A DNA stretch of 64,000 nt, taken from NCBI RefSeq assembly GCF_022374875.2, contig NZ_CP092427.2:3844001-3908000 (forward strand), in the 5' to 3' direction. Position numbers and translations under genes: made by a program. The DNA is from Mycolicibacterium rufum (GTDB lineage Bacteria; Actinomycetota; Actinomycetes; Mycobacteriales; Mycobacteriaceae). Below are positions 1 to 64,000 of the stretch, piece after piece. The notes under the pieces are model-generated. The model was not told where the DNA came from. It searched no databases and worked only from the letters and a program-made list of their open reading frames with translations. How positions within the stretch are numbered: the first letter of the stretch is position 1; each line of letters starts with the position of its first letter.

Positions 1-1130
1 GTGCCGTCGCCCAGGAACTTGTTGATGTGCCCGCCGGCGTCGACCACGGCGGGCACGACGATCTCGAACAGCGCGTTGAGTCGGGCGACGGTGTCCTCGG
101 CCGTGTTGACCTCGGCGAACGCGGTGAAGTCGCGGATGTCGAGGAACATGACGCTGACATCGCGACGTTCGCCTGTGAACGCATCGTCGCCCTGCGCCAG
201 AAGCCGCGCCGACAACGCCGGGTCGACATAGGTTCCGAAGGCCACCTGAAGTCGTTGCCGCTCGGCCAATCCCTCCTGCATGCGATTGAACGATGCTGCG
301 AGCGCACCCAGATCATCGTCCTGGACCACCGGCAGCCGCTGGCTGTAGTCGCCGGCCGCAACCCGTTCTGTGCCTCTCGCCAGGTCGCGTACCGGCAGGA
401 AGGACTGGGAGAAGGCTGCTCCGACGTTGAGCGGAACCGCGTAACCGACCGTCATCGCCGCCCCGATGGCGACGGCGATCACCGGTTCGCCGCCGCCGCG
501 CATGAGCACGGCCCCCAACATCGCGCCGGACATGGCGTTGCCGAAGACCGCGCCGAGCATGGCCACGTTCGACCAGGACGAGAACGTCGGGCGGGCGCGG
601 GGCAGGGAGTCACCGATGCCGCTGCCGCCGGCGATGGCCATTCGGACGGGGCGCATCGCGCCCTCGAGGAAGCTGCGCACGCCGACGAGTTGGACGCCGA
701 TACCCACGGCGGCGCCCAGCAGCGCGTACTGCGCCAGTCGCGGCGCGCCGGCGCCGGCGACTGCGCCAACGGCGACGGCCGTGGCGCCGACCGACACGCC
801 CGTGCCCGCCACCGCCCGGAGGACTGTCCTCCGGGCCCAGGTGTACGTGGCCTGCAGTGCCGTCATCGGTTCGATGTCCTGGCCGGCCGCCCACTGCTCG
901 ACGAGACGGATGCTGCCACGCCCGGGAAGGACGTTGATGAACGCCACCACCGGCATCGCGACCACGATGACCACGGCGGCTTCGACGTAGTTCGTCGACC
1001 CCTCGAACGCGACGACGACGCAGGCGCACACCAGCAGAACCGACAGCACGATCGTGCACGTCGCCGCGAACAGAGCCCACGAATACCGCGGAGCGTGCCG
1101 GTCCCACGCCCATTGCCAGATGCGGTCCAT
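1..1130 (-). CDS. membrane-anchored class III adenylate cyclase (partial, 3' end outside window)
   Basis: This gene runs off the left edge; 376 residues are visible, starting at ATG 1128-1130. It should make cAMP from ATP at the membrane. Six hydrophobic segments (about residues 18-42, 49-68, 102-126, 131-150, 185-210 and 215-243) are followed by a HAMP region (about 245-295, with RVAAGDYSQRLP and FNRMQEGLAE) and the start of a cyclase domain. The first metal-binding aspartate lies in VMFLDIRDFTAF (about 328-339) and the second conserved block INKFLGDG is the last thing in the window. The lysine of that block is the adenine-specifying residue of class III enzymes. The architecture matches the Rv1318c/Rv1319c/Rv1320c/Rv3645 group. 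It is divergent from fadD, with a leaderless-type -10 in front. The C-terminal transition-state residues cannot be checked here. Confidence 0.9.
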   Translation of the reverse strand, partial: MDRIWQWAWDRHAPRYSWALFAATCTIVLSVLLVCACVVVAFEGSTNYVEAAVVIVVAMPVVAFINVLPGRGSIRLVEQWAAGQDIEPMTALQATYTWARRTVLRAVAGTGVSVGATAVAVGAVAGAGAPRLAQYALLGAAVGIGVQLVGVRSFLEGAMRPVRMAIAGGSGIGDSLPRARPTFSSWSNVAMLGAVFGNAMSGAMLGAVLMRGGGEPVIAVAIGAAMTVGYAVPLNVGAAFSQSFLPVRDLARGTERVAAGDYSQRLPVVQDDDLGALAASFNRMQEGLAERQRLQVAFGTYVDPALSARLLAQGDDAFTGERRDVSVMFLDIRDFTAFAEVNTAEDTVARLNALFEIVVPAVVDAGGHINKFLGDG

Positions 1131-1136
1131 GCCGGG

Positions 1137-1142
1137 AGATTA
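1137..1142 (-). promoter_or_regulatory. -10 element of the adenylate cyclase gene
   Basis: TAATCT on the minus strand lies 6 nt before the cyclase ATG, the spacing expected when the start codon is also the transcription start (leaderless mRNA). Confidence 0.55.
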
Positions 1143-1243
1143 GAGGGCCGCCTGCGCTGTCACCGGCTTTTCGGTTGTCCGGGGGCGGGGTGAAGAACAG
1201 GTGCGAATACCGCCGTGCCGCCGACACCCGGGCCGCTCGCGGC

Positions 1244-1249
1244 TAGCCT
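1244..1249 (+). promoter_or_regulatory. -10 element of fadD
   Basis: TAGCCT is followed by 6 nt and then the ATG at 1256. This fits a leaderless promoter and supports that start codon. Confidence 0.55.
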
Positions 1250-1255
1250 GGCCGC

Positions 1256-2908
1256 ATGCTGGGTTTGATGCAGGACCGGCCGTTGATGATCTCGTCGCTG
1301 ATCGACTACGCGGCGGCCTTCCACGGTGACACCGAGATCGTGTCGCGCCTTCCGGAGGGTCACGTGCGGCGCTCGTCGTGGCGGCAGGTCGGTGAGGCGT
1401 CCAAGCAGGTCGCCAACGCGTTGACCGAACTCGGTGTGCAGCAAGGTGACCGGATCGCGACGCTGGCCTGGAACAGCGATCGCCACCTCGCGCTGTACTT
1501 CGGTGTGTCCGGGACCGGCGCGGTGATGCACACCGTGAACCCCCGGCTGTTCCCCGAGCAGATCGCCTACATCATCAACCACGCCGAGGACCGAGTCCTG
1601 TTCTTCGACATCACCTTTGCGCCGCTGGTCGCCCGGCTCGCCCCCGAACTGACCACGGTGCAGACCTACGTGGTGATGACCGACCGCGAGCACATGCCCG
1701 AGGTGCCGGGGATCCCGGAGGGGGCTCTGCTGTGCTGGGACGAGTTCGTCGGCCGGCAGTCCACCCACTACGACTGGCCCGAGTTCGACGAGCTCAGTGC
1801 GTCGTCGCTGTGCTACACGTCCGGGACCACCGGCAACCCGAAAGGCGTTCTGTACTCGCATCGTTCGACGATGCTGCACACGCTGATGGCCGCCGCGCGC
1901 GATGCCAACGACGTGCACAGCGGGTCGGTGATCCTGCTCGTGGTGCCGATGTTCCACGCCAATGCCTGGGGCACGCCGTACACCGCCGCGATGGTCGGCG
2001 CCAAACTGGTGCTGCCCGGTCCGCATCTCGACGGCGAATCGGTGTACCAACTGATGAAAGCCGAGGGCGTCAACCAGTCCCAGGGTGTGCCGACCGTGTG
2101 GATGATGCTGTTCTCCTACCTCGACGAGCACCCCGAGATCGATCCGCATGAACTGGGTCTGCGCATCGCCGGCACGGGCGGTGCGGCGCTGCCGTTGTCG
2201 ATGATCGAACGGTTCGAGCGGGACTTCGGTGCGCAGGCCATGCAAGGCTGGGGGATGACCGAGACGTCGCCGCTGTGCGTGATCGGCCGGCTACTGCCCA
2301 AGCACGCGAAGCTCTCCGAGGCCGAGAAGCACCAGATCATGCTCAAGCAGGGCCGGGGGATCTGCGGGGTGGAGCTGAAGATCGTCGACGACGACGGCAA
2401 CCGGTTGCCCTGGGACGGGAAGGCTTTCGGTGAGGTGTGGGTGCGGGGGCCGTGGATCGCCAGCGGCTACTTCAAGGGTGAGGGCGGCGACAAGCTCGAC
2501 GCCGAGGGCTTCTTCCCGACCGGAGACGTCGCAACCATCGATCCGGACGGTTACCTGCAGCTGGTCGACCGCGCCAAGGATGTGATCAAGTCCGGCGGCG
2601 AGTGGGTGAGTTCGATCGATCTGGAGAACGCGGCCACCGGACATCCGGCGGTCGCCGAGGCGGCGGTGATCGGAGTGCCGCACCCCAAGTGGCAGGAACG
2701 GCCGCTGCTGCTGGTGGTGTTGCGCAAGGGGCAGAGCGCGAGCCGCGAGGAGATTCTGGACTATCTGGCCGGTGAGGTCGCCAAGTGGTGGCTGCCCGAC
2801 GATGTCGTGTTCGTCGACGAGTTGCCGCACACCGCGACGGGCAAGATCCTCAAGCTCGAGCTGCGGCGGCAGTACAGGGACCATCAGCTCCCCGGGGTCA
2901 GCTCCTGA
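1256..2908 (+). CDS. fadD: AlkK-like fatty-acid--CoA ligase
   Basis: A 550-residue ANL-superfamily enzyme that activates a fatty acid to its CoA thioester through an acyl-AMP intermediate. The AMP-binding P-loop [12 protein letters not shown] is at about 186-197, the adenine-pocket block [10 protein letters not shown] at about 331-340, the hinge region [16 protein letters not shown] at about 437-452, and the C-terminal catalytic lysine in [14 protein letters not shown] near 531. The N-terminus MLGLMQDRP is typical of the medium/long-chain AlkK-like branch, and the whole length fits the family. It is convergent with the SDR gene on the other strand, their ends overlapping by 11 bp. Chain-length preference cannot be read from the sequence. 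The fadD number in mycobacterial nomenclature is not assigned here. Confidence 0.92.
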
Positions 2909-3734
2909 CCGGCGACATCTTCGCGGCGATCTCCTCGACGGTCCACGGGGGCGCGTCGTGGTGGTCCCGGTAGGCGAGGATCTCCGGTGCCGGACGGCCG
3001 AAGCGGCCGACGAATCCGCCTGCGGCGATGAAGATCTGGCCGGTGACGCCGACGGCCAGATCGCTGACCAGGTACGCGTAGGTGGGTGCGGCGTACTCGG
3101 GCGGCGCCGCGTCCAGGGCGCCCTGCATGCTGAGGTCGTCGAGCAGACCGCGCCGGTTCAGCTCCGCGATGTGGGCTTCATACTCCGGCCCGGTGGACAG
3201 CCGGGTCTTCGCGCCGGGGCACACCACGTTGGCGCGCACGCCGTGTTCGGCGAGTTCGGCCGCGATTGCGAGTGTCAGCCCGTTGACGGCGCCCTTGCCC
3301 GCCGGGTACCCGGTGCCGCCGTAATCGCCGAGGAACGCGAACGAGCTGGTGTTGACGATCGCGCCCGCTCCCTGCTCGGCCATCACCGGCGCGGCCGCGC
3401 GGCAGGTCTGGAATACCGTGCCCAGGTGGGCGTCGATCAACTCCTGGAACTGTGCCGGCGTGATCGTCAGGATCGACGAGCCGGCGGGCTCGGCGGTCCC
3501 GGCGCAGTTGACCAGGATGTCGAGGCGGCCGAACTCACGCAGACAGGCGCCGATCACATCGTCGGCGACCGCCGGGTCCGACGGCGACCCCGCATATCCG
3601 ACGGCGCCTGAAACCTGCTGTGCCGCACGGTCGACGGCGTCGGGGTCCCGTCCGTTGACCACTACCCCGGCACCCCGTTCGGCCAGCAGTGCCGCCACCG
3701 CCAACCCGACGCCGCGCGTGCCGCCGACCACCAC
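2898..3734 (-). CDS. short-chain dehydrogenase/reductase
   Basis: A classical SDR with the dinucleotide-binding variant GGTRGVG close to its N-terminus, the NCAG motif, the catalytic serine in NTSSFAF and the YPAGK pair (Y-x3-K). It should use NAD(P)(H) on an alcohol or ketone; the substrate is unknown. It is the last gene of the minus-strand redox operon and begins around the stop codon of the KSI-like gene. The start is uncertain. The first usable GTG (3734) would cut into the first beta strand, and the reading frame upstream encodes ASLSGRGA, which looks like a normal SDR N-terminus but offers only CTG or ATT as start codons before an in-frame stop at 3789-3791. A rare start coupled to the upstream stop is therefore possible. 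Confidence 0.85.
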   Translation of the reverse strand: MVVGGTRGVGLAVAALLAERGAGVVVNGRDPDAVDRAAQQVSGAVGYAGSPSDPAVADDVIGACLREFGRLDILVNCAGTAEPAGSSILTITPAQFQELIDAHLGTVFQTCRAAAPVMAEQGAGAIVNTSSFAFLGDYGGTGYPAGKGAVNGLTLAIAAELAEHGVRANVVCPGAKTRLSTGPEYEAHIAELNRRGLLDDLSMQGALDAAPPEYAAPTYAYLVSDLAVGVTGQIFIAAGGFVGRFGRPAPEILAYRDHHDAPPWTVEEIAAKMSPVRS

Positions 3735-3759
3735 CGCGCCGCGGCCGGACAGCGATGCG

Positions 3760-4203
3760 CTAATTCGTGGTCCCTGCTTCGGCGAACGTCATCGCGTCCA
3801 TGTTCCAGTAGCCGCGCAGGTTGGTGATCAGCCCCGCGTCGTTCACCCGGTAGGTGAACACGCCGCGGACCGTCGCGACGAACCCGTTCGGAAACGTGGT
3901 CTCCAGCACCAGGATGTAGGCGATCTCGCGTGCGCTGCTCGAGGGGAACGTCTCTTCGCAGGTGACCCGTAGCCGGTTGGGGCCGATGTTGGCGTCGTAG
4001 AAAGCGGCGAGCGCCGCCTTGCCGCGCACGCCGGTGCCGTCGGGGTTGGTGACGGCCTCGCCGATGGGGTCCTCGACGACGATGTCGTCGGACATCAGGG
4101 CGAGCCAGCCCTCCCGGTCGCCGTTCTGGACGCAGCGCCAGGAGGCCTGCGACGCGGCGACGACCGGGGCGAGTGCCACGGTGCCGGTGTCAGGATCGGG
4201 CAT
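3760..4203 (-). CDS. KSI-like / SnoaL-fold protein (Rv0760c-type)
   Basis: A 147-residue single-domain protein of the NTF2/ketosteroid-isomerase fold. Blocks such as SQASWRCVQNGDREGWLALM, DDIVVEDPIG and LRGYWNMDAMTF closely resemble what I remember of M. tuberculosis Rv0760c, a structurally characterised protein that binds steroid-like ligands. The EDPIG segment sits where KSI-family proteins carry an acidic active-site residue. It begins 6 nt downstream of the adhB stop codon, so the two are surely cotranscribed, as Rv0760c and Rv0761c are. Whether it is an isomerase or only a carrier cannot be decided from sequence. Confidence 0.85.
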   Translation of the reverse strand: MPDPDTGTVALAPVVAASQASWRCVQNGDREGWLALMSDDIVVEDPIGEAVTNPDGTGVRGKAALAAFYDANIGPNRLRVTCEETFPSSSAREIAYILVLETTFPNGFVATVRGVFTYRVNDAGLITNLRGYWNMDAMTFAEAGTTN

Positions 4204-4209
4204 GTGGAC

Positions 4210-5343
4210 CTACCGGTCGGCGTCGGTGTAGCGGATCACGCCGCGGATGTTGCGGCCCTCCAGCATGTCCTTGTAGCCCTCGTTGATCTGCTCCAGCTTG
4301 TACTGCCGGGTGACCATGTCGTCGAGGTTGAGCCGGCCGGCCTTGTACATCGACAGCAGCTGCGGGATGTCGAAGTGTGGATTGCCGCCGCCGAAGATGG
4401 TGCCCTGCAGGTTCTTCTGCAGCAGCGTCAGCATCGACAGGTTCAGCGTCACATCGGAGCTGGCCATGTTCGCGACCGCGGTGACGACACACGTGCCGCC
4501 CTTGGCGGTGATGTTGAGGTAGTTGTCGATCTCTTCGCCCTTGAGCTCACCGGTGGTGATGATGGTCTTCGACGCCATCCGGCCCTGGGTGACCTCGGCG
4601 ACGCCCATCATCGCGCTGCCGATGTCGGGATAGGCGTGGGTGGCGCCGAACTTGAGCGCCTGGTCGCGCTTCCACTCGACCGGGTCGATGGCGAAGATAT
4701 TACGGGCGCCCGCGTTGAGCGCTCCCTGCAGCGCGCCCATGCCGACGCCGCCGATGCCGGCGATCACGACGTCGTCGCCGGGCCGGATGTTCGCGCTGCG
4801 GACCGCCGAGCCGTAGCCGGTGGTCACGCCGCAGCCGACGAGGCAGGCCACCTCGAACGGGATGGACGGGTCGATCTTCACCACCGAGCTCTTGTGGACG
4901 ACCATGTACGGGCTGAACGTGCCGAGCAGGGTCATCGGGATGACGGGGGTGCCGTCCTTGACCGCGTGGATGCGGTGGGTGTTGTCGGAGACCGCGGTGC
5001 CCTGTAGCAGCATCGCGCCCAGGTCGCAGAGGTTGCGCAGCCCGGCCTGACAGGACGGGCAGGAACCGCAGGACGGGATGAAGGAGAGCACCACGTGGTC
5101 GCCGGGCTCGAGGCCCTCGACGCCAGGGCCGACCTCGGTGACGATGCCGGCGCCCTCGTGGCCGCCCAGCACCGGGAAGCCGGCCATCGGGATGTCACCG
5201 GTGACCAGGTGGTGGTCGGAATGGCACATCCCGGACGCTTCCATCTGGATCTTGACCTCGTCCTTGACGGGGTCGCCGATCTCGATCTCCTCGATCGACC
5301 AGGGCTGATTGAACTCCCAGATCAGAGCGCCTTTGGTCTTCAT
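4210..5343 (-). CDS. adhB: NDMA-dependent-type zinc alcohol dehydrogenase
   Basis: A 377-residue medium-chain, zinc-containing alcohol dehydrogenase. The catalytic zinc region reads GMCHSDHH (Cys40) and GGHEGAG (His62, Glu63). The four structural-zinc cysteines are at 92, 95, 98 and 106 in CGSCPSCQAGLRNLC. The Rossmann motif is IAGIGGVGMG. It matches the Rv0761c AdhB family, in which the nicotinamide cofactor is thought to stay bound and to be recycled by an electron acceptor linked to mycofactocin. The ATG at 5341-5343 is chosen because AGGAG lies just upstream (reading gcaggagatATG) and MKTKGALIW is the usual family start. A longer reading frame starting at 5379 would run through a palindrome and is rejected. 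It has its own promoter-like region with two palindromes. Confidence 0.92.
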   Translation of the reverse strand: MKTKGALIWEFNQPWSIEEIEIGDPVKDEVKIQMEASGMCHSDHHLVTGDIPMAGFPVLGGHEGAGIVTEVGPGVEGLEPGDHVVLSFIPSCGSCPSCQAGLRNLCDLGAMLLQGTAVSDNTHRIHAVKDGTPVIPMTLLGTFSPYMVVHKSSVVKIDPSIPFEVACLVGCGVTTGYGSAVRSANIRPGDDVVIAGIGGVGMGALQGALNAGARNIFAIDPVEWKRDQALKFGATHAYPDIGSAMMGVAEVTQGRMASKTIITTGELKGEEIDNYLNITAKGGTCVVTAVANMASSDVTLNLSMLTLLQKNLQGTIFGGGNPHFDIPQLLSMYKAGRLNLDDMVTRQYKLEQINEGYKDMLEGRNIRGVIRYTDADR

Positions 5344-5377
5344 ATCTCCTGCTTTCGACGGGTGCCTCTGCCACCAC

Positions 5378-5392
5378 ACTAGAGGCTCTAGT
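5378..5392. promoter_or_regulatory. perfect 15-bp palindrome upstream of adhB (candidate operator)
   Basis: ACTAGAG-G-CTCTAGT is a perfect inverted repeat with one central base. It lies 35 bp before the adhB ATG and overlaps -10-like hexamers on the minus strand (TAACTA, TAGTGT). This is the normal position of a repressor operator. The cognate regulator is not known. Confidence 0.5.
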
Positions 5393-5411
5393 TAGCCACA
5401 TCACAGGGCCC

Positions 5412-5427
5412 CCAAGCAACCGCTTGG
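5412..5427. promoter_or_regulatory. inverted repeat CCAAGC-N4-GCTTGG between Rv0762c-like gene and adhB
   Basis: A 6+4+6 inverted repeat in the 92-bp gap between the Rv0762c-like stop and adhB. It could be a second operator half-site pair or a weak terminator; there is no T-run on either side. Confidence 0.35.
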
Positions 5428-5435
5428 TGGTGTGC

Positions 5436-7547
<2,112 letters not shown>

Positions 7548-7551
<4 letters not shown>

Positions 7552-8369
7552 GAGAGGTTCTCCTCGTTCAGCGTGAGCTTCTGGCGATCCTTGCTCTGCG
7601 CCAACGGTGCTTCGGGCTGCAGCTCCATGTTCGCGATGAACCCGCCGCGCGGCGTCTCGGCGACGAACGTGATCGCCCGGGCGAGGTCGGCGGCGCGCAG
7701 GAAGTAGTCGTGCCGGGCCTGACCCCACTTGGCCCAGTCCTCCAGCGCGGGGCCGATCAGCTCGGCGGGCAGGCTCCAGCCCATCGACGTCTTGGTGGGG
7801 CCGGGATGCACGATCGACGCGCGCACGCCGGTGCCCTCGAGCTCCATCTGATAGTTGGTGACCATGGCGACCAGCGCCGCCTTGGCCGCGCCGTAGGCGC
7901 CCATGTGCGGGCGCTGCCGCAACGCGACGTCGGAGCCGACGAAGATCAGGTCGCCGCGCTGGCGTTCGAGCATCCCGGGGAGCACCGCGGCGGCGACGCG
8001 GTTGGCGCCGATGAGGTGGATCTGCACCTGCGACTCGAACTGCTCGGTGCTGATCGCGTCGAGCTTGCCGAAGTAGGTGTCACCGGCGCCGGCGACGAGC
8101 ACCTCGATGTCGCCGAGTGTCGAGGTGGCCTGTTCGACGCACGCCTTGACCGAGTCGGGATCGGTGACGTCGAGGTGCACCGCGACGGCCTCGCCGCCTG
8201 CGGCACGAATCTGCTCGACGATCTCCTGGCATTTCTCCACCCGGCGGGCGCCGAGAGCCACCGGGAAACCGTGGGCGGCGAGGTCGACGGCGGTGGCGGC
8301 GCCGATGCCGGAGGACGCTCCGGCGACCAGCGCGGGCCTGCGGTCGGGCAGGGGATCGAAACGCGGCAT
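7548..8369 (-). CDS. short-chain dehydrogenase (Rv0765c-type)
   Basis: A 273-residue classical SDR between CYP123 and CYP51. It shows GASSGIG near residue 18, the AGAG variant of the NNAG motif, the catalytic serine in FVGSDVA and the pair YGAAK. It probably oxidises or reduces a product of one of the neighbouring P450s. Its stop overlaps the CYP51 start (ATGA), so it is coupled to it. Start ATG 8369 gives a normal N-terminus. Its C-terminal tail after EAPLAQ is polar and has no obvious domain. Confidence 0.88.
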
Positions 8370-8381
8370 GGGAGAGGCCTT

Positions 8382-9590
8382 TCAGCGCACGGTCACGTGG
8401 ATGGGCAGGTGGGCGAATCCGCGGACGTTGCTCGAGTGCACGCGGACCGCGTTGGCTTCGTCCACCTCGTAGTCCCGGATCCGGGTGAACAGTTCGGCCA
8501 GCGCCACCCGGGCCTCCATCCGGGCCAGGTGGGCGCCCAGGCAGAAATGCGCACCGCTGCCGAAACTCATGAGTTTCGAGCCGATCTCACGTCCGATGAC
8601 GTAGTCGTCGGGGTCGTCGAAGACCCGTTCGTCGCGGTGCGCCGAGCCCGGCAACAGCAGCAGCACGTCCCCGTCGGGGATCACGGTGTCGTAGAGCGTG
8701 AGCTCGCCGACGACGGTGCGCGCGAGGATCTGGCTGGAGGTGTCGTAGCGCAGCGTCTCCTCGACCCACAGCGGCACCCGGCTCAGATCGTCGTAGACCG
8801 GCCTGAGCTGATCGGGGTTGCGGTGACCCCAGAAGGCGGCGTTGGCCAGCAGCTTGGTGGTCGTCTCGTTGCCGGCGATCACCATCAGGAACATGAAGCC
8901 CAGGATCTCGTCGTCGGTGAGGCGGTCCCCGTCGATCTCGGCTTCGAGCAGTGCCGAGGTCAGGTCGTCGGTCGGCGTGGACCGGCGCTCGGCCACCATG
9001 TTCTGGTAGTACACGATCAGGTTGATCGAGGCCTCGACTGCCGCGGGCGGCACGTCGGTCACCCCTTCGTCGCGGTGCATCACCCCGTCGGCCCAGGCGC
9101 GGACCTGCGCGCGGTCGGCGTCCGGCACCCCCATCAGCTCGGAGATGACGTCCATCGGTAGCTTGCCCGCGAATTCGTCGACATAGTCGACCGTTTCGCC
9201 GTCGGCGGCCTTGGCGAGCATGGTGTCGAGGTGCGCGAGCGCGATCTCGGTGACCCGCGGCTCGAGCTCCCTGATACGGCGCGGGGTGAAGCCCTTGGAG
9301 ACCAGGGTGCGCAGGCGCAGGTGCGCGGGGTCGTCCATTGCGAGGAACGACATCGTCTTCGACGCGTGCGGGCCGCGCGAGGCCGGATCGAGCGACACCC
9401 CGAACTTGTTCGACAGCGTTGTGCTGTTACGGAATCCGGTCAGCACGTCGCGGTGCCGCGACAGCGCCCAGAAGCCGAGCTCCGGATTGCGATAGAGCGG
9501 GGCCTCGTCGCGCAGCCGCCGATAGTACGGATAGGGGTCCTCGTGGAAGTCGTAATCGTAAGGATCCAGCAGGATCTCGCTGACGGTCAT
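8382..9590 (-). CDS. cyp123: cytochrome P450 CYP123
   Basis: A 402-residue soluble P450 at the Rv0766c position. The I-helix is AGNETTTKLL (about 237-246), the ExxR block EETLRYDTSS, and the haem loop FGSGAHFCLGAHLARME has its cysteine near 349. The ATG at 9588-9590 overlaps the TetR stop codon (ATGA). It probably shares the ferredoxin encoded three genes downstream. Its substrate is not established; the setting between a TetR regulator and SDR/CYP51 suggests a lipid or sterol-like compound. Confidence 0.93.
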   Translation of the reverse strand: MTVSEILLDPYDYDFHEDPYPYYRRLRDEAPLYRNPELGFWALSRHRDVLTGFRNSTTLSNKFGVSLDPASRGPHASKTMSFLAMDDPAHLRLRTLVSKGFTPRRIRELEPRVTEIALAHLDTMLAKAADGETVDYVDEFAGKLPMDVISELMGVPDADRAQVRAWADGVMHRDEGVTDVPPAAVEASINLIVYYQNMVAERRSTPTDDLTSALLEAEIDGDRLTDDEILGFMFLMVIAGNETTTKLLANAAFWGHRNPDQLRPVYDDLSRVPLWVEETLRYDTSSQILARTVVGELTLYDTVIPDGDVLLLLPGSAHRDERVFDDPDDYVIGREIGSKLMSFGSGAHFCLGAHLARMEARVALAELFTRIRDYEVDEANAVRVHSSNVRGFAHLPIHVTVR

Positions 9591-10183
9591 TTCTCGTCTC
9601 CGACGATGAGGCCGACCACGTAGCTCAGTCGATCGGCGATCTGGTGGTAGGTGAACGCGCCGCTGCCCGCGTTGACCAACGCGCCGAAGAACGTCATCTC
9701 CAGTGCGGCCAGGGTGCGGGGGTCGGCATCGGGGCCCACGGCCGAGCGGATGCGCCGGTGGATCTCGCCGCCGATGCGGTCGCGCACGGTGCGCACCGAG
9801 GGATCGTTGCCCGAGAGCAGCGCGGTCGTGCACGCGGCAGCCACCTCCGGTTCGTCGGCCACCGTCAGCGCCATGCTGCGCAGTGTCTTCTCGACCCGGC
9901 TCGCGGTGCTGTCGTTGACATCGGTGAAGTACTCCACCTGCTGCACGAGATTCAGGTAGATCTCCGCGATCAGGTGGTTCTTCGACGAGAAGTAGGTGTA
10001 GGCGGTGGCCGGCGCCACCTTCGCCCGTGCCGCCACCGCGCGCACGGTCAGCTCCGCGTACGACGATTCGCGCAGCATTTCCAGACCGGCGTCGAGCACC
10101 CTGCGGAACGTCTCTTCCTGCCGCCGGTTGCGACGCGCTGACCGGTCGGCCTCGGTGAGCGCGGCAACGGCATCACTGGACAC
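9587..10183 (-). CDS. TetR-family regulator of the CYP123-CYP51 operon
   Basis: A 198-residue TetR-type repressor. The helix-turn-helix region reads LTVRAVAARAKVAPATAYTYF (conserved core AxxAxVxxATxYxYF) at about 46-66, followed by SSKNHLIAEI. The C-terminal ligand domain is divergent, as usual. It is the first gene of the minus-strand operon (Rv0767c position) and is divergent from aldA. It starts with GTG 10183, with a -10 6 nt upstream, so the mRNA looks leaderless. A GGACA-N2-TGTCC palindrome covers its start codon and a second copy lies before aldA, which points to autoregulation and control of the divergent gene. Confidence 0.88.
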   Translation of the reverse strand: MSSDAVAALTEADRSARRNRRQEETFRRVLDAGLEMLRESSYAELTVRAVAARAKVAPATAYTYFSSKNHLIAEIYLNLVQQVEYFTDVNDSTASRVEKTLRSMALTVADEPEVAAACTTALLSGNDPSVRTVRDRIGGEIHRRIRSAVGPDADPRTLAALEMTFFGALVNAGSGAFTYHQIADRLSYVVGLIVGDEK

Positions 10184-10190
10184 TTGTCCA
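10177..10190. promoter_or_regulatory. candidate TetR operator, copy 1
   Basis: TGGACA-CT-TGTCCA, a perfect 6+2+6 palindrome, covers the GTG start of the TetR gene and touches its -10. A matching core (GGACA-N2-TGTCC) lies at 10322-10333, so both divergent transcripts carry one copy near their start points. Confidence 0.6.
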
Positions 10191-10195
10191 AGTTA
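10190..10195 (-). promoter_or_regulatory. -10 element of the TetR-CYP123-CYP51 operon
   Basis: TAACTT on the minus strand, 6 nt before the GTG start at 10183; a leaderless arrangement overlapped by operator copy 1. Confidence 0.5.
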
Positions 10196-10275
10196 TCCGA
10201 CACGGTGCTCGGCAGGCAAGCTTCTGTGCAAAAGCCCTGTCAGAAACGTTGATCGAGTGATCGGAGGAGGCACCC

Positions 10276-10305
10276 TTGCCTGGCGAGTACGACGCGGGCT
10301 ATGGT
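10276..10305 (+). promoter_or_regulatory. promoter of the aldA gene group
   Basis: TTGCCT (10276-10281), 18 nt, then TATGGT (10300-10305) make a SigA-like promoter. Transcription should begin near 10312, leaving a leader of about 45 nt that contains operator copy 2 and the ribosome site GGGAGG at 10347-10352. Confidence 0.5.
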
Positions 10306-10321
10306 GCGACAGACAGATATC

Positions 10322-10333
10322 GGACAACTGTCC
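10322..10333. promoter_or_regulatory. candidate TetR operator, copy 2
   Basis: GGACA-AC-TGTCC, the same core as the palindrome over the divergent TetR start 144 bp away. It would lie about 10-20 nt downstream of the aldA start point, a repressing position. Confidence 0.6.
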
Positions 10334-10356
10334 AGGGACGCAGACAGGGAGGTCGG

Positions 10357-11823
10357 ATGGGAATCCTGGCCGATCGCGAGAGCAGACTGCTCATCGACGG
10401 AAAGCTCGTCGCGGGAAGCGCGGGAACCTTTCCCACGGTCAACCCGGCCACCGAGGAGACGCTCGGCGTGGCCGCCGATGCGAGCGCCGAGGACATGTCC
10501 GCCGCGATCGGCGCAGCCCGGCGCGCCTTCGACGAGACCAGCTGGTCGACCGACACCGCGCTGCGGGTGCGGTGCATCCGCCAGCTGCAGCAGGCGATGC
10601 GCGACCACGTGCAGGACCTGCGCGACCTGACGATCGCGGAGGTGGGCGCCCCCCGGATGCTGACCGCCGCCGCGCAACTCGAGGGACCGGTCGAGGATCT
10701 GAGCTTCTGCGCCGACACCGCCGAGTCCTACGCGTGGTCGGAGGACCTGGGCGTCGCCGCACCGATGGGTATCAAGACCCGGCGGACCGTGGCCCGGGAG
10801 GCGATCGGTGTCGTCGGCGCGATCACACCGTGGAACTTCCCGCACCAGATCAACCTCGCGAAGATCGGGCCGGCGCTCGCCGCGGGAAACACGTTGGTGC
10901 TCAAGCCCGCTCCCGACACGCCCTGGGCCGCGGCGGTGCTCGGCGAGTTGATCACCGAGCACACCGACTTCCCGGCGGGTGTGGTCAACATCGTCACCTC
11001 CAGCGACCACGGCGTCGGCGCCTTGCTGTCGCAGGACCCCCGGGTGGACATGGTGTCGTTCACCGGATCGACGAACACGGGCCGCGCGGTGATGGCCGAC
11101 AGCGCCGCGACCCTGAAGAAGGTGTTCCTCGAACTCGGCGGCAAGTCGGCGTTTCTCGTGCTCGACGACGCCGACCTCGCCGGCGCGTGCGCGATGGCGG
11201 CATTCACCGCGTCCATGCATGCCGGGCAGGGCTGCGCGATCACGACGCGACTGGTGGTGCCGCGCGATCGGTACGACGCGGCGGTCGAGGCAGCGGCCGC
11301 CACCATGGGCGGCCTCGCACCCGGTGATCCGACCGACCCGGGCACGATCTGCGGTCCGCTGATCTCGGAGCGTCAGCGTGAGCGGGTGCAGGGTTACCTC
11401 GACGCGGCCACGGCCGAAGGAGGCCGATTCGCCTGCGGCGGTGGCCGTCCCGCCGACCGCGACACCGGCTTCTTCATCGAGCCGACGGTGATCGCCGGGC
11501 TGGACAACACCGCGAAGGTGGCACGCGAGGAGATCTTCGGCCCGGTGTTGACGGTGATCGCCCACGACGGCGACGACGACGCCGTGCGCATCGCCAACGA
11601 TTCCCCGTACGGCCTGTCCGGCACCGTGTTCTCCGGCGACGAGGAGCGGGCCGCCGGGATCGCGGCGCGTCTGCGCGTCGGCACCGTGAACGTCAACGGC
11701 GGTGTGTGGTACTCGGCCGACATGCCGTTCGGCGGCTACAAGCAGTCCGGCATCGGCCGGGAGATGGGCCGCGCCGGTTTCGAGGAATACCTCGAGATCA
11801 AGGCGATCGCTACCGCGGTCTGA
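10357..11823 (+). CDS. aldA: NAD(P)-dependent aldehyde dehydrogenase
   Basis: A 488-residue aldehyde dehydrogenase that oxidises an aldehyde to the acid. The catalytic cysteine is Cys293 in HAGQGCAITTR, the general base Glu259 in FLELGGKSA, and the nucleotide loop FTGSTNTGR precedes it. TPWNFPHQIN is the conserved N-terminal block. ATG 10357 is preferred over the longer frame opening at 10276 because GGGAGG lies 4 nt upstream, the shorter protein matches Rv0768 AldA, and the upstream stretch carries the promoter. It opens a plus-strand set with an SDR, a hydroxyacid dehydrogenase and a CMD-family protein, and probably handles aldehydes made by the P450/alcohol dehydrogenase genes on the other strand. 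Confidence 0.94.
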   Translation: MGILADRESRLLIDGKLVAGSAGTFPTVNPATEETLGVAADASAEDMSAAIGAARRAFDETSWSTDTALRVRCIRQLQQAMRDHVQDLRDLTIAEVGAPRMLTAAAQLEGPVEDLSFCADTAESYAWSEDLGVAAPMGIKTRRTVAREAIGVVGAITPWNFPHQINLAKIGPALAAGNTLVLKPAPDTPWAAAVLGELITEHTDFPAGVVNIVTSSDHGVGALLSQDPRVDMVSFTGSTNTGRAVMADSAATLKKVFLELGGKSAFLVLDDADLAGACAMAAFTASMHAGQGCAITTRLVVPRDRYDAAVEAAAATMGGLAPGDPTDPGTICGPLISERQRERVQGYLDAATAEGGRFACGGGRPADRDTGFFIEPTVIAGLDNTAKVAREEIFGPVLTVIAHDGDDDAVRIANDSPYGLSGTVFSGDEERAAGIAARLRVGTVNVNGGVWYSADMPFGGYKQSGIGREMGRAGFEEYLEIKAIATAV

Positions 11824-11847
11824 CAGACGAGCGGCGAAACCGAAGGG

Positions 11848-12618
11848 ATGCCAGTGGGACTGTACGGAGATCAATTCACCGACAAGGTGGCGATCGTCAC
11901 CGGCGCCGGTGGCGGCATCGGTCAGGCCTATGCCGAGGCGCTCGCCCGTGAGGGCGCGGCGGTCGTCGTCGCCGACATCAACACCGACGGCGCGCAGAAG
12001 GTGGCCGACGGCATCACCGGCGAGGGCGGCCGCGCCCTCGCGGTGCGCGTCGACGTCTCCGATCCCGAGTCGGCCAAAGACATGGCGGCGCAGACACTCT
12101 CGGAGTTCGGCGGAATCGACTACCTGGTCAACAACGCCGCGATCTTCGGCGGGATGAAGCTCGACTTCCTGGTGACCGTCGACCCCGAGTACTACCGCAA
12201 GTTCATGAGCGTGAACCTCGACGGCGCCCTGTGGTGCACCCGCGCGGTCTACCGCAAGATGGCCAAGCGCGGCGGCGGGGCGATCGTCAACCAGTCGTCC
12301 ACCGCGGCCTGGCTCTACGCGAATTTCTATGGCCTGGCCAAGGTCGGCGTCAACGGCCTCACCCAGCAGCTCTCCCGCGAGCTCGGCGGCCAGAACATCC
12401 GGATCAACGCGATCGCCCCGGGTCCGATCGACACCGAGGCCAATCGCACGACCACCCCGCAGGAGATGGTGGCCGACATCGTCAAGAACATCCCGCTGTC
12501 GCGGATGGGGCAACCCGACGACCTCGTCGGGATGTGCCTTTTCCTGCTCTCGGATCAGGCGAAGTGGATCACCGGCCAGATCTTCAACGTCGACGGCGGA
12601 CAGATCATCCGGTCATGA
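11848..12618 (+). CDS. short-chain dehydrogenase (Rv0769-type)
   Basis: A classical SDR of up to 256 residues, with TGAGGGIG at 18-25, NNAA in place of NNAG, serines in NQSSTAA and the pair YGLAK. The C-terminus VDGGQIIRS is typical. The start may be ATG 11848 or GTG 11854; the purine-rich AAGGGA just before the first favours neither clearly. It is coupled to the next gene by an ATGA overlap at 12615-12618. Position after aldA suggests it works on the same substrate chain. Substrate unknown. Confidence 0.88.
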   Translation: MPVGLYGDQFTDKVAIVTGAGGGIGQAYAEALAREGAAVVVADINTDGAQKVADGITGEGGRALAVRVDVSDPESAKDMAAQTLSEFGGIDYLVNNAAIFGGMKLDFLVTVDPEYYRKFMSVNLDGALWCTRAVYRKMAKRGGGAIVNQSSTAAWLYANFYGLAKVGVNGLTQQLSRELGGQNIRINAIAPGPIDTEANRTTTPQEMVADIVKNIPLSRMGQPDDLVGMCLFLLSDQAKWITGQIFNVDGGQIIRS

Positions 12619-13511
12619 CCGACGAGCGCTCGCGCGAGGAGCAGACAGGCACCGAGCCGGCGCTGGGCTACATCGGCCTGGGCAATCAGGGCGCACCGAT
12701 GGCCAACCGGCTCGTCGGCTGGCCCGGCGGTCTGGTGGTCTTCGACGTGCGGACCGAGGCGATGACGCCGCTGGCCGAACGGGGAGCCACGGCGGCCGAC
12801 AGCGTCGCCGAGGTCGCAAAGACGGCCGACGTGATCAGCGTGACCGTGCTGACCGACGCGCAGGTGCGCGACGTGGTCGGTGAACTCGCCGAGCACGCGC
12901 GACCCGGCACCATCATCGCGATCCACTCCACCATCGAACCCGGCACGGCTGCCGAGCTGGCGGACCAGTTGCGGCCCCGAGGAATCGCCGTGGTGGACGC
13001 CCCGGTCAGCGGCGGGGCCGCCGCGGCGGACAAGGGCGAGCTCGCCGTCATGGTCGGCGCCGACGACGACGCCTACGACCGGGTCAAGCCGGTGTTCAAA
13101 CAATGGGCCTCGATGGTGGTGCGCGCGGGCGAGCCGGGAGCGGGCACACGGATGAAGTTGGCCCGCAACATGTTGACGTTCATCGGGTTCGCCGCGGCCT
13201 GCGAGGCGCAGAAGCTGGCCGAAGCGGCCGGCATCGACCTGCAGAAGCTCGGCCGGGTGGTCCGGCACAGCGACGCGCACAGCGGCGGGCCGGGCGCGAT
13301 CATGGTGCGCGACAGCACCGGTCCGCTGCCGTCGGACGACTTCCTCTACGACATGTTCGTCCATACCCGCGGTCTCGCCGAGAAGGACCTGCGGCTGGCG
13401 CTGGCCCTCGGCGCGGACACCGGCGTCGATCTGCCGCTGGCCGAGATCGCCCTGCAGAACCTGGCGGCCGGACTCGGTGTGCCGCATCCCACCTCGACGC
13501 CCAAGGAGTGA
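12615..13511 (+). CDS. 3-hydroxyisobutyrate dehydrogenase-family protein
   Basis: A 298-residue NAD(P)-binding beta-hydroxyacid dehydrogenase (Rv0770 position). The N-terminal Rossmann motif reads GYIGLGNQGAPMANRL at about 19-34, the substrate-binding block VDAPVSGG follows in mid-protein, and the catalytic lysine is in GTRMKLARNM. The first 15 residues are polar and probably disordered. Its start overlaps the SDR stop, so it is coupled to it. It could act on a branched or modified hydroxyacid formed in the aldA pathway; the family is broad and the real substrate is unknown. Confidence 0.88.
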   Translation: MTDERSREEQTGTEPALGYIGLGNQGAPMANRLVGWPGGLVVFDVRTEAMTPLAERGATAADSVAEVAKTADVISVTVLTDAQVRDVVGELAEHARPGTIIAIHSTIEPGTAAELADQLRPRGIAVVDAPVSGGAAAADKGELAVMVGADDDAYDRVKPVFKQWASMVVRAGEPGAGTRMKLARNMLTFIGFAAACEAQKLAEAAGIDLQKLGRVVRHSDAHSGGPGAIMVRDSTGPLPSDDFLYDMFVHTRGLAEKDLRLALALGADTGVDLPLAEIALQNLAAGLGVPHPTSTPKE

Positions 13512-13516
13512 CACCG

Positions 13517-13957
13517 ATGGACGACCTGCGCCGTAAGGGTCTGGACAAGATGAACGAGGTGTACGGCTGGGAGATGCCCGACATGCCGGGGGACTACTTC
13601 GCGCTCACCGCCGACCACCTCTTCGGCACGATCTGGACGCGGCCGGGCCTGTCTATGCGCGACAAGCGCATCATGACACTGACCGTGGTGACCGCGCTGG
13701 GCATCACCGACCTGGCGGAGATCCAGGCCAACGCCGCCCTGGCCAACGAGGAACTCACCGAGGACGAGCTCAAGGAGATGGCCATCTTCCTGACCCACTA
13801 CCTCGGTTTCCCGTTGGGGTCCAAGCTCGACGGTGTGGTGACCAAGGTGGCCAAACAGCGCAGGAAGGCCGCCGACCGCGGCGGCGGCGAGAACAAGAAG
13901 GCCAACGTGAACGCGGCGCTGAACATGCATTCCGGGAGCACCCTCGATGACCAGTAG
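13517..13957 (+). CDS. carboxymuconolactone decarboxylase-family protein
   Basis: A 146-residue helical protein of the CMD/AhpD superfamily (Rv0771 position). The block MRDKRIMTLTVVTALG and the region ANEELTEDELKEMAIFLTHY are typical of the gamma-carboxymuconolactone decarboxylase branch. There is no CxxC, so it is not a peroxidase-type AhpD. Its C-terminal 30 residues are rich in lysine and asparagine and are probably flexible. It begins 5 nt after the previous stop and overlaps the next gene by 11 bp. A ring-opening or decarboxylation step in the aldA pathway is plausible but unproven. Confidence 0.82.
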   Translation: MDDLRRKGLDKMNEVYGWEMPDMPGDYFALTADHLFGTIWTRPGLSMRDKRIMTLTVVTALGITDLAEIQANAALANEELTEDELKEMAIFLTHYLGFPLGSKLDGVVTKVAKQRRKAADRGGGENKKANVNAALNMHSGSTLDDQ

Positions 13958-15173
13958 GTACGCGGCGCTCACCCGCGAGCAGCTCGCCGTGCTCGTCCCC
14001 GAGCTGCTGCTCATCGGCCAGATGATCGACCGTTCCGGGATGGCCTGGTGCATCAGCAATTTCGGCCGTGAGGCGATGCTGCAGATCGCGATCGAAGAGT
14101 GGATGGGAGCCAGTCCCATCTACACCCGGCGGATGCAGAGGGCATTGCGCTACGAGGGCACCGACGTCATCACGATCTTCAAGGGCCTCCAACTCGACAT
14201 CGGCGCCCCGCCGCAGTTCATGGACTTCCGCTACACCGTGCACGACCGGTGGCACGGCGAGTTCCACCTCGACCACTGCGGCGCCCTGCTCGACGTCGAG
14301 CCGATGGGCGAGGACTACGTGCGCGGCATGTGCCATGACATCGAGGACCCGACCTTCGACGCCACCGCGGTGGCCACCAACCGTAGGGCGCAGATCCGAC
14401 CCATCCACCGCCCGCCGCGCACCCCGGCCGACCGCCACCCCCACTGCGCATGGACGGTGGTGATCGACGAGTCGCATCCCGAGGTCGCCGACCATCCCGT
14501 CCTCGAGGTGATCGCCCGCACCCGCGCGGCGCTGGTCGAGCTCGCACCGATCGACACCGCCGACGAAGGACAGAGCGACTACTCGGGAGATCTGCTGTCG
14601 GATCTGGACTTCGGCGCGTTCTCACATTCGGCGCTGGTGCGGATGGCCGACGAGGTGTGCCTGCAGATGCACCTGCTCAACCTGTCGTTCGTGATCGCGG
14701 TGGGCGCCCGGGCGGGGGCGAACCTCGCGCTGGCCACCGACATCTGCACCAAACAGCTCATCGGGGTGGCCGGCCTGGCCGCCGAGCGGATCCACCGTGC
14801 GCTCGGACTGCCCGACGGCATCGACGGCGCGATCGCGACGCTGCGGCTGCACCCGCTGCTGAACCCCGCCGTATACGTCGACGCCGAGTTCGGTCCCGAC
14901 TCGGTGCGGGTGGAGCGGTCCCCGGCGCACGAGGACGGCGCCTGGGTGGCGCTGGTGCATCCGGACGAGCCCCGGCCGCTGCAGGCCGCCGTCGCCGCGA
15001 TCGATGCGCACCTCGACGTGGAGCTCACCGGCACCCGGACCGATTGGACGGCGCGGGTGGTGCGGCGTGACAGTCCCGCGCGGGAGATGGGGGAGGTGTC
15101 GGTGGTGAAGTTCAGCGGCGGCGCGTCGTTCACCTTCGAGCCACGCCGGTCCCTGCCGCTGACCGTGGTCTAG
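13947..15173 (+). CDS. unrecognised 408-residue conserved-looking protein
   Basis: I do not recognise this protein. It is soluble, has no signal peptide or membrane segment, and starts inside the 3' end of the CMD-family gene (11-bp overlap), so it should be cotranslated with it. Visible features are WCISNFGREAMLQIAIEEWM near residue 32, which contains a cysteine and many acidic residues, and a His/Cys/Asp-rich stretch (about 93-135) with HDRWHGEFHLDHCG and RGMCHDIEDPTFD that looks like a metal or active site. A second His-rich run, RHPHCAW, follows near 167. A helical middle part contains VCLQMHLLNLSFVIAVGARAG. It ends by sharing a CTAG with the convergent TetR gene. It may catalyse a step in the aldA pathway. 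Confidence 0.75.
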   Translation: MTSRYAALTREQLAVLVPELLLIGQMIDRSGMAWCISNFGREAMLQIAIEEWMGASPIYTRRMQRALRYEGTDVITIFKGLQLDIGAPPQFMDFRYTVHDRWHGEFHLDHCGALLDVEPMGEDYVRGMCHDIEDPTFDATAVATNRRAQIRPIHRPPRTPADRHPHCAWTVVIDESHPEVADHPVLEVIARTRAALVELAPIDTADEGQSDYSGDLLSDLDFGAFSHSALVRMADEVCLQMHLLNLSFVIAVGARAGANLALATDICTKQLIGVAGLAAERIHRALGLPDGIDGAIATLRLHPLLNPAVYVDAEFGPDSVRVERSPAHEDGAWVALVHPDEPRPLQAAVAAIDAHLDVELTGTRTDWTARVVRRDSPAREMGEVSVVKFSGGASFTFEPRRSLPLTVV

Positions 15174-15757
15174 ACGAGCGCACTGCCCACCCAGCGGCGC
15201 AGATAGCTGCGCAGCGCCGTCCCGCGGCGCGGCGGCCGGCCGGGGTCGATGACGAAGGACTGGATCACCCGCAGCAGATGCTCGCCCAGGTCGTCGAGGT
15301 CGTCGTCGCCGTAGCCGACGTCGCCCCAATCGACGTCGAGCCGGCCCACCATGTCGCGCGCGAACCGCAGCGCGACGTCGGAGGTGACCGACTCCACGTG
15401 CGCCGCCCCGCCCGGCACCATCAGCAGCCCGATGTACTTCTCGCGCGGCAACCACTCCAGCGCGGTGGCCACGGCTTCGGTGACCGCGTCGGCCGGGTCG
15501 GTGAGACCGGCGACGTGTGCGGCCAACCGCTCCAGGAACCCGTCGACGGCGTGCACGGCGGCGGCCACGAGCAGGGCCTCGGTGCTCGGGAAGTACCGGT
15601 ACACGGTCTGCCGGGTGACCCCGACCGTGCGGGCCACGTCCGAGATGGAGAAGTCCGCGCCGTGATCCTCGATGGCCTTACCCGCGGCGGCCAGGATACG
15701 GCTGACCGCTTCCTCGTCGGAGGCGGGTTTGGCTCCGGACCAGCCGTGGGTGCGCAC
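15170..15757 (-). CDS. TetR-family regulator next to CYP125-like P450
   Basis: A 195-residue TetR-type regulator. The DNA-binding helix-turn-helix reads ISDVARTVGVTRQTVYRYFPS at about 38-58. The remaining ligand-binding domain has no recognisable signature. The start is GTG 15757; the frame is closed by a stop a few codons upstream, so no other start exists. It follows the P450 gene on the same strand with a 13-bp gap and is probably cotranscribed with it, making it the best candidate to bind the palindrome at 17073-17098. Its stop interlocks with the convergent gene (CTAG). Confidence 0.85.
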   Translation of the reverse strand: MRTHGWSGAKPASDEEAVSRILAAAGKAIEDHGADFSISDVARTVGVTRQTVYRYFPSTEALLVAAAVHAVDGFLERLAAHVAGLTDPADAVTEAVATALEWLPREKYIGLLMVPGGAAHVESVTSDVALRFARDMVGRLDVDWGDVGYGDDDLDDLGEHLLRVIQSFVIDPGRPPRRGTALRSYLRRWVGSALV

Positions 15758-15770
15758 GATCGCACCCTAG

Positions 15771-17033
15771 TCAGTGATACGCGACGCGCAGCTCTTTCAC
15801 CCCGTTGATCCACCCCGAGCGCAGTCGCCGTGGTTCGGCGAGCTTCCTGATGTCGGGGATCTGATCGGCGATCTCGTCGAAGATCAGCTTGATCTCCATG
15901 CGCGCGAGGTTCGCGCCGATGCAGTAGTGCGCGCCATTGCCGCCGAAGGCGAGGTGCGGATTGGGGCTGCGCAGGATGTCGAAGGTGAACGGGTGGTCGA
16001 ACACCTCCTCGTCGAAGTTGGCCGAGCTGTAGAACAGCCCCACCCGCTGGCCCTCGGCGATCGTGACGCCGCCCAGTTCGACATCGCGGGTGGCGGTGCG
16101 CTGGAAGCAGTGCACCGGCGTCGCCCAGCGGATGATCTCGTCGACGGCGGTCTCCGGCCGCTCGCGTCGGAACAGCTCCCACTGCTCGGGGTTGTCCAGG
16201 AACGCGTTCATGCCGTGGGTCATCGCGTTGCGGGTGGTCTCGTTGCCCGCGACGGCGAGCAGGATCACGAAGAAGGCGAACTCCACGTCCGCCATGGCCT
16301 CGCCGTTGATGTCGGCTTGCACGAGCCGGGTGACGATGTCGTCGGCCGGGCACCGACGCCGCTCTTCGGCCATCGCGTAGGCGTAGCCCATCAATTCCGC
16401 GTTGGCGGCGATGTGGTCGGTCTCAAAATCGGGGTCGTCGGTGTTCATGATGGCGTTGGTCCAGGCGAACAGCTTCTCGCGGTCGGCCTCGGGCACGCCG
16501 ATCAGATCGGCGATGGCCAGCAGTGGTAGGCCGGTCGCGATGTCATCGACGAAATCGCCGCTGTCCTTCGCCGCGGCGGCCGCGACGATCTCGCGGGCCG
16601 CGACGGCGAGCTTGCGCTCCAGCGTCGCGATCGCCCTCGGGGTGAACAACCGGGACACGATCTTGCGGAGCCGGGTGTGCGCGGGCGCGTCGTGGTTGAT
16701 CAGCAGCGCCTTGGTCAGCTCCACCTGATCGGCGGTGACGCCGTCGGGTAGGCGCATCACCGCACCCTTGCGTTCGGTCGACCACAGCGCACCGTCCCGG
16801 GAGATCGCCTTGATGTCGGCGTGCCGGGAGATCACCCAATAGCCACCGTCGTCGAAGACCGATTCCTGTTGCTCGTTCCACCACACGGGTGCGGTCCTGC
16901 GCAGCTCGGCGAACTCGGTCACCGGGATGCCCTGGAGCAGCACGTCCGGGTCGGTGAAGTCATATCCCGGGGGCAGGAGCGAAGCGACTCGGGGGGAGGC
17001 GGAGCCGGCGGGCAGGAAGGGGCAGCTGGCCAT
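15771..17033 (-). CDS. CYP125-like cytochrome P450
   Basis: A 420-residue P450. The N-terminal blocks LLPPGYDFTDPDVL and VTEFAELRRTAPVWWNEQ, the I-helix LLAVAGNETTRNAMTHGM (about 256-273), the ExxR-region DEIIRWATPVHCFQRTA and the haem loop FGGNGAHYCIGANLARME (cysteine near 370) are all close to what I know of CYP125, the steroid C-26/27 hydroxylase of mycobacteria. Whether it is a true CYP125 or a related family needs a percent-identity check. The ATG at 17031-17033 follows AGGAG (caggagtgatcttcATG); a GTG three codons earlier is less likely. A palindrome overlaps its -10. Confidence 0.88.
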   Translation of the reverse strand: MASCPFLPAGSASPRVASLLPPGYDFTDPDVLLQGIPVTEFAELRRTAPVWWNEQQESVFDDGGYWVISRHADIKAISRDGALWSTERKGAVMRLPDGVTADQVELTKALLINHDAPAHTRLRKIVSRLFTPRAIATLERKLAVAAREIVAAAAAKDSGDFVDDIATGLPLLAIADLIGVPEADREKLFAWTNAIMNTDDPDFETDHIAANAELMGYAYAMAEERRRCPADDIVTRLVQADINGEAMADVEFAFFVILLAVAGNETTRNAMTHGMNAFLDNPEQWELFRRERPETAVDEIIRWATPVHCFQRTATRDVELGGVTIAEGQRVGLFYSSANFDEEVFDHPFTFDILRSPNPHLAFGGNGAHYCIGANLARMEIKLIFDEIADQIPDIRKLAEPRRLRSGWINGVKELRVAYH

Positions 17034-17072
17034 GAAGATCACTCCTGTGTGACGTGAAGCACTTTCCCTGAC

Positions 17073-17098
17073 CATACACTGATTGGCAAGTGTGTATG
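17073..17098. promoter_or_regulatory. inverted repeat over the promoter of the CYP125-like gene (candidate operator)
   Basis: CATACAC-N12-GTGTATG, a perfect 7-bp inverted repeat. It overlaps TATGGT (minus strand, 17071-17076), the likely -10 of the P450 gene, and lies between the P450 and purD. Confidence 0.45.
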
Positions 17099-17133
17099 CC
17101 CACAACGTCTGCGCGACGGTGACGCCGTGCGAT

Positions 17134-17139
17134 TAGGGT
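17134..17139 (+). promoter_or_regulatory. -10 element of purD
   Basis: TAGGGT, then 8 nt, then the GTG at 17148. This supports GTG 17148 over the in-frame GTG at 17127, which lies upstream of this -10. Confidence 0.45.
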
Positions 17140-17147
17140 GGGCACCT

Positions 17148-18416
17148 GTGCACGTCCTGGTGATCGGCTCCGGAGCCCGTGAACACGCGCTGCTGCTCGC
17201 GCTGCGCCGAGACCCGGAGGTGGATGCGCTCTCGGTGGCGCCCGGCAACGCGGGCACCGCGGCGCTGGCCGACCAGTACGACGTCGACGTCACCTCCGGC
17301 GAGGACGTCGTCGCGCTGGCGCGTCGCGTGGGGGCCGATCTGGTCGTCATCGGTCCGGAGGTGCCGCTGGTGCTCGGCGTGGCCGACGCCGTGCGGGCGG
17401 CCGGCATCGCCTGCTTCGGCCCGACCCGCGACGCCGCCCGCATCGAGGGCTCCAAGTCCTTCGCCAAGGACGTCATGACCGCCGCCGGAGTGCGGACCGC
17501 GAGCAGCGAGATCGTCGACAACCCCGGCCATCTCGACGCCGCCCTGGACCGGTTCGGCCCACCCGGCGGCGACCGGGCCTGGGTCGTCAAGGACGACGGT
17601 CTGGCGGCGGGCAAGGGCGTCGTGGTCACCGATGATCGCGACGTCGCGCGGGCCCACGCCGCCGCTCTGCTCGAGGCTGGCCACCCGGTGCTGCTGGAGT
17701 CCTTCCTCGACGGACCCGAGGTGTCGCTGTTCTGCCTCATCGACGGTGAGACCGTGGTGCCGCTGCTGCCGGCGCAGGACTTCAAGCGGGTCGGCGACGG
17801 CGACACCGGACCCAACACCGGAGGCATGGGCGCCTACACGCCGCTGCCGTGGCTGCCTGCGGACGTGACCGACCGCATCGTCAGCGAGATCGTCGAACCC
17901 GTTGCGGCGGAACTGGTTCGCCGGGGCAGTGGGTTCTCCGGCCTGCTGTACGCAGGCCTGGCGATCACCTCCGCGGGCCCCTCCGTCGTCGAATTCAACT
18001 GCCGCTTCGGCGATCCGGAGACGCAGGCGGTGCTCGCGCTGCTCGAGTCGCCGCTGGGCCGGCTGCTGCACGCGACGGCCACCGGTCAACTGGCCGCCGC
18101 CCCGGCGCTGCAGTGGCGCGACGGCGCCGCCGTCACGGTCGTCGTCGCCGCGGAGAACTACCCCGGCCGTCCCCGGGTCGGCGACGTCATCCACGGCGCC
18201 GAGGCCGACGGCGTCCTGCACGCCGGCACCGTCCGCCGTGACGACGGGGCACTGGTGTCCTCAGGCGGGCGGGTGCTCTCGGTCGTCGGAACGGGCGCCG
18301 ACCTGGCGGCCGCGCGCGCCTCGGCGTACGCGATCCTGGACGGAATCCGATTGCCCGGCAGTCACTTCCGCACCGACATCGGACTGGCCGCGGCCGAAGG
18401 ACGGATCAGCCTCTAG
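17148..18416 (+). CDS. purD: phosphoribosylamine--glycine ligase (GAR synthetase)
   Basis: A 422-residue ATP-grasp enzyme for the second step of de novo purine synthesis: it joins glycine to phosphoribosylamine. [17 protein letters not shown] is the standard N-terminus, [15 protein letters not shown] is an ATP-grasp lysine block, and [13 protein letters not shown] and [11 protein letters not shown] are the conserved PurD blocks. The chosen GTG gives the expected family length and start. It is a single-gene unit; upstream is the divergent P450 and downstream the convergent esterase, whose stop codon interlocks with its own (CTAG at 18413-18416). Confidence 0.97.
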
Positions 18417-19261
18417 GCCGTCAGCAGCGGTGCCATCCAGCTCAGCTCGGAGCTGAGCTGCGACGACCAGAACGCCGCGTTGTGCCCGCCCGGCGAGAAC
18501 CCGCCGGCCGGTGGGGTCGGCAGCTGGGCGATGAACTGCCGGGTGGCCGCGGCGAACGGATCGTCGTCGCCGCAGTCGATGCGCACCGGGATGCCGTCGA
18601 GTCCGGCCAGACCCCACACGCTGTTGGCCTCGTAGTCGGCCGCGCTGTCGAAGGCCCCCGGCGCCGCCGCACCCGCCGACGTCCACAGCGCCGGGCTGAC
18701 GGCGCAGATCGCCGCGGTGCGCCCGGCGCCGAGTCGGGCACCGAGAAGCAGGGCGCCGTAGCCGCCCATCGACCAGCCCAGGAACCCGACCCGCGAGGTG
18801 TCGAGGCCCTGCTCGGCGAGCAGGGGGAGGAACTCGTCGAGCACCATCGCCCCGGCGTCGTCGCCGGAGGCGCGCCGGTGCCAGTAGCCGTTGCCGCCGT
18901 CGACCGCCGCCAGCGCGAACGGCGGAAGTCCGGCCCGCACCGCGTCGGCGAGGAACTGCTCGGCGCCCATCGACATCACCGTCTGGGCGCTGCTGTCCTT
19001 CCCGTGCAGCAGGATCACCGGCCGCAGCGGCGCGGTCTGCCCGGGCGGACGGGCGATGATCCAGGTGGTCGGGGCGCCGCCGCGCGCCGCCGACGCGAAC
19101 GACCCCGAGGCGTACGTCGACGCGGCCACGGGGGGCGCCGCCGCGGCCACCGCCCGGCTCATCGCGGACACTCCGGCTGCTGCTGTGGCGGTCGCGAGAC
19201 CCGCCCGGACGCCGAGCCCGAGCATCTCCCGCCGGCTGATCGTCGGCATGCGCGCCATCAT
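18413..19261 (-). CDS. Tat-exported esterase/hydrolase (Rv0774c-type)
   Basis: A secreted alpha/beta-hydrolase of about 282 residues. It begins with a twin-arginine signal, [12 protein letters not shown], followed by a hydrophobic Ala-rich stretch ending around AVAAAAP. The nucleophile elbow is GWSMGGYG, the acid is probably in DCGDDDPF and the base in GGHNAAFW, giving a Ser-Asp-His triad of the antigen-85/esterase-D type. It should cleave lipid or wall-linked esters outside the membrane. Three ATG codons (19261, 19258, 19249) are possible starts; all keep the Tat motif near the N-terminus. It is divergent from a TetR gene. A 7-bp inverted repeat (ACGGGGT, 25 nt, ACCCCGT) lies in the divergent region. 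Confidence 0.87.
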
Positions 19262-19331
19262 GCCAGCCGGCCTGTTCTGACAACGGGGTGAATTGCCGAA
19301 AGCCCGATGCCGCAACCCCGTGACTGGCACG

Positions 19332-19940
19332 ATGTCAAGCGTGACGGCAGCAGTCACTCCCAAGGGAGAACGTCGGCGGTATGCGCTGGTCAGCGCCGCT
19401 GCCGACCTGCTGTGCGAAGGCGGGTTCGACGCGGTGCGGCACCGCGCCGTGGCCCGCCGGGCCGGACTGCCGCTGGCGTCGACGACCTACTATTTTTCTT
19501 CGCTGGATGACCTGATCGCGAAAGCCGTGGAGTACGTCGGGACGCTGGAGACCCAGCACCTCCAGGACCGGGTGGCCGCGCTGTCCCGGCGCAGGCGCGG
19601 TGCCGAGTCGACCGCCGACATCCTCGTCGATCTGCTCGTCGGGGACAGTCCCGAGCGGGTGACCGAACAGCTGATCTCGCGCTACGAGCGCCTCATCGCG
19701 TGCGCCCGGCAACCAGGCCTGCGCGACATCCAGCGCAGGATCCTCAAGCACCGCACCGACGCCGTCATCGAGGTCGTCGAGCGCTGTGGCCGATCGGTGC
19801 GCGCGGAACTGCTCACCGCCCTGGTCTGCGCTGTCGACGGCGCGGTGGTGGCCGCGCTCGTCGGCGACGGCGACGGTCCGCGCGCGACGGCCCGGGCCAC
19901 CCTCATCGACGTCATCGACGTCCTCGCCCCGTTCAACTGA
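19332..19940 (+). CDS. TetR-family regulator (Rv0775-type)
   Basis: A TetR-type regulator of about 202 residues. The DNA-binding part reads RHRAVARRAGLPLASTTYYFS, with the family core AxxxAGLxxxTxYYxF. The C-terminal domain, including VTEQLISRYERLIACARQP, is helical. The start may be ATG 19332 or GTG 19341. It is divergent from the Tat esterase and is followed after 8 nt by an SDR gene, so it may control either. Synteny with Rv0774c-Rv0775 supports a link with the esterase. Confidence 0.85.
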   Translation: MSSVTAAVTPKGERRRYALVSAAADLLCEGGFDAVRHRAVARRAGLPLASTTYYFSSLDDLIAKAVEYVGTLETQHLQDRVAALSRRRRGAESTADILVDLLVGDSPERVTEQLISRYERLIACARQPGLRDIQRRILKHRTDAVIEVVERCGRSVRAELLTALVCAVDGAVVAALVGDGDGPRATARATLIDVIDVLAPFN

Positions 19941-19948
19941 CCACGGTG

Positions 19949-20935
19949 ATGACCCTCGTCGATTCCTTGGGTACGGCCGTGGACGCCCTCCTGGACCGCT
20001 CGGTCGTGTTGGGCTACACGAGGATCGGTTCCCGGGTGCGGGGCCTGTGGTGGCCCGCCGATCCCGCCCCCGATGCGATGGCCGGCAAGCGGGTGGTGGT
20101 GACCGGTGCCACGGCCGGTATCGGGGAGGCGATGGCCCGATCGTTCGCGCGGCTGGGCGCGACCGTGCACCTGCTCGGGCGGGACCCGGGCAAAGTCGGC
20201 CGGTCCGCGGCGGCCGTGCGCGCCGACGTCCCCGGCGCCGACGTGGTCGAGGAGATCTGCGACGTCGCCGATCTCGCCGCGGTCGGGTCGTGGACCGCCG
20301 ACCTGACCGCGCGCGTCGATGCACTGCACGGGCTGGTGCACAACGCCGGGGTGATGCCCAAGCAACGCGCCGAGACTTTGCAGGGTCACGAGACCCAGCT
20401 GGCCTGCCACGTGCTCGGCCCGCACCTGATGACGGAGAAGCTGCTGGAGGTGCTGCGCGCGGCGGGCGAATCGGCCGTCGTGTTCATGTCGTCCGGCGGC
20501 ATGTACAGCGCGCCGATGAAGCGTTGGAGCGCCGACGAACTCGAATCCCGGGACGGGCCGTACGACGGTGTGCGCGTCTACGCCCGGACCAAACGGATGC
20601 AGGTGGTGCTCGCCGACGCGTGGGCGAACAGGTTGAACGACAGCGGTATTCGGGTGTACAGCACGCATCCGGGGTGGGTGGAGACGCCGGGGGTCGCCGA
20701 GGCGCTTCCCGGCTTCCGCCGGCTGACCAGGCCGCTGCTGCGCGACACCACCGACGGGGCCGACACCACGGTGTGGCTGGTGGCCACCCGCCCCGACTCC
20801 GGTCCCGGCCACTTCTGGCACGACCGCGCCCAGCGGCCGACGACGTTCGGTTGGGAGCGGGGCGTGAACCCGCAGCTGGCCGCGGAGTTCTTCGACGAGG
20901 TTTCGGCGTTGGCGCTGCGGGGCACCGCCGGGTGA
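19949..20935 (+). CDS. short-chain dehydrogenase, long form
   Basis: A 328-residue SDR. An N-terminal extension of about 45 residues (with WWPADPAPD) precedes VVVTGATAGIGEAMA; this layout resembles the retinol/protochlorophyllide-reductase-like SDRs. HNAGVMPK is the NNAG block, the serine is in MSSGGMYSAP, and the catalytic pair is in VYARTKRMQ (Y-x3-K). STHPGWVETPGV follows. The stop of the TetR gene is 8 nt before GTG/ATG candidates at 19946/19949, so the pair is an operon. The substrate is unknown but probably hydrophobic. Confidence 0.85.
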   Translation: MTLVDSLGTAVDALLDRSVVLGYTRIGSRVRGLWWPADPAPDAMAGKRVVVTGATAGIGEAMARSFARLGATVHLLGRDPGKVGRSAAAVRADVPGADVVEEICDVADLAAVGSWTADLTARVDALHGLVHNAGVMPKQRAETLQGHETQLACHVLGPHLMTEKLLEVLRAAGESAVVFMSSGGMYSAPMKRWSADELESRDGPYDGVRVYARTKRMQVVLADAWANRLNDSGIRVYSTHPGWVETPGVAEALPGFRRLTRPLLRDTTDGADTTVWLVATRPDSGPGHFWHDRAQRPTTFGWERGVNPQLAAEFFDEVSALALRGTAG

Positions 20936-20976
20936 TCGATGATGGGTGAGCCGAGCGAGGAGTCAGGGGAGGCGTG

Positions 20977-22416
20977 ATGGCGGAATCATTGACGAGCCAG
21001 GAGAGTGCGGACAGACAGCCCGAGCTGAAGCGGGTGATGGGTCCGGGCCTGCTGCTGCTGTTCGTCGTCGGCGACATCCTCGGCACAGGCGTCTACGCGC
21101 TCGTCGGTGACGTGGCCGCCGAAGTCGGCGGAGCGGCGTGGGTGCCTTTCCTCATCGCGTTCGGCGTCGCGACGATCACCGCGTTCAGCTACCTCGAGCT
21201 GGTCACCAAGTATCCGCAGGCCGCGGGTGCTGCGCTGTACGCGCACAAGGCTTTCGGTATCCACTTCGTGACGTTCCTGGTGGCGTTCGTGGTGATGTGC
21301 TCCGGAATCACCTCGGCGGCAACGGCTTCCAGAGCGTTCGCGGCGAATTTCTTCGAGGGTGTCGACATCGACGCGCCCAAGCTCGGGGTGGCGCTGCTGG
21401 CGCTGGCGTTCATGGCGGCGCTGGCGGCCATCAACTTCCGCGGCGTCGGCGAGAGCGTCAAGCTCAACGTCGTGCTGACCATCGTCGAGATCACGGGCCT
21501 GGTGCTCGTGATCCTCGTCGGGATGTGGGCGTTCACCCGCGGTGGGGACGTCGACTTCTCCCGCATCGTCGCATTCGAGACGGGCGAGGAGAAGAACACC
21601 TTCCTCGCGATCACCGCGGCGACGTCACTGGCGTTCTTCGCCATGGTCGGCTTCGAGGACTCGGTGAACATGGCCGAGGAGACCAAGGATCCGGTCAACA
21701 CGTTTCCGAAGATCCTGCTGTCGGGCCTGTCGATCGCCGGTGTCGTGTACGTCCTGGTCTCGATCGTCGCGGTGGCGCTGGTGCCGATCGGGAAGCTCGA
21801 GGCCAGCGACACCCCGCTGGTCGAGGTCGTCAAGGCCGGCGCGCCCGGCCTGCCCATCGACAGCATCCTGCCGTTCATCACGATGTTCGCGGTGTCGAAC
21901 ACCGCGCTGATCAACATGCTGATGGCCAGCCGGCTCATCTACGGCATGGCGCGCCAGCACGTGCTGCCGCCCGTGCTCGGGACGGTGCACCCGAAGCGGC
22001 GCTCGCCGTGGGTGGCGATCCTGTTCACCACGCTGATCGCGTTCGGCTTGATCCTCTACGTGAGTGCGTTCGCGAGCAGCAACGCGATCTCCGTGCTCGG
22101 CGGCACCACGAGCCTGCTGCTGCTCGCCGTGTTCGCGGTCGTCAACGTCGCGGTGTTGGTGTTGCGACGCGACGTGCGCCAGGCGGGCGGGCACTTCACC
22201 ACCCCGACGATCCTGCCGGTCATCGGGTTCGTGGTGTCGCTGTACCTGGTGACGCCTCTGTCGGGCCGGCCCGCGCAGCAGTACGTCGTCGCCGGTGCGC
22301 TGGTCGCCCTCGGCGTGGTGCTGTTCTTCATCACCCAGCTGATCAACAAGCAGCTCGGCATCCGCGACGCCCGCATCACCGACCCGACCCACCTGGGCGC
22401 CGGCCCGAACGACTGA
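20977..22416 (+). CDS. APC-superfamily amino-acid permease
   Basis: A 479-residue integral membrane transporter with about 12 hydrophobic segments. The first segment, GPGLLLLFVVGDILGTGVYAL, carries the family's unwound GxG substrate-binding turn. FFAMVGFEDSVNMAEETKDP is the segment-6 region with its conserved phenylalanine, glutamate and following ETKDP loop. It imports an amino acid or amine, probably with H+. ATG 20977 follows AGGGGAGG by 4 nt; GTG 20974 is an alternative. It is convergent with relZ and the two are separated by a strong hairpin. Confidence 0.9.
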   Translation: MAESLTSQESADRQPELKRVMGPGLLLLFVVGDILGTGVYALVGDVAAEVGGAAWVPFLIAFGVATITAFSYLELVTKYPQAAGAALYAHKAFGIHFVTFLVAFVVMCSGITSAATASRAFAANFFEGVDIDAPKLGVALLALAFMAALAAINFRGVGESVKLNVVLTIVEITGLVLVILVGMWAFTRGGDVDFSRIVAFETGEEKNTFLAITAATSLAFFAMVGFEDSVNMAEETKDPVNTFPKILLSGLSIAGVVYVLVSIVAVALVPIGKLEASDTPLVEVVKAGAPGLPIDSILPFITMFAVSNTALINMLMASRLIYGMARQHVLPPVLGTVHPKRRSPWVAILFTTLIAFGLILYVSAFASSNAISVLGGTTSLLLLAVFAVVNVAVLVLRRDVRQAGGHFTTPTILPVIGFVVSLYLVTPLSGRPAQQYVVAGALVALGVVLFFITQLINKQLGIRDARITDPTHLGAGPND

Positions 22417-22423
22417 GTAGCCG

Positions 22424-22479
22424 CTGGTGTGCGTCCAGATCGTCTCCGGGGTCGGGAACGCGATCTGTGCGCACACCAG
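22424..22479. terminator. long hairpin between convergent permease and relZ (bidirectional terminator)
   Basis: CTGGTGTGCG (22424-22433) pairs with CGCACACCAG (22470-22479), and after a 2x2 internal loop CAGATCG pairs with CGATCTG, around an 18-nt loop. That is 17 bp in total, without a T-run, as is usual for mycobacteria. It serves both convergent genes. Confidence 0.7.
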
Positions 22480-22488
22480 GCTGACGGC

Positions 22489-24201
22489 TCACTTCCCGGA
22501 GAGCCGCGCAGACCTGTTCTCCAGCAATCGGATTCGATGCGCATTCCCGGGCAGGTCGATGTAGCGCGCGCCGTAGACCGCCAGCAGCGCATCGTCGAGG
22601 CGACGCACGGCGCCGGCGGGGAAGCGGTAGTCCATCGCGGCGTTCACGGCGTCGGTGTCGACCCCCGCCAGCATGGTGTCGACCTCGTCGATCGAGTCGA
22701 TGCCCAGATCCAGCAGCAGCCCCGCCATCCAGCCGTAGTGGTCGGTCCGGGACCAGCCGGCGTCAGGAAAGCGGTTCGCCAGATAGGTCGCCAGCACCGG
22801 CGTCGGGATGCCCGCGTCGCCGGCCGCCTGCGGGCGTTCCGACGGCGTCGTCGACCGCAGCCGCTCGCGGATCGCCGAGAACTCCAGATCGGCCAACTCC
22901 AGCAGCCCGGCGGCCAGCGTGAACCGCCTGTCCAGGTCGGGGGCGTCCTCCTCCGGGATCGACCCCTTGTAGCGCACGTCGTGCTCGAACTCGGCCCACG
23001 CGTGCTGCAGGATCGTGCGCACCTGCACCGAGGCCGGCTGCTGCTCGCCCTCGATGCCCAGCAGCAGGTGCCGGCTCGCATAGCCCCAACGGCCCTCACT
23101 GGCCGTCTCCACACCCATGTCGCGGTCGTCGAGCAACCGCATCTCCTCCCCGAGCAGCCGGGCCACCGCGGCCACGTCGTCGCGCAGATAGGTGATCACC
23201 CGCAGCCCGATCTGGTCGGTGATCTCCGAGAGCGGATCGGCGTACAGCCGGCGCCCGTCGACGTGCCGGTCGGCCTTGGCCGCGAACGAGGCCACCGACT
23301 TGGTCCGCGCCGTCACGCTCAGGTAGTTGATGCCCGCGTCGTCGAGCAGCGCCGTCACCGCGCTCAGATAGCGATCGGTGGACGCCACCAGCGCAGGGCG
23401 CCGCTCGGCGTAGGTGGCGATCGCATCGTGCACCGCCCCCGGCGTCGGCTCCGGTGGTGCGGGCTCCAGATCCCCGGGCAGCGTCGGGGTCACGATGACG
23501 CCGGTCTCGGTGTCCCCGTAACACGTCACACCCTCGGGTCGGCGCGCGGCGTACAGCGCCACGTAGGCGCACATCACCGCGTCGACCGGATCCTCGACGC
23601 GGCGCAATTCGCTTTTCCGCTCGGCGTTCTCGGCCATCGCGCGCAGCTGCGCCCAGTCGGCCGACTCGCTCACCCGCATCGACGGCTCGGCGGTGGCCAG
23701 GCTCTCGATCAGTTCGATCAGCCGCAGCAGTTCCGCGCGCAGTTGCGCCACGGTGCGGCCCGGCTTGGCCTTGTACTTCAGCGTGCGGCCCAACCGGAAC
23801 AGCGCCACCGTCGCCGCATGGGGATACACCTCCAGCGCGCGCCGCGGCGCCCCTGACCGCGGATCGATGTCGAGGTCGAGCGCCTCGACCAGCCGGCCCG
23901 CGCGGGTGCCGTCGGCGAACTCCGGCTTGCCCGTGTTCGACGGGTGCGCACCGGCCTGGAACCGTGCGAAGTCCGCGTTCAGCGCCCGCTCGGCGGGGCG
24001 CTGACCGGTGGCGTTGGTGACGATGATCGGCGCATCGATGCCGACGACGCAGTCGCCCTCCACATAGGGCGCCAGCGCGGACCGGATGCTGGCGTCGTCG
24101 GTGACGGCCGAGGCCGTCACCAGCCGGCCGGCGTCGTCGACGACGGCGACCCCGGTGGGTTTGCGCTGCCCCCAGGCCAGGTCCAGACCGACGAAATACA
24201 T
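22489..24201 (-). CDS. relZ: RelZ: RNase HII-like (DUF429) / (p)ppGpp synthetase fusion
   Basis: A 570-residue two-domain protein. Residues 1-230 are the DUF429 domain described as RNase HII-like: MYFVGLDLAWG, an acidic GIDAPIIV and VYPHAATVALF. Residues about 265-430 are a RelA/SpoT synthetase domain: VTARTKSVASF, DQIGLRVITY (with the conserved Asp and Arg) and VQVRTILQHAWAEFEHD, the classic V/EQxRT...HAWAE block. There is no HD hydrolase domain. This is the arrangement described for M. smegmatis RelZ (MS_RHII-RSD), which makes (p)ppGpp and cleaves RNA in RNA-DNA hybrids, linking R-loop stress to the stringent response. The remaining C-terminal part is helical. M. tuberculosis appears to keep only a shorter protein (Rv0776c) here. 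It is divergent from purB. Confidence 0.88.
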   Translation of the reverse strand: MYFVGLDLAWGQRKPTGVAVVDDAGRLVTASAVTDDASIRSALAPYVEGDCVVGIDAPIIVTNATGQRPAERALNADFARFQAGAHPSNTGKPEFADGTRAGRLVEALDLDIDPRSGAPRRALEVYPHAATVALFRLGRTLKYKAKPGRTVAQLRAELLRLIELIESLATAEPSMRVSESADWAQLRAMAENAERKSELRRVEDPVDAVMCAYVALYAARRPEGVTCYGDTETGVIVTPTLPGDLEPAPPEPTPGAVHDAIATYAERRPALVASTDRYLSAVTALLDDAGINYLSVTARTKSVASFAAKADRHVDGRRLYADPLSEITDQIGLRVITYLRDDVAAVARLLGEEMRLLDDRDMGVETASEGRWGYASRHLLLGIEGEQQPASVQVRTILQHAWAEFEHDVRYKGSIPEEDAPDLDRRFTLAAGLLELADLEFSAIRERLRSTTPSERPQAAGDAGIPTPVLATYLANRFPDAGWSRTDHYGWMAGLLLDLGIDSIDEVDTMLAGVDTDAVNAAMDYRFPAGAVRRLDDALLAVYGARYIDLPGNAHRIRLLENRSARLSGK

Positions 24202-24219
24202 GGCCCCTACTGTGCCCGA

Positions 24220-24225
24220 TAGGCT
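24220..24225 (+). promoter_or_regulatory. -10 element of purB
   Basis: TAGGCT followed by 8 nt and the GTG at 24234. The same hexamer precedes purC. Confidence 0.5.
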
Positions 24226-24233
24226 GTTGGGCC

Positions 24234-25652
24234 GTGAGCATCCCTAACGTCCTGGCCAGTCGCTACGCCAGCGAGGAGATGGTCGCCATCTGGTCGCCGC
24301 AGGCCAAGATCGTCGCCGAGCGCCGGTTGTGGCTGGCGGTGCTGCGCGCGCAGGCCGAACTCGGGGTGGACGTGCCCGACGGCGTGGTCGACGACTACGA
24401 GCGTGTGCTCACCGACGTCGACCTGGACTCGATCGCTGCCCGCGAGCGGGTGCTGCGCCACGACGTCAAGGCGCGCATCGAGGAGTTCAACGCCCTCGCC
24501 GGCCACGAGCACGTGCACAAGGGCATGACCAGCCGCGACCTCACCGAGAACGTCGAGCAGATGCAGATCCGGCGCTCGCTGCAACTGGTGCACGCCCGCG
24601 GCGTCGCCGTCGTCGCCCGACTGGCCGAACGCGCCGCGCTCTACCGCGACCTGGTGATGGCCGGCCGCAGCCACAACGTCGCCGCGCAGGCCACCACCTT
24701 GGGCAAGCGGTTCGCGTCGGCGGCCGAGGAGACGCTGGTGGCGCTGCAGCGGGTCAGTGAGCTCATCGACCGCTACCCGCTGCGCGGCATCAAGGGCCCG
24801 ATGGGCACCGCTCAGGACATGCTCGACCTGTTCGACGGCGACACCAACCGGCTGGCCGAGCTCGAGACCCGGGTCGCCCAGTTCCTCGGGTTCACCGAGA
24901 TCCTCACCAGTGTCGGTCAGGTGTACCCGCGCTCCCTGGACCACGACGCGGTCTCCGCGCTGGTGCAGCTGGGTGCCGGACCGTCCTCGCTGGCCCACAC
25001 CATCCGCCTGATGGCCGGCCACGAACTGGTGACCGAGGGCTTCGCCCCGGGTCAGGTCGGGTCGTCGGCCATGCCGCACAAGATGAACACCCGCAGCTGC
25101 GAACGGGTCAACGGACTGCAGGTCGTGTTGCGCGGATACGCCTCCATGGCAGCCGAATTGGCGGGTGCGCAGTGGAACGAGGGCGACGTGTTCTGTTCGG
25201 TGGTGCGCCGGGTCGCGCTGCCCGACGCGTTCTTCGCGCTCGACGGGCAGACCGAGACCTTCCTGACCGTTCTCGACGAGTTCGGCGCCTATCCGGCGGT
25301 GATCCAGCGTGAACTGGACCGCTACCTGCCGTTCCTGGCGACGACGCGCATGTTGATCGCCGCGGTGCGCGCGGGAGTGGGCCGGGAGACCGCCCACGAG
25401 GTGATCAAGGAGCACGCGGTCGCGGTGGCGCTGGCGATGCGCGAGCGCGGTGCCGAACCCGACCTGCTCGACCGGTTGGCGGCCGATCCGAGGTTGCCGC
25501 TGGACCGGGCCGCACTCGACGCCGCGCTGGCCGACAAGCAGGTCTTCACCGGCGCCGCGGCCGACCAGGTCGACCGGGTGGTCGCCGCCGTCGACGATCT
25601 GGTCGCGCGCTACCCCGACGCGGCCGCCTACACCTCCGGCGCGATCCTGTGA
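24234..25652 (+). CDS. purB: adenylosuccinate lyase
   Basis: A 472-residue fumarase/aspartase-superfamily enzyme. It releases fumarate from SAICAR and from adenylosuccinate, so it serves both the common and the AMP branch of purine synthesis. The signature [10 protein letters not shown], with the catalytic serine, is near residue 276; [15 protein letters not shown] is the conserved first block and GRSHNVAAQ the second, with a catalytic histidine. GTG 24234 is chosen because of the -10 8 nt upstream and the normal [13 protein letters not shown] start. Its stop overlaps the cyp126 start (GTGA), a pair conserved in M. tuberculosis. Confidence 0.97.
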
Positions 25653-26890
25653 CGGTGACCGCGGAGGCTTCGACTTCCGGGTGGCGCGGGATCGACTTCA
25701 CCGATCTCGACAACTTCGCCGCGGGTTTTCCGCACCACCTGTTCGCCCTGCACCGCGAGCAGGCGCCGGTGTACTGGCACGAACCGACCGAGAACACCCC
25801 CGACGGCGAGGGCTTCTGGTCGGTCGCCACGCACGCCGAAACCCTTGCCGTGCTGCGGGATCCGGAGACGTACTCATCGGTGACCGGCGGCGACCGTGCG
25901 TTCGGCGGCACGCTGCTGCAGGACCTGTCGATCGCCGGTCAGCTGCTCAACATGATGGACGATCCGCGCCACGCCGCGGTGCGCCGGCTCGTCAGCTCCG
26001 GGCTGACCCCCCGGATGATCCGCCGCGTCGAGGACGACCTGCGTGCGCGGGCGCGCCGCCTGCTGGACGACATTCCAGTTGCCGAACCGTTCGACTTCGT
26101 CACCGACATCGCCGCCGAGGTGCCGATGCAGATGATCTGCATCCTGCTGGGAGTGCCCGAATCCGAACGGCATTGGCTCTTCGAGGCGATCGAACCGAGC
26201 TTCGACTTCGGGGGCTCCCGGCGGGCCGCGATCACCCGGCTCTCGGTCGAGGAGGCCGGCTCGCGAATGTTCGCCTACGGTCAGGAGTTGATCGCGGCGA
26301 AGAAGGCGGCGCCGGGCGACGACATGCTCTCGGTGGTGGTGAACTCCGCGGATCCGGCCCTGACCGACATCGAGAGCTACCTGTTCTTCAACCTGCTCTT
26401 CAGCGCCGGTGCCGAGACCACCCGTAATGCGATCGCCGGCGGATTGCTGGCCCTGGTCGAGAACCCGCACGCGTACGCCGCGCTGCGCGCGGATCCGGAG
26501 TTGCTGCCGACGGCCATCGAGGAGATGGTGCGCTGGACTTCACCGTCACCGTCCAAGCGGCGCACCGCCACCCGAGCGGCGACCCTGGGCGGGCACCGCG
26601 TCGAGCCCGGGCAGAAAGTCCTGGTCTGGGAGGGGTCGGCGAACCGCGACGCCGCGGTGTTCGCCGAGCCCGACCGGTTCGACATCGCACGCAGCCCCAA
26701 CCCGCACCTCGGTTTCGGCCAGGGCGTGCACTACTGCCTGGGCGCAAACCTGGCCCGGCTCGAGTTGCGGGTGATCTTCGAAGAACTTCTCAGCCGGTTC
26801 TCGTCGGTGCGGCTCGCGTCGCCGGTCGAGTGGACCCGCAGCAACCGGCACACCGGCATCCGGCACCTGGTGGTCGAGGCTGATGAGTGA
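25649..26890 (+). CDS. cyp126: cytochrome P450 CYP126
   Basis: A 413-residue P450. The N-terminal block [20 protein letters not shown] and the block [18 protein letters not shown] match my memory of M. tuberculosis CYP126 nearly residue for residue. The I-helix is [14 protein letters not shown] (about 252-265), the ExxR-region [17 protein letters not shown], and the haem loop [17 protein letters not shown] has its cysteine near 362. Its GTG overlaps the purB stop (GTGA), which makes translational coupling to a purine enzyme likely. This conserved linkage, and reports that CYP126 binds ketoconazole-like azoles, are the main clues; the substrate is unknown. Confidence 0.95.
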
Positions 26891-27446
26891 CCACCCGGAG
26901 CTGAGGGTCTCCGACGCCGACCGGGCCGCGGTCACGCGGATGCTCGAAGGCGCTGTCGGACAGGGCATGCTGGACCTCGACGAGTACAGCGAGCGCGTCG
27001 ACGCTGTGCTGGCCGCCCGGACCCGGCGCGATCTCGACGCGGTGATCGCCGACCTGCCGCTGAACCGGCAGCCCGCCGCGCCGCCGCAGCAGCTGCGCAG
27101 CTGGATGTCGAGCATCACCCGGAAGGGGCAGTGGACGGTTCCGCCGCGGCTGCGCCTGGTCACCCGAATGTGTTCCACCACGCTCGATTTCACGACGGCG
27201 GTGGTGCAGAACCCGGTGGTGCACATCGACGTCGACGACTACTTCGGCTCCACCGAGCTGATCCTGCCCGACAGCGCCACCGCCGACGTCGACGGCGTCG
27301 CGAACCTCGCCGCCTCGACCACGGTCAAGGTGACCGGCAGCCCGCCGTCGCACCGGCTGCACATCGTGGTCACCGGTCGGGTGCGGTTCGGCTCGCTGAC
27401 GGTCCGGCACCCGTTCAGCACGACGCTGCGGCGCTTCCTCGGTTAA
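26883..27446 (+). CDS. DUF1707 domain protein
   Basis: A 187-residue protein without predicted membrane segments. The first 60 residues are a DUF1707/SHOCT-like unit: [35 protein letters not shown] and [10 protein letters not shown]. The C-terminal half is beta-rich ([15 protein letters not shown]) and resembles the cell-wall-active antibiotic response/LiaF C-terminal repeat. Such proteins are thought to act in envelope-stress sensing; the role here is unproven. Its ATG lies 8 nt inside the cyp126 3' end, so purB, cyp126 and this gene form one coupled unit. Its TAA stop interlocks with that of the convergent gene (TTAA). Confidence 0.85.
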
Positions 27447-28075
27447 CCCGCCCGACGCAGGTTGGCCGCGCGGACACCCGTCGCCCGCAGTTCCAAGGCG
27501 GCCAGCCCGCGGATCGCGGCGCGGTCCTGACTGCGCCACGCCCCCACCGGGTCCGCGCTGACCGCGGCGAGCTTGGGCAGCGGCCGGTTCGCCAGCGCCC
27601 TCAGCGCCAGCAGTTCCTCGCCGGCCGCAGTCGACGCCAGCGTGATCGCGGTCCACTGACGCCGGAAGAACCGCACCCGCAGGAACAGCCACGGCATCAT
27701 CAGCGCGAGGATCGGCGGCGCGGCGACGGCCAGCGCCAGCAGCCAGGCCAGCCAGCCGGCGGTCACGCCCAGTGACTGCCCGGCGCCGGCGATCTCCCGG
27801 GCGGCGTCACCTGCCGCGCTGAGCGGCTTGGCCAGCGAATCACCGATCAAGGGGACGTCGTCGGCGCTGTTGCCGGCCGAGTCCAGGTTGCCCGCGACCC
27901 CGTTGGCGCCGCTCTCCACCCGGTAGCCGAACTCGGCGATCGTGGCGACCGCCGAGTGCACCGCCATGCCGATGAACACCCAGACCGCCGTCCAGCCGAT
28001 CATTACCAGATCGATGAACAGCTGGGAGAGCAGCCGGCCTGGTGTCGAGGCATAGGGAACCCACCGCGATTTCAT
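27443..28075 (-). CDS. two-segment membrane protein (Rv0779c-type)
   Basis: A membrane protein of about 210 residues with no known function. Hydrophobic segments are at about 18-44 (LFIDLVMIGWTAVWVFIGMAV) and about 105-132 (WLAWLLALAVAAPPILALMM), separated by a Gly/Ala-rich periplasmic loop. The C-terminus is Arg-rich and cytoplasmic. ATG 28075 (MKSRWVPY) is preferred; GTG 28087 is possible. It matches Rv0779c in position, between the cyp126 group and purC, and is divergent from purC. Its stop forms a palindromic TTAA with the DUF1707 gene. Confidence 0.78.
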   Translation of the reverse strand: MKSRWVPYASTPGRLLSQLFIDLVMIGWTAVWVFIGMAVHSAVATIAEFGYRVESGANGVAGNLDSAGNSADDVPLIGDSLAKPLSAAGDAAREIAGAGQSLGVTAGWLAWLLALAVAAPPILALMMPWLFLRVRFFRRQWTAITLASTAAGEELLALRALANRPLPKLAAVSADPVGAWRSQDRAAIRGLAALELRATGVRAANLRRAG

Positions 28076-28115
28076 GCGATCGATCACAGCACACAGACCG
28101 TCTCCGGTGGCCCGA

Positions 28116-28121
28116 TAGGCT
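28116..28121 (+). promoter_or_regulatory. -10 element of purC
   Basis: TAGGCT followed by 6 nt and the ATG at 28128; leaderless spacing. Confidence 0.55.
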
Positions 28122-28127
28122 GACCCG

Positions 28128-29021
28128 ATGCGCCCCGCTCTGTCCGACTATCAGCACGTGGCCAGCGGCAAGGTTCGCGAGATCTACCGCGTGGACGACC
28201 GGCACCTGCTGTTCGTCGCCACCGACCGGATCTCGGCCTACGACTACATCCTCGACAGCGAGATCCCCGACAAAGGTCGCATCCTGACCGCGATGAGCGT
28301 GTTCTTCTTCGACCACCTTCAGGTGCCTCATCACCTGGCCGGTCCGCCCGACGACGCCCGCATCCCTGGCGAGGTGCTCGGCCGTGCGCTGGTGGTCCGG
28401 CAGCTGGAGATGCTGCCCGTCGAGGCGGTGGCCCGTGGCTACCTCACCGGATCGGGATTGATCGACTACCAGAACACCGGCAGCGTCTGCGGTATCCCGC
28501 TGCCCTCCGGACTGGTGGAAGCCAGTCGCTTCGCCGAGCCGCTGTTCACGCCGGCGACCAAGGCCGAGCTCGGCGAGCACGACGTCAACATCACCTTCGA
28601 CGACGTCGTCGGCCTGATCGGCGCGCAGCGCGCCGGAGAACTGCGCGACCGGACGCTGCAGACCTACCGCCGCGGCGCTGAGCACGCCCTGAGCAAGGGC
28701 ATCATCGTCGCCGACACCAAGTTCGAGTTCGGCATCGACGACAACGGTGAACTCGTCCTCGCCGACGAAGTGTTCACCCCCGACTCCTCGCGCTACTGGC
28801 GCGCCGACGACTACCGCGAAGGCACCGTGCAGAACAGCTTCGACAAACAGTTCGTCCGCAACTGGCTGACCGGCCCCGAATCAGGCTGGGACCGCCACGG
28901 CGATCAACCGCCGCCACCGCTGCCCGCGGACATCGTCGACGCCACCCGGTCCCGGTACATCGAAGCCTACGAGCGCATCTCGGGTCTGCGTTTCGACGAC
29001 TGGATCGGAGGGCAGCGGTGA
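28128..29021 (+). CDS. purC: SAICAR synthetase
   Basis: A 297-residue enzyme that joins aspartate to CAIR in purine synthesis. Conserved blocks are [40 protein letters not shown] and [10 protein letters not shown] followed by [14 protein letters not shown]. Its length fits the single-domain bacterial form. The stop overlaps the ptrB start (GTGA), so the peptidase is translated with it, an arrangement also found in M. tuberculosis. Confidence 0.97.
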
Positions 29022-31132
29022 AGCCACCGGTGGCCAAGCGGGTCGACCATCACCGGGAACACCATGGTGACGTGTTCGTCGATCCCTACGAGTGGCTCCG
29101 GGAGAAGACCAGCTCCGAGGTGATCGAGCATCTCGAGGCCGAGAACGCCTACACCGAGCACGTGACGGCCGACCTGGCGCCGCTGCGGCAGCAGATCTTC
29201 GACGAGATCAAGGCGCGCACCAAGGAGACCGACCTGTCGGTCCCGACCCGGCGCGGGGACTGGTGGTACTACGGCCGCAGCTTCGCGGGCAAGCAGTACG
29301 GGGTGCAATGCCGTTGCCCCGTCGTCGATCCCGCCGACTGGACGCCGCCGCAGCTGAGCGAGGAAACCGACATACCCGGCGAGCAGGTGCTGCTCGACGA
29401 GAACGTCGAGGCCGAGGGACACGACTTCTTCTCCCTGGGCGCCGCCAGCGTCAGCGTTGACGGCAATGTGCTGGCCTACTCCGTCGACGTCAAGGGCGAC
29501 GAGCGGTACACGTTGCGCTTCAAGGACTTGCGAACCGGGGAACGGTACGACGACGAAATCGTCGGCATCGGCGCCGGCGCGACGTGGGCTGCCGATAACC
29601 GGACGGTCTACTACGTCACCGTGGACGACGCGTGGCGACCTGACACGGTGTGGCGGCACCGGCTGGGCTCGGGAATGCCGGCCGAGAAGGTGTATCACGA
29701 GCCCGACGAACGCTTCTGGGTCGCGGTGGGGCGCACTCGGAGCAACCGGTACGTGATCATCGCCGCGGGAAGCGCCGTCACCTCCGAGCTGCGGTATGCC
29801 GACGCCAACGACGGGGACGCCGAGTTCACCACGATCTGGCCACGCCGGGAGTCGGTCGAATACTCCGTCGAGCACGCCGTGGTGGGCGGTGAGGACCGGT
29901 TCCTCATCCTGCACAACGAGGGCGCGGAGAACTTCACCCTGGTCGAGGCGCCGGTCGCCGATCCGTCGCAACACCGCACACTGATCGAACACCGCAGCGA
30001 TGTGCGCCTTGACGCGGTCGACGCGTTCGAGAGCCTGTTGGTGATCAGCTACCGCTCCGACGCGCTGCCCCGCATCCAGCTGTGGCCGATCCGCGGCACC
30101 GGATACGCTGCGCCGCAGGAGGTCCGGTTCGACTCCGAGCTGATGTCGGTGGGTTTGTCGGCCAATCCGAACTGGAGCGCACCGAAGTTGCGCATCGGCG
30201 CCACGTCGTTCGTGACGCCGGTGCGGATCTACGACCTCGACCTGGACACCGGCGTGCGCACGCTGCTGCGCGAGCAGCCAGTGCTGGGCGACTACCGACC
30301 CGAGGACTACGTCGAGCGGCGGGACTGGGCGATTGCCGACGACGGTGCGCGCGTGCCGATCTCGATCGTGCACCGAGTCGGATTGACGACCCCGGCACCG
30401 CTGCTGCTCTACGGCTACGGTGCCTACGAATCCTGCGAGGACCCCCGGTTCTCGATCGCACGGCTCTCGCTGCTGGACCGCGGCATGATCTACGCCGTCG
30501 CGCACGTTCGGGGTGGCGGGGAACTCGGCCGGCTCTGGTACGAGCGCGGCAAGCTGCTGGAAAAGCGCAACACATTCACCGACTTCGTCGCCGCCGGAAA
30601 GCATCTCGTCGACGCCGGCGTCACGGTGCCGGAGAGGATGGTGGCCTACGGCGGCAGTGCCGGCGGCCTGCTGATGGGCGCGGTGGCCAACATCGCACCC
30701 GAGTTGTTCGCCGGCATCCTGGCCACGGTGCCGTTCGTCGACCCGCTCACCACGATCCTCGATCCGTCGCTGCCACTGACCGTCACCGAGTGGGACGAAT
30801 GGGGTAACCCGCTGGAGGATCCCGACGTCTACCACTACATGAAGTCCTACTCGCCGTACGAGAACGTCGAGGCCAAGCGGTATCCGGCCATCCTCGCGAT
30901 GACGTCGCTCAACGACACCCGCGTCTACTACGTCGAACCCGCAAAATGGGTGGCCGCGCTGCGTCATGCGCAGATCGATCCCGACACCGACGGGTCGCGG
31001 GTGCTGCTGAAGACCGAGATGAACGCGGGTCACGGCGGGATCAGCGGACGCTACGAACGTTGGAAGGAAGCCGCATTCCAGTACGCGTGGCTACTGGACG
31101 TGGCCGGCGCCGTACACGTTTATCGGCAATAG
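29018..31132 (+). CDS. ptrB: oligopeptidase B (protease II)
   Basis: A 704-residue cytoplasmic serine peptidase of the prolyl-oligopeptidase family, cleaving small peptides after Lys/Arg. An N-terminal beta-propeller (about 1-410) is followed by the hydrolase domain. The triad is Ser547 in [10 protein letters not shown], Asp633 in SLNDTRVYY and His672 in [20 protein letters not shown] and [13 protein letters not shown] are family marks. In M. tuberculosis this locus is, as I recall, split into ptrBa and ptrBb (Rv0781/Rv0782); here it is one intact frame. It overlaps the end of purC. The 68-bp gap after it has an imperfect GC-rich inverted repeat that may end transcription. Confidence 0.95.
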
Positions 31133-31200
31133 CCCTTTCAGGTGAGGTGGTGCGGCCGGGATCCGACCGCGACATCAGCCGCAACCAACCCCACCGGCGG

Positions 31201-32115
31201 TCAGTAGTCCCAGACGGTCGGTACGAAGCGGAAAGCGCCGCCGGCGACCGCCACCCGGCACACGGACGGGAACGGCAGGTGAGTGGCCACCAGTTGCTCG
31301 CCGCTGTCCGCCAGCTCCGTCAAGAGCCGGACCCGGACGCGGGCCGACTCTTCGGGGTCGTGCTCGAAACCGTTCTGCCAGTCGGGGTTTTCGAACCCGG
31401 GCTGGAACACCGCATCACCGGCGAATGTCAGCGCGTCGCCGCGGGACTCGACGCGGACGATGCTGTGCCCGGGCGTGTGCCCGCCGGTGCGACGAATCAG
31501 CACCCCGGGTGCCACTTCGTGCTCCGTTTCGAACGGCCGCAGCTGGCCGCGATACACGTCCAGGAATTGCGTGGCGGTCGATCGAAGCACCTCCGGAATC
31601 GGCGCAGGCATGACGGTGCGGGAGAAGTCGGGCGCCTCCCAGAACTCGGCCTCGGCTGTCGCCAGGTGCACCCGCAGGTCCGCTCGAAGGCGGCCGCGCA
31701 ACCCATCGACGAGCAGTCCGCCGATGTGGTCCATGTGCAAGTGGGTGAGCACCACGTCGGTCATGGAGCCGGGATCGATCCCGGCCGCGTCCAAGCGCAT
31801 CGCCAGCTGTCCGGCGCGTGGGAAGCCGGGGAACTCCGTCCCCAGCCCGGAATCGATGAGGATGGTCTTGCCGCCGCTGCGCACCACGGCCACGTTCAGC
31901 GGCCAGTCGAGGACCTCCGGCGGCAGGTACATGTCCTTGAGCCAGGCTGACAACTCCGCAGGGGCAACGTTGGTGGCCATCGTGACGGCGGTGATCGGAA
32001 GGACTCCGTCGCTGATCACCATGACGTCGATGTCGCCGACCTTCACCGCGTAGCGCGACGGAACCAACTCGTCGAGTCCTGTCCGGCCGCTGTGGGGAAT
32101 GCTGTCCAAGCTCAT
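31201..32115 (-). CDS. metallo-beta-lactamase-fold hydrolase
   Basis: A 304-residue MBL-fold enzyme binding two metal ions. The signature HLHMDHIGG is at about 125-133; later ligands are the histidine in RTGGHTPGHS and the aspartate in FAGDAVFQ, and THLPFPS near the C-terminus carries the last histidine. The N-terminal part, with WPLNVAVVRSGGKTILIDSG, is typical of the lactonase/quorum-quenching-like subgroup, but sulfatase- or thioesterase-like activity cannot be excluded. ATG 32115 follows GAAGGAGACGG. There is no export signal. It is divergent from a TetR gene that may control it. Confidence 0.88.
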   Translation of the reverse strand: MSLDSIPHSGRTGLDELVPSRYAVKVGDIDVMVISDGVLPITAVTMATNVAPAELSAWLKDMYLPPEVLDWPLNVAVVRSGGKTILIDSGLGTEFPGFPRAGQLAMRLDAAGIDPGSMTDVVLTHLHMDHIGGLLVDGLRGRLRADLRVHLATAEAEFWEAPDFSRTVMPAPIPEVLRSTATQFLDVYRGQLRPFETEHEVAPGVLIRRTGGHTPGHSIVRVESRGDALTFAGDAVFQPGFENPDWQNGFEHDPEESARVRVRLLTELADSGEQLVATHLPFPSVCRVAVAGGAFRFVPTVWDY

Positions 32116-32260
32116 TGTCCGTCTCCTTCTGAGCGCTTTTGGCTGAAGACACGGTGGGTATCACCGGTCTTCGCGGTGGAACGCGCGCTGCCGCTGGGAT
32201 TCATCCGGTGTTCGCGGCACGGGCGGCCCCACCCCACGATCTAGTCGATGGCAAGATGCT

Positions 32261-32276
32261 CGGGCTATCATGCCCG
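32261..32276 (+). promoter_or_regulatory. promoter/operator of the WHG-type TetR gene
   Basis: CGGGC-TATCAT-GCCCG is an inverted repeat whose centre, TATCAT (32266-32271), is a good -10, 6 nt before ATG 32278. A regulator bound here would block a leaderless promoter; autorepression is the natural guess. Confidence 0.5.
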
Positions 32277-32277
32277 C

Positions 32278-32832
32278 ATGGCCAAAGCCAGCTATCACCA
32301 CGGCGATCTCAAGGCGACGATCCTCGCGCAGGCCGCGGCGCTGGTGGCCGAGCGCGGAGCCGACGGCGTCTCGTTGCGCGAACTGGCCCGCACCGCAGGG
32401 GTGTCGCACGCCGCCCCGGCGCACCACTTCACCGACCGCCGAGGGCTGTTCACCGCGTTGGCCGCGCAGGGCTGGCGGATGCTGGCCGCCGCGCTGTCGG
32501 AGGCGCGTCCCGAATTCGCGGACGCCGCACTGGCGTACGTGCGTTTCGCGGTCGAGCACCCCGGTCACTACGCGGTGATGTTCGACGGGTCGCTGGTCGA
32601 CCCCGACGACGAGGAACTCGACGCCGCCCGAGCCGCCGCGGGCGCGGAACTCGCCGCCGGGGTGGGTACGCTGAATGATCCACGGGCGGAGGAGGATCCG
32701 CAGGCCGCCGGACTGGCGGCGTGGTCACTGGTGCACGGATTCGCGATGCTGTGGCTCAACGGCACCATCGACACCGACGGCGACCCGGTCCGGACCGCGC
32801 AGCGCGTGGCCCGGATGCTGTTCACCCCGTGA
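32278..32832 (+). CDS. TetR-family regulator with WHG-type C-terminal domain
   Basis: A 184-residue regulator. The N-terminal motif YHHGDLKATIL and the helix-turn-helix LRELARTAGVSHAAPAHHFTD are typical of the TetR branch with a WHG C-terminal domain; HPGHYAVMFDGSLVDPDD is the corresponding C-terminal block. The ATG at 32278 is chosen because a -10 lies 6 nt upstream. It is divergent from the MBL hydrolase and followed by glutathione-peroxidase-like and Rv0784-like genes. Confidence 0.87.
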   Translation: MAKASYHHGDLKATILAQAAALVAERGADGVSLRELARTAGVSHAAPAHHFTDRRGLFTALAAQGWRMLAAALSEARPEFADAALAYVRFAVEHPGHYAVMFDGSLVDPDDEELDAARAAAGAELAAGVGTLNDPRAEEDPQAAGLAAWSLVHGFAMLWLNGTIDTDGDPVRTAQRVARMLFTP

Positions 32833-32843
32833 GGCGGTCGCGG

Positions 32844-32849
32844 TAGCGT
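32844..32849 (+). promoter_or_regulatory. -10 element of the peroxidase gene
   Basis: TAGCGT then 6 nt then ATG 32856; leaderless spacing. Confidence 0.45.
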
Positions 32850-32855
32850 CTGGCT

Positions 32856-33344
32856 ATGACGCTCACCGAGATCCCACTGACCACTCTCGACGGCCGGGCC
32901 ACCACGCTCGGCGATCTCGCCGACGGAGCCGTGCTGGTGGTCAATGTCGCCTCGAAGTGCGGCCTCACCCCGCAGTACAGCGCCCTCGAGCAGCTGGCCA
33001 GGGACTACGCGGACCGCGGCCTGACGGTGGTCGGGGTGCCGTGCAACCAGTTCATGGGCCAGGAGCCCGGCAGCGCCGAGGAGATCCAGACGTTCTGCTC
33101 CACGACCTACGGGGTGACGTTCCCGCTGCTGGCCAAGACCGATGTCAACGGGCCCGACCGGCACCCGCTCTACGCGGAGCTGACCCGGGCCGCCGACGAC
33201 AGCGGCGAGGCCGGTGACGTGCAGTGGAATTTCGAGAAGTTCCTGCTGGCGCCCGGCGGCGAGGTGGTGCGGCGGTTCCGGCCGCGCACCGTCCCCGACG
33301 CCCCCGAGGTGATCTCAGCGATCGACGCCGTCGTGCCGCGATAG
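32856..33344 (+). CDS. glutathione-peroxidase-family thiol peroxidase
   Basis: A 162-residue cysteine-type member of the GPx family, which reduces hydroperoxides. The catalytic cysteine is in NVASKCGLTPQY, with CNQFMGQEPG (Gln) and WNFEKFL (Trp, Asn) completing the catalytic tetrad. FCSTTYGVTFPLL supplies the possible resolving cysteine. Mycobacteria lack glutathione, so the reductant should be thioredoxin. No signal peptide. A single-gene unit with a leaderless-type promoter directly after the TetR gene. Confidence 0.93.
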   Translation: MTLTEIPLTTLDGRATTLGDLADGAVLVVNVASKCGLTPQYSALEQLARDYADRGLTVVGVPCNQFMGQEPGSAEEIQTFCSTTYGVTFPLLAKTDVNGPDRHPLYAELTRAADDSGEAGDVQWNFEKFLLAPGGEVVRRFRPRTVPDAPEVISAIDAVVPR

Positions 33345-33404
33345 TTCAGCTGCGTGAGTCGTGTTGTTGTCCGTCACGACACTTGACGTTGCGACACTGC
33401 CGGT

Positions 33405-34109
33405 GTGGCAGGACAACTGATCGTCTCGGTCTCCGGGATCAGCGACCGGACCATCGACGATGTCGCAGCGTTCCGGACCCAACTGCACCGTCGTGGCGTG
33501 CCCGCCTCGTTCCTGGTCGCCCCCAGGATCAAGGGGGGATACCGACTCGACCGCGACCCCGAGACCGTCGGCTGGCTGACCGAACAGCGGGCCCACGGGG
33601 ACGCCCTCGTGCTGCACGGATTCGACGAGGCCGCCACCAAGGCGCGCCGGGGCGAATTCGCGACGCTGCCCGCACACGAGGCGAATCTGCGGCTGATGGC
33701 CGCCGACCGCGTCCTCGAACACCTCGGCCTGCGTACCCGGCTGTTCGCGGCGCCCGGCTGGAACGTCTCGCCGGGCGCGCTCACCGCGTTGCCCCGCAAC
33801 GGCTTCCGGCTGACGGCCGGGTTGAGCGGGATCACCGACCTCGTGCGCCGCCAGACCATCCGCGCCCGCGTGCTCGGCATCGGCGAGGGGTTCCTGACCG
33901 AACCGTGGTGGTGCCGCACCGTGGTGCTGTCGGCCGAGCGGACGGCGCGCCGCGACGGGATCGTCCGGGTGGCCGTCGCCGCCCGGCATCTGCGCCGGCC
34001 CGGCCCCCGGCAGGCCATGCTGGACGCCGTTGATCTGGCGCTGATGCATGGCTGCGTGCCGACCGTGTACGCCTGGCATCCCCCGACTGCGCTGTCCGAC
34101 GCCGCCTGA
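33405..34109 (+). CDS. polysaccharide-deacetylase-like / DUF2334 protein (Rv0784-type)
   Basis: A 234-residue protein starting at GTG 33405. IVSVSGISDRT, the strand VPASFLVAP and LVLHGFDEAA, with a histidine in the position of a metal ligand, followed by RLFAAPGWNVSPGAL, resemble the NodB/DUF2334 barrel fold of carbohydrate deacetylases. The C-terminal TVYAWHPP block would supply a late catalytic histidine. It lacks a signal peptide, so a cytoplasmic role is expected. The assignment is by motif resemblance; the substrate is unknown. Its position before the FAD-dependent dehydrogenase matches Rv0784-Rv0785. Confidence 0.72.
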   Translation: MAGQLIVSVSGISDRTIDDVAAFRTQLHRRGVPASFLVAPRIKGGYRLDRDPETVGWLTEQRAHGDALVLHGFDEAATKARRGEFATLPAHEANLRLMAADRVLEHLGLRTRLFAAPGWNVSPGALTALPRNGFRLTAGLSGITDLVRRQTIRARVLGIGEGFLTEPWWCRTVVLSAERTARRDGIVRVAVAARHLRRPGPRQAMLDAVDLALMHGCVPTVYAWHPPTALSDAA

Positions 34110-34123
34110 GGGTTCCCGCTCGC

Positions 34124-34129
34124 TACATT
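34124..34129 (+). promoter_or_regulatory. -10 element of the FAD-dependent dehydrogenase gene
   Basis: TACATT then 6 nt then ATG 34136; leaderless spacing. Confidence 0.5.
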
Positions 34130-34135
34130 GGCCGC

Positions 34136-35776
34136 ATGGCAGATGATGCTGACGTCATCGTGGTCGGTGCCGGCCTGGCGGGGCTGGTGGCCGCGTGCGA
34201 GCTGGTCGACCGGGGTCGCCGCGTGCTCATCGTGGACCAGGAGAACGAGGCCAACGTCGGGGGCCAGGCGTTCTGGTCCTTCGGCGGGCTGTTCTTCGTC
34301 GACAGTCCCGAGCAGCGCCGCCTCGGCATCCGCGACAGCCACGAGCTGGCCCTGCAGGACTGGCTCGGCACCGCCGGGTTCGACCGCCCCGAGGACCACT
34401 GGCCCCGGCAGTGGGCCCACGCCTACGTTGACTTCGCGGCCGGTGAGAAGCGGCAGTGGCTGCGCGACCGCGGGCTGCAGATCTTCGCGATGGTCGGCTG
34501 GGCCGAGCGCGGCGGCTACGACGCCCGCGGGCACGGCAACTCGGTGCCGCGCTTCCACATCACGTGGGGGACCGGGCCTGCCCTGGTCGACAGCTTCGCG
34601 CGCCGCCTGACCGGACCGCTGGTGCGTTTCGCGCACCGCCATCGCGTCGACGAACTCATCGTCGAGGGCGGCGCGGTGAGGGGGGTGCGCGGCGCGGTGC
34701 TGGAACCGTCGGCCGCGGTGCGGGGCGCCCCGTCGTCCCGGAACGCCGTCGGCGAGTTCGAGTTGCGCGCCCAGGCCGTCATCGTCGCCAGCGGCGGCAT
34801 CGGGGGGAACCACGACCTGGTCCGCGCGAACTGGCCGAAGCGGATGGGCCGGGTCCCCGAACAACTACTCAGCGGCGTGCCCGCGCACGTCGACGGCCGG
34901 ATGCTGGGCATCTCCACGGCGGCGGGCGCCCACATGATCAACAGCGACCGGATGTGGCACTACACCGAGGGCATCACCAACTACGACCCGATCTGGCCGC
35001 GGCACGGCATCCGCATCCTGCCCGGACCGTCGTCGCTGTGGCTGGACGCCACCGGCCGGCGCCTGCCCGCCCCGCTGTATCCCGGGTTCGACACCCTGGG
35101 CACGTTGGAGTACATCTCCCGCACCGGGCACGACTACACCTGGTACGTCCTGAACAAGCGCATCATCGACAAGGAGTTCGGCCTGTCCGGGCAGGAGCAG
35201 AACCCGGACCTGACCGGCCGCAGCGTCCGCGCGGTGATCGAACGTGGCCGCAAGGGCCCCGCGCCGGTGCACGCGTTCGTCGACAAGGGCGTCGACTTCG
35301 TCACCGCGGACTCGTTGGGTGAACTGGTGGTGAAGATGAATGCCGTCCCCGACGTCGAACCGCTGGACTTCGCCACCGTCGAGGCGGAGGTCACCGCCCG
35401 CGACCGGGAGGTGGCGAACCGGTTCACCAAGGACAGCCAGATCACCGCGATCCGCGCGGCACGCGGCTACCTGGCCGACCGCATCAGCCGCGTCGTCGCC
35501 CCACACCGCCTCACCGACCCCAAGGCCGGACCGCTGATCGCGGTGAAGCTGCACATCCTGACCCGAAAGTCGTTGGGCGGCTTGCAGACCGACCTCGATT
35601 CCCGGGCGCTCCGCGAAGACGGCACCGCGGTGGACGGCTTGTACGCCGCCGGCGAGGCCGCGGGCTTCGGCGGCGGGGGCGTGCACGGCTACCGCTCTCT
35701 GGAGGGCACGTTCCTGGGCGGATGCGTGTTCTCCGGACGGGCAGCCGGGCGGGCCGCGGCGCGCGACGCCGGCTAG
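34136..35776 (+). CDS. FAD-binding dehydrogenase (Rv0785-type)
   Basis: A 546-residue flavoprotein of the fumarate reductase/3-ketosteroid dehydrogenase superfamily. VIVVGAGLAGLVAACELVD is the FAD-binding Rossmann motif, NVGGQAFWSFGGLFFVDSP the family's second block, VIVASGGIGGNHDLVRANWP a third FAD contact, and GLYAAGEAAGFGGGGVHG the C-terminal FAD block. It probably removes or adds hydrogens next to a carbonyl group; a steroid or lipid substrate is plausible in this gene neighbourhood but not shown. It has a leaderless-type promoter, and its stop interlocks with the convergent SnoaL-like gene (CTAG at 35773-35776). Confidence 0.9.
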   Translation: MADDADVIVVGAGLAGLVAACELVDRGRRVLIVDQENEANVGGQAFWSFGGLFFVDSPEQRRLGIRDSHELALQDWLGTAGFDRPEDHWPRQWAHAYVDFAAGEKRQWLRDRGLQIFAMVGWAERGGYDARGHGNSVPRFHITWGTGPALVDSFARRLTGPLVRFAHRHRVDELIVEGGAVRGVRGAVLEPSAAVRGAPSSRNAVGEFELRAQAVIVASGGIGGNHDLVRANWPKRMGRVPEQLLSGVPAHVDGRMLGISTAAGAHMINSDRMWHYTEGITNYDPIWPRHGIRILPGPSSLWLDATGRRLPAPLYPGFDTLGTLEYISRTGHDYTWYVLNKRIIDKEFGLSGQEQNPDLTGRSVRAVIERGRKGPAPVHAFVDKGVDFVTADSLGELVVKMNAVPDVEPLDFATVEAEVTARDREVANRFTKDSQITAIRAARGYLADRISRVVAPHRLTDPKAGPLIAVKLHILTRKSLGGLQTDLDSRALREDGTAVDGLYAAGEAAGFGGGGVHGYRSLEGTFLGGCVFSGRAAGRAAARDAG

Positions 35777-36150
35777 ATGGATGGCTGAGGCGGCGCGCTG
35801 ACCTGGTACTGCTGGATGCGCCAGCCGTCGCCCCCGCCGGTGAGCACCACCCCGAGCATCAGCACGAGCACGGTGCCGTCGGGCTTGGTGAACGTGGCGG
35901 CGCCGTAGCCGAGCACCACCTGCTCGGCGGGCCGGCGCACCTCGGAGATGCGGTAGTCGACCGTCAGCCCCGGCGGTTGGCTGTCGTAGTAGGCGAACAC
36001 GCCGTCGCGGCCCACGGTGTAGGGCTGCAGGCCCTGGAAGACGGCGTCCTCGGTGAACACCGCGGCCACCCGGGCCGGGTCGTGCGCGTCGATCCCGGCC
36101 TTCCACTCGTCGAGCACGGCGCGCACGATCCCGCCCTCAGTGTCCGGCAC
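35773..36150 (-). CDS. SgcJ/SnoaL-like small protein (Rv0786c-type)
   Basis: A 125-residue NTF2-like single-domain protein. RAVLDEWKAGIDAHDPARVAA, then LFTEDAVFQGLQPYTVGRDG-type spacing (here VFTEDAVFQGLQP) and a beta-rich C-terminus identify the SgcJ/EcaC-type family. It may bind a small hydrophobic ligand. The start GTG 36150 lies 14 nt inside the end of the SDR gene on the same strand, so the two are coupled. Size and position fit Rv0786c. Confidence 0.8.
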   Translation of the reverse strand: MPDTEGGIVRAVLDEWKAGIDAHDPARVAAVFTEDAVFQGLQPYTVGRDGVFAYYDSQPPGLTVDYRISEVRRPAEQVVLGYGAATFTKPDGTVLVLMLGVVLTGGGDGWRIQQYQVSAPPQPSI

Positions 36151-36844
36151 TCTGACCTCCGTCGACGTGCAGGATCTCGCCGGTGACGAACCCCGCCTTC
36201 TCCAGATACAACACGGCGTCCACGACGTCGTCCAGGGTGCCCAGCCGGCCCACCGGATGCAGCGCGGCGAGGAACGGATGGGTGGCGGGATCGTGCATCG
36301 GGGTGTCGATGGTGCCGAGCGCGACGGCGTTGACCCGGATGCCCCGCTCGGCGTACTCGATGGCAAGGGACTTCGTGGCCGCGTTCAGACCGCCCTTGGT
36401 CAGCGACGCGAGCACCGACGGCACCTTCTTGTCGGCCTGGTCGACGAGGCTCGTGGAGATCGTCACGATGTGCCCGCCGTGCTCGGCCATAACGGGGATG
36501 GCGGCGCGGGTGAGCTCGAAGAAGCCGCGCAGGTTCACGCCGGTGATCGCGTCGTAGTCGGCGTCGGTGTAGTCGGCGAACGGTTTGGAGAGGAAGATGC
36601 CGGCGTTGTTGACGACGGTGTCGACCCGGCCGAAGTGGTCGAGTGCCGTGCGGATGACCTCCGCTCCGACACCGGGGCGGCCGATGTCGCCGGCCACGGT
36701 GAGGACCATTGGATCGTCACTCGGGGCGATGGTGCGGGAGTTGGCGACAACGCCGTAGCCCAGCTGACGGTATCCGGCGACAAGGGCCGCGCCGATGCCC
36801 TGCGATGCGCCGGTGATGACTGCTACTCGAGGTGTGGTGTTCAT
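36137..36844 (-). CDS. SDR-fold protein lacking the catalytic tyrosine
   Basis: A 235-residue SDR with normal cofactor motifs: VITGASQGIGAALVA and VVNNAGIFLS. At the active site the sequence is TISTSLVDQ and then LASLTKGGLN: lysine is kept, but the residue four positions before it is alanine, so the Y-x3-K pair is broken. I recall a subgroup of SDRs with ASLTKGG here, so this is probably inherited, not a mutation. It may use another residue, catalyse a different reaction or act as a ligand-binding protein. ATG 36844 (MNTTPRVAVITG) is preferred to a longer frame. It is divergent from a LysR gene and overlaps the SnoaL-like gene. Confidence 0.88.
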   Translation of the reverse strand: MNTTPRVAVITGASQGIGAALVAGYRQLGYGVVANSRTIAPSDDPMVLTVAGDIGRPGVGAEVIRTALDHFGRVDTVVNNAGIFLSKPFADYTDADYDAITGVNLRGFFELTRAAIPVMAEHGGHIVTISTSLVDQADKKVPSVLASLTKGGLNAATKSLAIEYAERGIRVNAVALGTIDTPMHDPATHPFLAALHPVGRLGTLDDVVDAVLYLEKAGFVTGEILHVDGGQSAGH

Positions 36845-36925
36845 GCCCTGCTCAACGTCGCCCCAGGGGGCAGGCATGTCCGCCCGGCGGGACGGAATTC
36901 CTCGCTGGTGAGAGGCTCTGGCTAC

Positions 36926-36931
36926 TACGCT
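36926..36931 (+). promoter_or_regulatory. -10 element of the LysR gene
   Basis: TACGCT then 7 nt then GTG 36939; leaderless spacing. Confidence 0.45.
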
Positions 36932-36938
36932 TCGGCAC

Positions 36939-37871
36939 GTGGAGCTGCGTCAGTTGCGGTACTTCGTCGCCGTTGCCGAGGAGCTGAACTTCGGTCGCGC
37001 GGCCGAGCGTTTGCGGATCGCGGGTCCTTCGCTGTCCCAGCAGATCAAGGCGCTCGAGCGCGATCTGAAGGTCCAGCTGTTCGACCGCGACCGCCGCTCG
37101 GTGGCATTGACCCCGGCCGGCGCGGCACTCGTGGCCGACGCTCGCGCGCTCATCGACGCGGCGGACGCATTACGCAGGCGTGCAACGGGTTTGGCGGTCT
37201 CGGATCCGGTGCGGATCGGTTGGGTGAACTGGTGTCCGACCGACTGGGTCGAGCGCGCCGGCGGGGTGGCGCCGCTGCGGGTCGACACGTGGGTGATGCC
37301 GTCGCACACGCAGGCTGCCCGGGTGGCCGACGGAGCGCTGGACCTCGCGATCTGCTGGGTGCAGAACGACGACCTCGCCGCATTGTCCTTGCAGGCGCGC
37401 CTGGTCGGCGTCGAGCGTCTGCATGCGCTGAGCCCGGGTACCGACTCGTCACCGGTGGCGGCGAAAAGCCTTGTGGTGCTGATCGATGATGACACCGCCA
37501 GTTGGTCGTCGTGGAACCGCTACGCCGAGCAGTTCGCCGCCGACACCGGCGCCCGCGTCATGCGCACCGACGACGGCGGCGTCACCGGTCCCACGTTCTT
37601 CGACCACGTGCGTCGGCTGGGCCGGCCGGTACTCGTCAATCCGAGGGGTCACCAGGATCCCGAACCGCGGGGGCTGGTGCGTCGCGCCGTGGTGAGTCCG
37701 ACACCGCTGTGGACGTGGTCACTCGTGTGGCGGGCCGGCGAGAACCGGCCCGCCGTGTGGGCGATCATCGACGAATTCACCCGCGGCAGTGCGGCGTTGA
37801 AGGTCGACGAGCCGGGCACGTGGCTGCCTGCCGAGGATCCCCACCGCGGCAGCGGTCAGCGCGGCCAGTGA
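36939..37871 (+). CDS. LysR-family transcriptional regulator
   Basis: A 310-residue LysR-type regulator. The N-terminal winged helix reads MELRQLRYFVAVAEELNFGR, then AAERLRIAGPSLSQQIKALE and LFDRDRRSVALTPAG, all typical. The effector domain follows from about residue 90. It is divergent from the tyrosine-less SDR, the usual LysR target position; no clear T-N11-A palindrome pair is evident apart from CTC-N6-GAG near 36901. Its last 51 codons are antisense to the 3' end of the MFS gene (153-bp overlap), and the LysR end looks like the genuine conserved part. Confidence 0.9.
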   Translation: MELRQLRYFVAVAEELNFGRAAERLRIAGPSLSQQIKALERDLKVQLFDRDRRSVALTPAGAALVADARALIDAADALRRRATGLAVSDPVRIGWVNWCPTDWVERAGGVAPLRVDTWVMPSHTQAARVADGALDLAICWVQNDDLAALSLQARLVGVERLHALSPGTDSSPVAAKSLVVLIDDDTASWSSWNRYAEQFAADTGARVMRTDDGGVTGPTFFDHVRRLGRPVLVNPRGHQDPEPRGLVRRAVVSPTPLWTWSLVWRAGENRPAVWAIIDEFTRGSAALKVDEPGTWLPAEDPHRGSGQRGQ

Positions 37872-38936
37872 CACGATGAGCGCCGAGACCGCCAGCACCG
37901 GCCGGTACCCGCTGCTCATCAGCGGTGCCACCACCAGGGGGCCGGCGATCTGCCCGACGGAGTAGCCGACGGTCAGGAGGGCGACCGCACCGCGGGTGCC
38001 CAGCAGCCGGCCCTCGGCCACCGCGAGCGTGCTCACCCCGATGAACGTCCCGCCGAACAACAGCGCGCCGGTGATGCTGGCCGCACTGCCGCCCAGACAG
38101 GCCAGCGCGATCCCGGCGGCCTGCAGCGCGAGCGCCGCGGTCAGCATGGCGGGCCGTCCCAGCCGCGTCCCGAGCCGCGCCCACAGGGCCGCCGAGGGGA
38201 GGACGGCCAGGCCGACCACCAGCCAGACGCCGGTGCCCAGCGCGCCGGGGGAGTCCTGGGCCACCGCGGCCACCAGGAAGGTACCGGCAATGATGTACCC
38301 GACGCCCTCGAGCGTGTAGCCGGTGAACAGCAGCGCGAATCGTGCCGTGCCGGCGCGGTGCACCTGAGCCCGCGCCGTCCCGGTCGTCGCCGTCACGCGC
38401 AGCGGACGCACCCACCAACCGGCCGCCGCCAGCACCGCGGCCAGGCCGGCCGCCGCCCACCAGGCCGCGCGCCAGTCGTCGGTGGGCAGCGCGAGCACCA
38501 TGGCCGCCGACGCCGCGATGCCCGCACCGACTCCGCCGAATCCCCGGCCCGCCTTCTCCGGTAACCGCTCGAGCAGCGTGTTGACCGCGACGACGAACAC
38601 GACCGCACTCGCGAAACCCGCTGTGGTGCGCAGCGTCAGCCACGCGGACAGATTCACCGTCATCGTCATCGCGGCCATACTCGCCACGATCGCGACCAGC
38701 GCCACCCGGCACGCCGTCGCCGACCGGGCCAGCCGCGGCGACAACGTCGTGGCCACCGCACCGCCCAGGTACCCCACGTAGTTCGCGGTCGCCAGATGGC
38801 CGGCGGCCTGCGCGGTCAGTCCGGCCTGCGCCGTCATCAACGGCAGGATCGGGGTGTACACGAACCGCCCGACGCCCATGGCGGCCGCGAGCGCGGCGGC
38901 GGTGGGCAGCACCCCGGTGTGCAGATGTCGTCGCAT
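37719..38936 (-). CDS. MFS transporter (YbfB/YjiJ-like)
   Basis: A 405-residue transporter with about 12 hydrophobic segments. MGVGRFVYTPILPLM in the first segment, then ATANYVGYLGGAVAT, are marks of the YbfB/YjiJ-like MFS group. The substrate is unknown; related proteins are predicted exporters of small molecules. The last 40 or so residues (from about GRQPRARLV) are hydrophilic, Arg/Gly-rich and read antisense to the LysR gene, so they are probably a non-conserved tail. It starts at ATG 38936, only 9 nt after a strong 16-bp hairpin in its own leader. The MBL gene lies upstream on the same strand. Confidence 0.85.
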   Translation of the reverse strand: MRRHLHTGVLPTAAALAAAMGVGRFVYTPILPLMTAQAGLTAQAAGHLATANYVGYLGGAVATTLSPRLARSATACRVALVAIVASMAAMTMTVNLSAWLTLRTTAGFASAVVFVVAVNTLLERLPEKAGRGFGGVGAGIAASAAMVLALPTDDWRAAWWAAAGLAAVLAAAGWWVRPLRVTATTGTARAQVHRAGTARFALLFTGYTLEGVGYIIAGTFLVAAVAQDSPGALGTGVWLVVGLAVLPSAALWARLGTRLGRPAMLTAALALQAAGIALACLGGSAASITGALLFGGTFIGVSTLAVAEGRLLGTRGAVALLTVGYSVGQIAGPLVVAPLMSSGYRPVLAVSALIVSLAALTAAAVGILGRQPRARLVDLQRRTAAGEFVDDRPHGGPVLAGPPHE

Positions 38937-38945
38937 CGCTCCAGC

Positions 38946-38988
38946 GTGAGCGCCGCATCCGGTCCCCGACCAGGACCGGATCGCTCAC
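38946..38988 (-). promoter_or_regulatory. 16-bp stem-loop directly before the MFS start
   Basis: ATCCGGTCC (38957-38965) pairs with GGACCGGAT (38973-38981) around a 7-nt loop, and GTGAGCG (38946-38952) pairs with CGCTCAC (38982-38988) after a 4-nt bulge. On the minus strand it ends 9 nt before the MFS ATG. It could hold the ribosome site, end the MBL transcript or act as an operator; a coding role is excluded by position. Confidence 0.6.
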
Positions 38989-39007
38989 AGCTGCAAGGCG
39001 TTTCCTC

Positions 39008-39667
39008 TCAGAAGTCGGTGCCGTTCTCCGGCTCCAGCACGCGGAAGTCGGTGTCGGTCATCTCCGAGAGGCGGCCGTAGAAGATCGGCCGCGCAACCGG
39101 ATCGATGATCGCCTGGTGAATCGGGACCGCGTGGGTCGGGTTGACCGCGCGCAGATAGTCCACCGCCTCGGAGATCTTCATCCACGGCGCCGCCGCCGGG
39201 GTGGCCAGTACGTCCACCGGTTCGTCCGGCACGAACAGCGCGTCGCCCGGATGCATCAGCTTCGCGGCGTGCTCTCCGTCGCCGACGAGATACGAGATGT
39301 TGTCGATGACAGGGATTTCCGGGTGGATCACGGCGTGCTGCCCGCCGACCCCGCGGACGGTGAGATGCCCGATCGACAACTGATCACCGACATGCACGGC
39401 CTGCCACGGGCCGCCGAGCTGTGCCGCCGTCTGCGGATCGGCATACAGGGCCGCCTGCGGGTTGGCCTCCAGCAGGGCGGGCAGCCGCTCGGTGTCCGCA
39501 TGGTCGGGATGCTGGTGGGTGATCAGGATCGCCGACAGGCCGGTGATGCCCTCGAAACCGTGGGAGAAGTTGCCGGGATCGAAGAGCACCGTGGTGTCGC
39601 GGCCGGGCGCCGAGGAGTCCGAAAAGCTCGCCAACAGGCAGGAATGGCCGAAATGTGTGAGCTGCAT
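39008..39667 (-). CDS. UlaG-like metallo-beta-lactamase-fold protein
   Basis: A 219-residue small MBL-fold protein. MQLTHFGHSCLL gives the first metal-ligand histidine, ILITHQHPDHADTERL the HxHxDH signature, and LMHPGDALFVPD and PIHQAIIDPVA the later ligands. This pattern is that of the UlaG/YtkL-like hydrolases. The substrate is unknown. Start ATG 39667 is divergent from a secreted-protein gene, sharing a short AT-rich promoter (CACAAT on this strand, 6 nt before ATG). It may be cotranscribed with the MFS gene downstream, unless the hairpin between them ends the transcript. Confidence 0.85.
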   Translation of the reverse strand: MQLTHFGHSCLLASFSDSSAPGRDTTVLFDPGNFSHGFEGITGLSAILITHQHPDHADTERLPALLEANPQAALYADPQTAAQLGGPWQAVHVGDQLSIGHLTVRGVGGQHAVIHPEIPVIDNISYLVGDGEHAAKLMHPGDALFVPDEPVDVLATPAAAPWMKISEAVDYLRAVNPTHAVPIHQAIIDPVARPIFYGRLSEMTDTDFRVLEPENGTDF

Positions 39668-39702
39668 GCCTCTATTGTGGGGCGCAGGGGGAGTGGGGGG
39701 TA

Positions 39703-40371
39703 GTGCAGGTGCGATGGATGGCGACGCTGGCTCTGGTGGTCTCCGGTCTGTTGGTGACGCCGGGCGGGGCGCACGCGGTGCCGGGGTTCTGTCCGCCCAT
39801 CTGCGACGCGATCCCGGACTCCGCCTGGATCGAGCCCGGCTCCCTGCCGCTCGCGCCGATCTACCGGTGGCCCGCCCTGATCGGGGTCGCCGTCACCGCG
39901 CCGGCGCCGAGGTTCGAGTTCGAGTCGTGGTGCGTCACCCCGGCCTCGACCACCGACCCACGCCGCTACGCCGTCGCCGCCCGCGCCGCGGTCCCCAACC
40001 CGGACGGCCAGTGGAATCTGCAGGTGCAGGTCATCCACTGGCGCGGTGACACCCTCACCGGGGGCAAGGCCGCCCTGGAAACGCTGGAGAAGGCGCGCAT
40101 CGCGCTGGCCACGTGTCACCTGACCGGGCCGGGAGCGTCGCCGTCGCTCACCACCAGCGAGGTCGACCGGATCGCGACGGTGATCACCGACGCGGGCAGT
40201 CGCGTCATGCACGCCTACCTGCTCGCCGACCCGGCCAGCAGCACCGTCGTCGAGGTTGCCCTGTGGACGACGCTGCCCACCCAGGTCGAGTGGCGCGCGC
40301 CGTCCGACGCGGAGGTGCTCGACGCGATGGCGGCCCCGCTGTGCACCGCCTACCTGGGCTCGTGCCGGTGA
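39703..40371 (+). CDS. secreted protein of unknown function
   Basis: A 222-residue protein with a clear Sec signal peptide ([18 protein letters not shown]..., cleavage probably after AHA near residue 25). The mature part begins [11 protein letters not shown] and contains cysteines in [31 protein letters not shown], so disulfide bonds outside the membrane are likely. I recognise no domain. Translation may begin at GTG 39703 or 39709. It is divergent from the UlaG-like gene and precedes purS; the M. tuberculosis gene at this place (Rv0787) may be its counterpart, which I am not sure of. Confidence 0.75.
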
Positions 40372-40394
40372 CGCGACGCCAGAGTCGCCGCAGG

Positions 40395-40400
40395 TAGAGT
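40395..40400 (+). promoter_or_regulatory. -10 element of purSQ
   Basis: TAGAGT ends right at the GTG of 40401 and 6 nt before the GTG of 40407. The leaderless spacing picks 40407 as the purS start. Confidence 0.55.
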
Positions 40401-40406
40401 GTGCGC

Positions 40407-40649
40407 GTGGCAAAAGTGGTGGTGCATGTCATGCCGAAGGCGGAGATCCTCGACCCGCAGGGTCAGGCGATCGTCGGCGCGCTGGGTCGGCTGGGGTTCG
40501 ACGGGGTGTCAGATGTGCGGCAGGGCAAGCGATTCGAGCTCGAGATCGACGACTCGATCGCCGACGAGAAGCTCGCCGAGATCGCCGAGTCGTTGCTCGC
40601 CAACACCGTGATCGAGGACTGGACCGTCACCCGGGAGGCCGACGCATGA
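40407..40649 (+). CDS. purS: FGAM synthase subunit PurS
   Basis: An 80-residue protein that bridges PurQ and PurL in the three-part formylglycinamidine synthase of Gram-positive-type bacteria. [20 protein letters not shown] and [12 protein letters not shown] are the family's conserved blocks, and [11 protein letters not shown] closes it. It corresponds to Rv0787A. GTG 40407 is chosen over GTG 40401 by the -10 spacing. Its stop overlaps the purQ start (ATGA), which fits the need for matched amounts. Confidence 0.95.
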
Positions 40650-41317
40650 CCAGGGTGGGCGTGATCACATTTCCCGGGACGCTCGACGACATCGACGCCG
40701 CCCGCGCGGTGCGGCTGGTCGGCGGCGAACCCGTGAGCCTGTGGCACGCCGACGCCGACCTCAAGGGCGTCGACGCGGTGATCGTCCCCGGCGGGTTCTC
40801 CTACGGCGACTACCTGCGCTGCGGCGCGATCGCTCGCTTCGCGCCCGTGATGGGAGAAGTCGTTGCGGCTGCCGGACGGGGCATGCCGGTGCTGGGCATC
40901 TGCAACGGCTTCCAGGTGCTGTGTGAGGCCGGTCTGCTGCCCGGCGCCCTGACCCGCAACGCCGGCCTGCACTTCATCTGCCGTGACGTGTGGCTCGAGG
41001 TCGCGTCGAACACATCGGCCTGGACCACACGCTACGAGCAGGGCGCCGATCTGCTGGTCCCGCTGAAGTCGGGCGAGGGCCGGTACGTGGCCGGCGCGGA
41101 CGTGCTCGACGAGCTCGAGGGCGAAGGCCGCGTCGTGTTCCGCTATCGGGACAACATGAACGGCTCGATGCGCGACATCGCCGGCATCAGCTCGGCCGAC
41201 GGCCGCGTCGTCGGCCTGATGCCGCACCCCGAGCACGCCACCGAGGCGCTGACCGGCCCGTCGGATGACGGGCTGGGGATCTTCTACTCGGCGCTCGACG
41301 CGATATTGGTGTCCTGA
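40646..41317 (+). CDS. purQ: FGAM synthase glutaminase subunit PurQ
   Basis: A 223-residue class I glutamine amidotransferase that feeds ammonia to PurL. The nucleophile is Cys86 in [11 protein letters not shown]; His and Glu of the triad are in MPHPEHATE near the C-terminus. [13 protein letters not shown] and [15 protein letters not shown] are PurQ-specific. Overlapping purS by ATGA, it forms a two-gene unit; PurL is encoded 5.7 kb further on, on the same strand. Confidence 0.96.
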
Positions 41318-41409
41318 CCCCGGTACCCGTCCGCTGGCGCGAACGGAGCGTACTGATCCGCGCGCTGCGGCTGTGGCGGACGCGCAACCCGCGCACGTTC
41401 CGCGACAAG

Positions 41410-42207
41410 GTGCGGTACAAGATGCTGCGTGATCACCGCACGCTGGTGGTGACGTTCGCCGACAAGGCCGCGGTGCGTGGCTACGTCGCCGCGGTCGCCG
41501 GCGAGCGCTATCTCCCACGGGTGTACGCGATTCTCGACGAGCCTGCGGCGCTGGCCGACATCATGTTGCCCGCGGCCTACGTGGTGAAGCCGACGCACGG
41601 CAGCGGGGCGGCCATCGTCGTCTCCGAGCGGGCGCCGCGCGAGGCCCGGCTGCCGACCGAGACCGGAAGCTGGGTGTATTCGCATGTCCGGCCCGACGCG
41701 GCGCCGCCTGCTGACCTGATCAGGATCGCGCAGGGATGGACGGCGCAGCTCTACGGTCAAGGGCCCAACCGGGAGTGGGTGTACGGACAGATCCCGCGGC
41801 GAGTGATCGTCGAAGAGTTGCTGACCGGTGGCGACGGCGGGGTACCCGACGACTACAAATTCTTCGTCTTCCACGGCGCGTGCGCGTTCGTCCAGGTGGA
41901 CCAGGGCCGGTTCGGTAGGCGCACCCAGGATTTCTTCACCGTCGACTGGCAGCACCTCCCCCTGCGGGGCAGCGCGCCGTGCGCGCACTCCGAGCCGGCG
42001 AAGCCCGCTCGGCTCGCCGAGATGATCGAGGTGGCCGAGAAGCTCAGTCGAGAAACGGATTTCCTGCGGGTTGACCTGTACGACACCGGCGAGAGGGTCG
42101 TCGTCGGGGAGCTGACCAGCTTCCCCGCCGGAGGGGACAGCCCCTTCGATCCCGAGTCGTTCGACCTCGAGTTCGGCCGCCGGTGGACGGTGCCGCGCCG
42201 CTACTAG
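41410..42207 (+). CDS. TupA-like ATP-grasp protein
   Basis: A protein of at least 265 residues from the ATP-grasp family typified by TupA of teichuronopeptide synthesis. RYKMLRDHRTLVVTFADK and YVVKPTHGSGAAIVV (ATP-grasp lysine) are at the N-terminus, VIVEELLTGGDG and DDYKFFVFHG in the middle, and FLRVDLYDTGERVVVGELTS carries the Mg-binding acids. Such proteins form peptide-like or sugar-amide bonds on surface polymers. The start is uncertain: the reading frame is open upstream and encodes LRLWRTRNPRTFRDKV, which fits the family, but no ATG, GTG or TTG exists between 41318 and 41409. This gene is not part of the M. tuberculosis pur region as I remember it. Confidence 0.8.
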   Translation: MRYKMLRDHRTLVVTFADKAAVRGYVAAVAGERYLPRVYAILDEPAALADIMLPAAYVVKPTHGSGAAIVVSERAPREARLPTETGSWVYSHVRPDAAPPADLIRIAQGWTAQLYGQGPNREWVYGQIPRRVIVEELLTGGDGGVPDDYKFFVFHGACAFVQVDQGRFGRRTQDFFTVDWQHLPLRGSAPCAHSEPAKPARLAEMIEVAEKLSRETDFLRVDLYDTGERVVVGELTSFPAGGDSPFDPESFDLEFGRRWTVPRRY

Positions 42208-42223
42208 CGCGGCCGCCGTTGAC

Positions 42224-42283
42224 GCGAGCGTGCGCGAAATGCCCGAATGCAGCGGCGTGTCGGGTGCAGACACGCACGCTCGC
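42224..42283. terminator. hairpin between convergent TupA-like gene and encapsulin
   Basis: GCGAGCGTGCG (42224-42234) is perfectly complementary to CGCACGCTCGC (42273-42283), with extra pairing CCCGA/TCGGG inside. It sits between convergent genes and resembles a repeated intergenic hairpin of rapid-growing mycobacteria that I remember. Confidence 0.65.
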
Positions 42284-42295
42284 CGGGAGAAGGGG

Positions 42296-43093
42296 TCACG
42301 GGGTCAGGGCGACCGAGGCCTCGGCGGTGTAGCACAGGAACGTCAGGGTCTCCTGCAGGTACAGCTGCACCGTGTCCGCGTCGTGCGACAGATAGCCGAT
42401 CGCGACGTCGGTACCCAGCTGCAGATCGAAATCGCCGCCGCGCGTCGACAAGACGAAGGCGCCGTCGATGGCGGGCGCCCAGATGATGTCGCCGTCGACG
42501 AGCCGGTTGATGTGCTCGAGGATCGGATACCCGTGCGCGGTGGTCTCCGCGACGCGGGTGTACACGTCGGCCGACAGCAGCACCGCGTAGGGCCCGTCCA
42601 CCCCGGCGAGCCGCAGCTCGCTCAGCGCCTGCGCAATGACGTCGGGGATCTCGCGCGGGTCCTCGGGGAGCGCCAGCGCCGGGTTGGAGCTGCACTTGCG
42701 GATCCCGCCGATCGACGCCGCCTCGTAGCCCTCGAAGATCGCGCGATCCTCGGCGAAGGCGAGCTTCCTGGCCGCCTCCTTGACCGCGTCCCAGTCCGAG
42801 TCCTGGGACCCGCGCTCGACGTCGTCGATGTCGATCCGCTTGACGGTGAACGGAACGCGCAGACGCACCAGCGGCCGGGCCTCGCGCAGGTGGGCGATCA
42901 CCCCGTCACCGGGCGCGGTCACGTCGATCAGATGTCCGGTGCTCACCGCGGCCGTCACCGGACCGCCGGGCTCGCTGACGTCGACGACCCGGCGACCGGC
43001 GATGTGCCGCTTGAAGGTTCGCGTCGCCTCCTGCTCGATCTCCTTCCACGCCTCGTCGGGGATCGGCGCCAGTTCCCGATACAGGTTGTTCAT
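42296..43093 (-). CDS. enc: encapsulin nanocompartment shell protein
   Basis: A 265-residue family 1 encapsulin with HK97 phage-capsid fold, matching Rv0798c (CFP29). MNNLYRELAPIPDEAWKEIE and TFKRHIAGRRVVDV form the N-terminal arm that binds cargo tails; VPFTVKRIDIDDVERG, the E-loop, and DLQLGTDVAIGYLSHD with a C-terminal LYLQETLTFLCYT complete the pattern. About 60 copies should assemble into a shell of some 24 nm. The ATG overlaps the stop of the DyP peroxidase gene (ATGA), so shell and cargo are made together. No separate promoter is seen. Confidence 0.97.
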   Translation of the reverse strand: MNNLYRELAPIPDEAWKEIEQEATRTFKRHIAGRRVVDVSEPGGPVTAAVSTGHLIDVTAPGDGVIAHLREARPLVRLRVPFTVKRIDIDDVERGSQDSDWDAVKEAARKLAFAEDRAIFEGYEAASIGGIRKCSSNPALALPEDPREIPDVIAQALSELRLAGVDGPYAVLLSADVYTRVAETTAHGYPILEHINRLVDGDIIWAPAIDGAFVLSTRGGDFDLQLGTDVAIGYLSHDADTVQLYLQETLTFLCYTAEASVALTP

Positions 43094-44082
43094 TGGGGGT
43101 GTCCTTTCAAACTGCCGATGACCAACGAGCCGGTGGAGTGCGCCGGTGCCGACGGAAGCGGCGGGGGATCGTCGAGGAAGTCCTGGATCGGGGTGAAGAA
43201 GAGCGAACCGGTGATCGCCGTCGAGAACTCCAGGATGTGGTCGGTGTTGCCCGGCGGACGGCCGATGAACATGTTGCGCAACATCTCCTCGGTCACCGCG
43301 GCAGCGCGCGAATACCCGATGAAGTAGGTGCCGAACTCGCCGCGGCCGATCTCACCGAAGGGCATGTTGTGGCGCACGATCTTCAGCTCGTTGCCCGCGT
43401 CGTCCTCGATGACATTCAGCGCCACATGCGAATTCGCCGGCTTCACCGCGTCGTCGAGCTCGATGTCGTCGAGCTTGGTGCGGCCGATGACACCCTCCTG
43501 CTCCTCGGTCGTCAACGCCTTCCACGCCGCCATGTCGTGCAGGTACTTCTGCACGTGCACGTAGCAGCCGCCCGTGAAATCGGCGTCCTCGTCCCCGATC
43601 CGGGTGGCGCTGTCGGCCAGCGGGCCGTCGGGGTTCTCGGTGCCGTCGACGAAGCCCAGCAGGTCCCGGTTGTCGAAGAACTTGAAGCCGTGCGTCTCGT
43701 CGACGATGGTGATCGGTCCCATCGCGTCGACGATCTTGGTGGCCAGCTCGAAGCAGACGTCCATCGACTCGGCCCGGATGTGGAACAGCAGATCGCCCGG
43801 CGTCGACGGGGCCTGGTGCCGACCGCCGTCGAGCGCGACGAAAGGATGCAACTCGGCCGGCCGCGGTCCGGAGAACAGCCGGTCCCAGGCGTCGGACCCG
43901 ATCGAGGTCACCACCGACAGGTTCTTGCTGGGGTCGCGGAACCCGACCGCGCGGACCAGACCCGCGATGTCGCCGAGCGCGTCGTGCACCGCCTGCTCGC
44001 CGCCCCGATCGATGGTCGCGACGAGGAAGATGGCCGCCGGCGTCAGCGGTGCGAGGACCGGCTGCGGCAGGGGAGCGGGCAC
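43090..44082 (-). CDS. dyp: dye-decolourising peroxidase, encapsulin cargo
   Basis: A 330-residue haem peroxidase of the DyP family (Rv0799c position). The distal GxxDG motif is in LLGFVDGTENP and the proximal haem histidine in KPANSHVALNV; the distal arginine is in FGEIGRGEFG-FIGYSRA. After a Pro-rich linker (DDPPPLPSAPAHS) the C-terminus TGSLVIGSLKG is a cargo-loading peptide of the GSLxIGSLK type, which docks inside encapsulin. It starts with GTG 44082, with a -10 6 nt upstream, and heads the two-gene operon. It should oxidise organic compounds with H2O2, possibly at low pH in host or soil stress. Confidence 0.96.
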   Translation of the reverse strand: MPAPLPQPVLAPLTPAAIFLVATIDRGGEQAVHDALGDIAGLVRAVGFRDPSKNLSVVTSIGSDAWDRLFSGPRPAELHPFVALDGGRHQAPSTPGDLLFHIRAESMDVCFELATKIVDAMGPITIVDETHGFKFFDNRDLLGFVDGTENPDGPLADSATRIGDEDADFTGGCYVHVQKYLHDMAAWKALTTEEQEGVIGRTKLDDIELDDAVKPANSHVALNVIEDDAGNELKIVRHNMPFGEIGRGEFGTYFIGYSRAAAVTEEMLRNMFIGRPPGNTDHILEFSTAITGSLFFTPIQDFLDDPPPLPSAPAHSTGSLVIGSLKGHPQ

Positions 44083-44088
44083 CGTCTG

Positions 44089-44094
44089 ACCCTA
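44089..44094 (-). promoter_or_regulatory. -10 element of the DyP-encapsulin operon
   Basis: TAGGGT on the minus strand, 6 nt before GTG 44082; leaderless spacing that supports this start. Confidence 0.5.
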
Positions 44095-44134
44095 AATCAT
44101 GATCAACTCCGGTGATCGACCAAGATGGAGAACC

Positions 44135-45394
44135 ATGGCGGCTGATGCGCAGGGTCTGTGTGAGTTCATCGACGCGTCCCCGTCGCCGTTCCACGCCTGC
44201 CGCACGGCGGCGCGGCGCCTGCTCGACGCCGGCTTCACCGAGGTCTCCGAGGGCGACGCGTGGAGCGGTACCGGCGACTACTTCGCCGTGCGTTCGGGTT
44301 CGCTGATCGCGTGGCGGGCCCGTGAGGACAGCCGTGCGCTGCCTTTTCGTATCGTCGGCGCCCACACCGATAGCCCGAACCTGCGGGTCAAGCAGCACCC
44401 CGACCGGGCCGTGGCGGGGTGGCGGATCGTCGCGCTGCAGCCCTACGGCGGCGCATGGCTGAACTCCTGGTTGGACCGGGACCTCGGCATCAGCGGCCGG
44501 CTCTCCGTACTTGACGGCAACACCGTCGACGACGTCCTGGTGCGCATCGACGACCCGGTGCTGCGGCTGCCGCAGCTGGCCATCCACCTCTCCGAAGACC
44601 GCAAGGGTGTCGAACTGAATCCGCAGCGGCACGTCAACGCCGTCTGGGGCGTCGGTGACCGCCCACGCTCGTTCCTCGACGTCGTCGCCGAGCGCGCCGG
44701 GGTGGCCGCCGACGCGGTGCTCGGCTTCGACCTGATGACCCACGACCTCAACCCGTCGCGGCTCGCGGGCATCGACCGCGACCTCGTCAGCGCGCCGCGC
44801 CTGGACAACCAGGCGACCTGCTACGCCGGGCTCGAGGCGTTCCTGACCGCCGAGCCGGCCGGGCACGTGCCCGTCCTCGTGCTGTTCGACCACGAAGAGG
44901 TGGGCTCGCAGTCCGACCACGGCGCCCAGTCCGACCTGCTGCTGACCGTGCTCGAGCGCATCACACTGGCGGCCGGCGGCGGGCGTGAGGACTTCCTGCG
45001 GCGCTGCTCGACGTCGATCGTGGCGTCCGGGGACATGGCCCACGCGACGCATCCGAACTACCCGGAGCGGCACGAACCGGGCCATCTGATCGAGGTCAAC
45101 GGCGGCCCGGTGCTCAAGGTGCAGCCGAACCTGCGGTACGCGACCGACGGCCGCACCGCCGCCGCGTTCGCACTGGCCTGCGATCAGGCCGGCGTGCCGC
45201 TGCAACGCTACGAGCACCGGGCCGACCTGCCGTGCGGATCGACCATCGGACCGATGACCGCCGCGCGCACCGGTATCCCCACCGTCGATGTCGGCGCCGC
45301 GCAGCTGGCGATGCACTCGGCGCGCGAGGTGATGGGCGCCGCCGACGTCGCCGCCTACTCCGCCGCGCTGGCGGCGTTCCTGTCACCGGCCTGA
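44135..45394 (+). CDS. pepC: M18 aspartyl aminopeptidase
   Basis: A 419-residue cytoplasmic zinc aminopeptidase that removes N-terminal Asp/Glu (Rv0800 position). Zinc ligands and catalytic residues are visible in [14 protein letters not shown] (His, Asp), [17 protein letters not shown] (Glu pair) and [10 protein letters not shown] (last His). [12 protein letters not shown] is the family's N-terminus. ATG 44135 is chosen over an upstream ATG at 44099 because GGAG lies 6 nt before it and the family start is recovered. It is divergent from the DyP operon with only 52 bp between them. Confidence 0.95.
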
Positions 45395-45396
45395 CC

Positions 45397-45402
45397 TAAC
45401 CT
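45397..45402 (+). promoter_or_regulatory. -10 element of the VOC-protein gene
   Basis: TAACCT then 7 nt then ATG 45410; it begins directly after the pepC stop. Confidence 0.45.
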
Positions 45403-45409
45403 CGGGTGC

Positions 45410-45757
45410 ATGTCACTCGATGTCGCGATGATCACCATCGACTGTTCGGATCCCGACGCGCTCGCCGGCTGGTGGGCCGAAGCGGTCGGGGGAGACGTGA
45501 ATGCCGTTGCGCCAGGCGAATTCGTGATGGTCGCCCGCCAGTCGGGCCCCACACTGGGCTTCCAGAAGGTGCCCGACCCGACGCCGGGCAAGAACAAGGT
45601 GCACGTCGACTTCCACACCGCCGACAAGGAGACCGAGGTGGCACGCCTGGTCGCCCTCGGCGCGCGGGAGACCGGGCGGCACAGCTTCGGCCCGGAATTC
45701 GACTGGGTCGTGCTCGCCGACCCGGAGGGCAACGCGTTCTGCATCGCCGGCGGGTAG
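45410..45757 (+). CDS. glyoxalase/VOC-superfamily protein (Rv0801-type)
   Basis: A 115-residue single-domain vicinal-oxygen-chelate protein. DVAMITIDCSDPDALAGWW is the usual N-terminus of the small glyoxalase-like group, KVHVDFHTADKETEVARL the middle, and VVLADPEGNAFCIAGG the C-terminal strand with its conserved Asp-Pro-Glu-Gly-Asn. The motif is often kept in members without known enzyme activity. It may be a resistance or ligand-binding protein. It is placed as in M. tuberculosis after pepC. Confidence 0.85.
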   Translation: MSLDVAMITIDCSDPDALAGWWAEAVGGDVNAVAPGEFVMVARQSGPTLGFQKVPDPTPGKNKVHVDFHTADKETEVARLVALGARETGRHSFGPEFDWVVLADPEGNAFCIAGG

Positions 45758-45776
45758 CCGCTGGCAAGATCTCCTC

Positions 45777-46976
45777 GTGCTGCTCTCGCTGATCGCCTTC
45801 TCGGTGGTGTTCGCCGCCTGGGCGCTCTCGGCGGGACGGTTGGAGAGACTTCGGCTCACCGCCCCGATGGTGCTGGTGCTGGCCGGCATCGCGGTCGGGT
45901 TCAGCACGTCCGACGCGCTCGCCGAGTCGCTGAACAGCACCACCGCCCAGCGCGGAGCCGAACTGATCCTGGCTGTGCTGCTGTTCGTCGACGCCACCGA
46001 CATCCGCGGTGGACTGTTCGGACGCGACCCGCGCTCGGCCATGCGGATCCTGTTCCTGGCGCTGCCGCTGAGCCTGGCCCTGTCGGTGCTGCTCGGATCC
46101 TGGCTGCTGCCCGGCGCGTCCTGGGCGGTGCTGCTGATCATCGCCTGCGTGGTGGTGCCGACCGACTTCGCCCCGGCCGAGTCGATCCTGCGCGACGAAC
46201 GCATCCCCGAGAAGGTCCGCAATCTGCTGGGCGTGGAGGCCGGCTACAACGACGGCATCGTCTCCCCGGTGTTCCTGTTCGGGCTCGCGCTGGCGGCCGA
46301 CCGCGGACATGCCGGGCGCCCCCTGCATGCGCTCGGATCCGCGGTGGTGCACTCCCTGACGGCGATCGCCGTGGGCGTGACCGTCGGCGCCGTGCTCGCG
46401 ACGCTGATCAACCTCGCCGAGCGCCGCGGTGCGATGACCGGGCAGAGCCACCGGATGATCTTGGTCACTGCTCCGGTGATGGCGTACGGATTGAGCCTGG
46501 CCGTGCACGGCAACGGGTTCGTCTCGGCGTTCGTCTGCGGCATCGCGTTCCACTACCTGCGCCACACCCCCGCACTGCGGTCCGAACTCGAGTTGCTCGA
46601 CGACATCGGCTTCCTGCTGACGGCGCTGATGTGGTTCGTGTTCGGCGCGGTGGCCGTGCTGGCGCTCAGCGCCGGGGTGTCCTGGTCGATCGCCGTGTTC
46701 TGCCTGCTCGCGCTGACCGTCGTGCGGGTGGTTCCGGTGGTCGTCGCGATGCTCGGATCCCCTCGGTTCACCCGGCGCGAACGCTTGCTCGTCGGATGGC
46801 TCGGCCCCCGCGGCACCGCGTCGATCGTCTTCGGTTTGCTGGCCTTCAACGTGCTGCCCGCGGGGGACGAACACACCGCGCTGATCGTCATGGTGGTCGC
46901 CGTGCTGGGCAGCGTGGTGCTGCACGGGCCGGGCGCGTCCACCGCCGCGGCGCGATTGGCGCAGGCCACGAACTAG
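45777..46976 (+). CDS. CPA-type Na+(K+)/H+ antiporter
   Basis: A 399-residue membrane protein with about 12 hydrophobic segments, of the cation:proton antiporter family. VVVPTDFAPAESILRDERIP carries the conserved TD...E of segment 5, and LLGVEAGYNDGIVSPVFLF the acidic ND motif of segment 6, both typical of NhaP-like CPA1 exchangers. WLGPRGTASIVFGLLAF is another family block. It would export Na+ or K+ for pH and salt balance. GTG 45777 is the start. It lies 9 nt before the purL start, with the purL -10 overlapping its 3' end. Confidence 0.88.
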   Translation: MLLSLIAFSVVFAAWALSAGRLERLRLTAPMVLVLAGIAVGFSTSDALAESLNSTTAQRGAELILAVLLFVDATDIRGGLFGRDPRSAMRILFLALPLSLALSVLLGSWLLPGASWAVLLIIACVVVPTDFAPAESILRDERIPEKVRNLLGVEAGYNDGIVSPVFLFGLALAADRGHAGRPLHALGSAVVHSLTAIAVGVTVGAVLATLINLAERRGAMTGQSHRMILVTAPVMAYGLSLAVHGNGFVSAFVCGIAFHYLRHTPALRSELELLDDIGFLLTALMWFVFGAVAVLALSAGVSWSIAVFCLLALTVVRVVPVVVAMLGSPRFTRRERLLVGWLGPRGTASIVFGLLAFNVLPAGDEHTALIVMVVAVLGSVVLHGPGASTAAARLAQATN

Positions 46977-46979
46977 ACT
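46974..46979 (+). promoter_or_regulatory. -10 element of purL
   Basis: TAGACT, partly inside the antiporter stop codon, then 6 nt, then GTG 46986; leaderless spacing. Confidence 0.55.
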
Positions 46980-46985
46980 GAGCCG

Positions 46986-49292
46986 GTGACGTCCGGGCTC
47001 ACCCACGAGGTCGATACGGTCGACCACGCAGCATCCACCCCAGATCAGCCGCAACCGTTCCGCGAACTCGGTCTCAAGGACGACGAGTACGCGCGGATCC
47101 GCGAGATCCTCGGACGTCGGCCCACCGACGCCGAGCTCGCGATGTACTCGGTGATGTGGAGTGAGCACTGCTCCTACAAGTCCTCGAAGGTGCATCTGCG
47201 CTACTTCGGTGAGACCACCACCGAGAAGATGCGCGAGGCGATGCTCGCCGGCATCGGCGAGAACGCCGGCGTCGTCGACATCGGCGACGGCTGGGCGGCC
47301 ACCTTCAAGGTCGAGTCCCACAACCACCCGTCCTACATCGAGCCCTACCAGGGTGCGGCCACCGGCGTCGGCGGGATCGTGCGCGACATCATGGCGATGG
47401 GCGCGCGGCCCGTCGCGGTGATGGACCAGCTGCGGTTCGGCGCCGCCGACGCGCCCGACACCCGCCGCGTGCTCGACGGCGTGGTGCGTGGCATCGGCGG
47501 GTACGGCAACTCCCTCGGGCTGCCCAACATCGGCGGCGAGACGGTCTTCGACGCCAGCTATGCCGGCAATCCCCTGGTGAACGCGCTGTGTGTCGGCGTG
47601 CTGCGGACCGAGGACCTCAAGCTGGCGTTCGCCTCCGGAGCGGGCAACAAGATCATCCTGTTCGGTGCGCGCACCGGGCTCGACGGCATCGGCGGGGTGT
47701 CGGTGCTCGCGTCGGAGACGTTCGGCGGCGACGAGTCCGGTGCCGGCCGGAAGAAGCTGCCCAGTGTGCAGGTCGGTGACCCGTTCACCGAGAAGGTGCT
47801 CATCGAGTGCTGCCTGGAGCTGTACGCCAACGATCTCGTGGTCGGTATCCAGGACCTCGGCGGCGCTGGATTGTCCTGCGCAACATCAGAACTCGCATCC
47901 GCCGGGGACGGTGGTATGCGGGTCGAACTCGACCGGGTGCCGCTGAGGGCGACCAACATGACGCCCGCGGAGATCCTGTCCAGTGAGTCGCAGGAGCGCA
48001 TGTGCGCGGTGGTGACACCGGAGAACGTCGACGCGTTCCTCGCGGTGTGCCGCAAGTGGGACGTGCTGGCCACCGTCATCGGTGAGGTCACCAACGGCGA
48101 CCGGCTCGAGATCACCTGGCACGGCGACACCGTCGTCGACGTACCGCCGCGCACCGTCGCCCACGAGGGCCCGGTCTACGAACGGCCCGTCGAGCGCCCC
48201 GCCACGCAGGACGCGCTGATCGCCGACACGTCGGCGTCGCTGCCCCGGCCCCGCACCGGCGACGAACTGCGCGCCACGCTGCTGGCCATGCTCGGCAGCC
48301 CGCACCTGTGCAGCCGCGCGTTCATCACCGAGCAGTACGACCGCTACGTGCGCGGCAACACCGTGCTGGCCGAGAACGCCGACGGCGGCGTGCTGCGCGT
48401 CGACGAGGAGACCGGCCGGGGCATCGCGATCTCCACCGACGCGTCGGGGCGCTATACCGCACTGGACCCGTACGCCGGCGCCCAGCTCGCGCTGGCCGAG
48501 GCCTACCGCAACGTCGCGGTCACCGGGGCCACCCCGATCGCGGTGACCAACTGCCTGAACTTCGGCTCGCCCGAGGATCCCGGTGTGATGTGGCAGTTCT
48601 CCCAGGCCGTCCGCGGCCTCGCCGATGGTGCTGCGGCACTGGGGATTCCGGTGACCGGAGGAAACGTCAGCTTCTACAACCAGACGGGCACCACGCCGAT
48701 CCTGCCGACCCCGGTGGTCGGCATCCTCGGCGTCATCGACGACGTGAAGCGCCGCATCCCCACCGGTTTCGGCACCGAGCCGGGAGAGACGCTGATCCTG
48801 CTCGGCGACACTCACGACGAGTTCGACGGTTCGATCTGGGCGCAGGTCACCGGCGACCACCTCGGCGGGGTGCCGCCTCGCGTCGACCTGGAGCGGGAGC
48901 GGCTGCTGGCCGAGGTGCTGACCGCGGCCTCCCGCGACGGACTGGTGTCCGCCGCCCACGACCTGTCCGAGGGTGGACTGATCCAGGCCGTCGTCGAGGG
49001 CGCCCTGACCGGTGAAACCGGTTGCCGTGTCCTGCTTCCCGAACAGGCCGACCCGTTCGTCTTCTTGTTCTCCGAATCAGCGGGCCGGGTGCTGGTCGCG
49101 GTGCCCCGCACCGAGGAGAGCCGCTTCACTGCGATGTGTGAGGCGCGGGGGCTGCCCGCCACCCGAGTGGGCGTCGTCGATCAGGGTCCCGAGGGCGGCG
49201 AACCCACCGTCGAGGTGCAGGGCCTGTTCACGGTCACCCTGGAGGAGTTGCGCCGGACGTCGGAAGGTGTGCTGCCCGGGTTGTTCGGGTGA
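46986..49292 (+). CDS. purL: FGAM synthase subunit PurL (small form)
   Basis: A 768-residue synthase subunit that makes FGAM from FGAR, ATP and ammonia delivered by PurQ. It is the short bacterial form, without its own glutaminase domain. [19 protein letters not shown] carries the active-site histidine region, [21 protein letters not shown] the ATP/substrate block, and [19 protein letters not shown] and [16 protein letters not shown] [16 protein letters not shown] further PurM-like folds; the second half repeats the PurM-like unit ([12 protein letters not shown]). It has an N-terminal extension of about 25 residues compared with the conserved start. A leaderless-type promoter precedes it. Confidence 0.97.
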
Positions 49293-49310
49293 TCCCCCGG
49301 TGAGCTCCGA

Positions 49311-51032
49311 GTGACGGGGGAGGCGCCGGCCCGACATCCGCTCTACGTCTGGGCGTGGAGTCTGCTGCGCCTCGACTTCACCGGGATGGCCTTCGGTGGG
49401 TTGTTCTTCTGCATGTCGCTGACCCCGTCGCTGCTACCGCGAGACTGGTTGTTCCAGGGGCTGATCGGTGGCATCAACGCGGCGATCGGTTACGGCATCG
49501 GGGTGTTCCTCGCCCGGATGGCCCGCCGGTTCGTGCTCGCCGGGCGGCCGTGGTGGCCACCCCCGCTGGGGGTGTCGTCGGCGCTGAAGACGCTCACCGT
49601 CGTGCTCGTGCTGGCGGCCTGCGTGCTGATGGTGATCCCGGCGGCGGGCTGGCAGCGCCAGGTGTCGGCGCTGATGGGCATGCAGGGCCCCAGCACGGCA
49701 AGCTATCTGCGCACGCTGGTGCTCGCCGCGGTGGTCGGCGGAGCGTGTGTGGCGGTGACGCGGATGCTCATCGACCTGATCAAGACCATGGCCCGCTACC
49801 TGATCCGGCGCTGGCGTCTCTCTGACGAGCTGGCGCTGTTCATCGGCACCACGATCGTCGTGGTGCTCGTGATCACGCTCGCCAACGGCGTCCTGTTGCG
49901 CGGCTTCCTCGCCGGCGCCAACCGGGTCTTCCAGCCGCAGAACGCCACCACGATGGCCGGTGTCGTCCAGCCCCCGGAACCCGAGAGATCGGGCAGCCCG
50001 GAGTCTTTCGCACCCTGGGACACCCTGGGTTATCAGGGCCGCAACTTCGTGGGCACCGGACCCGACGCCGCCGAACTCACCAGGATCAACGGCAGGCCGG
50101 CCAAGGAGCCCGTCCGCGTGTACGTCGGCCTGCAGACCGCCGACACCGACGACGCCCGGATGGCGGTGCTGCTCAGCGAGCTCGAACGCAGCGGCGCCTT
50201 CGACCGCAAGGTGCTCGTCATCGCCCCGACCACCGGCACCGGATGGGTCAATCCGATCGCCGCCAGGTCGCTGGAGATGATGTACAACGGCGACACCGCG
50301 ATCGCTGGCTCCCAGTACTCCTATCTGCCGAGCTGGATATCGTTCATCGGCGACCAGCAGAAGTCGGTGGAGTTCGGCCGCAAGATGATCGACGCGATCC
50401 ATGCACGCTGGGCGACGCTGCCGCCCGATCGGCGGCCTCGGCTGCTGCTTTACGGCGAGAGCCTCGGATCGATGGCGGGGCAGGGTGCCTTCGACTGGCT
50501 GCCGGACATCTCCCGCATGGGTTTCTCCTCCGTGCTGTGGGTCGGACCACCCAACGCCAGCTCGCTGTGGCATGCGATCACCGTGCGTCGCGATCCGGGC
50601 ACCCCCGAGGTCAAACCCCGCTACGACAACGGGCGCACCGTGCGATTCTCGCAGGGCAACGACCCCGCGCAGATCGCCCGCGACGCCGCAACCCCGTGGG
50701 ACGGCACCAGAGTGCTGTTCTTGCAACATCCCTCGGACCCGATCGTGTGGTGGTCGCAGGACCTGCTGTTCACCAAACCCGACTGGCTGTCCGAACCTCC
50801 TGGCCGCGACCGCACCGCGTCGATGCGGTGGTATCCGATCGTGACGTTCTGGCAGGTCGCCGCCGACATGACCAACGCGTCGTCAGTTCCGGGCGGACAC
50901 GGCCACAACTACGGCGACTACATCCTCGACGGCTGGGCGGCCGTCGCCCCGCCGCCCGGATGGACCCCGGCCGACACCGAACGCATCCGGACCGCACTGC
51001 AGCAGACCGAGTCCGAAGACGGAAACCAATGA
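49311..51032 (+). CDS. alpha/beta-hydrolase membrane protein (Abhydrolase_9-type)
   Basis: A 573-residue protein with an N-terminal membrane half and a C-terminal hydrolase half. About four to five hydrophobic segments occupy residues 25-205 (for example LTVVLVLAACVLMVIPAAGW and GTTIVVVLVITLANGVLL). The soluble half has LLLYGESLGSMAGQGAF with a GESLGS nucleophile elbow, the acid perhaps in LQHPSDPIVWW and a histidine in PGGHGHNYGDY. This pairing of Abhydrolase_9_N and Abhydrolase_9 is common in mycobacteria and its activity is unknown; an envelope lipid is a likely substrate. It starts at GTG 49311, 18 nt after purL, and its stop overlaps the CPBP gene (ATGA). Confidence 0.85.
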   Translation: MTGEAPARHPLYVWAWSLLRLDFTGMAFGGLFFCMSLTPSLLPRDWLFQGLIGGINAAIGYGIGVFLARMARRFVLAGRPWWPPPLGVSSALKTLTVVLVLAACVLMVIPAAGWQRQVSALMGMQGPSTASYLRTLVLAAVVGGACVAVTRMLIDLIKTMARYLIRRWRLSDELALFIGTTIVVVLVITLANGVLLRGFLAGANRVFQPQNATTMAGVVQPPEPERSGSPESFAPWDTLGYQGRNFVGTGPDAAELTRINGRPAKEPVRVYVGLQTADTDDARMAVLLSELERSGAFDRKVLVIAPTTGTGWVNPIAARSLEMMYNGDTAIAGSQYSYLPSWISFIGDQQKSVEFGRKMIDAIHARWATLPPDRRPRLLLYGESLGSMAGQGAFDWLPDISRMGFSSVLWVGPPNASSLWHAITVRRDPGTPEVKPRYDNGRTVRFSQGNDPAQIARDAATPWDGTRVLFLQHPSDPIVWWSQDLLFTKPDWLSEPPGRDRTASMRWYPIVTFWQVAADMTNASSVPGGHGHNYGDYILDGWAAVAPPPGWTPADTERIRTALQQTESEDGNQ

Positions 51033-51640
51033 CACCGGCAAGGATCCGGGCCTCGGCGCTGGCCGCGATCCTGCTCGGCTGGAGTGTGGTCGCCCCCCGC
51101 GTCCCGCTGCGGTGGCATCCGCTGCCGCACGCCGTCCTCGGCACCGCCGCGGCCGCGTCGACCCACAGGTCGCTGGGCCTGCGCCGACCCGCACTGACCC
51201 GCGGGCTGCGGTGGGGCGGTGTGGCCGCCGCCGCGGTGAGCGCCGCCGTGGCGGTCGCCACGACGGTGGCACCTGTGCGCGACGGCATCGCCGCCGGTGC
51301 GCCGCCCGACTCGCCCGCCCGATGGTTGTTGCTGCGCATACCGTTCGGAACCGTCTGGTCGGAGGAGACGACCTACCGCGCCGCACTCGGATCTACTGCC
51401 GCGCAGGCGTTCGGCGCACGAGCCGGTCGATGGTTCACCGCCGCGGTGTTCGGCCTCTCCCATGTGCCCGACGCGCGGGCTGCCGGCCAATCGGTGCCGG
51501 GCACGGTGCTCGTGACCGGTGCGGCCGGCTGGATCTTCGCGTGGCTCTACGACACGTCGGGCAGCCTCGCCGCGCCGATGCTCGCGCACCTCGCCGTCAA
51601 CGAAGCGGGAGCCGTTGCCGCCGTGACACTTCGGCGCTAG
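51029..51640 (+). CDS. CPBP-family intramembrane metalloprotease (Rv0804-type)
   Basis: A 203-residue membrane protein with hydrophobic segments at about 8-25, 35-50, 62-82, 130-150 and 160-180. The three CPBP/Abi motifs are present: VWSEETTYRAAL (Glu112-Glu113-x3-Arg), FGLSHVPDA (Phe-x3-His) and LAHLAVNEAG (His-x3-Asn). Such proteases cleave prenylated or other membrane proteins, and some give bacteriocin immunity. It is coupled by ATGA to the hydrolase gene, so the two may act on the same envelope process. Its stop interlocks with the convergent MCE gene (CTAG). Confidence 0.85.
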   Translation: MTPARIRASALAAILLGWSVVAPRVPLRWHPLPHAVLGTAAAASTHRSLGLRRPALTRGLRWGGVAAAAVSAAVAVATTVAPVRDGIAAGAPPDSPARWLLLRIPFGTVWSEETTYRAALGSTAAQAFGARAGRWFTAAVFGLSHVPDARAAGQSVPGTVLVTGAAGWIFAWLYDTSGSLAAPMLAHLAVNEAGAVAAVTLRR

Positions 51641-52842
51641 GGATTGATGGTCGGCTCACCGACCTGCCGGCCCCACACGTACTCGACGAAGGCCGGCTGA
51701 CCCAGTTCCATGTGGTTGTAGGGCGCCAGGTTGAAACCGGTGTCCATCACCAGATAGGGCGCGGGCCACAGATCCCGGGTGATCTTCTGCCAGCACCCCG
51801 GCCGGCCCTCGGGCCCGCCCCGCGCGTTCACCCGCGGCAGGTTGTCGGGATAGACGAAGGGATTGCCCGCCCCCATGATGGTGCCCGCCGAGCGCAGCGA
51901 GTAGCCGTTGTCGCCGCCCAGCACCCGGGCGATCTCCGGGCCCACCTCCGCGTAATTGCGGGTGGTGCAGAAGATCATGCCGCGGTAGTCGTCGAGCAGC
52001 TTGGACGTCGGCAGCAGGTCGGCGGCGCCGCGCACCAGGTACGGCGCGCCGCGGGTGATGACGTCGGTCGCCGGATCGGCGAATCCCACCGCCGCCATCA
52101 GCGCGGCGTCGATGTCGCCCGAGCGGGCCGAGAGCGTACGTGCCGTGACCACCGCGGCGTCCAGGCCGTCCCACAGATCCTCCGACGCGTCGCTGTAGCC
52201 GTCGGCCAACCGGGCGAGCGCAACGACGTCCGAACGCAGTTGCCGCATCCGAGGATTCAGCTCGTCGAGGATCTGGTTTCCGCCCTGCAGCGACGCGCCG
52301 AATCGATTCCCGAGGCCGTTCAGCGCCGTGGCGGTGGCGGACAGCGTCTGGTTCAGCTTCACCGGGTCCACCTGCTCGGCGATCGCGGTGACCGTCTCGA
52401 ACAGCGTGTTGAACTCGGTGGTCACCGTCGCCACGTCGAGTTCGTCCTCGGGTGACAGGCGTTGTGGCGCAGGTTGTTCCGGGGAACTCAGGGACACGTA
52501 CTTGTTTCCGAACACGGTCGTGGCACGAATCTCTGCCACAGCGTTGGCCGGGATGACCGCCAGCGCCCGCGGATCCACCTGGACCGTGAGTCGGGCCTGC
52601 GGCGTATCGCCCGCGGCCATCTGGTCGATGCCGGCCACCCGGCCGATCTCGACGTCATTGAACGTGACCTTCGCTCCCGGTTCGACGACCAGGCCCGCGC
52701 GGGGCGAGACCAGCGTGAGCTCGACGTACTGCCGGAAGTCGCCGCGGAACTGCAGGAACAGCAGCGTGCCCGCGACGGCGAGCACGACGAGGAGCAGTGC
52801 GCCCAGGATCCGGTAGGGCGGCGCGTCCCGGGCTTGCGACAC
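51637..52842 (-). CDS. stand-alone MCE-family protein
   Basis: A 401-residue secreted or membrane-anchored MCE protein. One N-terminal membrane anchor (ILGALLLVVLAVAGTLLFLQF, about 12-32) is followed by an MlaD/MCE domain (about 38-120: VELTLVSPRAGLVVEPGAKV, FNDVEIGRVAGI) and a long helical region that in other MCE proteins forms the lipid tunnel. The end, CWQKITRDLWPAPYLVMDTG, resembles MceA-type C-termini. Normal mce loci have yrbE genes and six mce genes; none are here. It may replace one ring member of another Mce complex. GTG 52842 is the start. It is divergent from the SCP-like gene with 16 bp between them. Confidence 0.88.
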   Translation of the reverse strand: MSQARDAPPYRILGALLLVVLAVAGTLLFLQFRGDFRQYVELTLVSPRAGLVVEPGAKVTFNDVEIGRVAGIDQMAAGDTPQARLTVQVDPRALAVIPANAVAEIRATTVFGNKYVSLSSPEQPAPQRLSPEDELDVATVTTEFNTLFETVTAIAEQVDPVKLNQTLSATATALNGLGNRFGASLQGGNQILDELNPRMRQLRSDVVALARLADGYSDASEDLWDGLDAAVVTARTLSARSGDIDAALMAAVGFADPATDVITRGAPYLVRGAADLLPTSKLLDDYRGMIFCTTRNYAEVGPEIARVLGGDNGYSLRSAGTIMGAGNPFVYPDNLPRVNARGGPEGRPGCWQKITRDLWPAPYLVMDTGFNLAPYNHMELGQPAFVEYVWGRQVGEPTINP

Positions 52843-52858
52843 TTTGAGAACCTAGATC

Positions 52859-53251
52859 ATGGCCCCTCGCCGTACTGCCGATCCGGCAAAGACCCGCGCC
52901 GCGGTGGCTGCTCTGGCCCCCTGGCTGCGCGACGACAACGCTCCGGCGCCGCAGCGCACCGAACTCGCCGAGGCCGTCCGGGCGACGGCCCGAACCCTGG
53001 CGGCCGTCGCGCCCGGTGCCGCCGTCGAGGTGAGGGTGCCCCCGTTCATCGCGGTGCAGTGCATCCCCGGTCCCCGGCACACCCGCGGCACTCCGCCCAA
53101 CGTCGTCGAGACCGACCCTCGCACCTGGCTGCTTCTGGCCACCGGTCTGCTGACCGTGCCCGAGGCGGCGGCCGCCGGGACGCTGGCTCTGTCGGGGTCG
53201 CGGGCCACCGAGATCGCGTCGGCGCTGCCGTTGGTGGCCCTGCCGGATTGA
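52859..53251 (+). CDS. sterol-carrier-family protein (Rv0807-type)
   Basis: A 130-residue single-domain protein of the small actinobacterial sterol-carrier-like family. VEVRVPPFIAVQCIPGPRHT followed by TPPNVVETDPRTWLLLATGL is the conserved core; the C-terminal LALSGSRATEIASALPLVAL matches the SCP2-type end. It might carry a lipid or CoA ester, which would suit its place beside an MCE lipid-transport protein, but no ligand is known. It starts at ATG 52859, and a 129-bp gap separates it from purF. Confidence 0.82.
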   Translation: MAPRRTADPAKTRAAVAALAPWLRDDNAPAPQRTELAEAVRATARTLAAVAPGAAVEVRVPPFIAVQCIPGPRHTRGTPPNVVETDPRTWLLLATGLLTVPEAAAAGTLALSGSRATEIASALPLVALPD

Positions 53252-53334
53252 CGACGGGAATGGTGGTGCGGCGGCGGTCGTTGTTCCGCACGGCCACACC
53301 GCGGCATGATTCCGCGTTTCGCCGCCGTTCACCG

Positions 53335-53340
53335 TAGACT
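53335..53340 (+). promoter_or_regulatory. -10 element of purF
   Basis: TAGACT, 40 nt before the purF GTG. Unlike most purine genes here, purF would have a real leader of about 34 nt with a GGGAG ribosome site 10 nt before the start. Confidence 0.5.
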
Positions 53341-53380
53341 GACCACCGTCACCCACCGCCCCTAGGGAGCAGCGCAGACC

Positions 53381-54922
53381 GTGACCGCCGAGCAGCCCGC
53401 CCAGGTAGAGAACGAACCTCGAGAAGAGTGCGGAGTCTTCGGAGTCTGGGCGCCCGGCGAGGAAGTGGCGAAACTCACGTACTACGGCCTCTATGCGCTG
53501 CAGCACAGAGGACAGGAAGCCGCGGGCATCGCGGTGGCCGACGGTTCGCAGGTGCTGGTGTTCAAGGATCTCGGGTTGGTCAGCCAGGTCTTCGACGAGC
53601 AGACCCTGGCCGCCATGCCGGGCCACGTCGCCGTCGGGCACTGCCGCTACTCCACCACCGGCTCCACCACGTGGGAGAACGCCCAGCCGGTCTTCCGTAA
53701 CACCGCCGCCGGCACCGGCGTCGCGCTGGGCCACAACGGCAACCTCGTCAACACCGCCGAGCTGGCGGCCCGCGCCCGCGACGAAGGTCTGATGAGCAAC
53801 CGCGGCGCCGCCGCGGCGACCACTGACTCCGACATCCTCGGCGCCCTGCTCGCGCACGGCGCCGCGGATTCCTCGCTGGAGCAGGCGGCGCTGGAACTGC
53901 TGCCGACCGTGCGGGGCGCGTTCTGCCTGACCTTCATGGACGAGAACACCCTCTACGCCGCGCGAGATCCCTACGGGGTGCGTCCGCTGTCGCTGGGCCG
54001 GCTCGACCGCGGCTGGGTGGTGGCCTCGGAGACCGCCGCCCTCGACATCGTCGGCGCCTCGTTCGTTCGCGACATCGAGCCGGGTGAGCTGCTGGCCATC
54101 GACGCCGACGGCGTCCGCTCGTCGCGCTTCGCCAACCCCACGCCGAAGGGCTGCGTGTTCGAGTACGTGTACCTGGCCCGGCCGGACAGCACGATCGTCG
54201 GCCGTTCGGTGCACGCCACCCGCGTCGATATCGGGCGCCGGCTCGCCCGGGAGAAGCCCGTCGAGGCCGACCTGGTGATCGGTGTCCCGGAGTCGGGCAC
54301 CCCGGCCGCCGTCGGCTACGCCCAGGAGTCCGGGATCCCCTACGGGCAGGGCCTGATGAAGAACGCCTACGTCGGCCGGACCTTCATCCAGCCGTCGCAG
54401 ACCATTCGCCAACTCGGCATCCGACTCAAGCTGAATCCGCTCAAGGAAGTCATCCGCGGTAAGCGGCTGATCGTCGTCGACGACTCGATCGTGCGCGGCA
54501 ACACCCAGCGGGCGCTGATCCGGATGCTGCGCGAGGCGGGTGCCGTCGAGGTGCACGTGCGCATCGCGTCACCGCCGGTGAAGTGGCCGTGCTTCTACGG
54601 CATCGACTTCGCCACACCGGCGGAACTGATCGCCAACGCGGTCAACGCCGACGGGACGGGTGAGGAGATGCTCGACGCGGTCCGGCATGCCATCGGCGCC
54701 GACACGCTCGGCTACATCTCCCAGCACGGCATGATCGCCGCCACCGAGCAGCCCGCGTCGCGGCTGTGCTCGGCCTGCTTCGACGGCAACTACCCGATCG
54801 AACTGCCCGGGGAGACGGCGCTCGGCAAGAACGTCATCGAGCACATGCTGGCCACGGCGGCACGCACCGGCATCCCGCTGCAGGCCGACAACGACAACGC
54901 CTCCGCGCTGCGCCGCCCGTAG
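53381..54922 (+). CDS. purF: amidophosphoribosyltransferase
   Basis: A 513-residue enzyme for the first committed step of purine synthesis: it makes phosphoribosylamine from PRPP and glutamine and is feedback-inhibited by purine nucleotides. A 16-residue propeptide must be removed to free the N-terminal nucleophile Cys17 in EECGVFGVWAPG. GHCRYSTTGSTTWENAQP and LGHNGNLVN belong to the glutaminase domain; VVDDSIVRGNTQRALI is the PRPP loop. RLCSACFDGNYP near the C-terminus carries the CxxC expected of the Fe-S cluster form. It lies 18 bp from the convergent NAD(P)-binding gene. Confidence 0.97.
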   Translation: MTAEQPAQVENEPREECGVFGVWAPGEEVAKLTYYGLYALQHRGQEAAGIAVADGSQVLVFKDLGLVSQVFDEQTLAAMPGHVAVGHCRYSTTGSTTWENAQPVFRNTAAGTGVALGHNGNLVNTAELAARARDEGLMSNRGAAAATTDSDILGALLAHGAADSSLEQAALELLPTVRGAFCLTFMDENTLYAARDPYGVRPLSLGRLDRGWVVASETAALDIVGASFVRDIEPGELLAIDADGVRSSRFANPTPKGCVFEYVYLARPDSTIVGRSVHATRVDIGRRLAREKPVEADLVIGVPESGTPAAVGYAQESGIPYGQGLMKNAYVGRTFIQPSQTIRQLGIRLKLNPLKEVIRGKRLIVVDDSIVRGNTQRALIRMLREAGAVEVHVRIASPPVKWPCFYGIDFATPAELIANAVNADGTGEEMLDAVRHAIGADTLGYISQHGMIAATEQPASRLCSACFDGNYPIELPGETALGKNVIEHMLATAARTGIPLQADNDNASALRRP

Positions 54923-54940
54923 TACGCAGCGTCGCGAAAA

Positions 54941-55942
54941 CTATTGCGGCGCAACCTTGCTGAACCGCAGCAGATGCCTGCGCCCACCCTTGTGCGCGGC
55001 ATCCTCCTTCAAGGCAGCCACCACCGCGTCCCGGTACGGGGTCAGGCCGCCCTGCGGGTGGGGGATCACCGCGTCGATGTCGTGTTCGTGGCAGACCGCA
55101 TCGCATTCGAGGGACTCCACCAGCGGACGCGCGAGCCCGGACGGGATGGGCGTGACCAGCCCCACCCAGAGGCTGGCGATGGTCGGCGTCAGGAACGGCA
55201 GCACCACCATGACCCGGCGGCGCAATCCCGCCACGTCGGCGTACGTCTGCATCGCGTCGCCGTACTCCATGACGTCCGGACCCCCCACGTCCCACGTGCG
55301 CGACGTCGGTACCTCGGCGGTCGCCGCCTCGGCCAGGTAGTAGAGCACGTCGCTGATCGAGATGGGCTGGATCTTGTTGTGCACCCATTTCGGGGTCGTC
55401 ATCACCGGCAGCCGGTCGGTGAGGTGACGCACCATCTCGAACGACGCCGAACCGGAACCGATCACGATGCCCGCCTGCAGCACCACCGTCTCGACCGACG
55501 ACTCCATCAGGATCTCGCCCACCTCGACCCGCGACGCCAGGTGCCGGGACAGCTCCACCCCCTCCGGATGAAGGCCGCCCAGGTACACGACCCGTCGCAC
55601 ACCGGCCCGCTGCGCAGCCTCGACGACATTGCGTGCCGACCGAGCCTCCTCGGCGACGAAATCCTTCGAGGTCCCCATCGAGTGCACCAGGTAGTAGACG
55701 ACGTCCACGCCCTCGAACGCCGCGGCCAGCGAGTCGGGTTTGGTCAGATCGCCCGGCACCACCTCGACGCGGCCGCGCCACGGGGCGTCGTCCAGTTTGG
55801 CGGGCTTGCGCGCCATCGCCCGCACGGTGTGGCCGCGGCTGAGCAACTCGGGCACCAACTGCCCGCCGATGTACCCGGTCGCACCCGTCACCAGGCACCT
55901 GATCTGCTCAGCCGACACCAGCTCTCCGTTCGTCGTCGACAC
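54941..55942 (-). CDS. NmrA-like / atypical extended SDR, NAD(P)-binding protein
   Basis: A 333-residue protein with an N-terminal Rossmann domain: CLVTGATGYIGGQLVPELLS, MARKPAKLDD, and GDLTKPDSLAAAFEGVDVV-type alternation. VVYLGGLHPEG lies at the place of the catalytic serine and no clear YxxxK is present, as in the NmrA-like, sensor or quinone-reductase-like subgroups. VHNKIQPISISDVLYYL is the family's second-half block. It probably binds NAD(P) and a hydrophobic ligand. Its gene start, GTG 55942, is about 50 bp after the cupin gene on the same strand. Confidence 0.82.
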   Translation of the reverse strand: MSTTNGELVSAEQIRCLVTGATGYIGGQLVPELLSRGHTVRAMARKPAKLDDAPWRGRVEVVPGDLTKPDSLAAAFEGVDVVYYLVHSMGTSKDFVAEEARSARNVVEAAQRAGVRRVVYLGGLHPEGVELSRHLASRVEVGEILMESSVETVVLQAGIVIGSGSASFEMVRHLTDRLPVMTTPKWVHNKIQPISISDVLYYLAEAATAEVPTSRTWDVGGPDVMEYGDAMQTYADVAGLRRRVMVVLPFLTPTIASLWVGLVTPIPSGLARPLVESLECDAVCHEHDIDAVIPHPQGGLTPYRDAVVAALKEDAAHKGGRRHLLRFSKVAPQ

Positions 55943-55994
55943 TCGTGAGGAGTTCGGTGCCGATGCCGGGGTGGATTGCCCGCAAACGGGCGGA

Positions 55995-56444
55995 TTAACC
56001 GGAACCGGGGAGCGGGCAGCCCGGATCGGGCGCGTCGACGACCAGCGCGACGTCCGGCGGATCGGCCGGATTCACGTACAACACCCACATCACCAGCGGG
56101 TCCGGGCCCTCGTTGCGCCCGGCGTGCACGTACCCCGGCCCGCTGCGTTCGGTGATCGTCGACCCCGCCGGATACACCCCGTCGACCGAGCAATCCCCGG
56201 CGTAGTGGGTCAGCGTCCCGGAGCGGACCACCCCGAACACGTCGCCGGGATGGAAGTGCCAGCCGGTGCCGCCACCCGGGGCGATGGTCAGCAGCTTGGC
56301 GACGTAGTGGCTTCCGTCGGCCGTCGAATCCGACAGCGTGACCGCGTCGACGCCCGCGCCGGGCGTGGCCCCGGCCCCGCCGGGAGTGAACAGCACAGCG
56401 GCGACCGCCGGCACCGTCATGCACCATCGCCGCATTCGTCCCAT
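55995..56444 (-). CDS. secreted cupin-domain protein
   Basis: A 149-residue protein with an N-terminal export signal (RRWCMTVPAVAAVLFTPGG, cleavage after about GATPG or AGA near residue 27) and one cupin fold. GTGWHFHPGDVFGVV has the two metal-binding histidines of cupin motif 1, and YVHAGRNEGPDPLVMWVLYV the histidine of motif 2. The Glu of motif 1 is replaced by Asp/Val surroundings, so metal binding is likely but the activity is unknown. ATG 56444 is chosen because it gives the signal peptide. It is divergent from the DUF2461 gene. Confidence 0.8.
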   Translation of the reverse strand: MGRMRRWCMTVPAVAAVLFTPGGAGATPGAGVDAVTLSDSTADGSHYVAKLLTIAPGGGTGWHFHPGDVFGVVRSGTLTHYAGDCSVDGVYPAGSTITERSGPGYVHAGRNEGPDPLVMWVLYVNPADPPDVALVVDAPDPGCPLPGSG

Positions 56445-56507
56445 GGTCGTCAGGATCGCACAGCGATACCTCGCACCCGGGCGTTTGCCGCAGCCCACAA
56501 TGACGCC

Positions 56508-57125
56508 ATGGCGTTTCACGGCTGGCCCATCGAGGCGGTGGAGTTCTACGAAGGCCTCGAGGCCGACAACTCCAAGGTGTACTGGCAGGACCACAGGGAC
56601 ACCTACGAGCGGCATGTGAAGGCGCCGATGGAGGAACTGCTGGCCGAGCTCGCCGACGAGTTCGGTCCCGGCACGATGTTCCGGCCCTACCGCGACGTGC
56701 GCTTCAGCGCCGACAAGAGCCCCTACAAGACCACCTGCGCCGCCCGGATCGGCGCCGGCTACGTGTCGTTCTCGGCGGAGGGGCTGTCGGCGGGCAGCGG
56801 GCTCTACATGCCGGACCCCGCCGCGTTGCAGCGTTTCCGGGCGGCCGTCGACGCCACCGACTCCGGGACCGCACTGGCGGGCATCGTCGCCGATCTGCGC
56901 AAGGCTGGCTACCAGGTCACGGCGCACGACGTGCTCAAGACCGCTCCGCGCGGTTACCCCGCCGACCACCCGCGGATCGAGCTGCTGCGGCACAAGGGCC
57001 TCGCGATGATGACAAGCTGGCCGGTCGGGGCGTGGCTCGGCACCTGCCGCGCCAAGGATCGCGTGGTCACGACACTGCGCGCCGCCGTCCCGCTGGGGCA
57101 GTGGCTGGATCGTCACGTGGGCTAG
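56508..57125 (+). CDS. DUF2461 protein
   Basis: A 205-residue cytoplasmic protein. FHGWPIEAVEFYEGLEADN followed by KVYWQDHRDTYERHVKAPM and FRPYRDVRFSADKSPYKT is the unmistakable DUF2461 (TIGR02453) pattern, a widespread family without a proven function. ATG 56508 is the only sensible start. It is the upstream neighbour of purM with a 42-bp gap containing the purM promoter. Confidence 0.9.
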   Translation: MAFHGWPIEAVEFYEGLEADNSKVYWQDHRDTYERHVKAPMEELLAELADEFGPGTMFRPYRDVRFSADKSPYKTTCAARIGAGYVSFSAEGLSAGSGLYMPDPAALQRFRAAVDATDSGTALAGIVADLRKAGYQVTAHDVLKTAPRGYPADHPRIELLRHKGLAMMTSWPVGAWLGTCRAKDRVVTTLRAAVPLGQWLDRHVG

Positions 57126-57153
57126 CGCCGTACCGGCCGGCGCGGCAGACCGG

Positions 57154-57159
57154 TAACCT
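57154..57159 (+). promoter_or_regulatory. -10 element of purM
   Basis: TAACCT then 8 nt then ATG 57168. Confidence 0.5.
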
Positions 57160-57167
57160 TGGGGCCG

Positions 57168-58241
57168 ATGACCGATCGCGCCGAACAACACGGCATTTCC
57201 TACGCGTCGGCCGGGGTCGACATCGAAGCAGGCGACCGCGCTGTCGAGCTGTTCAAACCGCTCGCCAAGAAGGCCACCCGCCCCGAGGTACGCGGCGGCC
57301 TGGGCGGGTTCGCCGGCCTGTTCGCCCTGCGGGGCGGCTACCGCGAGCCCCTGCTGGCCTCGTCCACCGACGGCGTGGGCACCAAGCTCGCCGTCGCCCA
57401 GGCGATGGACAAGCACGACACCGTCGGTATCGACCTGGTCGCGATGGTCGTCGACGACCTCGTGGTGTGCGGCGCCGAGCCCCTCTTCCTGCAGGACTAC
57501 ATCGCGGTCGGGCGGACCGTGCCCGAACGCGTCGCCGAACTGGTGTCCGGCATCGCCGACGGCTGTGTACAGGCCGGATGCGCGCTGCTGGGCGGCGAGA
57601 CGGCCGAACATCCCGGACTGATGGCGCCCGACCACTACGACATCTCCGCCACCGGCGTCGGGGTCGTGGAGGCAGACGACGTGCTCGGTCCCGACCGGGT
57701 CCGCCCCGGCGACGTGCTCATCGCGATGGCCTCCACCGGCCTGCACTCCAACGGCTACTCGCTGGCCCGCCACGTCCTGCTCGAGATCGACCACATGAAC
57801 CTGGCCGGGCACGTCGAGGAGTTCGGCCGCACCCTGGGCGAGGAACTGCTCGAGCCCACCCGCATCTACGCCAAGGACTGCCTGGCGCTGGCCGCCGAAA
57901 CCCAGGTCCGCACGTTCTGCCACGTCACCGGCGGTGGGCTGGCCGGCAACCTGGAACGCGTCATCCCGCACGGCCTGGTCGCGCAACTCGACCGCGGCAC
58001 GTGGACCCCGGCGCCCGTCTTCGGCATGATCGCCCAGCGCGGCCGCATCGAACGGGCCGAGATGGAGAAGACGTTCAACATGGGTGTGGGAATGGTGGCC
58101 GTCGTGGCGCCGGAGGACACCGACCGCGCACTGGCCGTGCTGACTGCCCGCCACCTGAACTGCTGGACCCTCGGAACCATCGAGAAGGGCAGCAAGGACG
58201 GGTCACGCGCCGTGCTGGTGGGCCGGCACCCGCGGTTCTAG
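57168..58241 (+). CDS. purM: AIR synthetase
   Basis: A 357-residue ATP-dependent cyclase that closes the imidazole ring from FGAM. SYASAGVDIEAGDRAVE is the conserved N-terminus, LLASSTDGVGTKLAVAQ the ATP/FGAM block, MVVDDLVVCGAEPLFLQDYI the second, and LLGGETAEHPGLM the third. ATG 57168 (MTDRAEQHG) is chosen over the ATG three codons earlier by the -10 spacing. It is separated from purF by three unrelated genes and is convergent with the DUF3073 gene (25-bp gap). Confidence 0.97.
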   Translation: MTDRAEQHGISYASAGVDIEAGDRAVELFKPLAKKATRPEVRGGLGGFAGLFALRGGYREPLLASSTDGVGTKLAVAQAMDKHDTVGIDLVAMVVDDLVVCGAEPLFLQDYIAVGRTVPERVAELVSGIADGCVQAGCALLGGETAEHPGLMAPDHYDISATGVGVVEADDVLGPDRVRPGDVLIAMASTGLHSNGYSLARHVLLEIDHMNLAGHVEEFGRTLGEELLEPTRIYAKDCLALAAETQVRTFCHVTGGGLAGNLERVIPHGLVAQLDRGTWTPAPVFGMIAQRGRIERAEMEKTFNMGVGMVAVVAPEDTDRALAVLTARHLNCWTLGTIEKGSKDGSRAVLVGRHPRF

Positions 58242-58266
58242 CCGCAGGCGCCGACGGACGAGGCGG

Positions 58267-58449
58267 CTACGGCCGCCAGTCGTCCTCATCCGTCCAGCGA
58301 TCGTCCGACGGTACGTCTCCGTTGAGACGGTCATCGTCGGACCCGCCGGCTAGCTCGCGCTGGAGCCGCTCGAAGTCGGTCTGCGGTGAGCTGTACTTGA
58401 GCTCACGAGCAACCTTGGTCTGCTTTGCCTTTGCCCGGCCGCGGCCCAT
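58267..58449 (-). CDS. DUF3073 small protein (Rv0810c-type)
   Basis: A 60-residue protein conserved across actinobacteria, of unknown role. MGRGRAKAKQTKVARELKYS is very basic and the rest is very acidic (GGSDDDRLNGD, DDRWTDEDDWRP), so the two halves have opposite charge; a nucleic-acid or ribosome partner is an obvious guess. Its leader is unusual: an AT-rich promoter-like stretch (GGATAATAAGA on the minus strand, near 58512-58522), a stem-loop at 58475-58499, and a GAGGGGG ribosome site that could pair with CCCCC beside the ATG. Confidence 0.88.
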   Translation of the reverse strand: MGRGRAKAKQTKVARELKYSSPQTDFERLQRELAGGSDDDRLNGDVPSDDRWTDEDDWRP

Positions 58450-58474
58450 GGGGGAACCCCCTCGCGCAATAACG

Positions 58475-58499
58475 GAGCGGCCTAATTGCTAGGCGGCTC
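58475..58499 (-). promoter_or_regulatory. stem-loop in the DUF3073 leader
   Basis: GAGCGGCCTA and TAGGCGGCTC pair over 9 of 10 positions around ATTGC, in the 5' leader between an AT-rich promoter and the DUF3073 start. Together with the GGGGG/CCCCC pair at the ribosome site it suggests post-transcriptional control. Confidence 0.45.
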
Positions 58500-58581
58500 C
58501 GATCTGAGTGTTCTTATTATCCTGCCGACACTTTACCGTGCCGAACGCCGCGGCGCTGGCAGGCCCCGTTTCGCCCATGGC

Positions 58582-59667
58582 TCACCGCGCGCCGCCCCGC
58601 AACCGGTCCACCGCCAGCCGGCCCGCGCCGGCCACATCGGCCGCCGGCATCGAGTCCGGATCGATCGCTGCCGAGACCGCCACCGCACCGCCGGTGGCCA
58701 GCTCCGTGTCCGCGGGCACTCCGCGCTTGAGCAGGGCCAGCGCGATCGGACCCTCGTCGACGTGGTCGACGACGGTGCCCAACCGGCCCACCGTGCGACC
58801 GCCCGCCAGCACTGCGTCGCCGGCCGACGGTCGGTCGGCGGCGCCGTCGAGGTGCAGCACCACCAGCATCCGCGGCGGTTTACCGAGGTTGTGGACGCGC
58901 GCGACGGTCTCCTGGCCGCGGTAGCAGCCCTTATCGAGATGCACGGCCGACCCGATCCAGCCGACCTCGTGCGGAATCGTGCGTTCGTCGGTGTCCACGC
59001 CCAGACGCGGTCGCCGTGCCGCCACCCGGTGCGCCTCGTAGGCCCACACCCCGGCACGGCGCACGCCGGCGGCCACCAACCGGTCCAGCCATCGCGCGGT
59101 CTGCTCCCGGGGTACGACGAGGTCCACCTCGCCGCCGGAGCCGGGCACCGAGCGCAGGAAGCCGCCGTCGGGCAGCGCGACCGCGGTGCCCGGTGCCGGC
59201 AGGGCCGCGACGCCGAGCGCCTCGAGCACCGGCGTGTCGGACACCGCCGGGCCGAGCAGCGACAGCACCGCTAGGTCGGCCGTCTCGACGACCACGTCGG
59301 CCCAGAACACCATCTTGCGCAGGAAAGCCAGCAGGGCCTCGCCGCGCCACGGCTCGGTGTCGAGGACCGTGACGCCGTCGAGTTCGGTCTGCACCCAGTG
59401 ATCTTCGACTCGCCCCTGCCCGTCGAGGCTCAGGTTCTCGGTGACCGCGCCGTCGGGAAGGTCGCTGACGTGCTGGCTGGAGATGGTGTGCAGCCAGGTT
59501 TTGCGCTCGGCTCCGGTCAACGTGAGCACCGCGCGATGCGACCGGTCGACGACGACCGCGCCGTGCGCCGCCGCCCGCTGTTCACCGAGCGGATCGCCGT
59601 AGTGCCAGACCGCACCGGCGTCGGGGCCGGTCTCCGGGGCGGGAATAGCCGTCGTGCTCGCAGACAT
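58582..59667 (-). CDS. YgfZ/GcvT-like folate-binding protein (Rv0811c-type)
   Basis: A 361-residue protein of the YgfZ family, folate-dependent helpers in repair or maturation of Fe-S enzymes such as MiaB-type tRNA modification. The family signature is KGCYRGQETVAR, with its conserved cysteine near residue 246. LDRSHRAVLTLTGAERKTWL-like VVVDRSHRAVLTLTGAE is the N-terminal GcvT-like block. It is divergent from pabC, itself a folate-synthesis gene, which suits a folate role. ATG 59667 gives the usual length. Confidence 0.9.
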   Translation of the reverse strand: MSASTTAIPAPETGPDAGAVWHYGDPLGEQRAAAHGAVVVDRSHRAVLTLTGAERKTWLHTISSQHVSDLPDGAVTENLSLDGQGRVEDHWVQTELDGVTVLDTEPWRGEALLAFLRKMVFWADVVVETADLAVLSLLGPAVSDTPVLEALGVAALPAPGTAVALPDGGFLRSVPGSGGEVDLVVPREQTARWLDRLVAAGVRRAGVWAYEAHRVAARRPRLGVDTDERTIPHEVGWIGSAVHLDKGCYRGQETVARVHNLGKPPRMLVVLHLDGAADRPSAGDAVLAGGRTVGRLGTVVDHVDEGPIALALLKRGVPADTELATGGAVAVSAAIDPDSMPAADVAGAGRLAVDRLRGGAR

Positions 59668-59704
59668 AGCTCAACTCTACGAGCCGGGCCGAACATGCCG
59701 GGAC

Positions 59705-59710
59705 TACGCT
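59705..59710 (+). promoter_or_regulatory. -10 element of pabC
   Basis: TACGCT then 8 nt then ATG 59719; leaderless-type spacing. Confidence 0.5.
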
Positions 59711-59718
59711 GATCTCCC

Positions 59719-60600
59719 ATGGCCGACGGACTCAGGGTGGTGGTCTCGCTCGACGGACAGGTCCATGATCCCCAGGCGCCCCTGCTGTACGCCGACGATC
59801 TCGCCGCCGTGCGCGGCGACGGCATCTTCGAGACACTGCTGCTGCGGCACGGTCGCCCGTGCCTGCTCGAGGCGCACCTGGCCCGCCTGACCCATTCCGC
59901 GAAGCTGATGGACCTTCCCGAGCCGGATCTGTCGCAGTGGCGTTCGGCGGTCCGCGTCGCCGTCGACCGCTGGGTCGCCGCGGGTGGTGACGAGGCCGCG
60001 CTGCGGCTGGTCTACAGCCGCGGTAGGGAGAGCGACCCCACCGGCACGGCGTACGCGACGGTGAGCCCGCTGCCCGCCCGTGTCGCCGACGTCCGGCGCC
60101 ACGGCGTCGCGGCGCTGACGCTGGAACGGGGCCTGGCCTCGGACGCCGACGACGGGATGCCGTGGCTGCTCGCGGGTGCGAAGACGCTGTCCTACGCCGT
60201 CAACATGGCCGCGCTGCGACACGCCGAGCGCCAGGGCGCCGGGGACGTCGTCTTCGTCAGCACCGACGGCTACATCCTCGAGGGTCCCCGCTCGACGGTC
60301 GTCATCGCCGGCACCTCCGCCGACGGCCGCCCCTGCCTGCTCACCCCGCCGCCGTGGTACCCGATCCTGCGCGGCACCACGCAGCAGGCACTGTTCGAAG
60401 TGGCGCGCAACAAGGGCTACGACTGTGACTACCAAGCCCTGCGGCCCGCCGATCTGCTTGCTGCGCAAGGTGTTTGGCTGGTGTCCAGCATCACGCTGGC
60501 GGCGCGCGTGCACACCCTCGACGGCAACCCGCTGTCCCCTTCGCCGTTGGCCGACGAATTCGCCGCCCTGGTCGACGCCGCGATCACCAGTGATCGCTGA
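59719..60600 (+). CDS. pabC: aminodeoxychorismate lyase (class IV PLP enzyme)
   Basis: A 293-residue PLP enzyme of the branched-chain aminotransferase fold, corresponding to Rv0812. It should split aminodeoxychorismate into 4-aminobenzoate and pyruvate for folate synthesis; relatives also act as D-amino-acid transaminases. The PLP lysine is Lys155 in LLAGAKTLSYAVN, the phosphate-side block is DGYILEGPRSTVVI, and GDGIFETLLLRHGRP the N-terminal family block. It is divergent from the YgfZ-like gene and followed by a region holding a candidate small transcript. Confidence 0.9.
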   Translation: MADGLRVVVSLDGQVHDPQAPLLYADDLAAVRGDGIFETLLLRHGRPCLLEAHLARLTHSAKLMDLPEPDLSQWRSAVRVAVDRWVAAGGDEAALRLVYSRGRESDPTGTAYATVSPLPARVADVRRHGVAALTLERGLASDADDGMPWLLAGAKTLSYAVNMAALRHAERQGAGDVVFVSTDGYILEGPRSTVVIAGTSADGRPCLLTPPPWYPILRGTTQQALFEVARNKGYDCDYQALRPADLLAAQGVWLVSSITLAARVHTLDGNPLSPSPLADEFAALVDAAITSDR

Positions 60601-60613
60601 GAGATTAATTGCC

Positions 60614-60642
60614 TTGTCGCCCAGCCTCTGCGCGGGTACCTT
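60614..60642 (+). promoter_or_regulatory. promoter for the transcript after pabC
   Basis: TTGTCG (60614-60619), exactly 17 nt, then TACCTT (60637-60642): a SigA-like promoter right after the pabC stop, predicting a start near 60649. Confidence 0.5.
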
Positions 60643-60648
60643 CGCCTG

Positions 60649-60828
60649 TACACAGGGAAGGAGGTGGTCCGACAAATTGATTGACTTATGGACATGTGAG
60701 GTGGCTGCGAGCTAGCAGCGCCGGGGGAGCGCTTGTCGCACACCTGCGCGCGCTGGCGAATTCCCCGCAGTCACCCGGCCCCCGAGCCCCTCGGTTGAGT
60801 CCGACCAGGAACAACGGCTCGGGGGCCG
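60649..60828 (+). ncRNA. candidate structured small transcript / short-ORF leader after pabC
   Basis: Its own promoter is followed by AAGGAGGT (60658-60665), an almost full anti-anti-SD. Two short frames start with TTG: 60677-60715, which codes for LIDLWTCEVAAS, and another from 60681. GGTG...GACAA (60663-60675) can pair with TTGTC...CACC (60733-60744), hiding the ribosome site. GCTGC-N6-GCAGC (60704-60719) and CGGGGGA with TTCCCCG (60722-60767, one G-T) add further stems. The element ends in a perfect 13-bp hairpin. No plus-strand gene follows, so it is either a free small RNA or a tiny-peptide gene. I do not recognise it as a named family with certainty. Confidence 0.5.
60776..60828 (+). 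terminator. 13-bp terminator hairpin
   Basis: CGGCCCCCGAGCC (60776-60788) and GGCTCGGGGGCCG (60816-60828) are perfectly complementary around a 27-nt loop. It separates the plus-strand transcript from the convergent lipoprotein gene, whose stop codon lies at 60854. Confidence 0.7.
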
Positions 60829-60853
60829 CTCCATGTCTGGGGGTGGGCGTGGT

Positions 60854-61129
60854 CTACGGGTGGGCGGGCGCGTCCGGGCCCGGAGCCAACGAGGAACAGG
60901 CCTGCATGGCCGTATCCCAGGTGGCGGCGTCCACACCCGGCGGCGGTCCGGTGACGGGGCCCGGCGACGCGGGCACGCCGTGCTGGCCCAGGCAGTAGGC
61001 GAGCGACCCGTGACCCACGCTGGGGGACACCGTGGTCGTCGTGGAATCCGGCGGGTTCGCCGGGTACGAGGAACACGCCGCCACGACACCTGCCGCGGTC
61101 ACCGCCGCGGCCGCGGTCAGAAAGCGCAC
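60854..61129 (-). CDS. small lipoprotein
   Basis: A 91-residue protein starting at GTG 61129, with a lipoprotein signal whose lipobox is VVAAC (Cys19). The mature part is short, Pro/Gly-rich and has two more cysteines in AYCLGQHGVP and MQACSSLAP that could form a disulfide. The function is unknown. Its start shares one base with the stop of the nitrobindin-type gene (TAGTG), so translation is coupled and the two are probably one transcript, together with the small membrane protein upstream. Confidence 0.78.
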   Translation of the reverse strand: MRFLTAAAAVTAAGVVAACSSYPANPPDSTTTTVSPSVGHGSLAYCLGQHGVPASPGPVTGPPPGVDAATWDTAMQACSSLAPGPDAPAHP

Positions 61130-61758
61130 TAGCCGATGAACCGGGACAGCCGGGCGGACAGATGCGGGACCAGACCACCGTCGGCGTCGACCCGCTCCTC
61201 GACGTAGGCCAGGTCACCACCTTCGATGATCCCGTACAGCCGTTTGGCGCCCCCGACGAGCATGCCCGACTTGCTGCGGGCCAACGCGTCGGTGACCAGC
61301 TCCCAGGACGACTGGTTGAGCGGACGGCCGTAGAACAACTCGATGTAGCCGGCGGAGTGGGCCAGCAGCAGCTCGATGGCCTGCGACTCGCCGGGGTCGG
61401 TGGGGTCACTGACGAACCGCCAGAAGCCGGTCTCGCGCAATGTAGGACCGTCGTAGTCGCCGTCGTCGGTCAGCCGCCACGACCGCGCTTCCCAATTCAG
61501 GTAATCGGCGCCGTCGTGCGACACCACGATCTGCTGGCCGAAGCGGTAGTCGCCGTGCGAGCCGCGGCCCTCGCCTTCGCCGCGCCAGACGCCGACCAGC
61601 GGCAGCAGGGCGAGGAGACGGTCATCGAGGTTCGCGCCCTCGCGCAGGTTGGCGGTGTCAGCCGGCAGGGGCAGGTCACCGAAAGCCGGGATGTTGCGGG
61701 CGGCGGTCTCCCGGGCACGCTCGGCTGCTGCGGCGACCGCGTCGTCGCCAGACGTCAC
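61129..61758 (-). CDS. nitrobindin-type / FABP-like beta-barrel protein (Rv0813c-type)
   Basis: A 209-residue protein of the THAP4/nitrobindin-like lipocalin family (Rv0813c position). [20 protein letters not shown] has the family mark GxWxGx[18 protein letters not shown] and [20 protein letters not shown] belong to the barrel. Nitrobindins bind haem and react with NO or peroxynitrite, and the C-terminal PHLSARLSR offers the histidine usually needed; fatty-acid binding was also suggested for this protein earlier. GTG 61758 is chosen because it overlaps the stop of a 32-residue membrane protein (GTGA); the longer frame from 61803 would run antisense-like through that gene. Confidence 0.85.
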
Positions 61759-61853
61759 GACTCGTCGGTGATCAGCCGGTACAGCGCGTACAACGCGAAC
61801 CACGTGATCACCACGACGGCCGCGACGAGCAGGAGTTCGTAGAACAGCACCAC
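61755..61853 (-). CDS. 32-residue single-pass membrane protein
   Basis: A reading frame too short for ordinary gene finders. GTG 61853 begins [12 protein letters not shown] and continues as one long hydrophobic helix ending in a short polar tail, LYRLITDES. The TGA overlaps the nitrobindin-type GTG as GTGA, and a TAGACT -10 lies 7 nt before its own start. Promoter, start, membrane helix and coupled stop all fit together, so I think it is a real gene and the first of a three-gene unit. It could anchor or modulate the cytoplasmic protein encoded next; that is inference. Confidence 0.7.
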
Positions 61854-61860
61854 GGGTGCC

Positions 61861-61866
61861 AGTCTA
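61861..61866 (-). promoter_or_regulatory. -10 element of the small membrane protein-nitrobindin unit
   Basis: TAGACT on the minus strand, 7 nt before GTG 61853; leaderless spacing. The same hexamer precedes purL and purF. Confidence 0.5.
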
Positions 61867-61891
61867 ACCGCCGCTCGTCACGGCACCGACG

Positions 61892-62212
61892 TCAGCTGAC
61901 CTTCGACTCGTACTCCGGGCAGAAGGCGCCGGTGGCAGCCCCGATGAAGTAGCCGGCCTGGTAATCCGACCAGTCGGTGACGCTGGTCAGGTCGGCGACC
62001 TCCTGCTCGAAGGAGGCGCCGTTGTCCCAGTCCTGGCAGACCGCGCGGCCGGTGTCGATGACCTGCTGGGTCTTCTCCGAGGGCCACGTGATGCCGCCTT
62101 TGCCGATCACCGAGAGGAAATCACCCTCGGGATCGGCGAGGGCCGCGGGAGCAGTGACCAAGCCAACGGCGGCGAACGCCGCGGCGGCGGCGACAGCGAT
62201 GGTGATCTTCAT
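61892..62212 (-). CDS. DUF732 secreted protein
   Basis: A 106-residue exported protein. The signal peptide (MKITIAVAAAAAFAAVGLV, cleavage after ALA near 26) is followed by DPEGDFLSVIGKGGITWPS and GRAVCQDWDNGASF, with the second cysteine in GAFCPEYESK. This is the DUF732 pattern: a small helical mycobacterial domain with one disulfide. The role is unknown. ATG 62212 is preferred over an upstream start because GAGG lies before it and the signal peptide begins there. Confidence 0.88.
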   Translation of the reverse strand: MKITIAVAAAAAFAAVGLVTAPAALADPEGDFLSVIGKGGITWPSEKTQQVIDTGRAVCQDWDNGASFEQEVADLTSVTDWSDYQAGYFIGAATGAFCPEYESKVS

Positions 62213-62316
62213 TGTCGGTCCTCGGAGGTGAAGGCTCACGCGGGTGCGCGGGCAGTGTCCTCCATGGTCGCCGACAGCAGCTAATCCTGCAGCGTTTTCA
62301 CAGCAAGATCAGCGGA

Positions 62317-62330
62317 CCTTCCGAGGAAGG
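62317..62330. promoter_or_regulatory. palindrome CCTTCC-GA-GGAAGG
   Basis: A perfect 6+2+6 palindrome in the 160-bp gap between the DUF732 start and the end of the DUF1416 gene. The loop is too short for an RNA hairpin, so a DNA-binding site is more likely. Nothing else is seen in the gap. Confidence 0.3.
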
Positions 62331-62372
62331 ACTTCCCGCTCACGCGGAGCCTGTGGCGCGACTCCGAAGTCG

Positions 62373-62675
62373 TCACGCGACCTTGACGTCGACCTCGTGG
62401 ATCCCCGCGCCCGACGGCGCCACCGAGGCGTCGCCGTTCCCGGCCGGGGACAACGCGCGCAGCGTCCAGGTGCCCGGTGCGGCAAAGAACCGGAAGTCAC
62501 CGGTGGCCGACGCGACGACCTCCGCGGTGAACTCGTCGGAGCTGTCCAGCAGCCGCACGAACGCACCGCCGACCGCCTGCCCGGAGCCGTCGACGACGCG
62601 ACCGGTGATCACCGTCTCCTTCTCCAGGTCGACGCTCGCGGGCAACGTCAGTCCTTGCTTGGGTGCAGAGCACAT
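62373..62675 (-). CDS. sseC2: DUF1416 protein SseC
   Basis: A 100-residue protein (Rv0814c position), always found next to a rhodanese in mycobacteria. MCSAPKQGLTLP carries an early cysteine, and the rest is a beta-sandwich: ITGRVVDGSGQAVGGAFVRL and TAEVVASATGDFRFFAAPG resemble a carboxypeptidase-regulatory-like or transthyretin-like fold. It probably takes part in sulfur transfer with CysA2. ATG 62675 lies 1 nt after the cysA2 stop, which indicates coupled translation. Confidence 0.9.
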   Translation of the reverse strand: MCSAPKQGLTLPASVDLEKETVITGRVVDGSGQAVGGAFVRLLDSSDEFTAEVVASATGDFRFFAAPGTWTLRALSPAGNGDASVAPSGAGIHEVDVKVA

Positions 62676-62676
62676 A

Positions 62677-63510
62677 TCAACTTCCCAACTCGATCGGGGC
62701 GCCCACCAGGGAGCCGTATTCCGTCCAACTGCCGTCGTAGTTCTTGACGTTCTTGTGTCCCAGCAGTTCCTGCAGCACGAACCAGGTGTGCGACGAGCGC
62801 TCACCGATGCGGCAGTAGGCGATGGTCTCCTTCTCGCCGTCCAGACCGGCCTCGGCGTACAGCTTCGCCAGGTCCTCGTCCGACTTGAAGGTGCCGTCCT
62901 CGTTGGCGGCCTTGCTCCACGGAACGTTGATGGCGCTGGGGACGTGACCCGCACGCTGGCTCTGCTCCTGCGGCAGGTGCGCCGGCGCGAGGATCTTGCC
63001 GCTGAACTCGTCGGGGGAGCGCACGTCGACCAGGTTCTTGGTGCCGATCGCGGCGATCACCTCGTCGCGGAACGCGCGGATGCTGTTGTCCGGGTCCTTG
63101 GCGGTGTAGCTGGTCTGGGGCCGCGACACCGCGTCCTGGGACAGCGGCCGGGCGTCGAGTTCCCACTTCTTGCGGCCGCCGTCGAGCAGCTTCACGTCCT
63201 GGTGGCCGTAGAGCTTGAAGTACCAGTAGGCGTAGGCGGCGAACCAGTTGTTGTTGCCGCCGTAGAGGATCACGGTGTCGTCGTTGCCGATGCCGCGCTC
63301 GGAGAGCAGCTTCGAGAACTGCTGGGCGTCGACGAAGTCACGCTTGACCGGATCCTGCAGATCGGTCTTCCAGTCCAGCTTGATCGCGCCCGGGATGTGC
63401 CCGGTGTCGTACGCGCTGGTGTCCTCGTCGACCTCGACGAAGACGGTGTTCGGCGCGTCGAGATTGCTCTCGGCCCAGTCGACTGTGACCAGGACGTCGG
63501 AGCGTGCCAT
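62677..63510 (-). CDS. cysA2: thiosulfate sulfurtransferase (rhodanese)
   Basis: A 277-residue two-domain rhodanese that moves sulfane sulfur from thiosulfate to thiol acceptors. Only the second domain is active: Cys233 in IAYCRIGERSSHTWF. NLVDVRSPDEFSGKI is the start of that domain, and VDEDTSAYDTGHIPGAIKLD of the inactive first one. It matches CysA2/CysA3 of M. tuberculosis (Rv0815c). DUF1416 follows after 1 nt and DUF4395 precedes it by 17 bp on the same strand, making a sulfur-transfer operon. Confidence 0.95.
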   Translation of the reverse strand: MARSDVLVTVDWAESNLDAPNTVFVEVDEDTSAYDTGHIPGAIKLDWKTDLQDPVKRDFVDAQQFSKLLSERGIGNDDTVILYGGNNNWFAAYAYWYFKLYGHQDVKLLDGGRKKWELDARPLSQDAVSRPQTSYTAKDPDNSIRAFRDEVIAAIGTKNLVDVRSPDEFSGKILAPAHLPQEQSQRAGHVPSAINVPWSKAANEDGTFKSDEDLAKLYAEAGLDGEKETIAYCRIGERSSHTWFVLQELLGHKNVKNYDGSWTEYGSLVGAPIELGS

Positions 63511-63527
63511 AGAGAAGATCCTTTCGA

Positions 63528-63992
63528 TTACGAGTGAGTCGGGTTCAGGCGGAGGAACAACGGATAGAGACGGCAGCCCAGGCAGAGCCCGAACGCCGCG
63601 TTGAGGACGGCCGCCACCAGTGCGAACGCGGTGGCGACGAGACCCAGCAGCACGGGCCCGACGGCGAAGCCGACGACACCGAGGGCGGCGAACACGAGGC
63701 CGACGAGCTGGGCGAAACGCAGCGGCGGGGCCGGCTCGCGGTCGGTGACCGGGCCGAGCCGAGGCGCCACCAGCGCGGCGAACACCAGGCCGTACGGGTG
63801 CCGGCGCGGGCCGAGGGCGGCGCCGAGCGCGAACACCACCGTCTGCACGCCGAGGATCACCGCCGCGACCGCCGGGCTCGACGCCGACACCAGCAGCGTC
63901 ACGACGAGGACGGCGGTGGTGACCCAGGCGACGAAGCGCGGACCACGGACGTCGACCTGGTCTGGGATACGGGTCTGTGTGGTGCTCGACAT
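63528..63992 (-). CDS. DUF4395 membrane protein
   Basis: A 154-residue membrane protein with four hydrophobic segments (about 20-40, 42-60, 93-113 and 116-140). The last ends in FGLCLGCRLYPLF, a CxxC-like LCLGC at the membrane face that is the mark of DUF4395. These proteins commonly sit between a thioredoxin-like gene and a rhodanese, so they may pass sulfur or electrons across the membrane. ATG 63992 is 8 bp from the window edge; a thioredoxin (ThiX-like) gene is expected further on. Confidence 0.88.
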   Translation of the reverse strand: MSSTTQTRIPDQVDVRGPRFVAWVTTAVLVVTLLVSASSPAVAAVILGVQTVVFALGAALGPRRHPYGLVFAALVAPRLGPVTDREPAPPLRFAQLVGLVFAALGVVGFAVGPVLLGLVATAFALVAAVLNAAFGLCLGCRLYPLFLRLNPTHS

Positions 63993-64000
63993 GGGTGTGC

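Follow-up and report, generated by a model that had tools for sequence, protein, structure and literature searches.

Several systems are known in which a small RNA and a ribosome meet over a short reading frame. Dual-function sRNAs of the SgrS/SgrT type carry such a frame beside their RNA function, and tmRNA is a structured, pseudoknotted RNA whose short frame meets ribosomes. The RNA described here belongs to RF02471 (Ms_IGR-5), an sRNA described in Mycobacterium and Streptomyces that was reportedly discovered by Li et al. (RNA 19:74). In the E. coli rpsO mRNA (S15), as described in passages of PMC3858243, the Shine-Dalgarno (SD) sequence docks on the 30S subunit while a pseudoknot holds part of the coding sequence and must be melted there. 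For Ms_IGR-5 itself, passages of three papers report relatives expressed as separate small transcripts: it was validated by RNA-seq in S. lividans (PMC8079986), was one of the two Rfam-matching members of a set of 139 sRNA units in S. avermitilis (PMC8780764), and is overlapped by M. smegmatis ncMSMEG15794c (PMC10454040). Ribosomal reads on Ms_IGR-5 were significant in M. abscessus and were also present in M. smegmatis data, according to passages of PMC4974804, whose authors cautioned that ncRNAs yield footprints too. The passages of the cited papers name no ORF or 16S complement for Ms_IGR-5, and no published function was found in the open-licence PubMed Central literature, discovery paper excluded. 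In the main-text passages of a survey of peptide-coding sRNAs (PMC5521070), mycobacteria, actinobacteria and Rfam were not mentioned, and Streptomyces coelicolor was present only within the genome list. The RNA family is thus known; what is new here is the complement to the 16S tail, the conserved 12-codon frame, and the fold formed by a helix (H2) and a pseudoknot. We propose, at a little below an even chance, that RF02471 is a ribosome-directed, translation-gated RNA.

The locus was found in a window of 64,000 nucleotides, the whole stretch of DNA that was analysed, within a 253-bp gap (60601-60853) bordered by pabC on one side and a convergent 91-aa ORF, for which no Pfam match was obtained, on the other. 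The original prediction held that this gap was not empty, and the Rfam match (E = 1.9e-43) indicated a real feature and not chance. At 184.9 bits the match lies well above the RF02471 gathering cut-off of 45 bits; it was the sole Rfam match at gathering scores in the whole window and the only copy in this genome. The prediction had called the RNA uncharacterised, which was incorrect, as the transcript is already filed in Rfam and named in earlier papers. Its self-contained transcript of ~180 nt corresponds to an RNA of ~185 nt with a conserved promoter, and no plus-strand gene follows it in the window, where the next genes lie on the opposite strand. The features are as follows.

59719-60600, plus strand: pabC (Pfam Aminotran_4).
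60614-60642, plus strand: promoter, with TTGTCG at 60614-60619, a 17-nt spacer and TACCTT at 60637-60642, from sequence and conserved position.
60650-60834, plus strand: RF02471 Ms_IGR-5 RNA, full model 1-184.
60655-60671, plus strand: 16S clamp including the SD site, a 17-nt contiguous complement of the 16S 3' tail, G-U allowed.
60667-60670, plus strand: 5' strand of H1, GTCC, the predicted alternative partner of GGAC 60690-60693.
60677-60715, plus strand: 12-codon micro-ORF, TTG to TAG, MIDLWTCEVAAS, a conserved frame.
60690-60693, plus strand: GGAC in codons 5-6, the pseudoknot 5' strand, pairing with loop GUCC.
60700-60709, plus strand: 5' strand of H2 (last base of codon 8 and codons 9-11), from covariation.
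60766-60775, plus strand: 3' strand of H2 (the anti-ORF), just before the terminal hairpin, from covariation.
60776-60828, plus strand: terminal G+C-rich hairpin H4, with a 13-bp outer stem and no U tract.
60799-60802, plus strand: GUCC in the H4 inner loop, the pseudoknot 3' strand.
60854-61129, minus strand: convergent 91-aa ORF, the other border of the gap.

Homologs were compared in a set of 157 loci (~1-1.5 kb of flank each) together with at least 120 loci from named genomes. A stricter pattern, in-frame by construction, resolved 150 of the 157; L025, L079, L086, L087, L098, L105 and L157 are outside the promoter, clamp, start and stop, codon and partner-search counts, and L085, L086, L087, L098 and L157 are among the loci with a weaker consensus fit. 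The promoter, predicted as TTGTCG/TACCTT with 17-nt spacing, is present and conserved in position in most of the 150 loci: 142/150 have a TANNNT element at that distance, and in 106/150 a TTG precedes it by 16-18 nt. This sigma-70-like promoter ends 7 nt before a conserved 5' ACAC. A simple promoter scan listed no site in the gap because it requires 9 of 12 consensus letters.

In overlapping genome samples, and with E <= 0.001 as the limit, RF02471 was present in 71/78 genomes of the genus, 128/150 of the order, 192/296 sampled from the class and 48/246 sampled from the phylum (23 of them above cut-off), and in 0/14 controls in each case. The named-genome pattern scan found at least 120 stretches, and the matches listed include Mycolicibacterium, Rhodococcus, Nocardioides, Cellulomonas, Frankia, Micromonospora and Amycolatopsis. 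Among the 157 loci, the upstream neighbour was a ygfZ-like gene on the minus strand in 38 and pabC on the plus strand in 37, and a nitrobindin-like minus-strand gene lay downstream in 42. When the nearest downstream ORF was picked by a crude GC3 criterion, it was on the opposite strand in 100/141 loci and on the same strand in 41/141, and no conserved co-transcribed downstream gene was found, no Pfam family occurring more than four times among the 41 same-strand loci. The RNA was therefore taken as a stand-alone gene.

RF02471 was absent from 7/78 genomes of the genus, and so the RNA is dispensable. At one locus (L311, genome G687) the promoter and terminal hairpin are left and the whole middle is lost, as if deleted between short similar letters, and at six others (L312-L317) no clamp or GAGGTG motif was found within 400 nt behind pabC. 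A copy in a 3.3-Mb genome of the same genus (L157, G713) has lost the clamp and the terminal hairpin pattern, with the short frame still open, and looks decayed. A phage or plasmid origin, for which the matches were one phage record (22% of the query) and one replicon of Nocardia farcinica, was rejected; a single viral-contig pattern match (L309) looks like chance on reading. In an unverified 'Bacteriophage sp.' record from human faeces (L310, MT835602.1), 56 bases are 86% identical to the RNA's 5' half, and this may be a true phage copy or stray bacterial DNA.

The near-perfect ribosome site of the original prediction, AAGGAGGT, is present as part of a longer complement to 16S rRNA. Counting G-U pairs, GGGAAGGAGGTGGTCCG can form a 17-nt duplex with the 3' tail encoded by the genome's own 16S genes, a tail that is single-stranded up to helix 45. 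Complements to this same tail reached at least 16 nt in 148/150 loci and at least 14 nt in 150/150. The 13-nt core AAGGAGGTGRTCC occurs at exactly three sites in the genome, here and opposite both 16S ends; such sites are few in relatives too and commoner in some genomes of the class (seven in all, rRNA included, in G166). The clamp-tail duplex had an energy of -29.3 kcal/mol versus -20.5 for the next best site in 64 kb, in a scan limited to sites prefiltered for one of five 4-mers.

Pairing of the clamp with the 16S tail was retained in 2085/2096 cells of 131 Actinomycetes members, with ten of the eleven non-pairing cells at the outermost position, and in 304/304 cells of 19 members of other classes. 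In the 131 Actinomycetes members, letters opposite C varied in 0/786 cells, whereas letters opposite U varied in 167/786, nearly always between A and G, both of which pair with U. The search patterns partly fixed clamp positions 0 to +10, so that positions -5 to -1, free in the pattern, are the fair test, and there 584/600 cells paired in the 120 named-genome matches listed; that pattern also fixed the TG-to-GGAC spacing, and only unfixed positions serve as a test. Clamp variation was read, from these alignments, as selection for pairing with the complete 16S tail.

Downstream of the clamp, the original prediction had placed frames beginning with TTG at 60677 and 60681. The first is the conserved frame (TTG ATT GAC TTA TGG ACA TGT GAG GTG GCT GCG AGC TAG), and the second lies in another frame. 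The micro-ORF core was present in 137/137 Actinomycetes loci when up to four substitutions were allowed. Across the family, comparison places the start codon 5-10 nt behind the GGAGGTGG core and gives a frame of 12-15 codons, with changes of length in whole codons in other classes. Start codons in the 150 resolved loci were TTG (92), ATG (32), GTG (15), ATC (5), CTG (3) and ATT (2), with none in one; the start of L011 was counted as ATC, and an ATT one codon later is also readable. The distance from GAG to the stop was five codons in 147 of these loci, and the stops were TAG (137), TGA (7) and TAA (5), with none in one. As a fair test, the first ATG, GTG or TTG after the site was in frame in 129/131 Actinomycetes members; among the 19 other members it was in frame in 9, out of frame in 3 and missing in 7. 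Most of those ten without an in-frame codon had an in-frame ATT, ATC or CTG instead, evidence that counts for less, since more codons were admitted in that search. In the 120 named-genome matches listed, where the first base of the start codon was free and CTG allowed, starts were TTG (83), ATG (23), GTG (14) and CTG (0), and a stop occupied the same codon in 120/120 (TAG 114, TAA 4, TGA 2).

Codons 2-4 are free, and GAG and GTG are invariant in 125 members (a codon table that leaves out L011, L074, L085, L102, L134 and L137); L085 and L102 differ by one codon at the stop end. Rfam types the family as sRNA, non-coding, and the conserved frame, as far as sequence can tell, would argue against that filing and suggests translation.

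A second, shorter SD-like element, GAGGTG (60698-60703), lies inside the micro-ORF, partly in H2, and is invariant in the 125 members. One locus (L141) has no evident start codon. In a weakly matching outgroup (L156), clamp, start and stop are kept and, by eye, the open TTG-to-TAG frame is in another register. In L148-L152, from other classes of the phylum, and in L011 and L080 the start seems to be ATT or ATC, which are rare start codons known for IF3-sensitive control in infC.

RNAalifold was applied to an alignment (A1) of 57 of the 137 Actinomycetes loci, chosen partly for a visible H2, and returned H2, H4, a small H1 and a small stem near the 5' end. In A1, 97.4% of H2 cells were paired, with 43 double-changed cells versus 9 in shuffles. 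The recount used all 137 members and gave 1302/1368 paired cells versus at most 1216 in 200 shuffles, and 96 double-changed cells versus at most 42; the sequences are related, so that cells are not independent events, and the partner search sought the downstream strand of H2-type helices freely and finds the best by construction. Three loci (L085, L086 and L130) paired at fewer than 8 of 10 H2 positions. In the predicted fold of the window's own RNA, from a program without pseudoknots, H2 had a probability of 0.91-1.0 per pair.

The pseudoknot GGAC/GUCC paired in 546/548 cells. It is near-invariant, and its covariation is slight: one double change (GGAT/ATCC in L092) and consistent outgroup pairs read by eye (CGACC/GGTCG in L139, GGGACC/GGTCCC in L148). 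H1 was paired in 98.7% of cells, yet showed no covariation. GGAC can pair with the clamp GUCC (H1) instead of the H4 loop, so that these letters are contested between clamp, H1 and pseudoknot. With the pseudoknot formed, the clamp and everything after it up to +13 would be free and the pseudoknot would begin at +14. The Rfam consensus structure, by comparison, is without H2 and the pseudoknot and was filed without an ORF; its stem pairing the SD with the ORF (93.9% paired, no double change, no gain over shuffles) was rejected.

A pairing of GGTG/GACAA with TTGTC/CACC had been predicted to hide the ribosome site; it was neither conserved nor part of the predicted fold, its 3' part falling in a variable, gapped portion of A1. 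Of the predicted 13-bp terminator (60776-60788/60816-60828), the hairpin is real and its counterpart in the family covaries, whereas no U tract follows and the terminator scan did not list it. The broader suggestion, either a micro-protein gene or a regulatory RNA for which being translated or not makes a difference, stood in so far as the transcript is self-contained and has a conserved 12-codon frame folded in; the proposed switch failed, as the conserved fold leaves the ribosome site largely free and pairs the coding part.

What the RNA does can be read in several ways. Translation of the micro-ORF could free the anti-ORF and the GUCC loop to pair with target mRNAs, as in a dual-function sRNA, and the stand-alone transcript with its own promoter, the filing as sRNA and a fold that translation would open are consistent with this. 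The anti-ORF, however, tracks the ORF sequence and offers no fixed seed, and we consider such an RNA rather unlikely. Because the anti-ORF varies in step with the ORF, no outside partner with constant letters was seen other than 16S rRNA, and the ribosome is therefore the favoured target. If instead the 12-residue product (x-T-R-E-V-A-x-R) were what matters, the conserved frame, start and stop would fit, yet codons 2-4 are free, the conserved residues are encoded by bases that pair in the pseudoknot and H2, and the open frame of L156 is in another register by eye. GAG and GTG also never change to synonyms in 125 members, which indicates constraint at the RNA level, and a micro-peptide gene is improbable.

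The fixation of GAGGTG and GGAC at RNA level, together with the ambiguity of footprints (passages of PMC4974804), favours an untranslated RNA whose conserved motif happens to contain the frame. Against this, wherever the stop position departs from TAG it holds another stop (7/7 in 125 members, 6/6 in the 120 named-genome matches listed), although of the nine codons one base away from TAG one is itself a stop; CTG starts are absent from the 120 listed matches, though the pattern allowed them; and the frame changes length in whole codons in other classes. We regard an untranslated RNA as slightly more improbable still. A micro-ORF that controls read-through into the downstream region would have the layout seen here, a leader-peptide-like frame with a hairpin behind, and 41/141 loci do have a same-strand ORF nearest downstream. 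That ORF lies on the opposite strand in 100/141 loci, as in the window, and no Pfam family recurs more than four times among the same-strand loci; an attenuator was rejected for want of a conserved downstream gene, and a leader function is very improbable.

The reading that we prefer, a ribosome-directed and translation-gated RNA, draws on the counts for clamp pairing, ORF, H2 and pseudoknot, the rare 13-nt core and the duplex energy, as well as on the reported ribosomal reads in M. abscessus and M. smegmatis (passages of PMC4974804) and the rpsO precedent (passages of PMC3858243). The anatomy of the RNA is well supported by comparison, and from it we infer binding, translation, gating and effect. 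A free 30S subunit would dock on the folded RNA, which would clamp the 16S tail. The free stretch from the clamp to +13 would about fill the 30S mRNA channel, with +14 at the mRNA entry, given the dimensions of that channel. A pseudoknot at +14 from the start codon would then sit at the mRNA entrance and slow elongation. Binding would seem to be favoured and release slow, to judge by the predominance of start codons other than ATG, with ATT or ATC in some clades, and by the very strong clamp. After successful initiation the ribosome would reach the stop codon and melt the pseudoknot and helix; having passed the frame it would stop one codon beyond H2, holding the RNA open. After failed initiation the RNA would stay folded with a parked 30S. 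In this way it may sense or buffer the capacity for initiation, with the ribosome rather than an mRNA as its main partner.

Several observations weigh against ribosome docking. A long complement could merely give efficient initiation, and the GGAC/GUCC covariation is slight and that of H1 absent. Clamp positions 0 to +10 were set by the patterns, and 7/157 ill-fitting loci were omitted from the counts made with the stricter pattern. The RNA is missing in 7/78 genomes of the genus, and some genomes have extra 13-nt core sites. The caution of the Ribo-seq authors on ncRNA footprints (passages of PMC4974804) applies here as well. The full version, a phylum-wide RNA that targets the ribosome by clamping the complete 16S tail, holds a 30S at a weak start in front of a pseudoknot and opens only when 12 codons are successfully translated, is a tentative possibility. 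If true, the RNA would gauge or buffer the cell's capacity to initiate translation; no ribosome regulator of this kind was found in searches of the open-licence PubMed Central literature. For a widespread orphan family, in the phylum that holds Streptomyces and the mycobacteria, this offers a testable hypothesis on ribosome control.

The known systems resemble this RNA in part. ARAGORN found 0 tmRNA or tRNA genes in 60400-61000, and with no tRNA-like domain tmRNA was rejected; in contrast to tmRNA, the RF02471 RNA has its own start codon and SD. Unlike RNAs of the SgrS/SgrT type, it has a frame of 12 codons that is paired with its own 3' half, and no mRNA target is known. The rpsO mRNA is similar in how it might work: both have a free SD and a pseudoknot with coding sequence near the start codon, a likeness of predicted mode of action only. 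RF02471 differs from rpsO in that no stabilising protein is known, and in that it stands alone with a 12-codon frame, places the pseudoknot behind the start codon and complements the whole 16S tail.
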